From contig NC_133658.1 in the NCBI RefSeq assembly GCF_037893015.1, positions 61,237,636-61,301,635 on the forward strand: DNA of 64,000 nucleotides, in the 5' to 3' direction. Below, in pieces: positions 1 through 64,000 of this stretch. This DNA is from Macrotis lagotis. Taxonomy: Eukaryota > Chordata > Mammalia > Peramelemorphia > Peramelidae. Both the position numbers and the translations under genes were made by a program. Numbering within the stretch: position 1 is the stretch's first letter; each line of letters starts with the position of its first letter. The notes beneath the pieces were generated by a model. The model searched no databases, was not told the origin of the DNA, and worked only from the letters and a program-made list of their open reading frames with translations.

Positions 1-1389
1 CATATGAAGAAATGTGGGGCCTATTTTCACTAAAGAAAGATTTAAACGAACCCCAAGGGTCTATTCAGTAAAATATCATGGGGTACCAGTGAATGGCTCC
101 TCTGGGACTCCAGTATTTTTCTCTGTGAAGATCTAAAATTGGAAAAAAGATTCATAGGGACATTTGAAAATAGTACACCTACACACAGAACTCTACATAC
201 CCCAGGAAGTTGAAAATTAGAAAACAACTGGAGTTAGCATCAGCTTTCTGATGAACCCTATTGGGAAGAAACAATCGGCTATTAGTAATTAAGGATATTT
301 TTATATGCTCAGCCCATCACAGTGCTAGTATATAGTGAGTATTTAACAAATGCTAGATGTTAAATTGTATTGGCTTTGGTTGGGTTGGGTTGGGTTGAAC
401 AAGAGTTAGAAAGTCAACAGCTGGTGCCAAATAAACTGATATTTGTCAGCTGGAATCTAATGAGTTTCTGAACTTCCTTGGGTTTTGACCAGTCATTTCT
501 GAGAGATTTCTGTATTCAAAGTAAGACTTTAATTTCTTCCCCTATTAAATACAAAAAGCAATTGAGGTTGAGTTCAACATTTTTAGAACTTTATCAAAAT
601 CAAAATCATTTAACTTTAAGTGGTCATTGATAAGGATCTGGAAGAGGTACACATTTTTTTCTATTTCAATGTTATTTATTCTATCATATAGTTGGGAGGG
701 GGGAGATTAAGGGATATAATTCATATGTATTTGTAGCAATTATCTCCCCTTTTTGGCTGACCAATCCGTTTCAGATGAATGATTTAGAAAACCAAGAAAC
801 ATCTCTTTGTATAAAAAAAGAGAAAGTTTATAGTACTGATTTTTTTTTTGCTTTCTTTTGTTTTTGCTTTCTTCCTTTTATGTATTCTTAGAATTCTTGG
901 AATGGTTCCTCAACTTTCTCTCTGGTGTGTTTGCCCTCAGGGCTTCAGCTCAGACTTGAAAGATTAACGTTTCAGAATGGGAAGGCATTCAGAGGGCATC
1001 TTTGGGACAGAGGGAATGGTGCTCTTCCCTCTGCCTAGGGCAGGATCAGTATAGTGGCAATCAATCTAGGTCTAGTGACAAAGGGGTTGGGGTGCTCATC
1101 TGCTTACCTTCCCATCACACAGGACTAAATACTGGCAGCAGGAGAATGATGTTAATCATCATCTCTTCTTGGCCCCTCTGGAAATGTCAACATCTGAATC
1201 TTCTATGAGAGGGGACTTTGCAGGTAGGTTCCCTTTTGGTCAGCTCCTAAATATCATTACACTTCCCCAAACCCCTCTGTCTCCTATTTATACTACTGCC
1301 CAAAATCATTTTCATTCAGTGATTAGAAGATCTTTGCAGGATAATCCATGATGTTTTCCTGGCCTAAAGATATTACATCACCTAACGAT

Positions 1390-1645
1390 AATGGTAATTG
1401 CTATTAATGTGGCATCTTAAAGTTTGCAAAGCACTTTGCATAGATTATCCCCTTTGGATCCTCTTTGAAAAACCAGGAGGTAGGTGCCATAAGTATTATG
1501 ATTCCCAGTTTACAGATGAAAAACTGAAGCCCAGAAAGGTAAACCACTTAATCTGTGCTCACACAGCACATGAGTATCAACAACAAGATTTGAACCGAGA
1601 TTTTCCTGACTGCAAATCCAGTCTATTCTACCTAGAGACAGCAGA
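1390..1645 (-). mobile_element. MIR-type SINE, antisense
   Basis: The series 'gtttgcaaagcactttgca', 'ccagtttacagatgaaaaactgaa', 'cacacagcacatgag' and 'gatttgaaccgag' is the reverse of MIR order, and diverged. Confidence 0.6.
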
Positions 1646-1746
1646 GGGTAGATAGAATACTGGGCCTGGAGTCAGGAAGACCTGAGTTTAAATGCTTTCT
1701 AAGTTGTGTTCTGTCATCTTAGACAAATCACTTGGATTAGATCTTT

Positions 1747-1945
1747 CAGAATTTTTGTTCTTGCTTAGCCATTTTTCAGTTATGTCTAACCCTATGTGAC
1801 CCCTCTTAGGGTTTTCTTGGCAGAGATGCCGGAGTGGTTTGCCATTTCCTTCTCCAGCTCATTTTACAAATGATGAAACTGAGGTACACAGAGTGAAATG
1901 ACTTGCTCAGGTCGCACAGCTAGCAAGTGTCTGAGGCCACCACAC
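1747..1945 (+). mobile_element. RTE-tailed composite SINE (RTESINE-like)
   Basis: 'gttatgtctaaccctatgtg', then 'gttttcttggcagagatgcc', then 'gagtggtttgccatttcctt', then a CORE-SINE segment with 'cacagctagcaagtgtctgagg'. The first half resembles the RTE/BovB repeat sequence. Confidence 0.55.
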
Positions 1946-2169
1946 TGTCCCTATTTCAGTTCTAAATACTATGATCTGATCATTTGGTCCTTCTGAAAAC
2001 AGGGCTGTAAGAGCTTGTGGAGTGATGAATTAAGAGAAACCTGTTCACTGGAAAGTGATTTCTGGGTCATGGAGATTGAATCTCTATGTGACAAGACACC
2101 AGCTTCAGGCTGTTGCCTCCTGATGTCACTTCATCTACCACCGCTGTTTCTGAGGGCCCGGGTGACCCA

Positions 2170-2173
<4 letters not shown>

Positions 2174-2230
<57 letters not shown>
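2174..2230. repeat. (CT)n microsatellite
   Basis: Near-perfect dinucleotide run of about 57 bp. Confidence 0.97.
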
Positions 2231-2234
<4 letters not shown>

Positions 2235-2518
2235 CCCTCCTCACTGGGGAGGGGGCTCAACAGCAGTCATGAACACAACAGACTTGCTTAGAATTCTCCA
2301 GGTCTGCATCCATCAGCTCATTGTTAAGTAAATGTGTGGCTGTATGCATGTGTAACCACATACACACTCATATATATCTTCCCCATTGAATGTAAACTCT
2401 GGCAAAAGCAGATATCCTCTAACCCCAGTCCTGTCACATAGTAGGAATTGAATAAATGATAATAAACTCTACACAGTCATCCATACATGTATATGAATAT
2501 GTATGTGGTAAAACACCA

Positions 2519-2565
2519 TATATATATATATATATACATAGATATGTCTTACATTCTTACACACA

Positions 2566-2619
<54 letters not shown>
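2519..2619. repeat. (TA)n then (AC)n microsatellites
   Basis: (TA)9 at 2519-2536 and an (AC) run at 2559-2619 with one AT interruption. Confidence 0.95.
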
Positions 2620-2622
<3 letters not shown>

Positions 2623-3193
2623 TAAGGTGACCAGAGAGTGGTGGAGGGCAGTGTGCAAAGCTGTGGGTCTGCAAGCTGAGCATGTAATCTTTCTAAATCT
2701 GTTTTCTCCTCTGTAAAATAGGGGGAATATCTAATCTGACCCCCAAGTGAACTAATGAATATAAAGTGCTTTGTCGGCCACATGGACACTATTAATGTTA
2801 CAAGTCACATACGGATTGATCATCACAGCTGCAATGAGACATTCTAGTCCAACTGTGTCGAACTTAGGAAATGAATCTTTTTTAGGCACCCCAACTGACC
2901 AGGTCTGTCTCAGCCTGGCTATCAGGGAAATCTGTTTCTCTTCTTAGCAAACCTGGCTTTCAAATCCAGCCTAAAATAGAATTTCTTCTCTAAACTCTCC
3001 CAGTCACCGAGGAAGTAGGTCCCTTCTGTCTGGTTTTCTGGCTTCCATCATGGTCCCTCCTTCCTTCAGACTGAATTACATCCTAGACCCAGCTCTTGTG
3101 AGTCTCCAAACCTCAGTAGCCATCATTATTTTCCTTTTCACTTCTGATTTCCTTTTCTTGACACTCATTCTCACATTCACTAATTCCTGCCCT

Positions 3194-3195
<2 letters not shown>

Positions 3196-3267
<72 letters not shown>
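3196..3267. repeat. (TC)n microsatellite
   Basis: 72 bp of uninterrupted TC. Confidence 0.97.
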
Positions 3268-3270
<3 letters not shown>

Positions 3271-3860
3271 TACAATAAAGATGCATGCAGGCTAAAAGGC
3301 ATGGGCACACTTCCTAATCTTATCTCCTACCAAAAAATATCCTGGCTTAAGAAAAAAATGAACAAATAGTACCAGGACCATTTGATCCTCCCTAATGCCT
3401 TGCCTAGAGGATTCAAACATTATGATCAACAAATCTATAAGCCTTTGGTAGCTTTCAAGAGTTGCTATTCCTAGCAGCTCATCAATCTTCATATGAGAAA
3501 GACTACACAGTGTATTATAAGGAAAGAAACTGATGTGCCAAGAAAATGAATATCTTGACCATAGAATGGGAGATCTAGAATAATAACTATTCCCAGTTCT
3601 ATAGAACTTTAAAAACTGAATCTTTTACAACAACCTTATGTAATGGGTAGTGTATTGTGCTCTCCTTTACAGGTGAAGACACTATGTCTCAGCAAGGTTA
3701 AGCTATATGCCCTGGGTTTTACAATATTAAACACCTTTAATGAGTCTGCAACTCAAATTCAGAAGTTCTGATTCTAAATCCAGTTTTCCCACTATGTCAC
3801 TTTCTGAGTTTCAAGTCATCACAGAACTCATCAGGATAACTGAATAGTGGAGGGGAACAA

Positions 3861-4008
3861 TTTTTTTTTTTTAGTTTTTGAAAAGCATTAGGATTAAGTG
3901 ACTTGCTACTTAACTAAGTAATTATTAAGTGTCTGAGGCTGAATTTGAACTCAAGTCTTCCTGACTCCAGGCCCGGTGCTCTATCCATTGCACCACCTAG
4001 CTGCCCCA
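3861..4008 (-). mobile_element. Marsupial tRNA-SINE, antisense
   Basis: T-run, then 'gtgtctgaggctgaatttga', 'ctgactccag', 'tccattgcaccacctagctg'. Target-site repeat gaacaattt at 3855-3863 and 4009-4017. Confidence 0.9.
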
Positions 4009-5018
4009 GAACAATTTCTAAGATCATTCTACCCCCTTTTTCCCCCCAAATCCCCTGATCTGGACTGTTCCAGAACCCACCCAGAATAGCCAGGAGAAAA
4101 CACTATAATAAGGGATTCCCTACCTCCCCTTGCCTCCCACCTCACCTGGACTACTTGATTACTCATAGGATTTTTGAACGATATAGATCAATAACTCCAT
4201 TCTTTCTGATGAAAAAAGAACCGATAGGCCTTCCCCTCAACCCTTCTATACTATATGTGGTAAAATTAGTTCTCTTTTACCCTGGGGTAAAGTACTGGTG
4301 GCCTAAGGCTAGTTACCCACTCAAATGATATAAAGGTAATAAAAAGTTTTTCCATCTAAATTCTAGTCCTGCAGCCAATTTTGGCTCCTGCCTCATTGAA
4401 TTTCATTAAACAACCTGTCTACCAGGATAAGATTTATTTGATGATTATTTAGTTACATGAGCTCCCACAAAGCAAGATCTTAAATCTGCAGAGAGGTGAT
4501 TTGTAAACATAGTTCATTCTGTTTGACTATCGAAGCAGAACTAAGTTTCTCACATTCTCTCCGACAGGAGGTCGTATATCCACTGCCAGAAATCAACTCA
4601 GCATCAATGTGGTATTCCATTTCTAGAGTCAAAGGCAACAAGAAAGAAGCCTAATCAAGAGGCTGGTTCTGAATCTGTGCAGACTTAGTGTTAGTCAAAT
4701 CTCACATTGGTTGCACTCTACCTTTTACAGCAATGGTTCCAGTACTTAAAGTGATTAACCCATGTGCAAAAATGTAAGATCTTGACTGCAAAGCATAGAT
4801 TTCAGAAAGAGCTCCCTTACCATTTTTCAATATTATAAAATTAACAGATAGCCAGAGGATAAGAAATTTACCTTTTCTGGATCTTTCTATAATGTAGGAA
4901 CTATTTAATTTATTATCCAAGCAATATATTATTAAATGGTTGGAAAGACACCAGAGAAAAAGGCATAGTTCCTGACCTCAGAGAGCTTAAAATCTGCCCA
5001 GTGAGATAAGACTAGTGC

Positions 5019-5345
5019 AGTGGAAGCCTAATTCTGGTTCTGTCATTGTGATCTTGGGGGAGTCACCTCATTTCTAGGGACTACAGTTTTTGTTTGTAAA
5101 ATGAAGGATTTGGGCCAGATGATTCCTATAGCTCCTTCTAGCTCTGCTTTCAGGAGGCCATGGTTTATGTACTCAGTAGCCTCAATACTTCTATTTTTGC
5201 TTCCTGTGTAGCACTGATGGGAATGGGGTGCTCCCTTGCTTGGGCAAGGTCAGATAAGCTTAAGTGGGTACAGGTGTCAGGCAGTCTCTACCCAGGGACA
5301 AAATCCTGAGAAATGCTACATCTTTGAGTCACCACAATTCCTTCC
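5019..5345 (+). repeat. Inverted duplication, left arm
   Basis: 327 bp that recur in inverse orientation at 6559-6883 with roughly nine matches in ten. The match covers a MIR-like part ('tgtttgtaaaatgaaggatttggg') and a non-MIR part ('tgtgtagcactgatgggaatgg'). Confidence 0.85.
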
Positions 5346-5882
5346 AGTAGAAACCAGTAGAGGAATACATAATCATGATCCTTGTGTCAAAGTTTTCTGA
5401 CTCTTCAGTAAGCCACCAAGCAAATACCCTTGCTGTCCTATACTCTGGCCTAACTAGGTTTCAGTGTTATAATGCTTTCAGGCAGTGTTTGAGATGCCTA
5501 TGAAATGCAGGCAGGTGTTATTCAAAAAGCAATCGAAAAGTGTAATAGAAGAAGGTGGGCAATAACCAGGACTAATGCTACTGAATATTTCATCACCTGA
5601 TATTCTTAGTTCAAAATGGTGCTCACTCCTCCTTTCCTCCTCTGCAGAGGTGGGGGACTAGAGGTATGGAATGCTGCCAATACTGTCAGTCTCAACTGAC
5701 GTGTTGGTTAGTTTTGTCAAGTTTCTTTTTTTTCTTCTTTTTTTATGCATTGTTATAAGGGCTCTATGGAGGGGAGGAGCAAGTATATATTTGGAATTGA
5801 AGATGGTATTGAAATAAAAGATAGCAATATAATTTGGGGTTTGGGTTTTTTTTTAAACTTGATTTTATTAATGAAGTGAATT

Positions 5883-6040
5883 CTTTTTTTTTTTTAGGTT
5901 TTTTGCAAGGCAAATGGGGTTAAGTGGCTTGCCCAAGGCCACACAGCTAGGTAATTATTAAGTGTCTGAGACTGGATTTGAACCCAGGTACTACTGACTC
6001 CAGGGCTGGTGCTTTATCCACTGTGCCACCTAGCCACCCC
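5883..6040 (-). mobile_element. Marsupial tRNA-SINE, antisense
   Basis: Full antisense consensus from poly-T to 'gccacctagccacccc'. 'aatttgggg' occurs after it and again near 5831, possibly the target-site repeat. Confidence 0.9.
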
Positions 6041-6082
6041 AATTTGGGGGTTTTTTAAGGAAGTACTTAATGAAGATTGTAC

Positions 6083-6345
6083 TAGACCTGGAGTCAGAAA
6101 GACCTAAATTCAAATCCAACTTACTATCTTTAAGACAGTAAGACCTTACAATCCATATGACCCTGGGCAAGTCATTTAATCTCCAATATTCTACAATTGC
6201 TTCATTTTCTTCATCTATACAATGGGTATAATAATAGCACCTATCTCCCAGTGAGATAATTATAGGCTGCTGAGTACATAAGCCATGGCCTCCTGAGATA
6301 AATGAGATAATTATAAAGTGCTTAGCATAGTACTTGGTCATTATA
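6083..6345 (+). mobile_element. MIR SINE, sense
   Basis: 'ctggagtcagaaagacct', 'tgggcaagtcatttaatctc', 'aatgggtataataatagcac' and 'aaagtgcttagcatagtactt' follow the MIR order end to end. It is broken by the 38-bp insert. Confidence 0.75.
6265..6302 (-). repeat. 38-bp insert copied from the duplicated arm
   Basis: Flanked by a perfect 13-bp direct repeat, tgagataattata (6252-6264 and 6303-6315), inside a MIR. Its 32-nt core differs from the reverse complement of the left arm (around 5155-5190) at two positions. Confidence 0.65.
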
Positions 6346-6558
6346 TTGTTGTTGGTGGTGGTTGTTGCTATCATTATTCTGGAGCCCCTGAGTTTGCTTT
6401 CCTTCCAATGACATTTTCAGACCCAAGAACTTATCAGGAAACTTCACTTTGCCAAACCCCTAGAAACACTCTGGCAAGGGCTGAAATAAGTGAACTACCA
6501 AATGTTACTTAAATTGTTATTTGAATGTGAAAATCCAAATAAGGTGAAAGGGGAATTG

Positions 6559-6883
6559 GGAAGGAACTGTGGTGCCTCAAAGATACAGCATTTCTCAGGA
6601 TTTTGTCCCTAGGTAGAGATTGCTTGATGCCTGTACACAGTTAAGCTGACCTGACCTTGCCCAAGCAAGGGAGCACCCCATTCCCATCAGTGCTACACAG
6701 GAAGCAAAGATGGAAGTATTGAGGCTGCTGAGTACACGACATGGACTCCTGAAAGCAGAGCTAGAAGGAGCTAAAGGAATCATCTGACCCAAATCCTTCA
6801 TTTTACAAACAAAAACTGTTGTCCCTAGAAATGCGGTGACTCCCCCAAGATCACAATGACAGAGCCAGAACTAGACTTCCACT
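6559..6883 (-). repeat. Inverted duplication, right arm
   Basis: Reverse complement of 5019-5345 with about 30 differences and a small indel. The spacer is 1213 bp and contains a SINE (5883-6040) and a MIR (6083-6345). Confidence 0.85.
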
Positions 6884-7800
6884 CCAAGCAATTCATTTCT
6901 CATTGGCATTCACAAATGTTTATTGTGAAAGACATCTTCTGACCTTAAGTTACCTGATCATCTCCCTTTACCTCCACTTAAGTGGACCCATTATGTAGGA
7001 AGCCTTCCCAAGACCCTCCTACTGTGAAGTCTCTGCTTCTCTTTCCTAACTTCTCTTTGACAATCAGACGTGTGTTGCATCTGTCAAATGTGGCTTTGCA
7101 AAGATCCTTGCACTTTCATGGTGTGCCTCATATCTGAGTCACTTTGCTCAGGTGGTTAGTCAGAACCTTCCCCCAAACCACCTATAAGACAAGAGCCCAG
7201 GAAAGTCTAAAGGAAATCCTGCTGTTATTCTGCTCTCCTCCCCTCCAGGAGCCTGGGTGTGTCTCCTTCCTCTCCAGCTATTTCTCCCTTCTCTGCAATC
7301 ACCCCCTTTTAGTATCCAGACCCAACACTCTCTGCTTCTCCAATACAAGAGCGATTCCCTAAATGCTTGTTGGTTCTCTCAATGGCTGGCCACATAATAC
7401 AGGCATTGTCGCAAATGTTGGAAACAGGCTACCTCATAGAAATATTCATCCTATTGCATCAAGCAAACAAGCTTCTCTTTTTCACATACAAATTAGAAAT
7501 ATGTTCTTCTGGGATCACTAAACACTAGTAGAGTAGGGATATTTTCAAAATTTTGCCCCTTCTCCAGCATATAGAATGATGTTGTGTACATGGATCCAAG
7601 TACGGTTGTAGATTCATAGCTGGATGTAAAATTGGAAATAAAATCTTGTCCCTCGTTTTCAAGATAGTGAAACTGAGACCTAGACTAGATGTTTAATAAA
7701 TGTTTGTTGTATTAACGAATGAATGAACCCAACTTTGGGAGTGCATAAAAGGAAAGAAAAGCTAGTATCTTACCTTAATGTAATGGCTGATAGTATTTCT

Positions 7801-7967
7801 TTTTTTTTTTTAATGTCTGATATTCTTTATTTTTCAAGGCAATGGGGTTAAGTGGCTTGCCCAAGGCCACGTGGCTAGGTAATATTAAGTGTCTGAGGTC
7901 GGATTTGAACCCAGGTACTCCTGACTCCAAGGCCAGTGTTCTACTCACTGCACCACCTAGCCGCCCC
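7801..7967 (-). mobile_element. Marsupial tRNA-SINE, antisense, intact TSD
   Basis: Full-length antisense copy between perfect repeats tgatagtatttct at 7788-7800 and 7968-7980. Confidence 0.95.
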
Positions 7968-7999
7968 TGATAGTATTTCTTTTGCTTAGTTTGACAGCC

Positions 8000-8595
8000 A
8001 AACTCTTTTTCTAAGTTTTTATTTTAAGTTTTACAATTTTTCCCCTAATCTTACTTCCCTCCCCCCACAGAAGGCAATTTGTCAGTCTTTACATTATTTC
8101 CATGCTGTACATTGATACAAATTGAATGTGATGAGAGAGAAATCATATCCTTAAGGAAGAAACATAAAGTAGAAGAGATAGCAAGATCAGACAATAAGAC
8201 ATCAGGGTTTTTTCCTAAGTTAAAGGTAATAGTCCTTGGTCTTTGTTCAAACTCCACAGTTCTTTCTCTGGATACAGATGGTATTCTCCATTGCAGACAG
8301 CCCCATAGTCCCTGGTTGTTGCACTGATGGAATGAGCCCAGTCCTTCAAGGTTGATCATTGCTCCCATGTTGCTGTTAGGGTATACAGTGTTTTTCTGGT
8401 TCTGCTCATCTCACTCAGCATCAGTTCATGCAAATCCTTCCAGGCTTCCCTGAATTCCAGTCCCTCCTGGTTTCTATTAGAAAAATAGTGTTCCATGACA
8501 TATATATTCCACAGTTTGCTAAGCCATTCCCCAGTTGAAGGACATTTACTTGATTTCCAATTCTTTGCCACCACAAACAGGGCTGCTATGGACTA
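8000..8595 (-). mobile_element. L1 LINE 3' end with ORF2 C-terminus
   Basis: On the minus strand the first part reads VAKNWKSSKCPSTGEWLSKL, then WNIYVMEHYF, then EAWKDLHELMLSEMSR. This corresponds to the L1 ORF2 end (AKIWKQPKCPSTDEWIKKMW, YIYTMEYYSA, LEIIILSEVSQ). A 3'UTR and an A-rich end at about 8000 follow. It is 5' truncated. Family assignment rests on this remembered alignment. Confidence 0.65.
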
Positions 8596-8854
8596 CCAAA
8601 CTCTTACAGGAGCCATCCTGAGACAAGATGTGATTTAGACCAGTACTTCTCATGGGAGAAAAACTATGAAGCATTTACTCAGGAGATGAAAGTGTCAATG
8701 ATGAAGTATATCTTTGTGCTTTCTTAGCATATATAAATCTGGGGTTTATTATGCAGCATGTGGGATCAGGCAGAACTCCATTTCTATGAGAATGATGGAC
8801 TGCTTTCCTGAACCACTAATCTTCTTTTAGACAGATGTCTCTCTGTCAGCATTC

Positions 8855-9480
8855 CAAGTCATAGATCCCCAGAGCTAGAAGGATCTTCAAATCATATAGC
8901 CTAACCCATAAGTGTGAACCTCTCTGTAATATGCCCAAGAGGGGATCATTTGGTCACCACTTAAAGGCCCCCAGTGACATGGAATTCAGTACCTAGATAA
9001 GTCTAAACTAAGCATAGAAAGGTATCATGGTTCAAAGGAAAAGACACTGGATATGGAGTCCAAAGACTTGAGTTCAACTCCTAACTCAGCCATTGAGTAG
9101 TTATTGATCTTGGCCCAGTCTCTTAACCCAACTAGTCCTTTACCTCATCTTTGCTCTACAGCTATGATCCTCCATTTGTGAACAGCTCATCTAAGGAAGT
9201 TCTTCTTTAAATGAACTCAAAATCTGCCTCTCTTCAATCTCCCCATTGCTCCTAATTCCCTCCAGGGTCAAGTATGTTAAATCTAATCCTCCAGAGAAGC
9301 CCTTCTAAAATACTTGACTATGATCATGTTCCTGTCAAATCTTTTCTTCTCAGAGATCCTTACAGAACATCCCTTTCCTGATGGCTTCCTCTGGAAATCC
9401 TCTGATTGGTCATCATCCCTTCTAAAACATGGTACCCAGAATGGACCAGCATGCTCCAAATACTGTTGTAGAGGAGAATC
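8855..9480 (-). mobile_element. CR1/L3-type LINE remnant with MIR inside
   Basis: 'cagagctagaaggatcttca', 'cttctaaaacatggtaccca' and 'gaatggaccagcatgctcca' follow the antisense CR1/L3 3' region. A MIR-like SINE at about 9010-9180 splits it. Confidence 0.5.
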
Positions 9481-11222
9481 CCTAACTGTTGGACTTTGAA
9501 ATAACTCCTGAGTCTACAAATACCCTTTCCAGAAAAGAGTTCCTAGAGGAGACACTGCCTTGTTGCATGTAAAATCTGCAAAAATAGGGTTCCTATCTCA
9601 CAAATGTCCTCCAAAATGCCATAAATAATGCCAGTTTCCAAAGCTTCTGCAGCATTGTTTATTAATGAAAAAACTAACATATGGTCTATAGTTCTAGTTT
9701 TCCAAGATGATGGTTTTGAATAAAAACAAATTCCCCTAAAAATATAGACTTGAGGGAGGGAATAATCCTAGTTTGGTAACAGTCAAAATCACCCTCACTG
9801 AAATGTTCCCTTTTCTTCACCCAGAATTCTCCTGGGGCTCCATCCATACCAGATCACAGTTCTACAGAGAATTACCCATTTTTCAAACCTTGACTCCCCA
9901 CTGGTGTTAATGCTTCTCTCCCCTAAAACAATCCCCAGAGTTGTAATAAACATATGAACCCCAACAGTGCTGAGACACATTTTCACAGTCAGATTTGAGA
10001 GTTACCTACTGTTCCTTAAACCATGGATCTTCTTAAGGCCATTTAGTATGGGTAGTCACTGTTTAGGTGAGAAAATATTTCCAACACTCATTCCTCAAAG
10101 GATAAGTGTCTGTTCACTTTTGGAGGAACAAGTAGAAAAAATAGTAAATCTGAAGGGACAAGAGATGTGAATTTGAAAGCCTATGCTGCCACTTATCTTG
10201 GACAAGTTAGTTATCCCTTCACCAGAGATAGGGCAGCAGTGCCCCTCAATCTGGAAAATCTGTGTAAAATTTTTGACCTTCCATTCGTACCATAGAAGAA
10301 GTCTGAATTTTTTTATTTTTCTTTTTATTTATGGTACCTGATTGTAAAATTGGTGTTAAGTATTTAGTCAAAGGTTCTGTGTCCTCTGATGGCCTTTACA
10401 TATCATTTCCATCTTCCATAAAACTCCCCAAAAAGTCCCATTTAATTTCTTAAGCTGACCCACAATATATTGAAACCACAATGGGGAAAGTCATGATATG
10501 GAAAGCATAACTGTATTTTCTCAATGAGCCTCAGGCTCCTTATCTGCAAAACTAAAATAAGGTCAGAGAAAATGACTTTCAAGGGCCTTTCCAGTTCTTT
10601 TTCTACTGAAAACCACCTCCTCCAGAGATTAGAGTCACTGAGGAGGCCATCCTTTCATCAGAAGCAAAAGGAGGACAGCTTCTTTTAGATAATTCTGCTC
10701 TGCAACGTCATTCACGTGTGAGGGTTAAACTTGTACAGAAGCAGAAATAAAGTTGTGAACTTCCAGAAATGGTTTTCAGAACTCTGAATGTTCTCCTTTT
10801 GGCAGCATGTCAGTTGTTAATCTTGCTGAAATATGAGGTGTTTTGGGGGATGGTTGGGGTTTTTTTCATAATTAATATAATTTTCCTTTTGTTCATAGAG
10901 TTCTTTCTTAACTAAAAATAAAACCATTTCAGATAAATTTGTATCCAGGTGTCCTTCCAACACAGTGGAGTTGCATAATCAATAGAATAGAAGCAGTCTG
11001 CTGTATTCCTGAGTCTGCTTGGGGAATCCCTCTTCTAGCATTGCTGGGGCCTTGAAGTCAGAGCTTGCCTTTTATATCTTTGTTCTGAATATCAAAGAGC
11101 CAAGGAGAGGGAAGAAAGAGAGGGAGATAACTGAAAGGCAGTGGTCATAGCAGGAACTAGCATGGGGCATCTTGGCTTCTGCCCACATACCAACATCCAG
11201 GAGAGTAGGGGAGGGAGGGAGG

Positions 11223-11227
<5 letters not shown>

Positions 11228-11275
<48 letters not shown>
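11228..11275. repeat. (GA)n microsatellite
   Basis: GGGA-type repeats (11209-11229) run into a perfect GA run. Confidence 0.95.
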
Positions 11276-11278
<3 letters not shown>

Positions 11279-11548
11279 TTCCCCACCAAGAGGTACAGGG
11301 TCACCTCTCTAATTGGTCCAACTTCTCACCAAATTTCTATGCTTCCCAAAAGGATCCTTCAACCAATTACAGTAGAGGAGATATTTTAAGTTCCCTTCCC
11401 CACTCCATCACCAACCCCGATCACTGGATTTGCCACAAAGACTGGAATTTCCAGCTATGGCTCTGGTGGTCAAATGGATGCAAGGGCTTAGAGTAGCAAA
11501 AAGCATGGTATCTGAGAGTATAATATAACTGAGAAGAGTCAGGAAAAT

Positions 11549-11697
11549 GGGACAGTTAGCTGATTCAGTGGATAGAGCACTAGCCCTGGAGTCAGGAGGA
11601 CCTGAGTTCAAATCCAGCCTCAGATACTTAATTACCTAGCTTTGTGACCTTGGGCAAGTCATTTTTTTACCCCATTGCCTTGAGGGGGAAAAAAAGA
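11549..11697 (+). mobile_element. Marsupial tRNA-SINE, sense
   Basis: 'cagtggatagagcactagcc', 'gagttcaaatccagcctcag', 'accttgggcaagtc' and a G/A-rich tail. Diverged at the head ('cagttagctgatt'). Confidence 0.9.
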
Positions 11698-11830
11698 AAC
11701 CTGGTTTCAAATATTACCACTACCCCTTGCTATGTGATCATAATGTAATTTCTCTAAGTTTCAGTTTCCTCATCAGTAAAATAGAGCTCATAATATCTAT
11801 GGTATTACTTCCTAGGGTAGTGAGGTTTAT

Positions 11831-12017
11831 TTTTTATTTTATTTCATTTTTTTATTTTATTTTATTTTATTAGGTTTTTGCAAGGCAAATGGGATTAAGT
11901 AGCTTGCCTAAGGCTACACAGCTAGGTAATTATTAAGTGTCTGAGACCAGATTTGAACTCAGGAACTCCTGACTCCAGGACCGGTGCTCTATCCACTGCA
12001 CCACCTAGCCACCCCAA
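11831..12017 (-). mobile_element. Marsupial tRNA-SINE, antisense, with (TATTT) tail
   Basis: Perfect 13-bp flanking repeat tagtgaggtttat at 11818-11830 and 12018-12030. The tail is (ATTTT)n on the + strand. Confidence 0.95.
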
Positions 12018-12119
12018 TAGTGAGGTTTATATAAAATAAATGTGTATAAGGCTCAGAAAAAGTGTAAGTGTGTATAAATATTTGTTGTTATTGTTTTTAT
12101 TAATATTTAAAATAAGAAA

Positions 12120-12290
12120 CCTTGGTTTTGAATCCAAACTCTGTTAATTGCTTGTCATGTGACTGTGGGCAAGACATTTTCCCTTTCTGTGTCTCAGTTT
12201 TCTCCATCTGTAAAATGAGGATTGAACTAACTTCTAAGGAACCTTCTGGTTCTAAATCCTTTGACCCCAGAGGAAACTGTTCTTTGAAAA
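12120..12290 (+). mobile_element. MIR/THER-type SINE 3' part
   Basis: 'gactgtgggcaagacatttt', 'ctccatctgtaaaatgagga' and 'ccttctggttctaaatcc' follow the sense order. Confidence 0.6.
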
Positions 12291-12749
12291 ACAGATGGAT
12301 AGTTAGTTGTCAGTTAACAAGAAATTCAGTCTTGAGGCATGAGAAGAAAATCACCAAGAGAATAAGGAGAATGGGTTGACTCTAGGAGATTACCAAAGTC
12401 TGGGAGAAATTCGAGCTGGAACGTACAGAAAGCCAGGCAGGAGAAAGAAGTGTAAGGGAGACCTGAAAGATCAGATTTCCCCTTGCTCTGATTCTTGAAC
12501 AAATCACAATTAAAAGCAGGGACTCATCAGGCTGACGATATGAGGTGGCAAGAGCTGTGGGAGACAGTGCCAAGAGAAGAAATTGGACTGGATGCCAATG
12601 AAAGGAGTTGAGTTCCATCCAGTGTAGACTAATTTTTTTGCACATGAAGAGACTAGAAACAGAGTTTCTGCTCTAGTAAGAGGATAAAGTTGTAAAGAAG
12701 GAAAATTCATACTTGACCATCAAAATGGGGATATCTAGAAAGTTTGCCG

Positions 12750-12970
12750 CAATGATTAATAATAGTTGACATATACATATTGTTTGCTTTGCAGTTTCTC
12801 TTCATCATCCTCCTCACTTGGTCCTCAAAATAATCCTATGAAATTGGCAGGTCAGGAATATTATCCTGTTTTACAGTTGAGGAAACTGAGGCTGGGAGAG
12901 TTGCCCACAATTACAGAGCTGCAAAGTGTTAAGAGTAGAGATTTGAACTTCAAGTCCAAGTCCAAGTGTA
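12750..12970 (-). mobile_element. MIR-type SINE, antisense
   Basis: 'ttttacagttgaggaaactg', 'acagagctgcaaagtgtta' and 'gatttgaactt' in antisense order. Confidence 0.65.
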
Positions 12971-13164
12971 TTTTCACTCTACTACCATATTATCATCACC
13001 ATTATCATCAACTTGGGTTAAGATCAGACTATACTTAAGGAACATTGGAGATAAGGAGATACAAAGTAAAAGGGATTTCCTTTCTGTGCCTGCAATAGGA
13101 ATGACTAAAATTAAGTCTGCAAAAGGAAAGAAACTAAGCTGTGGTACATGGTAGCAAAGAATAT

Positions 13165-13550
13165 TCAGGTTAGAAGAGAGGCAATAGGGTGGTCCAAAGA
13201 GTGCATGGACATGGAGCCAAGATCTGAATTCACCTTCCAGCTCCACCACTAGCTGTGTGACCCTGAGAAAGTCATTTTGCCAGTCTGGCCTCAGTTTCCC
13301 CATATTTTAAATGGAGGTTATATTTTCATACATATTTCACCAGGGTGTTGTACAGAAAAAAGGTTGTGTCAGGATGCCCCAGTGAACAGTGTTGGATTTT
13401 GAGTGAAGACAATCTGAGTTTAGCCTGTCAACCTCAGGGTAGATAATAGCCTCTTTCTCACAGGTTAGTGAGGATCAAATGAAATAGTGTAGACAAAGGG
13501 CCTTGCAAACTTTAAAGGGCTATTATAAACTCTTGCTATTATTATTGAAA
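13165..13550 (+). mobile_element. Two adjacent MIR-type SINEs, sense
   Basis: First copy about 13165-13350 ('ccactagctgtgtgaccctg', 'ggcctcagtttcccc'). Second about 13375-13550 ('aggatcaaatgaaatagtg', 'gccttgcaaactttaaag'). Confidence 0.6.
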
Positions 13551-13884
13551 AAATATAATTATTAATGAAAGGACCTTGGAGTCAGAAAGATCAAGGATCA
13601 AGATCTGTCTCTAGCACACATACTGTATGAACATGGCTAAGTCTCAGCGCCCCAGTAATTCTCCAGGACAATACATTACAGCCAAGTGTCTGGGCTTGCG
13701 ATGTGGAGAGTCCTCAATCTGCTTCCAGCAAGGATGGTGGAAGCCTCTGGAGGAAGAAGCTGTTTCTGTACCCCCATCAATTCCCATAATGTTAGGTACA
13801 TACTAGCTACTTGACAGATGTCTTTTGGATACATGAAAGAATGACTATACAAGGAGATGCCCATCTTGCTGCAAATTCTAGACT

Positions 13885-14020
13885 GTTTGCCTCACTTTCC
13901 TCATCTGTAAAATGATCTAGAAAAGAAAATGGCAAACCACTGCAGTATTCTCGTCAAGAAAACCCAACTAGTGTCACAAAGAGTGAGACATAATTGAAAG
14001 ATGACTCAGAAACAACTGCT
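13885..14020 (-). mobile_element. RTE-tailed composite SINE, antisense
   Basis: 'cctcatctgtaaaatgatct', 'aaaatggcaaaccactgcag', 'tcaagaaaacccaac' and 'gagtgagacataattg' are the reverse of the 1747-1945 element. Confidence 0.55.
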
Positions 14021-14021
14021 G

Positions 14022-14830
14022 TTAGGAAGTTCTTCCTTATATTGAGACCATAGCCTCACAGTGAATTTGTGTAATTGGTCCTACGTCCACCTTTTTGGAG
14101 TCACACATCACAATTATAATACTTTTCCATATGACAGTCCTTCAGATATTGGGAGACAGCTATTGGAGTCCTTTAAAGTCTTCTCTAGATTAAACATCCC
14201 TTCTTGTCCCTTGACCCTTGTGCTCTTATCGTGACACCTCCTCTTCTGTAGACAACTGCCTGTTCATCAGAGGCTCTCTTAAAATGAAGCACTTGAGCTA
14301 AATAAACAATGAACTCTAGACGTGGCCTTGTGCTTCTGAGATAGCTTGACAAAACCCAAGAACTAAAATTTTCCCATTTCACCAGGTAAATGACCAATCT
14401 ATGCAGATCAAAGAATTGTTCCTTTTCATACTCATCTCCATGCAGATTTTATGCTTTTTATTGGGGGAAAAAAAGAATTTACACAGAAGGAATATCAACA
14501 AAGAAATAACCCTATAAGACTTATATTCTTTCATTTTTATATTCTCTTATTAGAAGGATTCTTAGAGGTATATAGTCCTCCACCTAAAACATGATGCTGT
14601 AGACCATGAGCACCTGCCAGCACCTGTCATTCAGCCTCTGTTTGAAGATCTATAAGAGGGAATTCCCTCACTCTTAAGACAGACCAATCCATTCTTAGAG
14701 AATTTCTAATTGTTGAAAGGCTTCTTCCTGTTTTTATCCAAAATCCTTGTCCTAAAAAATTCTATCCACTTATCCTCATTCTGCCCTCTGAGAACAAGGG
14801 AAATGATTACCACTCCACAGGATCAGTGTT
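14022..14830 (-). mobile_element. CR1/L3-type LINE remnants
   Basis: Two antisense pieces (about 14022-14400 and 14545-14830) with 'aggaagttcttccttatatt', 'ttcatcagaggctc', 'gccagcacctgtcattcagc' and 'cttcttcctgtttttatcc'. Old and patchy. Confidence 0.45.
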
Positions 14831-15079
14831 TATTTAAAATTACTTTTGTTATTTACTAAAATGACTGTTAACACCTGTTAGACTATAATCATCTTCCATT
14901 GGAAAATGCCAGAACTCTTTTTAAAAATTTAATTTTTTTAAGCAGAATCCCATCCAGATAGTTCCATAGAACCTTTTTATTCAAGGACAGATATCTTGTT
15001 CTCACAATAGCACAGTAAAGAACAGAATCCCCAATGATACTATTTCCATCAGTTCAAGGAATCTCAAGATTTTTCAAAG

Positions 15080-15200
15080 ATTGAAGCCACTCAATATTTT
15101 CTGAGTATATACTATCAAAGCACCAAACTAGACACTATTATAAAAAAATGAATAACAGGCTCCTTCTCTCAAAGAGACTGTCATCCAAATGACAACGTAA
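15080..15200 (-). mobile_element. L2 LINE 3' remnant
   Basis: 'ctgagtatatactatcaaag' and 'aataacaggctccttctctc' fit the antisense L2 end weakly. Confidence 0.35.
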
Positions 15201-16238
15201 GGATTCATGTAGTCCTAGAAGAAGATAATTAACCATTCTTGGCACAGGAAAGCTTCCCTCCAGCTCTCAGTAAGTCTAAACCTGGGATAGTACTTGGAAG
15301 TAAAGCCAGATTTTTCTAGATTAGCCAAGGACTACTGTTTTGGATGCCTCCATGTGCTTAGTAGGATAGAAAATAATTAAGTTATCTTGAATTCCCTACA
15401 CAGTTGACAAGATTGAGTTGTAGTAGATTGCCTCTATGGGGCAGGGAAGAGGAAATGAACATTCTTCTCCATAGCAAGCCATCCTCATTGATAAAATGTA
15501 GGGCTTGGATGGGAAAACAGCAATAATAATAGTTACATAGCAAGTAATGGCCAGAGGTCTTCCTAACTTCATCGCTCTGCTGAAGTTCTCTAGCCAATAT
15601 GGCCCCTGAGGTCTCTCAACTCTCCATCTATGATGCAGATCTCATGATTCATTATAGCACCCCATCTTCCCCTGATTGGGGGGGCATTCCTTCAAAATGT
15701 GGTATGTGGTCACTGAGTCATCCTGATGGTGCCTGGGATAAAGGGTCTCTTCATTCCTCTTTGTTCTTTGACCCCAAATATCTGAGAACTTTAAGACATT
15801 ACTCTCAGCAATTTCTACATTATTTAAATCAACCCAGAATATAGCTATTCATGATACTGTATATATATAAACCATATTGAAACTGTAAATGTGATTCTTC
15901 CCTTACACCTTTGTGATCCAGGCACTAGAATAATCTCATCTAAATGGCTAACAAAATATTACAAATATTATTTACAGACTGAATGGCAAATCTAATTCTT
16001 TTTTAATATAAATTTTAGGGAACTCACATGAGTATTAAGAGTTGAAATCAAAATTAGGGTCAAATAATAAAGAAATCTATTAATTGGAAAAGATCACAGA
16101 GGTCTTCTGTCTAGCATCTCTGGTCTCTGATTAAAGTTGAGGGGGAAGAAGTCAGAGGAAACCATTCCCTCCTTAGGCCCATTGGACAGTTCTGAGAGAG
16201 AGAGACCGTATAATGGTTAGAGTTGGAGTCAAGAACTG

Positions 16239-16348
16239 GGTTGCCCAGCTACCTTAAGTGTCTGAGGCCAGATTTGACCCTATGAAGATGAGTCTTCCTG
16301 ATTCTGAGTCCAGTGCTCTATCCTCTGCAGCACCACCTAGCTGCCCCA
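16239..16348 (-). mobile_element. Composite SINE end, antisense
   Basis: 'gtgtctgaggccagatttga', 'gaagatgagtcttcctgatt' and 'agcaccacctagctgcccca'. The 'gatgagtcttcctga' block marks the RTE-tailed SINE class. Confidence 0.65.
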
Positions 16349-16599
16349 GTGGAATCTAGACCCTAAAAATGTAGTGTGAGATGTTGCCAAGTGTTTAAAT
16401 TCAGGTAGGTTATATTGTTATAGCAGCCAGACACACATATTGGTTTAAGTTTTGCAAAGTATTTTACATTTTTATCTCCCTTAAGCCCCATGAGTGAAAG
16501 TTTACAGATACTGTCATACCTGTTTTGTAAATATGAAAGTTAAGGCTCAGAAGGGCTAAATGTTTTGCCCATGACTACAGATATTTTTTGATGTTATTG

Positions 16600-16793
16600 T
16601 TGTTGTTGTTTTGGGTTTTGTTTTGGTTTTGGGTTTTTTGGGGGGTTTTTTGGTTTTTGCAAGGCAGTGGGGTTAAGTGGCTTGCCCAAGGCCACACAGC
16701 TAGGTAATGATTAAGTGTCTGAGGCCAGATTTGAACTCAAGTACTCCTGACTCCAGGGCCAGGGCTCTATCCACTGTGCCACCTAGCCACCCT
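16600..16793 (-). mobile_element. Marsupial tRNA-SINE with long GT-rich tail, inserted in a MIR
   Basis: A TTG/TTTTGGG-rich tract leads into the full antisense consensus, ending 'gccacctagccaccct'. MIR sequence lies on both sides (16430-16590 and 16795-16870). Confidence 0.85.
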
Positions 16794-17139
16794 GGCTGCA
16801 GAGGTGAAAGGTGAAGTTTGAACCCAGCTCTCTCCTAAGTCTAAGTCCCAACCCTCTTGCCACAATGCTCCATGCTGACTCTACCACACCAGATCTTCCA
16901 GTCCAGTTGCCTCATCAAAGAAGGAAATAAGGCTACTCTGTCATAGACTGTTCCAGATACTAGTAGTTAATATTCAGTGATAACTATTTCCCTTTTCCAG
17001 TGCTTTCAAACCAGCCCTTGAATAGCGTGTCCTTGAATTCTGCCAGGAAAATTTGGCCTATAGATTGTATCACCTTCTTCCTTTTTTTTTTTTTGAAAAT
17101 CAGAATAAAATTGGCCCTTCTCCAATTCTGCATCATCTC

Positions 17140-17920
17140 TCATTCTATAAAGTCTTTCTAAGAATCCCTGATGACTCAGAAATCACAGATCCAGAATGGA
17201 GGAGGCATGACTAGGCAGCAGTTTGTCTGAAAATGATCTTGGGGGTTTAGTGGACAGCAGGCTCCTTATAAATCAGAAGTGTGATGTAACAGCCGAGAAA
17301 GCTAATATAGTCTCGAGTTGCATCGAGAGACATAGTTTCTGGGCATAAGATGGTGACATCCCCAGTTCAGATTACTTCTGGTATAGTCTATTTAGCTCTG
17401 GGCCCCCCAATCTAAGAAGGGGAGAATATCCAGAAGGGCAAAGAGTTTTGAATCCATGGCATATGGATCAGGTGGGGAAGCTAGGTGGCACAGTAGATAG
17501 AGCACTGACCTTGGAGACAGGAGGATGGGATTTCAAATCTGATTTCAGAGACTGGACACTTACTAGCTTTGTGACCTTGGGAAGGTCACTTAACCCTGAT
17601 TGCCTCATATTCAGGGCCATCTCCATTTGTCCTGTCTCATATCTGCCCATTGGGCCCAGATAACTGGAGGAGAAAGTAAGGCTGGTGACTTAGCACAATC
17701 CCTCCCCTCACTCAAATCTAATTCACCTACTTGTCATGGCATCACCTCCCTGATGTCATGGTCTTCTTCGAAAATGAAGGACAAACATCATCATCATCAT
17801 CATCATCATTATCATCATATGGATCAGGTTGGCCTAGAAGAGAGAAGCTTGGAGCCAGGGAACAAGTCTTTAAAGGGCTATCCTATGGAATAGCCATCCA
17901 GAAAGCAGTGAAATGAGCTT
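17140..17920 (+). mobile_element. CR1/L3-type LINE, split by a SINE
   Basis: 'cagaagtgtgatgtaacagc', 'gagaaagctaatatagtctc' and 'gagagacatagtttctgg' follow sense CR1/L3 near its 3' region. It resumes after 17829. Confidence 0.55.
17474..17815 (+). mobile_element. Long (342 bp) SINE with (ATC)n tail, intact TSD
   Basis: tRNA-SINE-like head ('agctaggtggcacagtagat'), an extra 3' domain ('gtgacttagcacaatccctc', 'tcttcttcgaaaatgaagga') and a (CAT/ATC)n end. Perfect 14-bp flanking repeat catatggatcaggt at 17460-17473 and 17816-17829. Confidence 0.9.
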
Positions 17921-19004
17921 TGGATCCAGGTCAGAGGACATGGGGTCAAATTCCTCCTCTTATTTTATTACCTGAGTGATCTTGAGTAGGCCATCTTGTA
18001 GCCTCCTCTGTAAAATGGCCCCTCAGATTCCTTTTAGTTCTAGAATAGAATCCATAGTTTCAAAGAAGCAAATTTAGAATGAAATCAGGAAAAATGTCTT
18101 AACAATGAAGAGTGGGATGAGCTGCCCAGTCTATTAATTTACAATGTTATTTCATCTCCCCATACATGTATCCACAAACTTGTATTCTGCTCTTTTTAAA
18201 TAAAATAAACCTTTCTAGAATCATATCCCAGGTAGAGCCCCATGACAGAATTGCAATGATACTGATGAGTAAAAATTTGTCTACCAGCATTAGGCATAAT
18301 TTTTATCTAGTTTATAAAATTAGAGACTCTTTATGATGCTATTTATGGATTTGTACAAATGTATAAGCTTTAACCAAGACTTTGGGGACCCCTAGTATAA
18401 ACAGCTGAGTTGGAAAGAAGCATCAAAGACATCCAAACTTCTAGCCTAGAATTAAACATTAGAAGGGATAGTGGAGATAATCTGATCTGAGACTTCATTT
18501 TACAGAGTAGGAAACAGAGGTCCAAAATGAAGGCATGGCTAACCCAAGTCATATATTGTTGGAGTCAAAATTCAAATCCAGGTTTATTAAAGCAATGTTG
18601 TACTCTTTTGAGGGGGGTGGAGAGTAAAAGGGAAGGAAATATATCTAATCATGAAATGTCTTTCAAGTTTTTCTCTCACTCTGGTTATATAGTTCCTTTA
18701 GAATAAGTCATTGAACCTATAGAAAAAGGTGTGACAAAAGAGATTAGAATTTCTCATTTCTGACCCTGGCTCCTTCCTTGAATTTCTTGGAATAACATTG
18801 AAGATATCACCAACATTACTGGCATCACTGAAACATAAGCACTGATATCACTAGTTCCAAGTAATTAAATGTATATTATTATGGTATAGAAATAGCTCAC
18901 TATTTTAATATCTCCATATGAATTACAATATGTTCTCCACATGAACACATTAATCTTCTCATTCAGAACTCCATGTCATTTTAGGGTTGATTAAAAATTG
19001 AGGA

Positions 19005-19150
19005 GGTGGTATGATATAGTGAAAAAAAAGTGATGACTTTGGAGTCAAGATTTGAGTTCAAATCCTGATTTTGCTTGTTATGCCCTTTCCAGACCCCAAA
19101 TTCTTCCTCCATGAAACAAGGGAATCATCTGAGGTGAATATCCAGTTATC
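19005..19150 (+). mobile_element. MIR-type SINE, sense
   Basis: 'ggtatgatatagtg' and 'ctttggagtcaagatttgag' followed by 'ttcaaatcctgatt'. The 3' half is decayed. Confidence 0.5.
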
Positions 19151-19586
19151 CTTGTTTAAGTGATAAGATGTGCATAAAGTTACTTAGAAACCTAGCAGCT
19201 GTCGCATTGTTAGCTATTTATGCTGAGAATGAAAGAATGGAAAATAAATGATCTAACTGTGACATTTCAATCAGGTTTTTAGGCCCACAAAAACCATAGA
19301 GCTCACAATTGTTGGTCCCAAGAGCCCTCTTCTCATCAGTTAGAATATTTTTAGCACATGGGACTTGGTGGGGATTTTTTTTCCCCTCTTTGGAATGGAC
19401 CAATGAATGAACAGAAATTAAAAAGAAGCCTTGATAAGCCAAAGTCCATTAAGAAATGCTCAGGGAATTGATTAAATGCAGACTTTTAAAACTACATTTT
19501 AAAAAGGTTGCTTCTTTTCTGTATGCTTTTCAGACAGCTACTTAATAAACATTAAGGACAAAATTCATTTTTTTTAATCTCCACAG

Positions 19587-19861
19587 CTCTTCCCCAGGCC
19601 ATCTCTGAAGCACAGTATGGCCAACGGCAATGAACAATGACTGACCTTGGAGGATTGTGGAGGCTCAAAGAACAAAGCAATAGACCCCTTTTCTATGGTC
19701 TGGTTGCCCATCTTCTCTTTCAGAGGTGACAACTTTCATTAGCAAACCATATTGCCAAGCCTTCCTGCCTTCCCCTCTCACCCCCAACACACTTGTTGTA
19801 TCACTCATCGTCCTGGACACCATGTAGTAGGGCTTCAACGGGTTGTGAAAACTGAGTTGCA
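19587..19861 (+). other. SMPD3: SMPD3 5'UTR part of first coding exon
   Basis: A pyrimidine-rich tract ending in 'ctccacag' (AG at 19585-19586) is a good acceptor, and no further intron signal separates it from the start codon. A second AG at 19596-19597 is a possible alternative. The leader contains five ATGs, all stopped before the main start: 19617-19640, 19630-19644, 19637-19729, 19695-19742, and a bare ATG-TAG at 19822-19827. The exact 5' border is inferred. Confidence 0.55.
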
Positions 19862-21226
19862 ATGGTTTTACACACTTCCCCATTTCCCTGCTGCTGTCTG
19901 TCCATTCTGCATCACTTATCTTGGGCTCTGATCTGCCCATTTTACTGGCTTTTGGACAGACTCATATCCTCCTGGATACCAACTACTAATGAAAAGTGCC
20001 AAAGGGGCTCTCTGTGCTGGGTCCTCCGCTTTATCTTCACCACACCCATCTACTTGGCTCTCTGTACTCTGTCGATACCCAGTGCCATATGTGGGTTTCT
20101 TTTGTGGAACCCTCTCCAGCTATGTAGGCGACCATACATCTATTCTAGGCTAGAAGACAAGAGCCAGGCCAGTGGTACTCTCCTTCTCAATGAATGGAAG
20201 GCTACAGGCCCGGGGAAAAGTTTCTGTTTTGGCACTGCCAATGTCTGTCTCCTCCCTGAATTCTTGGCAAGGGTGAACAATCTTTCCAACATACAAGACC
20301 GGGCCAAAGAAATTGGACACAGAATCCGAAATGGGGCCAGTAGGCCGCAGATCAAAATATACATAGACTCCCCAACAAACACCTCTATCAGTGCAGCAAG
20401 CTTCAGCAGTTTGGCTTCGCCCCAAGGTGGCGATGGTCCCAACAAAGGTGTCAATGTGGGCATCAAGAGAACAACATCCATGGAATACAAGGGTAATGAT
20501 GGGAGTCCAAACAACAGCGAAGAGAACAGGAACCCCAAAAGTGGTGGTGACTTTCATGAAGTTGAAGACAATGCCTGTATCATCCAAATTGGTGGAGAAG
20601 ATGGCAGCCTTCTGTCTGACCCAGAAGCTGATGGCACTGGAGACTGCCAGATGGAGACACCTCCAGAAAACAAAGCAGAGTGCCAAAAGGGCCAAGCACC
20701 CAACCATAAAGCAAAGGAAGGGGACGCTGGAAGCTTAGATAGCTACACAGCCTCTAGAGAGTCCCTGGTGAAGGTCCGGATTGGGGAGAGCCCCGTGGAC
20801 CAAAGTTCTGTTAATAACAAATTGCTCCACAAGACTTCCATGCTCAAGAAGACCTCTTTGCGAAAAAAGAAGCATACGGATGAGATCTTTGACCATGAGA
20901 TCTCTGCCTTCTTCCCTGCCAACTTGGACTTCTTGTGCTTGCAGGAAGTGTTTGACAAAAGAGCAGCAGGGAAGTTGAAAGACCAGCTCCACCAATATTT
21001 TGAATACATTCTGTATGATGTGGGGATCTACGGCTGCTGCTGCCCCTGTAAGATCCTGAATAGTTGCTGCCCCTGTGAGAGCCTGAGCAGCTCCTGTCCC
21101 TGTAAAATCCTGAATAGTGGCCTCCTTTTTGCCAGTCGCTACCCAGTCATGGATGCTGTTTATCACTGTTACCCCAACGGAGGAGGGACGGATGCCTTTT
21201 CTTCAAAGGGAGCCTTGTTTGTTAAG
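19862..21226 (+). CDS. SMPD3: SMPD3 coding exon 1 (residues 1-455)
   Basis: This exon encodes 455 codons, about two thirds of the protein. The start is fixed by an in-frame TGA at 19853-19855, a strong context (G at -3, G at +4) and the match of MVLHTSPFP to human MVLYTTPFP. It carries both membrane segments, the conserved motif RPYIYSRLED, the regulatory linker with SPTNTSISAASFSSL, the Mg2+ ligand Glu362 and the DK-switch. The linker (about 205-330) is poorly conserved and rich in Gly, Asn, Glu and Lys. Three 27-bp coding repeats lie at 21038-21118. The donor is 'aag|gtaaga', phase 0. If the intron were retained, the frame would continue 12 codons to a stop at 21263-21265. Confidence 0.97.
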
Positions 21227-23847
21227 GTAAGAACCTCCTCTCTCTGTGACTTTGTCCTCTTCTAATCTACCCCTTGGGTAAGGAAGCTGTCCTGTTCCCT
21301 CTCTTCTAGTGTATCAGCTTGGTCTAGCATGATACTAATCCACTGGTTGACCTAGAGCAAGTTATTCCCCCTCTTCTCTAAAGGATTGACAGTCTCAAAC
21401 ATTTTAAGAGTCTATGAGCTGTTTCTATGTGATGCCTAAAATGTTGCACAAAAGATACTATGATTGGGAAATCTTTAGCCACAATGCCATTGCAAATCAG
21501 AATGGGGGCAGCTAGGTGACAGTAAACAGAACACCAACCCTGGAGTCAGGAAGACCTGAGTGCAAATCCAGTCTCACTCACTTAATAATTACCTAGTTGT
21601 AGGACCTTAGGCAAGTCACTTAACTCTACTGCCTTGCAAAAAAAAAAATGACTAGTAAACTAGTTCTTGTGCATGGAGAACAAACTTCCATAGCTAGAGA
21701 CTTAGTTTAAATGAGGATTGATATGGAGAGCTAATGCAGATTAAAGGTGGTAAATTTGATAGATTGGAATTTCAGAGGCCTTAAAGTCCATTAAAATTTC
21801 CCATTAATTTGGTCCTTAATTGATGTGTTTCATTAGGTTTGTACTTCCCCAACTGCTTTCTAAAATAGGCACACACATCATTATATGGCTGCATTGGGGG
21901 AGGTTCTGCCTACTACAATGTGGCCTCATTTTAGCAGTAATTAATTGAAATTAATAATTGTTTCTTTTAATTTAAAAGCAATTGAGGGAGTTTTTAGACC
22001 ATAATAATTTGGCTTTCTATGTTGTCTTCTCACAGAACATGAGAAGTTTGTTTCCTTCCCTCCCTTCCCCCCCCCGGCCCAATACTTTCTCAAAGTTAAA
22101 TTCAAGTTTTTCTATGTTCTCAAAGAAATATTTTTGCTCTCTATTGTGTGGTCAGATTTTTTTTTTGATGTCAGAGGTTATAAGGGATGATTCTAGTATT
22201 ATTGTTATTAATATTTAAATTTTCATCATTAATAAAAGGCCTCTTTACAATTACAAAGCACTTTGCTTACCACTTCTCATTCAGTCCTCAAAATAGCACT
22301 ACAAATAGAGCAAGAAGTATTTGCCTTTTTACTACAGGTGAGGAAACTGAAACCAATAGGTAAGATGACCTACCCATTGTCACTACAGTTAGTAGATAGC
22401 CAGGATTTTAACCCAGGTCATCTGATTCTAAATCCACTAGCTTCCTCTTTGATATTGACTCCTTGCTATAAATAATAATAATAAAAACAATAATAACCAT
22501 TGTCATTACTACAGTACTTTATATATTATAGCCTTTTGTATATATTATCTCATTTGATAGTCACAACAAGCTTTAGAAAGAGGTACTGAGGAGCAGCTAG
22601 GTGGCATAGTGGTTAAAGATAGGCCTTGGAGTCAGGAGTCCCTGGGTTCAAATCCGATCTCAGACACTTAATAATTACCTAGCTGTTTGGCCCTGGGCAA
22701 GCCACTTAACCCCGTTTGCCTTGCAAAAAACCTAAAAAAAAAAGAAAGAGGTACTGAGGAATTCTTTTTTCTCACTTTACAATGAGAAACATGAGTCTCA
22801 GGTCCTCATTAGGTTTGTTTTGTTTTTTTGCAAGGCAGTGGGGTTAAGTGGCTTGCCCAAGGCCACACAGCTAGGTAATTATTAAGTGTCTGAGGTCGGG
22901 TTTGAACTCAGGGACTCCTGACTCCAGGGCAAGTGCTCTATCCACTTCAAGTCCTGATTAGGACCCTGCAGGCAAGAAATGTTTGAGGCAGGATTCGAGT
23001 CCAGGAGTCTCCTGACTACTTTCCCATCATTCCAGCCAATTTTCTATCATACCACCTTGTTTGCTTCAGCATATCTTCCCCACAAGGACTCGTTCCACAC
23101 ATTTATGGAAACCAGTCTAGGCACCATAGAGCTAAAGAAACTGAGACCCAGAGAGAAGGACCCCGGCCAGAGCACTGGGACTAGGAGTCAAAGGATTTGG
23201 GTTGCAAGCTAACTCTATGTGTTACCTTAGATGGGTCTTTGACCTCTATATTTCTGTTTCTCCATCTGTAAAATTAGCCTAGGCTAGCTAACCTGGATAC
23301 AGATTAAGTGGTATGAAGGCAGAGACTACCCCACTGTCATCTGTGGGTGGCAGTCAGAGGCATTATGGCAGATGGCTAGAAGATGGTAGATGACCTTGGA
23401 GTCAAGAAGATTTGGATTAAAGTCTTGGCTACATGACCTTGGAGTGGTTAGTGAGGCTCTTAATATACCAGGCAACTTTTTAAGACTGTAATTTATAGAT
23501 GAATTGCCATCCACATCAGTGAAGGATATCTCCACACCAGGAGTTCCCTCAACTCTGCTGAAATCATGAGTCAATCAAACACTTTACTGCAGAACCCAGA
23601 ACAGGACTACACTTGGTAAATATTTGTTGAATAAATGAATAGAATATCACATCTAGCTCTACAGTCAATGTCTCATTGGGTTAACGATGGAGTTCATGCT
23701 AACAAGCCCATCACTGTGACCATCACAAATTAGCATTTTGGATCTGCTGATGGTTTTTGGTTACAAATTGTCATTAGGGGGAGAGAACATGGCATGCATA
23801 CAGCATGTGTGTTTCTGGCCTTGATCAAAGAGACCCCTCCTGAATAA

Positions 23848-23903
<56 letters not shown>

Positions 23904-26900
23904 TTAGATTCTTAACTCTCCAAGCAATGGCCTTCCCACTCACCAGGTTGCAGAAATATTTCAACAATCTTTCCATTAAAATCTATGCTCAGTACTGTCT
24001 GTGGCCCCTACTGGCTCATAGAGGGATTGGGGGTCTCAGGGTCCTTCTTAGCCCAATAACTGTGGAAGCCCTGGACACATGACAACATGGGGCAGGGCAA
24101 TAAGGGGAAAATGGGGGCTCTTCTTTGGGATATCTGACAATCCCTCTGAATTTGTGTATTCTCTGTTATGAGGTCCTGAGCTTTTCACACAGAGTATAAT
24201 GTGGTGAAACCAAATTAATTCCTGTTATAACAAGATCTACTCCATCTATTTTTGCCTACCATTTGTCAGCATTTAACAGATTATATTTTGGTCGTGGCTG
24301 CCAGAATTACTTTCCCATAAAAGCAGCATTTCTTATGTAAGGTTTAAAAAGGATAGTGCCCCATTAACTTCATTCCATTAAAAAAAAAAGAGCTTTCAGG
24401 GACTGAAAGGCCCAGAGATCCAAGAGTTTGTCACTTCACCTCAGCATCACCAGGTCAGAGCACAGTCCATGTCAGTAATAATTTGAAAAGCATTTTGTTC
24501 TCTTCCCACCTGGGACTAATTCCTCAACTCTTGAATTTATTTTGGTAACTCTTATCGAGCAATTGTCTATGGTTCTTAATACCTCACTCCAACCCTGACC
24601 TGCCATATTTATTTAACAAACATTGATTAAATGCCTACTAGGTCCTAGAATACTGAGATACAAGCAAAATTGTCCCTGCCCTCAAAAAGTTTACAGTTTA
24701 ATTAAGGAGAAATAATAGTTCTGCATTCCTAGAATTCCTTTTCACTGCCAACTCCTCTAGAAAATTTAAAATGATTATGCAAAAACATTAAACTTTCACC
24801 TGATTATTTTAAGCACTTCATATTATGTTTTACTTATATTGTTTTATACAATATATACTATTACATTATTTTATATAATAGATAGCTTGAAAGAGAGAAA
24901 GAGAGATAGTTTTACTTCCACTAAGAACCAATAATTCTTAGTTATTATTACCAAGATCAGTAATTAAGATTTTTAAGTTAACTTCAAAAGCAATACATTT
25001 AACTTCCCTTTTGAGGCAGACCCAAGAAGACTTGGGTGATACTGGTTTTTATCTCAAACTTCTTTATGCATTTAGAAAGTATGTACTCCCACAAACAAAA
25101 CATTAAAAAATGCCTTTCTGATATTTTACTTTAAAAATTCTTCAGACCCAAAGAAGGCAGGTATGGGTCTTCCTTAAGTATCCCTTATGAATTCTTCCTC
25201 TAGCCTGTTAGGGATGATCAGAAGGTTGGCCCAGAGAGAGAAGATCATGATAGAAAGGGTCTGGACACTTTCAACCTTAACCAGGTTCAAGTTGGCATTG
25301 GTTCCAAATTTGGAAGACTTACTGCCTCCTAGGACCGTCTTCTCAATGACAGATCCTTGAAGAATATCCTTTTTTGGCATCAAACCACTCTAAGCTTCCA
25401 TTTTCACAGAATCCCAGAATTGGAAAGGATTTCTTGAAGTTATCTTGTCCAACTTGTATCTGAACAGGAAACTCTTTGATAGGAAATGAGTGCTTACTCA
25501 GCCTCCACTTGAAGCCCTCCAGGGATGGGGAACTTGTGATCCTTGATGGCAGCCCATTCTTCAGCTTCATTTGAAGTTAGAATCTATCTCTCAGCAATCT
25601 CCCCCCCTCTTTAATTCCTCCCTCTATCATTCTTGGTTCTGCCCTCTAAGGCCAAGCAAAAGATACCTAATCCTTCTTCCACATGACACCCTTCAAAAAC
25701 TTGAAGAGAACAGTCATCTCTTTACTACATAAGCATCCCCAGTTTCTATAGCTGAGCATAATATCCCAGATGTGGTCCAACCAGGGCAGAAGACAAACCT
25801 ATTCCCTCTCTCCTTTCTGGATAGTTTCTCTCCATAAATGCAACCTAAGTTCACAATAGCTCTTCTGGCTGTTATGACAATGATTGATCTTGATTTTGCA
25901 AGTCCAGTGAAATTCTAACCATGCTTCCACCATCTTGTATCTGTGCAGATATTTTATAACCCAGGAGTAGACCTTTTCATTCACTTCCATCAGGTATCAA
26001 TCCCAGCTTTGTGTCACGTGAAAATTTAATGAGGGCCTGCACTAGGATAGAGGCAATGGGAACAGAATCAAGGAAATGTAAGGTACATTTGAAGGATAAA
26101 ACTCACAGGACTTGATAATTGTTTAGATTTGAGATCATGAGAAGAAACATCTACCTGAGGGGTAGGGGGAAATGATAAGTTTATTTATGGACATGATGCA
26201 TTTAAAGTAGCCTGAGGTTATTAGGGGGAAGGCCTCAAAGCAGTTGGAGATATGAGTGAAGAAATCAGATTAGGAGATAGAAATTTGGGAGTCATTTACA
26301 TAGATGTGATAGTCAAGGGGTAAAAGTGAATGTAATTGCCAAGGGAGAAGAAAGGAGACTCAATCCATCATCAACAAATATTTATTAAATACTCATTACA
26401 TGGTAGGCACTATGCTAAGTCTTGAGGATTCAAAGAAAAAGTACAATGCCCCCTGCCCTCATGAAGCATACATTCTTATGGGAAAGTCAACATGTACATA
26501 AATAATTGCATACAAAATATATGAAGAGTAGATGGAAGATGATACAAGATGGGAAGGAACTAGCATCTAGGAAAAGGTCTCCTGCAGAAAGTAGCATTTG
26601 AACTGACCCTCAAAGAAAGTCAGTTATTCTAAGAGATGAACCTGAGGAGAGAAAGCACAGGCACAGAGATGGGAGATGGAACACCATGAGTGAGGACCAC
26701 CAAATAAACCAATATGGTGGGTCCACATGTATGGAGAGAAGTAATATGCAAGAGGACTGAAAAGACAAAAGGGCCAGACTGAAAAGAACTTTAAATATCA
26801 ACATTAGAGTTTACCTGATCTCTGAGATAAAAAGGAGTCAGTGAAGTTTTCTGGGGGACAAGGTAGGAGAAAGATGAAAATGGAAGTTGCTATCGGTTGC

Positions 26901-28316
26901 AAAATCTAGTGTTTCTTTCTTCTTCATCTCTCATCTCTTTTTTCTGCTAAGCAGACTTCAAATACCTTCTACTTCTAGATTTTCTCTTCTTATCAGGGTC
27001 TTCTGCAGCCACCCATGCTCACTGGTCGCCTGGAAGAAAGAGACTCTTTCCTATTTATCCCCCACAGTGTCTGGTCATGGACACCAGGCTACCTAACTTT
27101 GTCCTTTCCTTTTTTGGAATATGGCTTTGAGAGTTTATAAATGCTACCCTATTCCCATTTGTCCTATTCAGTTGGCTTAAAGTACACAGAACAATTGTTA
27201 AGACTAAGTAGTCTTGGGCAGCTAGGTGGCGTAGTGGATAAAGCACCAGCCTTGGAGTCAGGAGTACCTGGGTTCAAATCTGGTCTCAGACACTTAATAA
27301 TTACCTAGCTGTGTGGCCTTGGGCAAGCCACTTAACCCCATTTGCCTTGCAAAAACCTAAAACAAAACAAAACAAAACAAAAAAAAGACTAGTCTTGCCC
27401 TTTGGTCGAGCCAAGATCCTTCACTATGGTACTCAGTTTAGTCTCTCCAATGGCCATATGGCCTCAATAACAGGTCACAAAACTCTTTCCCTGGAACTTG
27501 TTATCAAATGAAAACTCCCTCTCTCATCCTGTTCAAGGGTCAAGCCCCTTTTGGAACTTCCCAACCTCAACTCACACAGAGCAGAGATTTTTGACATTCA
27601 TGCATATCCTGAGCCAAATAAATGGTCAACCTTATACTACTAGTGCTATTTATTTCCCCTGAGTTCTTTTTGATGGTTCATTCATCAGTTGAATACCCAA
27701 AAGAGTGGTCTTCATCTGCCATAATCCTCGTTTTTCCAAGAAAAGGAAAGTGTATTCACTATGCTGCCACCAAGCTGATTCAAAAAAAAATAGCAAAGGC
27801 AGAGAAGATTTTTATATAAGCTAGCATCTATTCTAGTTATTAATAGAATATTCTGCACAAAATAGGCACTCAATAATGATTGTCAACTTAAATCCATCTA
27901 AACATCAAAATATCAAATATTTCCTAAAAGTATAGTTGGAATGAGATAATTCCCAAAAGGAGATTTTATTGCACCTAAGTCTTAAATTCCATTCAAAATG
28001 CCCTCATACTTGCTGTGAAATTGGACTTACCATACACTCAGAACAGAATGTACATAAGCAGTTGACACCATACCTACTCATTAGTGCCCTGAATGGTCTT
28101 TAGGATCTATTTAATTTTGGTCCTTAGTACTGTCTGTGATCAGCTTGGTGGGTGAATGGTTAAGCATGGATGCTCCATAAAGGAGGTGCTGCTGTACTTG
28201 AGTTTTCACTAGAATTGACCTTTCTGTGGAAAATCTAATAGAAAAGTAATCCTGTAGAGGAAGAGGGCAGGTGTAGATTGCATCCCAACTAGAAGACATA
28301 GAGTCAATTGTAAGGT

Positions 28317-28367
<51 letters not shown>

Positions 28368-31300
28368 ATGTGTGTGTGTGTGTGTGTGTAGAATGGCCTA
28401 AGAGGGTGCATGCTGCATAAATTATGGAACTGACCCTCTTGTAACATTATGAAACCCTAGTCGGGAAATCTATGTTGGATCATTATTAACCTTGCTCCTC
28501 CCCTCATCTGGGCAATCTCAGAGAACCTCTGAAACATTACCCTCTTCCAGGGATTCCACTTGATAGGAAATATCAGTCACTTTCCACAAGCTGATTTACC
28601 AGTCGGGACCCATCAGAGGGTAAATGTGGGCATTCTCAGCTGGTGCATATCACACCCTGCCCATTGTCTCCTATGTAGGTCTTGTCCATGTTTCTCTACA
28701 AATTAACCACAGGAGAACTACCCAGCCAAAAGTTTTATCCTCGGATTTAAAAAAACCCTCCTTCAGTGATAACATTCAAAATATGAGCCTGTCCAATGAT
28801 AATTCCATTTACTGCCCTGTCTTTGATATTGGTTTCTATTGAAATTTGCAGTTCTCTCTAATTAACTATTGGAAGTTCAGTCATTATCAAAAACTAGGCT
28901 GTGGAACCCAAATGTGTTTTTAAAGAGATGCTCTATTGTTGGGATCAGTTCACCCTCCCATGACTAGAACATTCCAAAATTAAGGTTATTTTGGGACTGT
29001 GAAGCTCTATCACTTGTAAGCAAATCTCTTATTGACCTGTCAATGAGAAGGCATGCCATGCTGTACACGTGGCGCATGAAGGGCACCTGAAATTTTGGTT
29101 TAGTTCAAACTAATCTGTCACTAAAAGTTCAGCTCATAAGAAATCTTGCACAGACCAAATACTATTAATAGAAAGTGTCACCAGCTTAAAAGCAGTCATT
29201 TAGGGGCTCAATTTAATGTAACAAATACTGGCTAGCAATGCAAGGCACTGGGCTGGAAGCTAGGGAGATGGGTAAAATAAGGTGAGGGCTGTCCTAAAGG
29301 AACTTATAATCTAACTGGAGAAATTTGGTGGAGGGTTGGATGTGAGAAAGGCCAAGAAAATGAGGCCAAGAGCAAAATATCCATACCAGACATGCGCAGC
29401 CACCTGAGTAAAGGTGCTGAGATAAAAGAAGGTATGTCAGGAATGACATGGTCCCTCCCGAAATCCACTAAAATCCCACAGTTTTAGGACCGCAAGGACA
29501 ACAATAACTAGGGATTTCCACTAGAATTCTTAGAATTGGGATACCTAGGAGGCGCAGTGGCTAGAGCACCAGCCCTGGAGTCAGAAGGATTTGAGTTCAA
29601 ATTTGACCTCAGCCACTTAATAATTGCCTAGCTGTGTGGCCTTGGGCAAGTCACTTAACTAACCCCATTGCTTGAAATAAGTAAAAAAAAAAAAATTTAA
29701 AAAGAATTTCAAATAAAAGAATTCTTAGAATCAGAGGATTTTAACATAAAGTATTTAAATTAGATTACTAAATAAAGAAAAGAGAATGGGAGGTAGGAAG
29801 GAAAGGCCACTAGGGTTAACAGTCCTTCTAGGTGTTTGGCTGTGAAGAAGAGGAAAGGTACAGGATAATTTCTTTAAGGGGAATGGCAGGGTCTGCTGAA
29901 AGGTTACTAAGGATGGAAAAGATCTGAGAAAGTTTATAACAGCAGGAAAGGCATCAATAGAAAGGAAATCTAGATATTGGGGGACCCTGGGCAAGTCACT
30001 TAACCCCATTGCCTTGCCAAAAAAACTAAAAAAGTAAAAATAAAGAGCAAAATACTGTTTTAAAGCAGGGAAGGGCAGCTAGGTGGCACAGTGAATAGAG
30101 CACTGGCCCTGGAGTCAGGAGGACCTGAGTTCAAATCCAGCTTCAGACACTTAAAAATTACCTAGCCGTGTAACCCTGGGCAAATCACTTAACCCTACTG
30201 CCTTGCCAAAAAAATCTAAAAAATAAATAAAAATAAAGAGCAAAATATTGTTTAAAAAAAGAAAAGAGGGGTGGCTAGGTGATGCAGTGGATAGAGCACT
30301 GGCCTTGTAGTCAGGAGTACCTGAGTTCAAATCCAGCCTCGGACACTTAATAATTACCTAGCCATGTGGCCTTGGGCAAGCCACTTAACTCCATTGCTTA
30401 AAGGCCCAAGCTCCTAGAGCAGAGGAAGGAGTATTCCCATATTGGCTTCCTTCATATCTCAGATAAAATCCTGCCTTCTGAAATGCACTAGCATCAAGGA
30501 AACTCCAAATTGAGCTCAAGGAGGAAAGAAGAGAAGATGATGGAGAGAGGGATTTGAGGTGTTGAATCAGGAAGAAAGGGTAGCACAACAATGATTTTGT
30601 AAGACATTCTAAGCTTATCTGTGGTATTGTGTGTTATATTTATTTAATTGAAGAGGAAAAATGATGTCTCATTTAAGCTTTCAGTCCTCCCCCCCCTTAC
30701 TCAGCACAGGACTCTGCATATTGTGGGTTAATGAATGTTTGTTAAATGTAAAAAAAAAACAAACAGATTTTGTAGCTGTATTTTGGTAAAAGTTTTGCAT
30801 TAAACTGATTCAATCTGATAATTTCTAATGGAACTCATAATTGTGATCATTAGCTTTTATTTAATTATGTTTTCTATTCATGATGGAAAATATGATCTCC
30901 TTTGTCATATGAAGATATTGAAATTTATTTTCATAACCCAGCACTTCTCCCATTATATTTGATGTAAGGGCAGAGAATTACTTCTCCACTGAGGGAGGAT
31001 CCTTAAACCATGGAAGAAAATCCATAACATTAAATTTAAAAAATCATTTTTATTGTATTTTTTAGAGGAAGACAGCTTTAGAGAGATAAAAATATGAAAA
31101 CAATTAGCTCATTTACTTTTTAAATACAAAACAATGAACATATGCCTTTCAATTAACAGAATGATCACCTATATAATATGTAATATGATGATAGTCAATT
31201 AACCAAAAGAGATGGATATAGAAGGTAGAAAAGAGCCAGAAGGAAGGCAGACCTCCACAAAGAAAGGGAACGCAATACCTAGAACTATTAGAGAAACTTT

Positions 31301-34300
31301 GGTGAAGCAATATCTCCATCTTGTGGTCTTTCAGGTCCTACTGCAAAGTATTTAAAAAAAAAAAAAAAAAACATTGCAGAACTAAAGACAAAAGCGTATG
31401 GTATTCCCATGGCCCAGAGAATTAAGCTGAAGATCCATTTTGGCCTTCAAACCAGAGCTTCCCCACTCTGGAGTTTCAGGGTAAACTGTTCATGCATGTT
31501 CCCCCATGTCAGTTCCTAATGTGTGTCCCTCATCTGTGTTTGCATTAAAGAAGGATGAGGAGCAAGGACTGACAAAGGGTGGGTGTAGATGAAAGCAAAA
31601 CCATGTTGGGAAAAAGAGACCACATTCACATAGTTTCAGAAGCATTCTTTTGCAGCTGGGAGAAAATTAGGAAGATTAGCAAAACAATCTTAAGCAAATC
31701 ACTTACAATTTGACTAGTGTGCAAGATAGCCAATTATCATCTATGGTGTGGATGGAAAATTTCTTGTAATATTTGCAAACTGAATCCCAAATAAACTGAT
31801 GCAAATTCTGTCATAACTGAAATTCAGTCTCTCCAACCATGCTGACATCTGGCAGTCAAGTCAACAAGCATTTATTTATTAAAATGCCCTACTACGTGCC
31901 AAGCATAAGAGGATACAAATAAAGACAAAAACCAGTGCCTGCCCCTAAAGCAGTTCCCCATGTTGTGGAGGAGACAACTTTCAAACAATTCTGCACAAAC
32001 AAAATAGAATCTGGAAAAACTGGGGCAAACTCAGAAGGAAGGCACTAGCATCAAGGAGGACCAGGAGAGGCTTCTTCCAGAAGATAGGATTTTATCTGAG
32101 ACATGAAGGAAACTAAGAAAACCAGGAGGAGGTGAGAAAGGAGGGCATTCCAGGCAGAAGGTGGGGCAAGAGGGACAAATGGCTGGAGTCAGTCTTGTGC
32201 AAGGAAGGGGGTTAAGACTATCCAAAAGATAGGAAGGTGACAGGCTAGGAAGGGCTCCTTCCAATGGACTTAAACTACTGACCTCATTCTGCCTGCACTT
32301 ATGCATGGGTGGGGTATCATTTTCTTATACACTCAAAACCCCTTAGTTCTCTTCTTCAAGGAGAATTTCTTTGAGAGGAAAATTCCAAGGAGAAGGTGTC
32401 AAGAATTAGAAGGAGAGGACGGCTAGGTAGCGTAGTGGATAAAGCACGGGCCCTGGAGTCAGGAGTACCTGGGTTCAAATCCGACCTCAGACACATGATA
32501 ATGACCTAGCTGTGTGGCCTTGGGCAAGCCACTTAACCCCATTGCCTTGCAAAAACCTAAAAAAAAAAAAAAAGACTCCATTTGTGAGGAGATGGAGCAA
32601 AGACAATAGTTTGGATGGAAAGGATCCAGGAGTTTTCATGTTCTACAAGGTCAATAAGTCAATGGGTGTAACACAGCAACCAAAAAACAAAAACAAAAGC
32701 TATCTTTGATTTTCTTAGAAAGAGCATGATGACCAGATCAAAAGGTCTGTCCATCCTCTCCTTTGGTCAGACCATATCTGGAGCATCATGTTCAGTTCTG
32801 TGTACCACATTTTAGGAAGGAAATCAATAGATGGAGAGTATCCAAAGCAACCAAGATGTTGAGGAGAGAAGTGATGCCATGTTCACTGAAGAAATGAAGA
32901 AACTGGGAGGAAACCTGGTCTGAGGAAGAGTAAGGGACCATAATAGCTACCTTCAACTATCTGAAGGATCAGAATGTGGGAAAAGGCTTATTTTGTTTGG
33001 CCTCGGGAGAAAGAATTAGGATTATTGCATAGAAGGCAGATTTAGGTTCTAATTAATAGAGTGGTTCAAAAGTAGAACAGACCATCTCAGGAAGTAGTGA
33101 GTTTCTCATCACTTGAGGTTTTCAATTATAGATTAGATGACCATTTGTCAGAAATATAGAGGCAATTGATGTATCAAACAGGCATTTTATTAGTGGACTT
33201 TTCATCTCTAAGTAATACATTTTCAGATATTTTTAGTCTACCCTGGCCTTTGGGATCTATTAATGAGATATTCCCACTTTGTGCAGTGGGTATTGGGGAC
33301 CAGAGGGAAAAATTGTTACCACTGACTCTTTACTTCTCCCCATACACCCAAACAAATCTAGTTAGAAATATCTCATGGTTTCTGCTGGTCTGTCAATTTA
33401 ACAATTCTACACTGAATATCTATGACCCAGGAAATAATCTGGCAACTCACTGTTCCCACCATCTAATTAATTATGTCCACTTCCCCTTCTTTTCTTCTCA
33501 GGTACAAGTGGGAAGTACACCTCAGGACCAAAGAATCGTGGGATATATTTCCTGCACCCACTTGCAAGCTGAAGGAGGTATGGAATTACCTATTCCTTAA
33601 TTTTTAGGTTTGGAATGAAGGTCACATTTTACTGAATAGAAATAAAAGATTACCCTTACCTGTTTGCACCGGGAATAAAAGCAAAATAACTCATGCACTC
33701 ACACACACAAAAATAGCCCTGAAAAATACCCTCCCACCTTGTTGGAAGTAAGAGAATTGTACCTTGACATGCAGTCAACTCCTCCCGGCCCCCACCTAAT
33801 CAGAACATGGGCAAAGCAGGAGGTTGTCTCAAACTGCAAAGATCCTGGGAGTGCCTCCATTATCAGAGTAACTCCCTAAAAGCTCTGCACTCCAAAGAAC
33901 AAGGCAGACAAGGAAGCTTTCACTTCCCACGCAGTCTGCCCATTGTTCCAGGAGAGACAGCTGTCACGATTCAGAGGTTCCCCAGCAAATGTTGCTCTTC
34001 TTGGAGAAAGCAGAATGTGCTGAGATTCAGTGATACAGGCATGGAGGCATATGGTCTATGGGCACAGTGACACTGGGAGTATGGTAGATGATCTTCCAGC
34101 CAAAAGTCTATGGAGAAAAGGGATAGAGCTGAAAGAGTCAACCAGGGAATTTGTATTTCCAGGCCTAAGGCAGGAACCATGAAATGTATCTTCTACACAT
34201 CTGTCCCCATTCTTAGTAAAGGCAAGCCTCACTTTCTCCTTGGTTTCCCTACAAGAAGCCATGAATTGATCCTTGCTTCAATATAACACAACACAACCCA

Positions 34301-37300
34301 GAGGAAGAGTGTCTGGCCATAGGCCTCTCTTCACCCCAGAACTTAAAGATCAAAGATGGCATCTAGGAAACTTCATGTCAGAGAGACCTTCTAGATTCAC
34401 TGACTTAAGGCTGGGAGGGTCTTTAAAAGTCATCATTTTGCAGATGAAGTCCAAGAAGGATGAAGTCACACAGGTAGCAAACAACAGGTTTTCTGAATCC
34501 TGCCTCTTATAGGATTTATCTCATCTTTCCCAAGCCCAAGAGAGAATAGAAAGAACTCTCATTTCTTCCAGAGCCTCACCCTTCCCACTAACCAATTCCT
34601 CCACAAAATCATAGAATCTTTAAGATGGAAAGAACTTCAGTCTAGTCTTTCTCCAGATGTGATCTGACGAAGGCTGAGAACAAGAATGTTCTAAGCATCC
34701 TCAATCCAGACACCCTATTGCTAGGGGGCAACAAGGTAGCACAATGGATAGAGCACTGGTCCTGGAGACAGAAACCCTATTTCTAGTAAACTTAAGATCA
34801 CATTAGCTTTTTCGACTGCTCTCCTATCCATTCAACTTTTAGTCTAATAAATCCCCAGGTCTTCTTCATATGAACTGTATTCTAGTCTCTCCTTAATGAA
34901 GGAGAGTTGTTGTATAGTTTGGTTGTATACTTGACTGTTTGAGTGACAGCACATTTACAAATATCCTATTTGTTTAAACCTGACATTCTAGCCTAGGAAG
35001 CTCTGCAATACAGATTCTGTCTTCCCACAAAATCCTTTCTTAGCTGCATCTACAAAAAAGCTATGATTTCGTTGGCCTGGAAATTCCTAGTATGGTCATT
35101 CCTTCCACCAACACAGATTACAAACCATCTATGACTTAGTAGATAAATCCTAGGGAGTCGTCTGGAATGCCAAGAGGTTAAGTGGTTTGCCCAGGGTCAC
35201 ACAGCTACAAAGTCTCAGGCCTACTATTGGACCTAGGTCTTGCTGACTCCACTGCAACCCTCTGTCCACGATAGCATGGAATCTCTACTTTCATGTCATC
35301 CACAAATTTGATAACCATGATGTATATTTGTCATTGATTAAGGTGTTGTACAGAATAAGGCCCCAAATAAGCATGTCCCATCCCCATAGCTCCCTTACTG
35401 AGGATTAACCCTGTGGTCACCAGGTGGGTTTCCTAAATGAAGGTGGCTATCAGTGGTGAGAAAGCCCATGGTTCCTGCCACCTGCGCAACTCAACAGCCC
35501 CTGTTTCTGGAGAGAAAACTAAGAGGGAAGTGAATTTCCTAGAGAATGGGGAAAAAAAACCCTACTAACAGACACACGATTGAGAAAGTCTCTAAATCTA
35601 TCTCAGAGAAATAGTATAAAAGAATATTTATTTATGTATGAATGTTACCCTAAATCTCAGGAAAGTCCATATGTTTCTCCTTTCCTCTCTCAATTCACAT
35701 TATTAAGCTAAAAGAAAATTTAAATTCATGGATTCTTAATGATTTGTCATAGATTCCTTTGGCAGCCTATGGACCTCTTCATGGAATATTATTTTGTTCT
35801 CTTCATTTGTAATTGAAAGAAATGATAAAATTCAGTTAAACACCAGCAATAATAAAGATGTGATTTTTCCCATCCTTGTTTATAGATCCCCTGAAATCTA
35901 TCTATGAGCTCCTTGTGGTTCTTTGAACCCTCAGTTAAGGACACTTGGTTTAATACAATGCTCTCACTTTTATAGATCAGGAAACCGGGGCCCAAAATTT
36001 AAAAGTCCAATTTCTGCGGTGCTTTGCAATTCCCAAAGTACTGTCCACATAATAACCCTGCTAAATAGCACAAGAATTATTATCCCCACTTTACAAAGAA
36101 GAGAAAACTGACTCCAGAGAAGTTAAATGACTTGCCTAAGGCCACAAAGCTAGCTAATTAGCATGAAGCAAGTGAAGATAGTGAATATATTGGAAGACAG
36201 AATCAGCATCCCAAAAGAATCAGGCATTCTAAATCTTACAATAAGGCCAATATACCATGCTCCTCTCCTGCATTCTTGCCTTAAATTTCTCCATTTAAAA
36301 ATTTTAATTTTTAGAATTGTTTAGATGTGTCCAGAAGGTAATCAAAAAAAAAAACCAAAGATCACTTATATCTATGTAATAATTATATAAACAGTTATAA
36401 AGATAAATTTCACAGGATTTCACTCTCAAAAGAAAAATCCCCATTATACAGGAAAACAGAGGACCAAAGATGGAAATCATCCTCTGCTATATACTACCTA
36501 AAAGTTAGGCCCTTTCCATCTAAGTCCATTCTAAGTCCTTTGGCCCAGTAACAAATGCCACTATGATGGGTAATGGGCTGGAGTGGCCTTGCTCTTTGGA
36601 GCTTGGTGGAAGAGTCCTTGCTCAGAGGGAGCCTGCTAAAAGAACCAGCAGCTGGAGTTGGTCCAAATTCTTGGCCTGGTTTCTGGCTGCCAATTGTAGC
36701 ATAAATTGTTAGCAAGCTTATGTTCTGTTTAAAAATATTGTTTGCTCTGTTTAAAAATATTTCCACTACTTCAGCTACTACTCTATCCAAAGCCAAATAT
36801 GTGCTGGTCTTTGTTTGGGGGAAATTATACACTCAGAGACAGCTTTCAGTTTAATGTGTAGGTGAGTTAAATGAACTATGGTAAAGTCCCTACAGTAAAA
36901 CATAGGTCGACATAGTCTTGGCTTGGGCTGCTTGGGAAGATAACAGGCTTGTCATTTTTTTTTCCAGTGAATTTTGTTCTCAAAATCATTACTCACTCTG
37001 AAGTACTCATGACTACTAAGGAACATGGGCAGGGAAGTCATTAATTTACTGTCAAAAACAAGGTTTTGAGCAGCTTCTAAAACATCACCAGTTTTGTAAA
37101 CCTGGACCTTGCCCAATTTGGGCAAGTCACAGACTTACTTCCAAAATTCATCTGTAGGCATCCTGGGATCTGGAGGGAGGGATGGCAGTACCTCTACCTT
37201 CCTAGAAGGTACAAGGAGCTTGCCCAGCACAGTACCACTGGGTCTTGGCATCAGAGGTGCCCTCCTGGAGGCAAGATTTTTATCAATTTATAAAGCCTAG

Positions 37301-40300
37301 AACCACTTCACAGAGCATACTTATACTCGTTTTGCCCAAGGTGGTGAAGGTCTAATTTTAGACCTGCTTTTAACACTTAGAAAGATGACCTCAAATGTGG
37401 CTGTAGATGCATGGAACCCAGTATAGAAAAGGTGACATGCAAGACAAAATCAGAGACTGCTCACTAGTATCATTTCCCTTCTGATTTAAATTATATTCAG
37501 CCCTAGAATTGTAGTGCTCCTCCTCCCCAACCTGGTGCTATGGCTTTTAAAGAGAAATAAGATTGTAATACTCATAAAAGTATTAAATTTTGGTTTCATT
37601 TCATATCCTAGGAAGTTTATCTAGGGCCAAAAGTGAAACCCTCAGTTTATGCAGAGAGGGTTCGCTCTTGGCAGCATCTCACCAATTATTTTTTTCTAGT
37701 CTGGATCCAAACCCAGAGTTTCCTAGAAATATCAGAATGTGACATGTCTAGGTCCCCACAGAAAAGGGGTCCTGAGCTCCCATCCTTACACCTGGGCTAA
37801 CAATGCATCAGCTATGGGGACAGGTTAGGTGAAGGGCCTCAAGATCACATTCTCTGAAATGATTCCAGGAGGTTTAATGGGAAGAAGAACAGATTTAGTG
37901 GTTGTGACTTAGGGATCCCCAACCTCTACCTAGGGAGTCATTTATTTGGGATTTTCCAAGTACTGATGAAAACTGAAGATGAGGAGGAGAGTTAGAAGGC
38001 TAAATTCATCAAGCACCAACAGAGGCAAAGGGAAATAGAGAGGAGGATACCCAGTATTCATTCCTACCCTTTGCAGGATGATTGTTAGCTCCAGCTCCTA
38101 CCCAATCCTGGGGCACTGGGGGTGGGAGCCCTGGCAGCAAAATTGAACCAGTTTCACCCCTGAACTACACAGTTTAAAGAGAACATCTCTCTCATAGCTA
38201 ACTCCTGCTAATCTATCTGCTAAATATCTTCTTGACCTAGAACCAGGGATAGTAATAAACAGATCATGATTCTGGCATTTGCATCTCTTTTCCTCTTGGA
38301 AAACTGAGCAGACTTCCCCTTGAAGGCGAGCTGGATTCTCTGCCCAAGGAAAATTCTTATGGGCTTTAAGAGATTGCTATCCTATCCAAAAAAAAAAAAA
38401 AAACTGCTAGTTCTTCTCTGGAGTAATAGCTTTGAAAGAGAAATCCAGGATCTGAGCGTAGGGGCACTTCCACACACCAGAGGAAGAAACCACCAGGGTA
38501 GTCTTGGGGTTCTGGGCTGGGTCCTGTGGGATTGTGGGCAGGTGACCCATATTCTCCTTGTTTCTATTTCTCCCATCTAGAAGACAGCACCATTCGATGT
38601 GAACAACTGAATCAGCTTCAGGATTGGCTGGCTGATTTCCGAAAATCTACCTCCTCCTCCAGCACAGCCAATCCCGAGGAGCTGGTGGCATTCGATGTGC
38701 TTTGTGGAGACTTCAACTTTGACAACTGCTCTCCTAGTAAGATGACTTTTTCTCTGACTCTCTCTCTCCTCTAATTGCATGAAACTGAACCCAAGAGCCT
38801 GAAGCCTCCTTCTGCCTCTGGCACCTACTTTGGGCATGGCCTATCCATCCAAGGTCTCAGTTTCTTAATACATAAATTGAAGAGGGTGGACAATGGTCTC
38901 TGAGATTCCAGCCAGGATGCTATGACTATTCCTATGACCCCTAATGCCTAGTGATGTGTCATCAGTAATCCTCACCCCGTGTGCTGCCTCCCTCTGAGTC
39001 TTGGGGGACTCAGGACTGGGAAGCCCCTTGTAAGCAAGACCAGAAAGAACAGATACTCTGATATTTCATCTGCTACCATTCTCAACTCACATTGCCATCT
39101 CTAGAAACTGCCCAGATCTGGAACCTGGGACCTCCACCTCAGTTCTCTTGCAGTGGTCCTGGTGAAGCCCTGTGGCTACTGCCATGCTGCTCTGGAGATG
39201 CCAGTTTTCAGCCCAGAGCGTAGAATGGGGTCAGGCAATCAGTGAACTGACCAGTACCAGGCTCTGTAGGATCCTAGGCAAGATCTCAAGACCTCAGACC
39301 TTAAGAAACAAGCAATACACCTAATTTTCTTTTCAAAAATTGGGTGTGGAGAGGTGACTCTTCTCACATCGCAAAAATAATAAAGCCCATTTCTCCAGTG
39401 TGGACATGAGGAGTCATTTACATTAAGGCTATGAAAAATAAGCAAGTCTTTCACTTTTGTTTTTTATGATAATGATAGCTAATATTTACGAAGCAAGCTT
39501 CATGGTTTGCAGAGCACTTTGTAGATGTCCTCTTTTTTGATCCTCACAATAGTCTTCTGAGGCAACTATTATTGCAGTCCCCATTTTACAAATGAAGAAG
39601 CCAAACTAAAAGAGGCTAAGGGACTTGCCCAAGGTCACATGGCCACAAGGGTTTGAGGTAGGATTTGAGCTAGATTTCCTGACTCCAGACTGCTACACAG
39701 CTACCTCTAGGCAGATGTCACTAGCAAACAAACAGATCCTTCCCTCCTCTAGACAACACATCCAACCTGAGGCTAAAATCCCCAAACACAGAACACCAAG
39801 GAGAAGGGAAGGGGCAGAGAAGATGAAGAAAGCATCATTACTGGACCTTGGGCCACTTGCTTCTGAGACAGTTTAAATGATGCTTTTAAGGATTAGGAAC
39901 TCAGGAGGTGAGCCAAGACTAGGTGGGACAAATGGAGCCCGCTATCTTAGGCAAGGGTAGAGGAATCTGTTTTCTAAACATTTTAAAAAGAACCTTTATC
40001 AAGGTATTCTCCTTCCTTTCCTTCTTTTAGGGCAGGGATCCCATATTGGGCCCTCAGGGTCAGAGACTGCCTCACACAGATTAGGAACCTAATATTTTTT
40101 GAGATAACGCCTATATGTGTTTTCAGAGACTCATACAATTAGAGCTCCATCTGCTTACATCTAGTTCAGCTAAAATTAAAAGGCATTTTCCAAGGATGAT
40201 ATTGGAGCCTCCTTGAGCAGCCACCAGCAGCCTAGACAATGGTGTCCCCATCCCACCCTGGGCAAAACCCTCATTCCTGCATTCCAATCTCCACCCTGAA

Positions 40301-43300
40301 GGAAGAATCCTCTGGAGAGCTTTTCAGGGTCACTGCTGGGAAGAGCCAAAGCAGAAGGAGAGGTGGGCCCTTGGCATTCCTGGACTTCCACTTTGGGAAC
40401 AGGCTGGCTAATATCTTCTTCTCTCTGTTCAGATGACAAGCTGGTACAACAGCACTCCCTGTTTACACACTACAAGGACCCCTGCCGCGTTGGTCCAGGA
40501 GAGGATAAGCCCTGGGTAATCGGTAAGGCATCCCCTCCAGCTTCCCAGGCAACTTTGTTGTCTGCTGCAGCGCCATGGGGCATGGCCAGGGAATATCCAA
40601 CCAGCTATTATGCTTGGTGATGTGGGTTCTTATTATGTGACCCCCCCAAATATTCCTGACTTTGGAAGTCAGTGCATGTATAAGCTGCTGTGAATTTTCC
40701 AGAACAGCCCACAAACTCCTAGAATGTTGAGACATAGACTTCAGAATGCCCACCTTGTACTCTTGCCACCCCATCCTCCCACTTCCCTTGAGAAAGAAAC
40801 AAATGTGCCCATCCACTTTCTAACAAGAGCAGAAGGGAGAGCAGAAGCAATAGAGGAGAAGGGAGAGGGAGAGGGTCTCTTTCACACCAGAGAAATGAAA
40901 CTGGCCATGGTGTCCCCCTCCCAGGTTCCCCTTCCTTCCTTTCCCCTCAGAAGTAGAGGACAGACTGCTGCAGAAGCCCTCCCACCCTTGCCTGGATTGC
41001 ATTACCTACTCTGCAGTGCTAGGAAGGTGGTATCCACCTGGGTGGGCAGGGGCACACCGATGACAGCTTAACCCAGGGAATGTCAAATTCCACCATGACA
41101 TGTGAGTCTCTCATTCTCATTCTTGTGTCCTCTTACTTCTCAGGTACTTTTTTAAAACAAGATCGTCTCCATGACGAGGAGGTGAGCACCCCGGACAATC
41201 TACAAAAGTAAGCTGCTTCATGTTGGTTTTTCCCTTTAGCAGAAAACAAACCTGATCTGGGTCACAGCCCAGAAAACATAAATCAGAGGGTATCACAGCA
41301 AAATAGAGAGAAAACCAGCTGTGGAGTCAGGACTTGGAGACCAGTACTGACTGTCCCTTATTACCTGTGTGACCTTGGAAAAGTCATTTCCCATTTCTGG
41401 GCCTGTAAAATAGGGGGATAGACAAGGCATCTTCTGAAGTCCTATATAACTCTATATCCATGATCTTATTTCAGGGAAGGTCAGTGATAGTTTTATGGGC
41501 AGTCAATGCATATATTCAGAAAAAGAATACAAAGTTTCACTAGATTATTATATCAGAGGCAAAAAAAAATCATCAGATTTGTATAGTGAAAAGGGAACTG
41601 GATTTGGAGTCAAAGAATCAAATCCTGACTTGGTTTCTTACTCTCTGGAATCCTGGGTAAATCACTGCTGTACCTCTCTCAGCCTCAGTTTCTTCATTTG
41701 TAAATGAGAGAGGTAAGGGTGGGGAATGGAAGAAAGAAACCCTAAGAACCCTTCCAATTCAGTGAGGCTGCACTGAATCCGATCCTCCCAGTGGAGGTTC
41801 TTCAGACACACAAGCAACAAGTGAGGTTTTCTAAGACTGTTCTAAAGCAACAGGGTTGAAAAGGATAATGGTGGGCAAACATGGGCCATTAATGGCCCAG
41901 AACTATCCATTACACCAGGACATTGAACACTTGGGCAAGGAGCTAAGGAGCTGCCACTTCACACACACACACACACACACACAGATACCACATCCCAGAA
42001 AGCACATGGCTAGAAGGCTAAGATTGTGTTTAAGGCATTCACATCTGGGAGCGGCAAGGTGGTGCAATGGATAGAGCATCAGCCCTGGAATCAGGAGTAC
42101 CTGAGTTCAAATCCAGCCTCAGATACTAAATAATTACCTAGCTGTGTGGCCTTGGGCAAGCCACTTAACCTCATTTGCCTCACAAAAACCTAAAAAATAA
42201 AAAATAAAAGATGTTCACATCTGCTTATTTCCAGAAACCAATAGCACGCAAAGCTGGTGGTCAGATCATCCTTAAGTGCACAGTGCTGTATAGATCATTC
42301 CTCTCCAGGCACCTCCATTGCACCATCATCTTTCTCTGGGCAACTAATGAACAGTTCCTTGTGTTAATGAACTGCCAGTAGAGCCTAGGAAGGGCCCCAG
42401 GTGAGGGGATGAGCCGCTGCCTGCCCAAGGAACAAGGCTCTGGTTCTTCACCTTCATTTTCCAGGATTATCCGATTCCATGCCCAGGCATATCAGACCTT
42501 TTTCACAAAGGGCTTTCCTCATTAAAAAGAACATGCAACTAGATTTCTCAGCTAGAATTTGACCTTTTCATTCAGCATACCCCATTGGCACTTGGTTTCC
42601 TCACAAAGGGGGCTGGCCTGTGCGAGGAACCATTCATTCACTCAATCAATCAACAAGCATTTATTAAGTGTTTTCTTGCTCTGTTCTAACCAAAGATCCT
42701 GAAAACAGAAGGCTGAGGAGGAAACAAAAAGGCATGAGAGACAAAAGATGTAGTGCTGTGTGCAAAGACCATTATAACTGGCCAGGAGAGTGCCCAGAGG
42801 GGAACAAAATACAAAAAGCCTGGAAAAGGAGGAAGGGGCCAAATGAACTGCAATTGCCAAACAAGGACTTATTTGATCCTCAAAGTATGAGGAAACCATT
42901 GGAGTCTTCTGAGTAGGTAGATTATATGATCAGATCTATGCTTTAGGAAAATCTCCTTGGCAGGTAATGGAAAGATGTATGAGAGCCCAAGTCGAAAGCT
43001 ATTACAGGGATGGCTAGGTGGCGTAGTGGATAAAGCACCGACCCTGGAGTCAGGAGTACCTGGGTTCAAATCCAGTCTCAGACACTTAATAATTACCCAG
43101 CTGTGTGGCCTTGTGCAAGCCACTTAACCCCATTGCCTTGAAAAAATCTAAAAAAAAAAAAAAAAAAAACAGAAAGCTATTACAATAATCCAGATGTGTG
43201 GTGATAAGGTTGGAGGCTAGGGTAAGAGCAGAAAAGGGAATATAAGCAAGAAGTAGGGTAGAGAAAGAAATGACAAGAGCTGATCACTGATTGGGTATGT

Positions 43301-46300
43301 GGGGTGAGCAAGAAACCTAGAAGGACTGTAGAGCCCCATACAGTAATAAGGACGTTCAGGGGAAAGAGGGTTTTGGGGTTGGAGAGAGGATAACAAGTCC
43401 TAATTTGGACATATTGCCTTTGAGACATCTACTGGACCTTTAGTTTGAAATGTCCAATGGAGGCTAGAACTGAATTTGAAGGTCTGTTAATCTCTTGCAT
43501 AGAGATGCTCATTGAACTTAGGGAAACTAATGAGAGACAAAGAAACAAAGAGGGGGACAGAGAGAGAAAAAAGAATGAAAAAGAAAAAAAGAATAGGAAG
43601 AGGAGAGGAAAAGAGAGGGCCCCAGATAGAACCTTGGGGGTACACTCAGAGTAAATGAAGATTCTGCAAAAGAGACTGGAAAGAATAATTGGACAGGTAG
43701 GAGAACCAAGAAAAGGCAGAGTCATAAAAACTCAGAAAAGAGAGAGTATTCAGGAAGAAGAGTATTCAGGGGTCAATAATGTCAAATGCATTCAACAAAC
43801 ATTTATTAAGTACCTGCTGTTTCTACAACCTTGGACTCCATGCTAGGAGAAATACAAAGCTGAGAAACACTTTGTTTCTACTCTTTTTTTTTTTTGTTTG
43901 TTTTTTGCAAGGCAATGGGGTTAAGTGGCTTGCCCAAGGCCACACAGCTGGGTAATTATTAAGTGTCTGAGACTGGATTTGAACCCAGGTCCTCCTGACT
44001 TCGGGGCCGGTGCTCTATCCACTGCGCCACCTAGCCACCCCTGTTTCTACTCTTATAAAGCCTACAGTCTCACAGAAGTATAAGACCCACAGATAGGTGT
44101 AATTTCCAATATTCCCCTCCCTAGGGCATCACAGAGATATTAGTCATTAGACCCACAGCTAAGGTAATGGCCCAAGCAGTATGGAAGGCCTTCTCCTTGT
44201 GGCTGGAGGGCTAATGCAGGGTCCTCGGGGGAAACTGAGAGCTCTGAGGGGCTTCATTCCCTACCTTGTTGTGCATAGAACAAAGGGGGGGGGGGGAGGA
44301 ACCAGCAGCTGAAAGAGAATACAGTTCCCTACAGATGTTTTCCCACAGTAAACAAGCCCAGAGCCCAAATCCCTCCAATCTTCAATCATAAGACTTGGCA
44401 GAGAAGCCAAGCTGTCCCAGAGCTTGTATTGGCAAGGCCTGTAAGGTACTAGAGACAGCTCAGGCATCCATTTCCTTTGGCCTATTAATAAAATTGGGCC
44501 ACTGGGTTACCATGATTCAGAGGAGTCAATGAGGCTGATCACAGAGTTTGGTCTGTCATCCAAAAAAACATTAGCAATACTTAGTAACCTTCTTAAAAGT
44601 TCCACCGAGCCTAGGGCTGCCAGTGCTCCGGACCTGTCTTCTTGAGATGCCTAGTTCCTTGGTCCCTATTTGGAAATGGAATAACAGCAAATTAAGTCAT
44701 GCTTTAAGATTTGCAGAGTTTTCCTCACAGCAATCCTGAGTTGGGTGGTGGCAGAATTACTGTCCCTATTTTACAGAAGAAACAGCTTTAAGAGGTAGTA
44801 AAAGAAGCTCCATCAGACTAAGCAGGAAACCTCCATCTCCCCGATGACATAGACTTTGCATTTAACTGACTTCCAGTAAAGCAAAGTCAATGATTAGTGG
44901 GCATCAATTAGATAACAAGCTGGTATGCAAGCTGGTAATTTTCAAAGCAAAGAGAATTCCATCACAGCCAGATCGCATTCTGAAATCTAAATGAAATTTT
45001 TCACAGAGGACATACATTTGCAAGACCAACAGTTGAAACAATTTCTAATTCAAAATCTAAAATTACATGAATTTAGGACTGTCTCTTCTTACAGCTAATT
45101 TGAGACAATTAATTAGATTATAGACTAAATCCAAAGAACCATTTTATACCAAGAAAATTATCTTTTATGAGGTGATGATTAAAAAATGACTCCTATCCTT
45201 TGCTTATCAGTAACTCTCAAATCACTGATGCTGGAATTAATTAGGGAAGGCAAATGGATGATAATGGATTCCATTTTGGAGATTTAATGATGTTCTGGAT
45301 GTTATTAGAGCATTTATCTTTAATGCTGATAAATTACTTCTTGTAGAAACCCATGTTCAAGCACTGAACCATTTTCATGCTCTTATTTCCAATTTATCTA
45401 CAATTTAACTGACCCCATCCAGAATGCTATTTTAAAATAGCACAGTATCTCTTGTCTTTTACTTCTTGGATGCTTCTGAAGAGGTTTAAAAAATGGAGGA
45501 AAGACTTTGTAACACATTCATCCTCTTGAACCAATCCCTAACTTCAAATTTATAGTTTTTCTACAAATTGTCAAGTGATTTGGGGGTAATAGGGGACAGA
45601 GAATGAGGTGGTCTGCTTCTCAACCCAAAATGAAATAAAGTCTATATATCCATCCCATCGTCCAAACAGCAAGCCTAAAAGAGTAAGTCTATTCACAGAA
45701 CCAGGGTGCTGAAATGGAGCTTAAGTAGAATATTATGGAAAGAGAACAGGTCGGGAGCCTTGGTCTTGGGTCAAATAACTCTGTCTCTGAACTAAATGTG
45801 TGTGTCCTAGATTCATCTACAAGATGAAGGGGTTGGATTAAATGACCTCTAAATTCTTCTAACCCTAAATCTACAACCCAATCCTACTCCCTCAACTTAT
45901 AGACAAGAAAACTAACTGCCCTAAGAAATGATCTTCCAAAGTCATGTTGCTAACTAGCAGAGCCGGGATTGGAATCCAGATCTCCAGTCTTCCAGGCTAT
46001 TAGCTCCCAATACTCTTTTTTGAGGGATAATAGCAATATCCATAGAATAAGGGTGAGAACTAGTTTCATGGAAATCATTCTAGGCATGGAGTCATGAGAA
46101 CTGGGTTTACTTCAGTTCCTGTTCAACCCTAATTCACTATGTGGCTAACCACTTTGCACCTCAATTTACCCACCCATTTACATGGAATTAAGAATAGTTG
46201 CCTAATCATAGATTTATAAGATTGGAGACAGAAGGGACCTTAGAACCTCTCCATGTTACAATTAAGGAAACTTGAGGTCCCAAAGTAGTGACACCAATGG

Positions 46301-48861
46301 GACTGGAATTCATGTCCTCTTACTCTCAAGCCCACTGTTCTTTCCTGAACTCCACTTCCCTTCTACTGTGAGATTCAATGAGACAATATATGTAAAAATA
46401 AACCTCTGTGATCTTTGGGAAGGAAAAAAAATGATTCTCTGGGCACAGCTAGGTGGCACAGTAGATAGAGCACCTACCCTGGAGTCAGGAGAACCTGAGT
46501 TCAAATCTGGCCTCAGACACTTAATAATTACTTAGCTGTGTGACCATGGGCAAATCACTTAACTCTATTATCTTGCAAAAACCTTAAAAAAAAAAAGACT
46601 CTGCACTTCAGAAACTAGGGTGTCAAACAGTAACATCCCTCCATTATGGAGCAAGAAATCAGCCCCTAGAAAAGGAAGCCTGGGTGGCCCCCACACTTAT
46701 CATGGAGCCACAGGCTTGTGTTTCAAGCATTCATTGGAAAGATAAAAGAAATAGGCTGCTACTTCCAGTTCTTATGTTGCAGTCAAATGGACTCTGGAAA
46801 AAAAGGCATTTTTGAGCCATTAAAAAAATTAAAAGTAAAAACCCCACATTTCTAAAGCAATTTTATCCCAACAGCACTAAAAGGGCCCAATGGTCCTCAG
46901 CAGATTAACCAATATGGAGTCTAGTTATTCTTGGTTCAAGGTGACACCTCTACCCTTTATAAACAAAGCTGAGTCTATAGATGCTGGGGCCAGGCAGTGT
47001 TTATCTAAGCATTGAGAATTTTTTCAATTTAGAGACAGTTTCCTCTCCCACAAATCTGTTTCCAAAGAGCAAAGCTTAGTTGAGTCACAACAGGAGAGAT
47101 GAGTTTCTGAATGTTTAATCTACTTAGCAGAGTCAAATTGTTTCCCCTTTTACAATCTAATGGCAGCTCCATTGGAAGCAACCACAGATGGACAACCCTT
47201 AATCTCGCGATGGGGTGTGAGAAGAGTGTTGAGGAGAGGCAGTTAAGAATCATCCTTCAGGGAAGCTAGGTGGCGCAGTGGATAGAGCACCAGCCCTGGT
47301 GTACCTCAGGTACCAGGAGTACCTTGAGTTCAAATCCAGCCTCAGACACTTAATAATTACCTAGCTGTGTGGCCTTGGGCAAGCCACTTAACCCCATTGC
47401 CTTGCAAAAAAAAAAAAAAAAAACCTTAAAAAAGAATCATCCTTCAAAAGCATTTCATATCTGAAATGTTGAACCTTGAAACTGTCTGCTCATGACTTAT
47501 CTATTTATATGGACTACAGGGCCCTGGAAAGTGAAGAAGGGAGGAAAGAATATATTGACTACCCCACCAGCAAGAGTCATCCTTCCAACCAGAAGGTCTT
47601 AGTGAAGGGCAATGGCAGGAGGATTGACTACATGCTCTATTCTGAAGAGGGGCTCTACCTGGAGTGGAAAGTGGTGAGTTTTTCAGCAAAGAATGTGTGT
47701 GGGGCAGCTGGGAGGGATTCACTGGGCAATGTTAGTCTAAGCTGCTTTGGCACTTCAAGGCAACTAAATAGGCTCACATGTGACTTCTGTGGAGCTGAGG
47801 ACAAAGAGTTCCAACATGCTAGACTGTATACACATAGAAAATTTTGAGTTGGAGTGAAATATCTCAGTTGGGACAGCATGGAATAAGTCCAAAAGTTCTG
47901 TACTTAGAAATTAGAGTTGTCCAATGCCAGCTCTGCTTCTAAAACCTATGTGAACCTGGACAAGTCATATCTCTGGGCCCATTTCTTCATGGGTAAAGGG
48001 ATCTGATTGGGCCCGATTAGGGGTTCTCACCTTGTTTGTCTCATTGGACCCCTTTGGTAGTTTGATAAAAACCTATGCCTCCTTCCTCAGAATCCTATTG
48101 GTATAGGATCACAAAGGAAACCAATCTGATCGAAATACAATTATCAAAGTTAAACCAAGTTAAAGACTTTTGTCTCAGGCCTCTTCTACTCTGCATCCTA
48201 TGGCCTCCCTTGTAAAAGTAGGTGTAATGAGAGCACTTGCCTCACAGGGTTATGAGGATCAAATGAGCTGTTCTATGTAAAGCACTTTACTAAGCTAATA
48301 ATTGCCACATCAGTGTCACCTATGATGATGACCACCCTCCTGTAACCTATATGGACCAGCCTAAGGTTGGGAGGATGGGAGAGAAAGATGGATGAGCTCA
48401 GCAAGAGGAGCCTACAATAGGAGACCACATGGGGTGGCTAGGTGGCGCAGTGGATAAAGCACTGGCCCTGGAGTCAGGAGTACCTGGGTTCAAATCCGGT
48501 CTCAGACACTTAATAATTACTTAGCTGTGTGGCCTTGGGCAAGCCACTTAACCCCGTTTGCCTTGCAAAAAAAAAAAAACTAAAAGAAAAAAATAGACCA
48601 CATGGCAGCAGCCACCTAGTCTCTCCTCCATTATTGTACCAAAGTCCCTTTTTGACCACCTCTTTCTCTCCTTATTGTCAGAATGTTCTTTTCTATGTAA
48701 TCCCTCCTTTTGAATTTTATCCTCATTCTCTTGTTTTTTACATCATTATTTTCCTGTAGGAGGTGGAGGAATTCAGTTTTATTACCCAGTTAGCAGGTCT
48801 GACTGACCACCTACCTGTGGCCATGCGCCTGATGGTCAACACTGGCGAGGAAGAGGTTTAG
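19862..48861 (+). CDS. SMPD3: SMPD3, neutral sphingomyelinase 2 (7 coding exons, complete)
   Basis: Joined exons 19862-21226, 33502-33577, 38581-38736, 40433-40522, 41144-41207, 47520-47673 and 48760-48861 give 2007 nt, or 668 residues; human is 655. All junctions keep frame and have GT donors and AG acceptors. The enzyme is a Mg2+-dependent phosphodiesterase that cleaves sphingomyelin to ceramide and phosphocholine on the cytosolic leaflet of Golgi and plasma membrane. Two N-terminal hydrophobic segments (about residues 12-31 and 60-80) are followed by a collagen-like or linker region and a DNase-I-type catalytic fold. Visible active-site residues are Glu362 in LQEVFD (human E364), the DK-switch pair Asp444/Lys449 (human D430/K435), Asp524 and Asn526 in GDFNFDN (human D510/N512), and Asp651-His652 in GLTDHLP (human D638/H639). 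All are intact, so an active enzyme is expected. The extra length is mainly a threefold cysteine repeat at 393-419. Human numbers are from memory of the family. Confidence 0.97.
21038..21118 (+). repeat. SMPD3: Three tandem 27-bp coding repeats (Cys-rich)
   Basis: Units at 21038-21064, 21065-21091 and 21092-21118 encode CCPCKILNS, CCPCESLSS and SCPCKILNS (residues 393-419). Human SMPD3 has a single unit here, CCSFKCLNS, between VYGCQG and GLLFASRYP. Units 1 and 3 are most alike; unit 2 has drifted. Cys395 and Cys396 of the human/mouse unit are reported palmitoylation sites. The repeat is in frame and the flanking residues align without gaps, so it is an expansion inside a functional exon and not an assembly of two exons. 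Confidence 0.9.
21504..21648 (+). mobile_element. Marsupial tRNA-SINE, sense
   Basis: 'gggggcagctaggtgacagt' to 'ctgccttgcaaaaaaa'. It lies about 280 bp after the donor of SMPD3 coding exon 1. Confidence 0.9.
22240..22470 (-). mobile_element. MIR-type SINE, antisense
   Basis: 'acaaagcactttgcttacca', 'aggtgaggaaactgaaacc' and 'aacccaggtcatctgattct' in reverse MIR order. Confidence 0.65.
22593..22742 (+). mobile_element. Marsupial tRNA-SINE, sense, 18-bp perfect TSD
   Basis: Flanked by agaaagaggtactgagga at 22575-22592 and 22743-22760 with no mismatch, so a fairly young insertion. Confidence 0.97.
22814..22947 (-). mobile_element. Marsupial tRNA-SINE, antisense, head-truncated
   Basis: From 'gtttttttgcaaggcagtgg' to 'gctctatccactt'. 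The outermost head is missing. Flanks caggtcctcattagg (22799-22813) and caagtcctgattagg (22948-22962) form a 15-bp repeat with two mismatches. Confidence 0.9.
23851..23898. repeat. (AC)n microsatellite
   Basis: 48 bp of AC. Confidence 0.97.
24595..24720 (-). mobile_element. L2 LINE 3' end, antisense
   Basis: 'tttaacaaacattgattaaa', 'gcctactaggtcctag' and 'ctgccctcaaaaagtttaca' match the antisense L2 tail. Confidence 0.6.
25390..26030 (-). mobile_element. CR1/L3-type LINE remnant, antisense
   Basis: 'cagaatcccagaattggaaa', 'gaagccctccagggatgggg', 'cagatgtggtccaaccaggg', 'caagtccagtgaaattctaa' and 'atcccagctttgtgtcac' follow, in order, the antisense CR1 3' half known from bird CR1. Confidence 0.65.
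26031..26870 (-). mobile_element. L2 LINE remnants, antisense
   Basis: An inner part ('atttgggagtcatttacata') is followed by a fresh 3' end ('caacaaatatttattaaata', 'ctgccctcatgaagcataca', 'gaactttaaatatcaacatt'), so two pieces abut. Confidence 0.55.
27216..27386 (+). mobile_element. Marsupial tRNA-SINE, sense, (AAAAC)n tail
   Basis: Near-consensus copy ending in repeats of AAAAC and poly-A. Flanks resemble each other (gactaagtagtcttg and gactagtcttg), an imperfect target-site repeat. Confidence 0.93.
28323..28389. repeat. (TG)n microsatellite
   Basis: 67 bp of TG with one CA interruption at about 28367. Confidence 0.97.
29205..29450 (-). mobile_element. L2 LINE remnant, antisense
   Basis: 'caaggcactgggctggaagc' and 'ctaaaggaacttataatcta' fit the antisense L2 end. 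The remainder is decayed. Confidence 0.45.
29537..29717 (+). mobile_element. Marsupial tRNA-SINE, sense, intact TSD
   Basis: 14-bp repeat agaattcttagaat at 29523-29536 and 29718-29731. Confidence 0.95.
29980..30255 (+). mobile_element. SINE tail plus full SINE sharing one 3' flank
   Basis: A tail-only SINE piece (29984-30030) and a full SINE (30073-30225) are each followed by the same ~30-nt flank containing 'taaagagcaaaata'. Confidence 0.85.
30267..30400 (+). mobile_element. Marsupial tRNA-SINE, sense
   Basis: 'ggggtggctaggtgatgcag' to 'ccacttaactccattgctta'. The poly-A tail is lost. Confidence 0.9.
31855..32290 (-). mobile_element. L2 LINE remnant, antisense
   Basis: 'caacaagcatttatttatta', 'ctactacgtgccaagcataa', 'aggcactagcatcaaggagg' and 'gagggcattccaggcagaag' follow antisense L2 over 430 bp. 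Confidence 0.6.
32417..32574 (+). mobile_element. Marsupial tRNA-SINE, sense
   Basis: Consensus from 'gacggctaggtagcgtagtg' to poly-A. No clear flanking repeat. Confidence 0.93.
32720..33165 (+). mobile_element. CR1/L3-type LINE 3' end, sense
   Basis: 'ggtcagaccatatctggagc', 'gttcagttctgtgtaccaca', 'tatctgaaggatcagaatgt' and 'tctcaggaagtagtgagttt' lie in the order of the CR1/L3 3' region. It ends about 340 bp before SMPD3 coding exon 2. Confidence 0.7.
33502..33577 (+). CDS. SMPD3: SMPD3 coding exon 2 (residues 456-481)
   Basis: 76 nt encode VQVGSTPQDQRIVGYISCTHLQAEG plus one base of Glu481. It matches human VQVGSTPQDQRIVGYIACTHLHAPQE. This is a beta-strand segment of the DNase-I-type fold; the Thr-His in CTHL is characteristic of the family. 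Acceptor AG is at 33500-33501 and the donor is 'gtatgg' at 33578. One residue is missing relative to human between His and Glu of HAPQE. Confidence 0.96.
34620..35380 (-). mobile_element. CR1/L3-type LINE remnant, antisense
   Basis: 'cagatgtgatctgacgaagg', 'aagatcacattagctttttc', 'gtcatccacaaatttgataa' and 'aggtgttgtacagaataagg' follow antisense CR1. Broken by the SINE head and a MIR fragment (about 35170-35270). Confidence 0.65.
34725..34770 (+). mobile_element. SINE head fragment between direct repeats
   Basis: Only the tRNA-like head ('caatggatagagcactggtc') is present, with no body or A-tail. Flanks accctattgctag and accctatttctag differ at one base. Confidence 0.75.
36005..36165 (-). 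mobile_element. MIR-type SINE, antisense
   Basis: 'ggtgctttgcaattcccaaa', 'attatccccactttacaaag' and 'acttgcctaaggccacaaag'. Confidence 0.65.
38581..38736 (+). CDS. SMPD3: SMPD3 coding exon 3 (residues 481-533)
   Basis: 156 nt encode EDSTIRCEQLNQLQDWLADF, then RKSTSSSSTANPEELVAFDV, then LCGDFNFDNCSP and the first base of Asn533. It carries the GDFNFDN motif (Asp524, Asn526), which corresponds to human Asp510 and Asn512 in the metal/substrate site. The serine-rich loop KSTSSSS is conserved with human. The donor is 'gtaaga'. The phase joins A|AT to exon 4, giving NDKL where human has DDKL. Confidence 0.97.
38737..40432 (+). other. SMPD3: SMPD3 intron between coding exons 3 and 4
   Basis: 1.7 kb with one antisense MIR-type repeat (about 39465-39705). 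The rest is unremarkable. The acceptor tract is 'cttcttctctctgttcag'. Confidence 0.9.
39465..39705 (-). mobile_element. MIR-type SINE, antisense, nearly whole
   Basis: 'gtttgcagagcactttgtag', 'gatcctcacaatagtcttct', 'cccattttacaaatgaagaa', 'acttgcccaaggtcacatgg' and 'gatttcctgactccagact'. Confidence 0.75.
40433..40522 (+). CDS. SMPD3: SMPD3 coding exon 4 (residues 533-563)
   Basis: 90 nt encode DKLVQQHSLFTHYKDPCRV and GPGEDKPWVI between split Asn533 and Gly563. It matches human DKLEQQHSLFTHYRDPCRLGPGEEKPWAIG almost residue for residue. The donor is 'gtaagg' at 40523. Confidence 0.97.
40523..41143 (+). other. SMPD3: SMPD3 intron between coding exons 4 and 5
   Basis: 621 bp with no recognisable repeat. 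There is a purine-rich (GAGAAGGGAGAGG) stretch near 40855-40875. The acceptor is 'cttacttctcag'. Confidence 0.9.
41144..41207 (+). CDS. SMPD3: SMPD3 coding exon 5 (residues 563-584)
   Basis: 64 nt encode TFLKQDRLHDEEVSTPDNLQ flanked by split Gly563 and Lys584. Human has TLLDTNGLYDEDVCTPDNLQ, so the first half is the least conserved part of the catalytic domain here, while TPDNLQK is fixed. The donor 'aa|gtaagc' is at 41208. Confidence 0.95.
41300..41760 (+). mobile_element. Two MIR/THER-type SINEs, sense
   Basis: Copies at about 41300-41465 ('acctgtgtgaccttggaaaa') and 41555-41760 ('ggatttggagtcaaagaatc', 'ctcagcctcagtttcttcat'). Confidence 0.6.
41960..41982. repeat. Short (CA)n
   Basis: About 11 CA units. 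Confidence 0.9.
42047..42209 (+). mobile_element. Marsupial tRNA-SINE, sense
   Basis: 'gagcggcaaggtggtgcaat' to an A-rich tail. Short flanking repeat ttcacatct (42038-42046 and 42214-42222). Confidence 0.92.
42635..43780 (-). mobile_element. Long L2 LINE tract, antisense
   Basis: Runs from 'caacaagcatttattaagtg' through 'aatccagatgtgtggtgata', 'gatcactgattgggtatgtg' and 'tttggacatattgcctttga' to 'ttcaggggtcaataatgtca', the order of antisense L2. It is one of the longest ancient repeats here and is interrupted by the SINE at 43007-43171. Confidence 0.65.
43007..43171 (+). mobile_element. Marsupial tRNA-SINE in L2, intact TSD
   Basis: Perfect 13-bp flanks gaaagctattaca at 42994-43006 and 43172-43184. 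21-nt A-tail. Confidence 0.96.
43785..44110 (-). mobile_element. Second L2 3' end, split by a SINE
   Basis: 'caacaaacatttattaagta' and 'ctccatgctaggagaaatac', resuming after the SINE with 'ataaagcctacagtctcaca'. Confidence 0.6.
43886..44041 (-). mobile_element. Marsupial tRNA-SINE, antisense, intact TSD
   Basis: Perfect 13-bp flanks tgtttctactctt at 43873-43885 and 44042-44054. Confidence 0.96.
44690..44860 (-). mobile_element. MIR-type SINE, antisense
   Basis: 'gctttaagatttgcagagtt', 'cctcacagcaatcctgagtt' and 'ccctattttacagaagaaac'. Confidence 0.6.
46441..46597 (+). mobile_element. Marsupial tRNA-SINE, sense
   Basis: 'cagctaggtggcacagtaga' to 'tcttgcaaaaaccttaaaaa'. No clean flanking repeat. 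Confidence 0.93.
47260..47431 (+). mobile_element. Marsupial tRNA-SINE beside SMPD3 exon 6, intact TSD
   Basis: 15-bp repeat aagaatcatccttca at 47245-47259 and 47432-47446. It carries an internal 'gtacctcaggtacc' insertion near 47300. Confidence 0.96.
47520..47673 (+). CDS. SMPD3: SMPD3 coding exon 6 (residues 584-635)
   Basis: 154 nt encode ALESEEGRKEYIDYPTSKSH, then PSNQKVLVKGNGRRIDYML, then YSEEGLYLEWKV. The GNGRRIDYML core, part of the substrate-binding floor in this superfamily, is identical to human. The acceptor 'tatggactacag' is short of pyrimidines. A SINE ends 73-89 bp upstream. The donor is 'gtg|gtgagt'. Confidence 0.96.
47674..48759 (+). other. SMPD3: SMPD3 intron between coding exons 6 and 7
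   Basis: 1.1 kb. It holds a MIR tail (about 48180-48330), one full SINE (48433-48594), and a T-rich acceptor ending 'ttttcctgtag'. Confidence 0.9.
48433..48594 (+). mobile_element. Marsupial tRNA-SINE, sense, intact TSD
   Basis: 11-bp repeat agaccacatgg at 48422-48432 and 48595-48605. It lies 165 bp before the last SMPD3 exon. Confidence 0.96.
48760..48861 (+). CDS. SMPD3: SMPD3 coding exon 7, C-terminus and stop
   Basis: 102 nt encode EVEEFSFITQLAGLTDHLPV and AMRLMVNTGEEEV, then TAG at 48859-48861. It carries the catalytic Asp651-His652 pair in GLTDHLPVA, the general acid/base of the DNase-I-like sphingomyelinases (human D638-H639). The length after His652 equals human. The final residue is Val where human has Ala. 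Confidence 0.98.
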   Translation, partial: EVEEFSFITQLAGLTDHLPVAMRLMVNTGEEEV

Positions 48862-51800
48862 AGGCACCAGCCCCATGGTCAGTCAGTACCCAGGCCAGCC
48901 TAAGAAGACCTGGTCTATGTTCTTGGGATACAAAGGACTTTTTTCCAGTGCCACGTGAGCCAGATGAAAACACCTGGCCTCTAGTTGCCTCTCCCAACAC
49001 CTCCAAAGGTGGACAAGGTTCCTTTCCCATTGCTCCCTGGAGCTGAACAGAGGGAACAAGGATAGGAGGAGGTGAGGGACCAAAATGGATCCACAAGGGC
49101 TGAGACCACTGTCTGGAGCTACTCGGGCAGCAGGGCCAGCCTGAATTTCTACTTGTTCACTGTGGACCAAGGAATGCCAGTGGCCAGGCGGGTTGGGAGG
49201 AGAGGGGAGAGCCGAGCCCTAAATTCCTTTTAATCAGTGCCATTCTTACAAAACATGATTTTATATGAATTATACAGCACAACTTAGTTTGTAATCTGTG
49301 GGGTAGTGCTCTGAATGGGTTTTGCATCATTTCTTTGTATAGCTCTTATAAAGCTGAAGGCTTGGTTTTGGATTTTCTTTTTTTTAGCCTGCCAATGTCG
49401 TCCTAGCATGCCTGTGCCCTAGCATGAGCTCTACCTGCATGCTACACACTCGAGATGAAACAGCCATTATGAGAGCCATAGGGTAAAAATAGAAAAAAAA
49501 ATTGAAACACAATCAGGAAATAATCTAAGGAGCCCATTATGGAGTGCTGGGCTGCCATTTTTTTTTAAACCAGCACAATAGGGCTTTTCCAAACCAACAA
49601 TAATGTCTCCAGGGACAAGGAAAATGCTGTGTTCCTTCCAAAGGCCTATATTTGAGGGGGATTGTGCTTTAGGAAGAAAAAAAAAATCAACTTTGAGATT
49701 TCCCGGAAGGGAAGGCCAATGGGAAGCAGGTTAGCATTTGACCCCACCTGACTCTAGGCTAAAGACCCCCACTGCTCCAAAGAGAGATTGGTAAGGGTTG
49801 AAAATGAGAAACGGGATGTTTCTGGGAAAGGGGCATGATGAGAAAAGATAACTTGAAAGACAGAACCTATGGTTTTATTGGAGGGAAGGGAAATATCACA
49901 TCCAAGTGGGAAGGAGCCATCTGCATTTTAAAACTACTGGTAGGTGGAGTTGTTCTTTCCTGTCTCTAAACCCACAATTCTAGTTCTATTGCATGACCTT
50001 TCTTTGCTTCAAACCTGAGTGACTTTGACTAGATGACAAAGTTAGAACTTCAGGGTTCTTCTCCATTATGTGGCATCATTTTGTGATTTGGAGAAGAAAA
50101 AACAAATCCCTTTGTGCCTCAGTTTACCTACTGGTCCAGTGGACTACTGGTCCCTACCTCACTGGCCCAGCTGAGCCCCAAAGGAGTTGGCTATATTGTT
50201 GTCGACAGATGACTGGCTGTTCATGATCAGTATGAGGGATAGGGGTCTCCAGGATGAAGTCTGCCTTAGCCTGTCGTTTCTGTCTCCTCACCCAGTAGCC
50301 ACCCCAGACAGATCTCCTGGGATCTTAATCCCAGGTGCTCAGCATTATCTACCTTTTCTTTTTGGCCCATGGTTGAGGGCCCCTGGACACCAAGCCATAG
50401 TAGAGGGGAGGGAAGGAGAGAAAACTAAGGATCCATTTTGAGGTCAGGCTTTCCCCAGGCCCATTGGGCTCTCTCAAGGAGGGATTTTTAGTCAACCAAA
50501 CATGAAAACTGAGGAGGGAGGGGTGTCAAGAAAGAAAATGGTCAAACCAGCCTCCATTTGGTGAGACTAATCCTAAACCCTCCTGCCACTAAATCTGTGT
50601 TCAGTCCACACAAATGGAGAGCCCCTGTGGCCCACTCCTGTACCATTTGCTTTTCCTTGATTGGACTTTCTTTGGGTCCATCTTTGACTGATTGGGGCAG
50701 CTCTGAGCCTAAGGATCACTGCTGCAAGGGAAAGGTTAAACCCACTCCACTCTCACCACTATGGGCTCGCCTGATCCCAGATTTGAAAATCGCCCATCTG
50801 GGAGCCTGATGCCCAGCCAGACCTCCTCTAACACACTCTGCGGGCTCCTCATAGGAACATCCTGTCTTCAGCACCTTCAGCTTTAACTCTTTGTAGCCTC
50901 TTTAAATAGAAGCAATCAGACATCTTCCTCTCCCTCTAACTAAACTATTTCTTAGACTTTGATCATGGTTTTTTGGTGATCTCTGGTTTTAAACAGAATG
51001 TTACTATTGATTGTTCATACAACCATACAACACCCTGAGCTCTTACTCACACCTGTCTTAGACCCCAGCACAGCCCACAGTAAGAACAGGGTGACGACAG
51101 TACCAGAACCCTACAGTACAAATTCTCCTTGTCTTAGTACATTGACCCTGTGCCTTCTGATGCCTTCATCTGCATGAGGCTGAGAGAAGTGGATGGGCAG
51201 GAGTGGAGTGAGGAGAAAATGACTCTTCCCTCATCCCAATCCAGTCAATCATTAGCCCTCGGCCAAATGCAGCCAGGAGGTAAGACTGGCTACGGACAGG
51301 TGACCCACAGGTGACCCATCCAAAAGCCTTAGCCCTTCACAGCCATGAGACACTGCTACTGTTTGGGGAACATCCATCCCTCCCAAGCCAGGTAAGCCTA
51401 GGACAGCTCTCTGTAGGATTCTGTCATAGGATGAGACCCAACTTAGGCTCAAATCCATGAAACCAAGTCTGACAACTGATTGTCCCCAAGCAGTTTGACA
51501 GAGGGTATAAGGAACAGAAGACCAAGGACAAAGAACAGGACCCAGGGCAGCCAACCCATTGCATCTGACAGGGAACAAACAGTGCTCCCTGTGGCCAGGT
51601 CATCAAGAAATGCTGTTTTTCTGAAGGGAACAAGTTTTAAGAGTGTACAAGCTATAGCTGACTGATCAAATCATTCTCCTTGCTAGGGAATCCTCCCCCT
51701 TCCTGATCCCTCCTCCAAGGGACACTGTGGCAGTGATCACAACCACAGAAAGCAAGGGCTCCTAGACAGGCTAGGAAGAGAGCTAGGCCTATTCCAAGGG

Positions 51801-53135
51801 AGTATCAACAGTGTCCTGCCATCTCTACCAGGGTGTTTTATCCAGAAACCATGGTTGCAGAATCTCAACATTCCCAAGGCTATCGTGCTTTGAGGAAGAT
51901 TAAAACTCCAGACCCTCCCTTACTGTCCGTTCACTCACTGAGTCTCCAAGACTCTGATGTCTCTTAGGAATCATCCTTCCTTTAGAAAGGGTTTTCACAG
52001 AGCTAGAAAATCCCAATTTCTTGTGAGAAGCCTTTAGACTCTGGGATTTTTTACTATTTACTTATTCTGGTTTGTCAGCGTGCACGAATCATGTGATTGT
52101 ATGATTGAACACATGCAACAGATTATGATTGTTCAGGCTGCGAAGCAACACACCCCTACCCATAAACACAACAGTTAGTCCTGCAGGTCACTCTGAGTCC
52201 AGGGGTTCCTGGCTGGTCACGCAGGGCAGCCAGGGAAGACTGAAGGCCTCTCAAAGAATGAAGATAGATCATGTAAGGGTTAGCACTGTTCTGCCAAGCA
52301 GGGCCTTCTGCTGGGGGACTGGATTTACCCACCTGGAAGGACGAGGATGGCTGTCTCTCTCCCCTCCTCACTGACTGTGGGGGCCTTAGGCAAGTCTTTC
52401 AATCTCCCTGTGCCTCCATTTTGTTGTCCTTGAAATGGATGGAGCAGTTTGTTCCCTCTTTCCCCTTGAGCACCAGGCCCTGCTTTTTATCCTTTTTAAT
52501 AGAGATATAATGCTCAGAAATCACAACTTCCCCTCCCTAAATCCTTGACAATGGGCCCATAGCATTTGCTTGATTGTACTGGTTTTATGAAGCCAGTAAG
52601 CGGGCTTGCCCATAAACTAAATATTTACAATTTTGATTTTTTTTTTAAATTTCCCTGTGACTCAGATTCAATCAAATCGAGTAATGTCTAAGCTGGGAGT
52701 AGCTCATGGACTCACTCCCAACTCAGAAATGATAATCTGCTTCTGCTTCTGCTTCTGCTCCTGCTCCAGGGCTGGGGAAGGGGAAGATACCTCTGACCAG
52801 CCCCAATATAAGCCATGCATTGGGACCCAGTTCAGTCAGACGGCTTATGAAGGAAGCGTTTTCATGTGTCCAAAACCATCTTGAGTTTTAAGTATGAATA
52901 TTAATCTTGATGCTTTTTAAATATTGTATTACTGCTAAGGTTTAGAAAATACTGTTTTAAAAAAACTTTTTTAATTTCAATAATTTTTCTGTATTGTATC
53001 CTTCTGGGACCTGATGGGGTTTTATACGGTAAGCACACCTAACGTTTTGGTAAAACTGTATCTGATATATATCTATCTGTTTCTTCCCTGTAAGAAAACG
53101 AGTCTTACACCTAATAAAATATTTTGAAGGGTTTT
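48862..53135 (+). other. SMPD3: SMPD3 3'UTR, about 4.3 kb
   Basis: No stop-free frame or splice signal of note follows the TAG. The next credible poly(A) signal is at 53113. The tract is free of SINEs and LINEs, unlike the rest of the window, as expected for transcribed exon. AT-rich, conserved-looking stretches lie at about 49225-49380 and 52890-53120. A short hexamer run (TTCTGC)n lies at 52736-52766. The extent is inferred from the signal position and the absence of repeats. Confidence 0.7.
53113..53118 (+). promoter_or_regulatory. SMPD3: SMPD3 poly(A) signal AATAAA
   Basis: Canonical AATAAA in 'cctaataaaatattttg', followed by a T-rich stretch (gtttttctttt) that would serve as the downstream element. 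A second AATAAA lies at 53188-53193 and could be an alternative end. Confidence 0.7.
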
Positions 53136-53139
53136 TCTT

Positions 53140-56100
53140 TTCATTTATTGGTGCTGAAAGGAATGATTAGTTGATGTGAAGGACAAAAATAAAACATTAA
53201 AACTAAAAGTTTGTTTCCTATTTATTTGAGTGATTTATTGGGGAGATTCACTTTGCTCTGATGCCAGAGTATTAGCCCCTTTTCAGGGCTTTAAAAATCA
53301 AAGCAGATCTTATCCCTTCCTGATCTCTGAGAGAACCCACTGTGATATCTAATAAATTTCTATCATGTGCCTCCCAAAGATGCAATTTAGGATTATGAAA
53401 AGAGGACCCACTGCAAGACCCCAGTTTCAGGTCCAGCTCTATCATTATATATAACCATAACCAAGGTGCCCTAAGCGAGTAACTTAACTTTATTCTTCCA
53501 AAATGGGGATATATGCTGCTCTACTTCAAGGAGTTTTTGTTGGCAAAGTGTCTCAATTCTTCAAAACTTCCTCTTCAGAGGGAAAGTTTTCCCTTGGTAA
53601 TTGTTTCATTAGCTGTGGTTGAAAAAATCCCTAAGCTTATAGCAAATCCTATAGTAATGAGCCTCTCTGGAGTTAGATGGGCCAAACAACTCAAGCAACA
53701 GATAGAGTCCATCCATAACTAATACCTCCCCCTCCCAAAACTGGCCAAGAACAACAAGCAGTAATAGCCCTACCATCTGGAAATTCATAATAGTAATCTA
53801 TTATCTCAAAAGAGAAAGAACTAGTGCAAATGTGGTCTCTATTTCTCTCCCTTTACCAAAAATGGTCCCAGTCTAAGGAGCCTCTGAATGTTAAACCTTC
53901 CTGGAATCCCTAGGCTGAACTAAGAGTTCCAAGCAACTTGACCGGTAAAAATGAAGTTTTACACCAGCCCGGGAAAATGCCTTCTTATCAAGGTTAGGCT
54001 TTCCTACCAAAGCTCTTCCCTGAGTCAGCTGTGACAATCTCTTGATGGAAGCCTCCTGGTTTGACTCTTCTGAGATGGATTCCAAGGTATGTGTAAGAGA
54101 TGAAATATGAAAGAGAGGCCATGTGGTAGATTGGATAGATGCTGGTCTTGGGCCCAGAAGACATGGATTCAAATCTGGGTTCCAACACACAGAAGTCATG
54201 GAGTTCTGGGCAAGTCTTGTAACTTTCCTGGGTCTCAGGTCCCTCACCTACAACTTGAGGCTGGACTCCAGGACCTCCATGGTCCCTTCCAGCTCTCTCT
54301 GATCCTATTAAATTATGAGGCTGCAAAAACCTTGGATGACTTTTGAGCCTGGCCACAGGTCAAGAAAGAGTATGCAAAGAGCATGGCCCCAGAGCCCAAC
54401 AAGGGCAGCCTGGGGAGCAATGCTGGATCAAGAAGCAGTAGCCCAGGCTTCCCAGGCACATCTGTCAAAACATGTGTATGGTCTGGAAGAAGCCATTCAA
54501 CGGGATCCAGTCTCCTCACCTGAAAAGTGAGAGGTGGGGGAGTAAGAGAAGTCTTGAAGTCCTCCCAGGGGGAGAGGCTATGCTTCCTTATTAGAGGAGT
54601 CATGTCAACTCAGACTTTGGAAGGAGGCGTCTGAGCCTCAGATGAGAGGAAGCCGTCATCTGATCTTTGGAGCCATACGTTCTTTTGCTTCAGGCCCACC
54701 ACAAATCTTCTGTTGCAAGTGAAGTCCCTTCTCATCTCACATCAAAATTCAACCCTCTCAAGTTAGATTACAGATTGGCCAATTTTTGTAGGATTTCATA
54801 TGAACAAGGAAGATTCTGATTATGTTCTCTTCCCACAAGAAAATGCTAGAATTTTCATATTCCTTTTAAAACTTCACCCGTGAGAAGGTATTTCTCCTGA
54901 CTCAGACTGCAATCTATTACTGATCAGCATGTGCTGCAGGTTTAAATACCAAAGACTCCAGAAAAGCTTAAAAGCAGGGGTTCTAAACCTCAGTGAGTCA
55001 TAGAACACATTGAGCATCTGGTAAAGAAGGATTATATGGAAGGAAATGCTAAATTTTAGTAAAAGTAGAGATATGATTTTTTTCCCATCCTAATTCATAG
55101 ATCCCCTAAAAATGTCCATGGACCTATTGGACACTGACCATTAAGAAATATTGCTCTACATTTCTTGCATGAGGAACATAGTGTCTCCCATGATATTGAG
55201 AAGGGATATTGAAAAGGGAAATGGGATATCAAATAAAAATAGCAGCAAGCAGGTTGGTGGGGCTGAATTATGGCATAAGTAGAGAAGTCTAAAGTGTATG
55301 TATAATATTGTATATATACAGAATATGTATATAGAGTGTGTATAGAGATAATAAATTCACATATATGATATATATATATTTATATATGTTAAAAAAAATA
55401 TTCCTCTAGTGGCACTGTTAAGTATGACACTCATTTTGCTAAGAACTGTAAACACACAGAAGAGGGATTCTTAAGCTAGAGTCCATGAACTTAGTTTTAA
55501 AAACATTTTTAGAATTGCATTTTAATATAACTAGTTTTCCTAGTAATCTTTTATACTCTACTTTGTGAATTTAAGACATTCTGAGAATGAATCCTTCTGT
55601 AGGAGGTGACATAAAAGAAGGGGGAGACCTGGGTCTAGGGTCCCCCCAGCCCCTTCTTCAGTCTTCTCACAGCTTATACCCCACCTCCTGAGATCCAGGG
55701 ACACTGGCCTCCAGGCTGTCCCTCAGGTTCTCCTCTAATCTACTTCTCACCTTCCACAGGAAACTCTCTCCCAATTCCCCTTAATTCTAGTGCTCTCTAA
55801 GGAGAATTTCAAACTCCTGTTTTTTGTTTGTACATAACTAACTGTCTGTCTCCCTCCCTAGACTGGAAGCTCCCCAAGAGTAGGGACTACCTTTAATCCT
55901 TCTTTGGAGCTTCTTCAGGGCCCTTAGAAGACAATTTAATACATGTTGGATGAATGTCTGATCTAGGACACCAGAGCTGGAAAGAATGACAAAACCAAAA
56001 ACATTTCAACAGCTGACACAGAATCAAAGAACTATCATTTACAACTACCCTCCTCTCCACCCTCTGTCCCCTTTCCTTACAGACCTGAGGAGGAAAGTGA

Positions 56101-56355
56101 TTGGCCAAAGATCAAATGTCCAGCTCCAACCTGAAAGTGTCCCACAGTCTAAAAGAGCAATTTTCTTTTGTATGTGCATAATGAACTTTCTTACTTTACC
56201 ACAAAGAAGAGAGGCTGGGGCTTCATGCCGAGACTTAGCCCCAGTCCTCAGAACTTTCTTAGTTGTCCTTGCTTCTTGGTGTTGGCCCCTCCATCCTGTG
56301 GCAGCTTCTCCAAGAAATTTTTAACTCTCCCTTCCCAATAAAGTCCACTGAGCAC
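53140..56355. other. Intergenic gap between convergent SMPD3 and PRMT7
   Basis: About 3.2 kb between the two poly(A) sites. It contains a MIR-type SINE at about 54095-54310 and an AT-rich TATATA tract at 55300-55390. I see no gene. Confidence 0.75.
54095..54310 (+). mobile_element. MIR/THER-type SINE, sense
   Basis: 'gaagacatggattcaaatct', 'ctgggcaagtcttgtaactt' and 'ggtcccttccagctctct'. Confidence 0.65.
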
Positions 56356-56377
56356 ATCATAACAGCTCTCATGCTAC

Positions 56378-56383
56378 TTTATT
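56378..56383 (-). promoter_or_regulatory. PRMT7: PRMT7 poly(A) signal AATAAA (minus strand)
   Basis: TTTATT on the + strand reads AATAAA on the minus strand, only 38 nt after the stop codon. If used, the 3'UTR is about 60 nt. No competing canonical signal lies nearer. Usage is inferred. Confidence 0.5.
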
Positions 56384-56421
56384 TCTTTATATCAATAAAA
56401 GTTCAGGGGAACAGATCAATT

Positions 56422-63262
<6,841 letters not shown>

Positions 63263-63269
63263 TCACTGG

Positions 63270-64000
63270 GAAACTAAAGGAGAACTGCAAGGAGAAAAAT
63301 TATATATCCACAAGTAGACCCACAATGGAATCTCTCAAAATGTATAGTCCCTAAAACATTCATTTAAACAGCAAATGAGACAAATCTAAAGAACTCATGG
63401 GTAGACCTAGCCAATATAACAATAATGAAAACACTCCCTAAGTTAATTTATAGTGTCAAACCAATCAAACTGGCAAAAAATAATTTTATAGAACTTGAAA
63501 AAATATAACAAAATTCGTCTGGAGGAAGAAAAAAAATCAAAAATATCAAGGAAATCAAAGAAAAAAATGGGAAGAGGGACTAGCAAGTACTAAATCACAA
63601 ATGATGCAACAAAGTTGTAATCATCCAAACAATCCTATATTAGATATGAAAGAGTGATGGAAAAGAGTAGACACATAATATACAGAAAGAAAAGAGCAAA
63701 GTAACCCAAGACCAGTATCTCCCCCCCCCCCCAACTATCCACACACACTAAATGAATCCATGATTTGGGCATAAAGGGTGACATCATAGGCAAATTAAAG
63801 AAACATGGGGAAAAAATTACATGTTACATCTAGATTAAAGGAAAAGTTCAGGACCAGACAAGAGATAGAGAGGATCACAAGAAGTAAAATGGCAATTATT
63901 TATTATATTAATTTAGAAAGGGACAGCACAAACAAAACCAATGTAGCCAAAATTAGAAAACTGAGCAAAAAATGTTAACAGCAAGTTTCTCTGATAAAGG
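63270..64000 (+). mobile_element. L1 LINE ORF2 fragment, runs off the window
   Basis: The phrases 'ctcatgggtaga...caatat', 'ccctaagttaatttatag', 'agaacttgaaaaaat' and 'acaaagttgtaatcatccaaac' follow in order the reverse-transcriptase end of L1 ORF2. The last part ('gaccagacaagagatagagagg', 'aagtaaaatgg') follows the C-terminal half. The frame is interrupted, so it is a decayed copy. It lies on the strand opposite to PRMT7. A C-run at 63721-63732 sits inside it. Confidence 0.7.

Follow-up and report, generated by a model that had tools for sequence, protein, structure and literature searches.

What becomes of an enzyme's membrane anchor when the loop that carries it is multiplied by a tandem repeat? 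The question is posed by a 64,000-nucleotide stretch of the Macrotis lagotis genome (hereafter the window, whose own numbering is used throughout), in which three copies of a 27-bp unit lie within the coding sequence of SMPD3, the gene for nSMase2. This enzyme is located on the inner leaflet, where it makes ceramide, and the mouse protein is palmitoylated at Cys53, Cys54, Cys59, Cys395, and Cys396 (PMC10550728). According to the sections of that report drawn on here, a mouse mutant of these five cysteines fails to reach the plasma membrane, and in fat-loaded cells nSMase2 needs palmitoylation to move to that membrane. The mutant described there removed all five residues together, and the N-terminal cluster and the loop cluster were thus not separated (PMC10550728).

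The SMPD3 gene and its coding tandem repeat

The gene within the window is an intact SMPD3 orthologue. Its first coding exon (455 codons; 19862..21226 on the forward strand, with the ATG at 19862 and a gtaaga donor at 21227) encodes the N-terminal hydrophobic domain, the insert, and the beginning of the catalytic domain, in which the loop lies. The coding exons downstream were found by tblastn with a human SMPD3 sequence and delimited by splice joining, all on the forward strand, at 33502..33577 (exon 2, with glutamine at the position of human His463), 38581..38736 (exon 3, with the catalytic GDFNFD), 40433..40522 (exon 4), 41144..41207 (exon 5), 47520..47673 (exon 6), and 48760..48861 (the last, with the TDHLP catalytic motif and a TAG stop codon). 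Joined at GT-AG junctions, the seven exons give a protein of 668 amino acids with no internal stop, approximately 69% identical to human SMPD3 over the aligned residues. The same human sequence served for both the alignment and the search, and only parts of it were confirmed by the structure 5uvg_A, by PMC9697135, and by the mouse letters given in PMC10550728.

Among solved structures, the first coding exon matches 5uvg_A (SMPD3) with an E-value of 4.4e-69, the next best match being a bacterial sphingomyelinase (E 0.046). In Pfam, the same exon, which holds only part of the domain, reaches Exo_endo_phos (PF03372) at an E-value of 0.075 and 13.2 bits, against a cut-off of 24.5. Two N-terminal hydrophobic segments remain, with best 19-residue hydropathies of 1.42 and 2.02, versus 1.58 and 2.32 in the human protein. 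As in human and mouse SMPD3, the catalytic and DK-switch residues are in place and a cysteine-rich loop lies between YDVG-YG and GLLFASRYP. Specifically, with the residue list taken from the relevant part of PMC9697135, all seven catalytic residues (N130, E364, D510, N512, D607, D638, and H639) and both DK-switch residues (D430 and K435) are conserved; the earlier statement that the catalytic residues are all intact therefore holds for the seven named in that source. The protein is predicted to possess neutral sphingomyelinase activity.

The neighborhood of the gene agrees with this assignment. Four pieces at 56.4-63.2 kb (56434..63214, reverse strand) match the C-terminal part of PRMT7 with E-values of 2e-8 or better and represent 3' exons of a gene convergent to SMPD3. 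The two genes are likewise convergent on human chromosome 16, and we take PRMT7 to be a synteny marker. The identity of the gene, first proposed in a sequence-only reading of this DNA, is thus borne out by the match to 5uvg_A, the seven-exon structure, the catalytic residues, and the PRMT7 neighbor. No second close copy of the exon protein was found in the assembly at E-values up to 0.001, in a loose first look of which all eight candidates were scored, and a paralogue or pseudogene is ruled out by the intact gene, by this lack of another close match, and by PRMT7 being in place. The sole other match at that threshold, a distant one, belongs to a gene on the minus strand of contig C9 (G000:C9:621594500-621601500, at about 621.599 Mb), whose first coding exon is open and whose exon pieces resemble SMPD5. 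The human SMPD5 is a pseudogene. Several exon pieces of this SMPD5-like paralogue, the catalytic region among them, match the window protein at 30-58% identity; in a three-way alignment, most of the long central insert has no match in the paralogue, whose loop is devoid of cysteine.

The repeat itself is detected by TRF at 21038-21118 as an array of period 27 and 3.0 copies (75% matches, score 106). It consists of 81 bases arranged as three head-to-tail units, in frame within the 1365-nt coding exon. By TRF and translation, unit 1 (21038..21064, forward strand) encodes CCPCKILNS, unit 2 (21065..21091, forward) encodes CCPCESLSS and shares 22 of 27 bases with unit 1, and unit 3 (21092..21118, forward) encodes SCPCKILNS, is identical to unit 1 at 24 of 27 bases and to unit 2 at 19 of 27, and adjoins the conserved GLLFASRYP. 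The three in-frame units and their translations had been described beforehand in exactly these terms, and the description is confirmed. The CPC core is present in all three units. Paired cysteines occur in units 1 and 2, and unit 3 has a single cysteine ahead of the proline; unit 2 differs from the other two by K/E, I/S, and N/S. The missing cysteine of unit 3, together with the substitutions of unit 2, indicates that not all residues have been held. When the exon was shuffled 500 times with its dinucleotides preserved, an array scoring at least 30 appeared in 99 of the shuffles, and the best score was 68, compared with 106 for the real array.

The possibility that the repeat was copied from elsewhere in the genome was also addressed; a 99-base repeat query, in a search that skipped very common words, matched only itself in the assembly, and this origin is ruled out on that basis. 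A donor-like site occurs in unit 1 (CCT|GTAAGA at 21048, score 5.3) and another in unit 2 (CCT|GTGAGA at 21075, score 5.1), on a simple donor matrix that gives the real exon donor 10.8; other GT dinucleotides in the exon score up to 5.4, and these two sites are therefore unremarkable. Elsewhere in the window, TRF reports an array of 196-bp units at 29984-30397 (2.2 copies, 83% matches), which seems to us to resemble a marsupial SINE, and five copies of the hexamer TCTGCT at 52736-52765, downstream of the SMPD3 stop codon. Rfam gave no matches at gathering score over the window.

Direction and age of the triplication

Relative to human SMPD3, the loop from YG to GLL has lengthened from 12 residues to 28, and three units stand in the place of one. 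Expansion from a single unit, as proposed in the sequence-only reading, holds with respect to the tripling, but the net gain is 16 residues rather than 18; two units have been gained and two residues lost. The mouse primer letters, read from YG to the final serine of the loop, agree with 12 residues, and 12 is also the length in the bilby's own SMPD5-like gene, where the loop aligns to human SMPD3 without a gap. With 12 residues in the human enzyme and the paralogue alike, and with the mouse consistent, a single unit is likely to be the ancestral state and the triplication derived. That three units might instead be ancestral, an alternative which that reading had left standing, is contradicted by this outgroup.

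The triplication also appears to be old. If substitutions are assumed to accumulate at 1.0-2.2e-9 per site per year, the two most similar units separated approximately 27-60 million years ago (95% limits 5-185), and the remaining pairs 48-106 and 86-188 million years ago, all of these being rough figures derived from few coding sites. The same divergence bears on the quality of the sequence. Tandem repeats are generally error-prone, and one might suspect that the array was created by the assembler or is a recent, polymorphic expansion. In either case, however, the units would be identical, whereas these differ pairwise at 3, 5, and 8 of 27 sites, a strong argument against both assembler duplication and recent polymorphism. 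In addition, the frame and flanks are intact, and the assembly contains a single match to the locus. An artefact had been entertained earlier, and between the differences among the units and the failure to find a second copy in the assembly, we find it, or a recent polymorphism, hardly credible. What the bilby gene holds is a real, derived, and apparently old in-frame triplication in a known enzyme, at a site that is modified in the mouse.

Cysteines and candidate membrane anchors

The tripled loop sits at the mouse palmitoylation site, as had been supposed (PMC10550728). The cysteines concerned had been given as residues 395 and 396 of both human and mouse; this is correct for mouse numbering, but the human pair is Cys397/398 in the text of PMC9697135. 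The earlier count of nine cysteines within residues 392-414, against four in the human loop, is likewise correct, and no 23-residue stretch of the protein lying clear of the loop contains more than four.

The N-terminal domain has followed a different course. The counterpart of the mouse/human N-terminal palmitoylation cluster (KCQRGSLCWVLRFIFT), identified by alignment at 19994..20041 on the forward strand, keeps at most one of Cys53, Cys54, and Cys59, depending on the placement of gaps. In contrast to human and mouse SMPD3, none of the three is in place: the aligned positions are W, V, and F, and Cys52 might match one of them, but only one, under another gap placement. The second mouse-type cluster, an adjacent pair of loop cysteines, is present as the CC of units 1 and 2, but with Cys53/54/59 displaced, the protein is not filed under the mouse-type two-cluster pattern of palmitoylation. 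Compared with the human sequence, the N-terminal domain has lost five cysteines and gained eight (at residues 10, 11, 25, 46, 52, 68, 77, and 88), and the whole protein has kept 13, lost 10, and gained 17. The displacement of the N-terminal cluster, combined with the new cysteines, points to a redistribution of candidate acylation sites and not to the expansion of one cluster only. The sequence-only reading had proposed a change in membrane anchoring; the tripled loop on which it built is upheld, and such a change may follow from it, but the loss in place of Cys53/54/59 and the adjacency of the DK switch had been overlooked.

The most likely mechanism, in our estimation, is that the extra cysteines of the loop act as additional S-acylation sites, neutral drift in length being the main rival. 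The in-frame 27-bp triplication took the palmitoylation loop from 12 residues with four cysteines to 28 residues with nine. Under this proposal, the extra CCPC and CPC motifs would provide further S-acylation sites, or alternatives to the existing ones, and would be candidate substrates of the acyltransferases acting on the loop in mouse. The added cysteines might then keep the catalytic domain nearer to the membrane, or at the membrane for longer, and might partly compensate for the displaced N-terminal cluster, such that the lipid anchors would be redistributed with a larger share on the catalytic domain. The additional 16 residues need not disturb the fold, since loop residues 393-402 are absent from the human crystal structure as described in PMC9697135. 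In our judgment, the chances that the extra cysteines are acylated and that lipid anchors have been redistributed in this manner, given the loss of the N-terminal cluster, are evenly balanced.

It is tempting to go one step further and suggest that nSMase2 has moved its lipid anchor in bilbies, and perhaps in marsupials more widely, with the N-terminal cluster given up and the loop converted to a multi-acylated cysteine string, although we consider this larger claim rather doubtful. If it were true, the catalytic domain itself would be membrane-bound and its activity coupled to the state of acylation. Densely acylated and closely spaced cysteines are found in SNAP25, which also has a CPC core, and in cysteine-string protein; the likeness is no more than a resemblance to the loop; the peptide searches gave no such family, and no relationship is claimed.

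Could the loop simply have drifted? In this alternative, replication slippage within a disordered and tolerant loop produced neutral or nearly neutral changes in length, and nothing in particular depends on the extra cysteines. The lack of residues 393-402 from the human crystal structure (PMC9697135) would suit such a loop, as would the divergence of several amino acids between the units, and cysteines elsewhere in the protein have been both gained and lost, a turnover that drift in hydrophobic segments might alone explain. The relative-rate count, which takes the bilby's SMPD5-like gene as the outgroup and human SMPD3 as the comparison, is also compatible with drift: there are 27 changes in the window lineage versus 16 in the human lineage (p = 0.13), which is not a significant acceleration. 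By region, the changes in the window and human lineages number 11 and 4 in the N-terminal part (p = 0.12), 1 and 0 in the next, 3 and 5 in the loop-bearing part, which shows no excess, and 12 and 7 in the rest; with no region significant, selection is not proven. Five of the 27 changes are to cysteine (F25C, P52C, L71C, L80C, and F400C, in human numbering), the placement of F400C hinging on the repeat alignment. Against drift, the loop carries a known modified site and measures 12 residues both in the human enzyme and in the SMPD5-like paralogue, the mouse letters being consistent, and the CPC core is intact in all three units even though they look old. Drift thus retains a substantial share of our expectation, but we favor the acylation reading over it.

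A loop with nine cysteines in 23 residues, arranged in CC and CPC patterns, also invites comparison with metal-binding or redox-sensing segments, and in the PDB the loop peptide weakly matches photosystem I Fe-S proteins (PsaC). These matches are insignificant, however (38 sequences, with E-values from 1.5 to 8.7), the peptide matches no Pfam family at E-values up to 10, and unit 3 lacks the first cysteine of the pattern; a metal or redox function is accordingly very improbable.

The combination of a tripled loop and a displaced N-terminal cluster amounts to a natural experiment on which cysteines matter, and it bears as well on a question of evolutionary turnover: do acylation sites come and go as other short motifs do? 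Here, a coding tandem repeat would have changed how many candidate lipidation sites an otherwise conserved signaling enzyme carries. Searches of the open-access literature found no report of this repeat. An opossum transcript "similar to SMPD3" is included in an expression table, without its sequence, in the part of PMC4051688 concerned, and SMPD3 was not found in the main text of the bilby genome paper (PMC11239497). In birds, site 307 of an SMPD3 alignment is cysteine in vocal learners and tyrosine or a gap in others, as given in an excerpt of PMC12703197.

The DK switch and the inhibitor pocket

In the sections of PMC9697135 used here, the loop neighbors that of the DK switch, besides being absent from the human crystal structure, and forms part of a modeled pocket with His463. 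Since the loop adjoins the switch, its lengthening could, as a second possibility, affect activation. The longer loop might mainly alter activation, either via the Asp430/Lys435 switch or through coupling to other regulators, and both its published position (PMC9697135) and the substitutions L432F and A433S in the DK loop and H463Q in the pocket, which are specific to the window lineage in the three-way comparison, speak for such an effect. On the other hand, D430 and K435 are unchanged, and among the 13 non-loop pocket residues named in that part of PMC9697135, four differ from human (D429T, L432F, A433S, and H463Q; 31%), as compared with 64 of 301 (21%) across the catalytic parts without the loop, numbers that are too few to tell. 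We regard a primary effect on activation as unlikely, and the addition of acylation sites remains the preferred reading.

The substitution at human His463 has a possible consequence of its own. The window protein has glutamine at this position, whereas histidine is present in human SMPD3 as well as in the SMPD5-like paralogue. In human nSMase2, His463 is described as crucial for the inhibitor DPTIP (PMC9697135), and the bilby enzyme, with its glutamine, may respond poorly to this compound.
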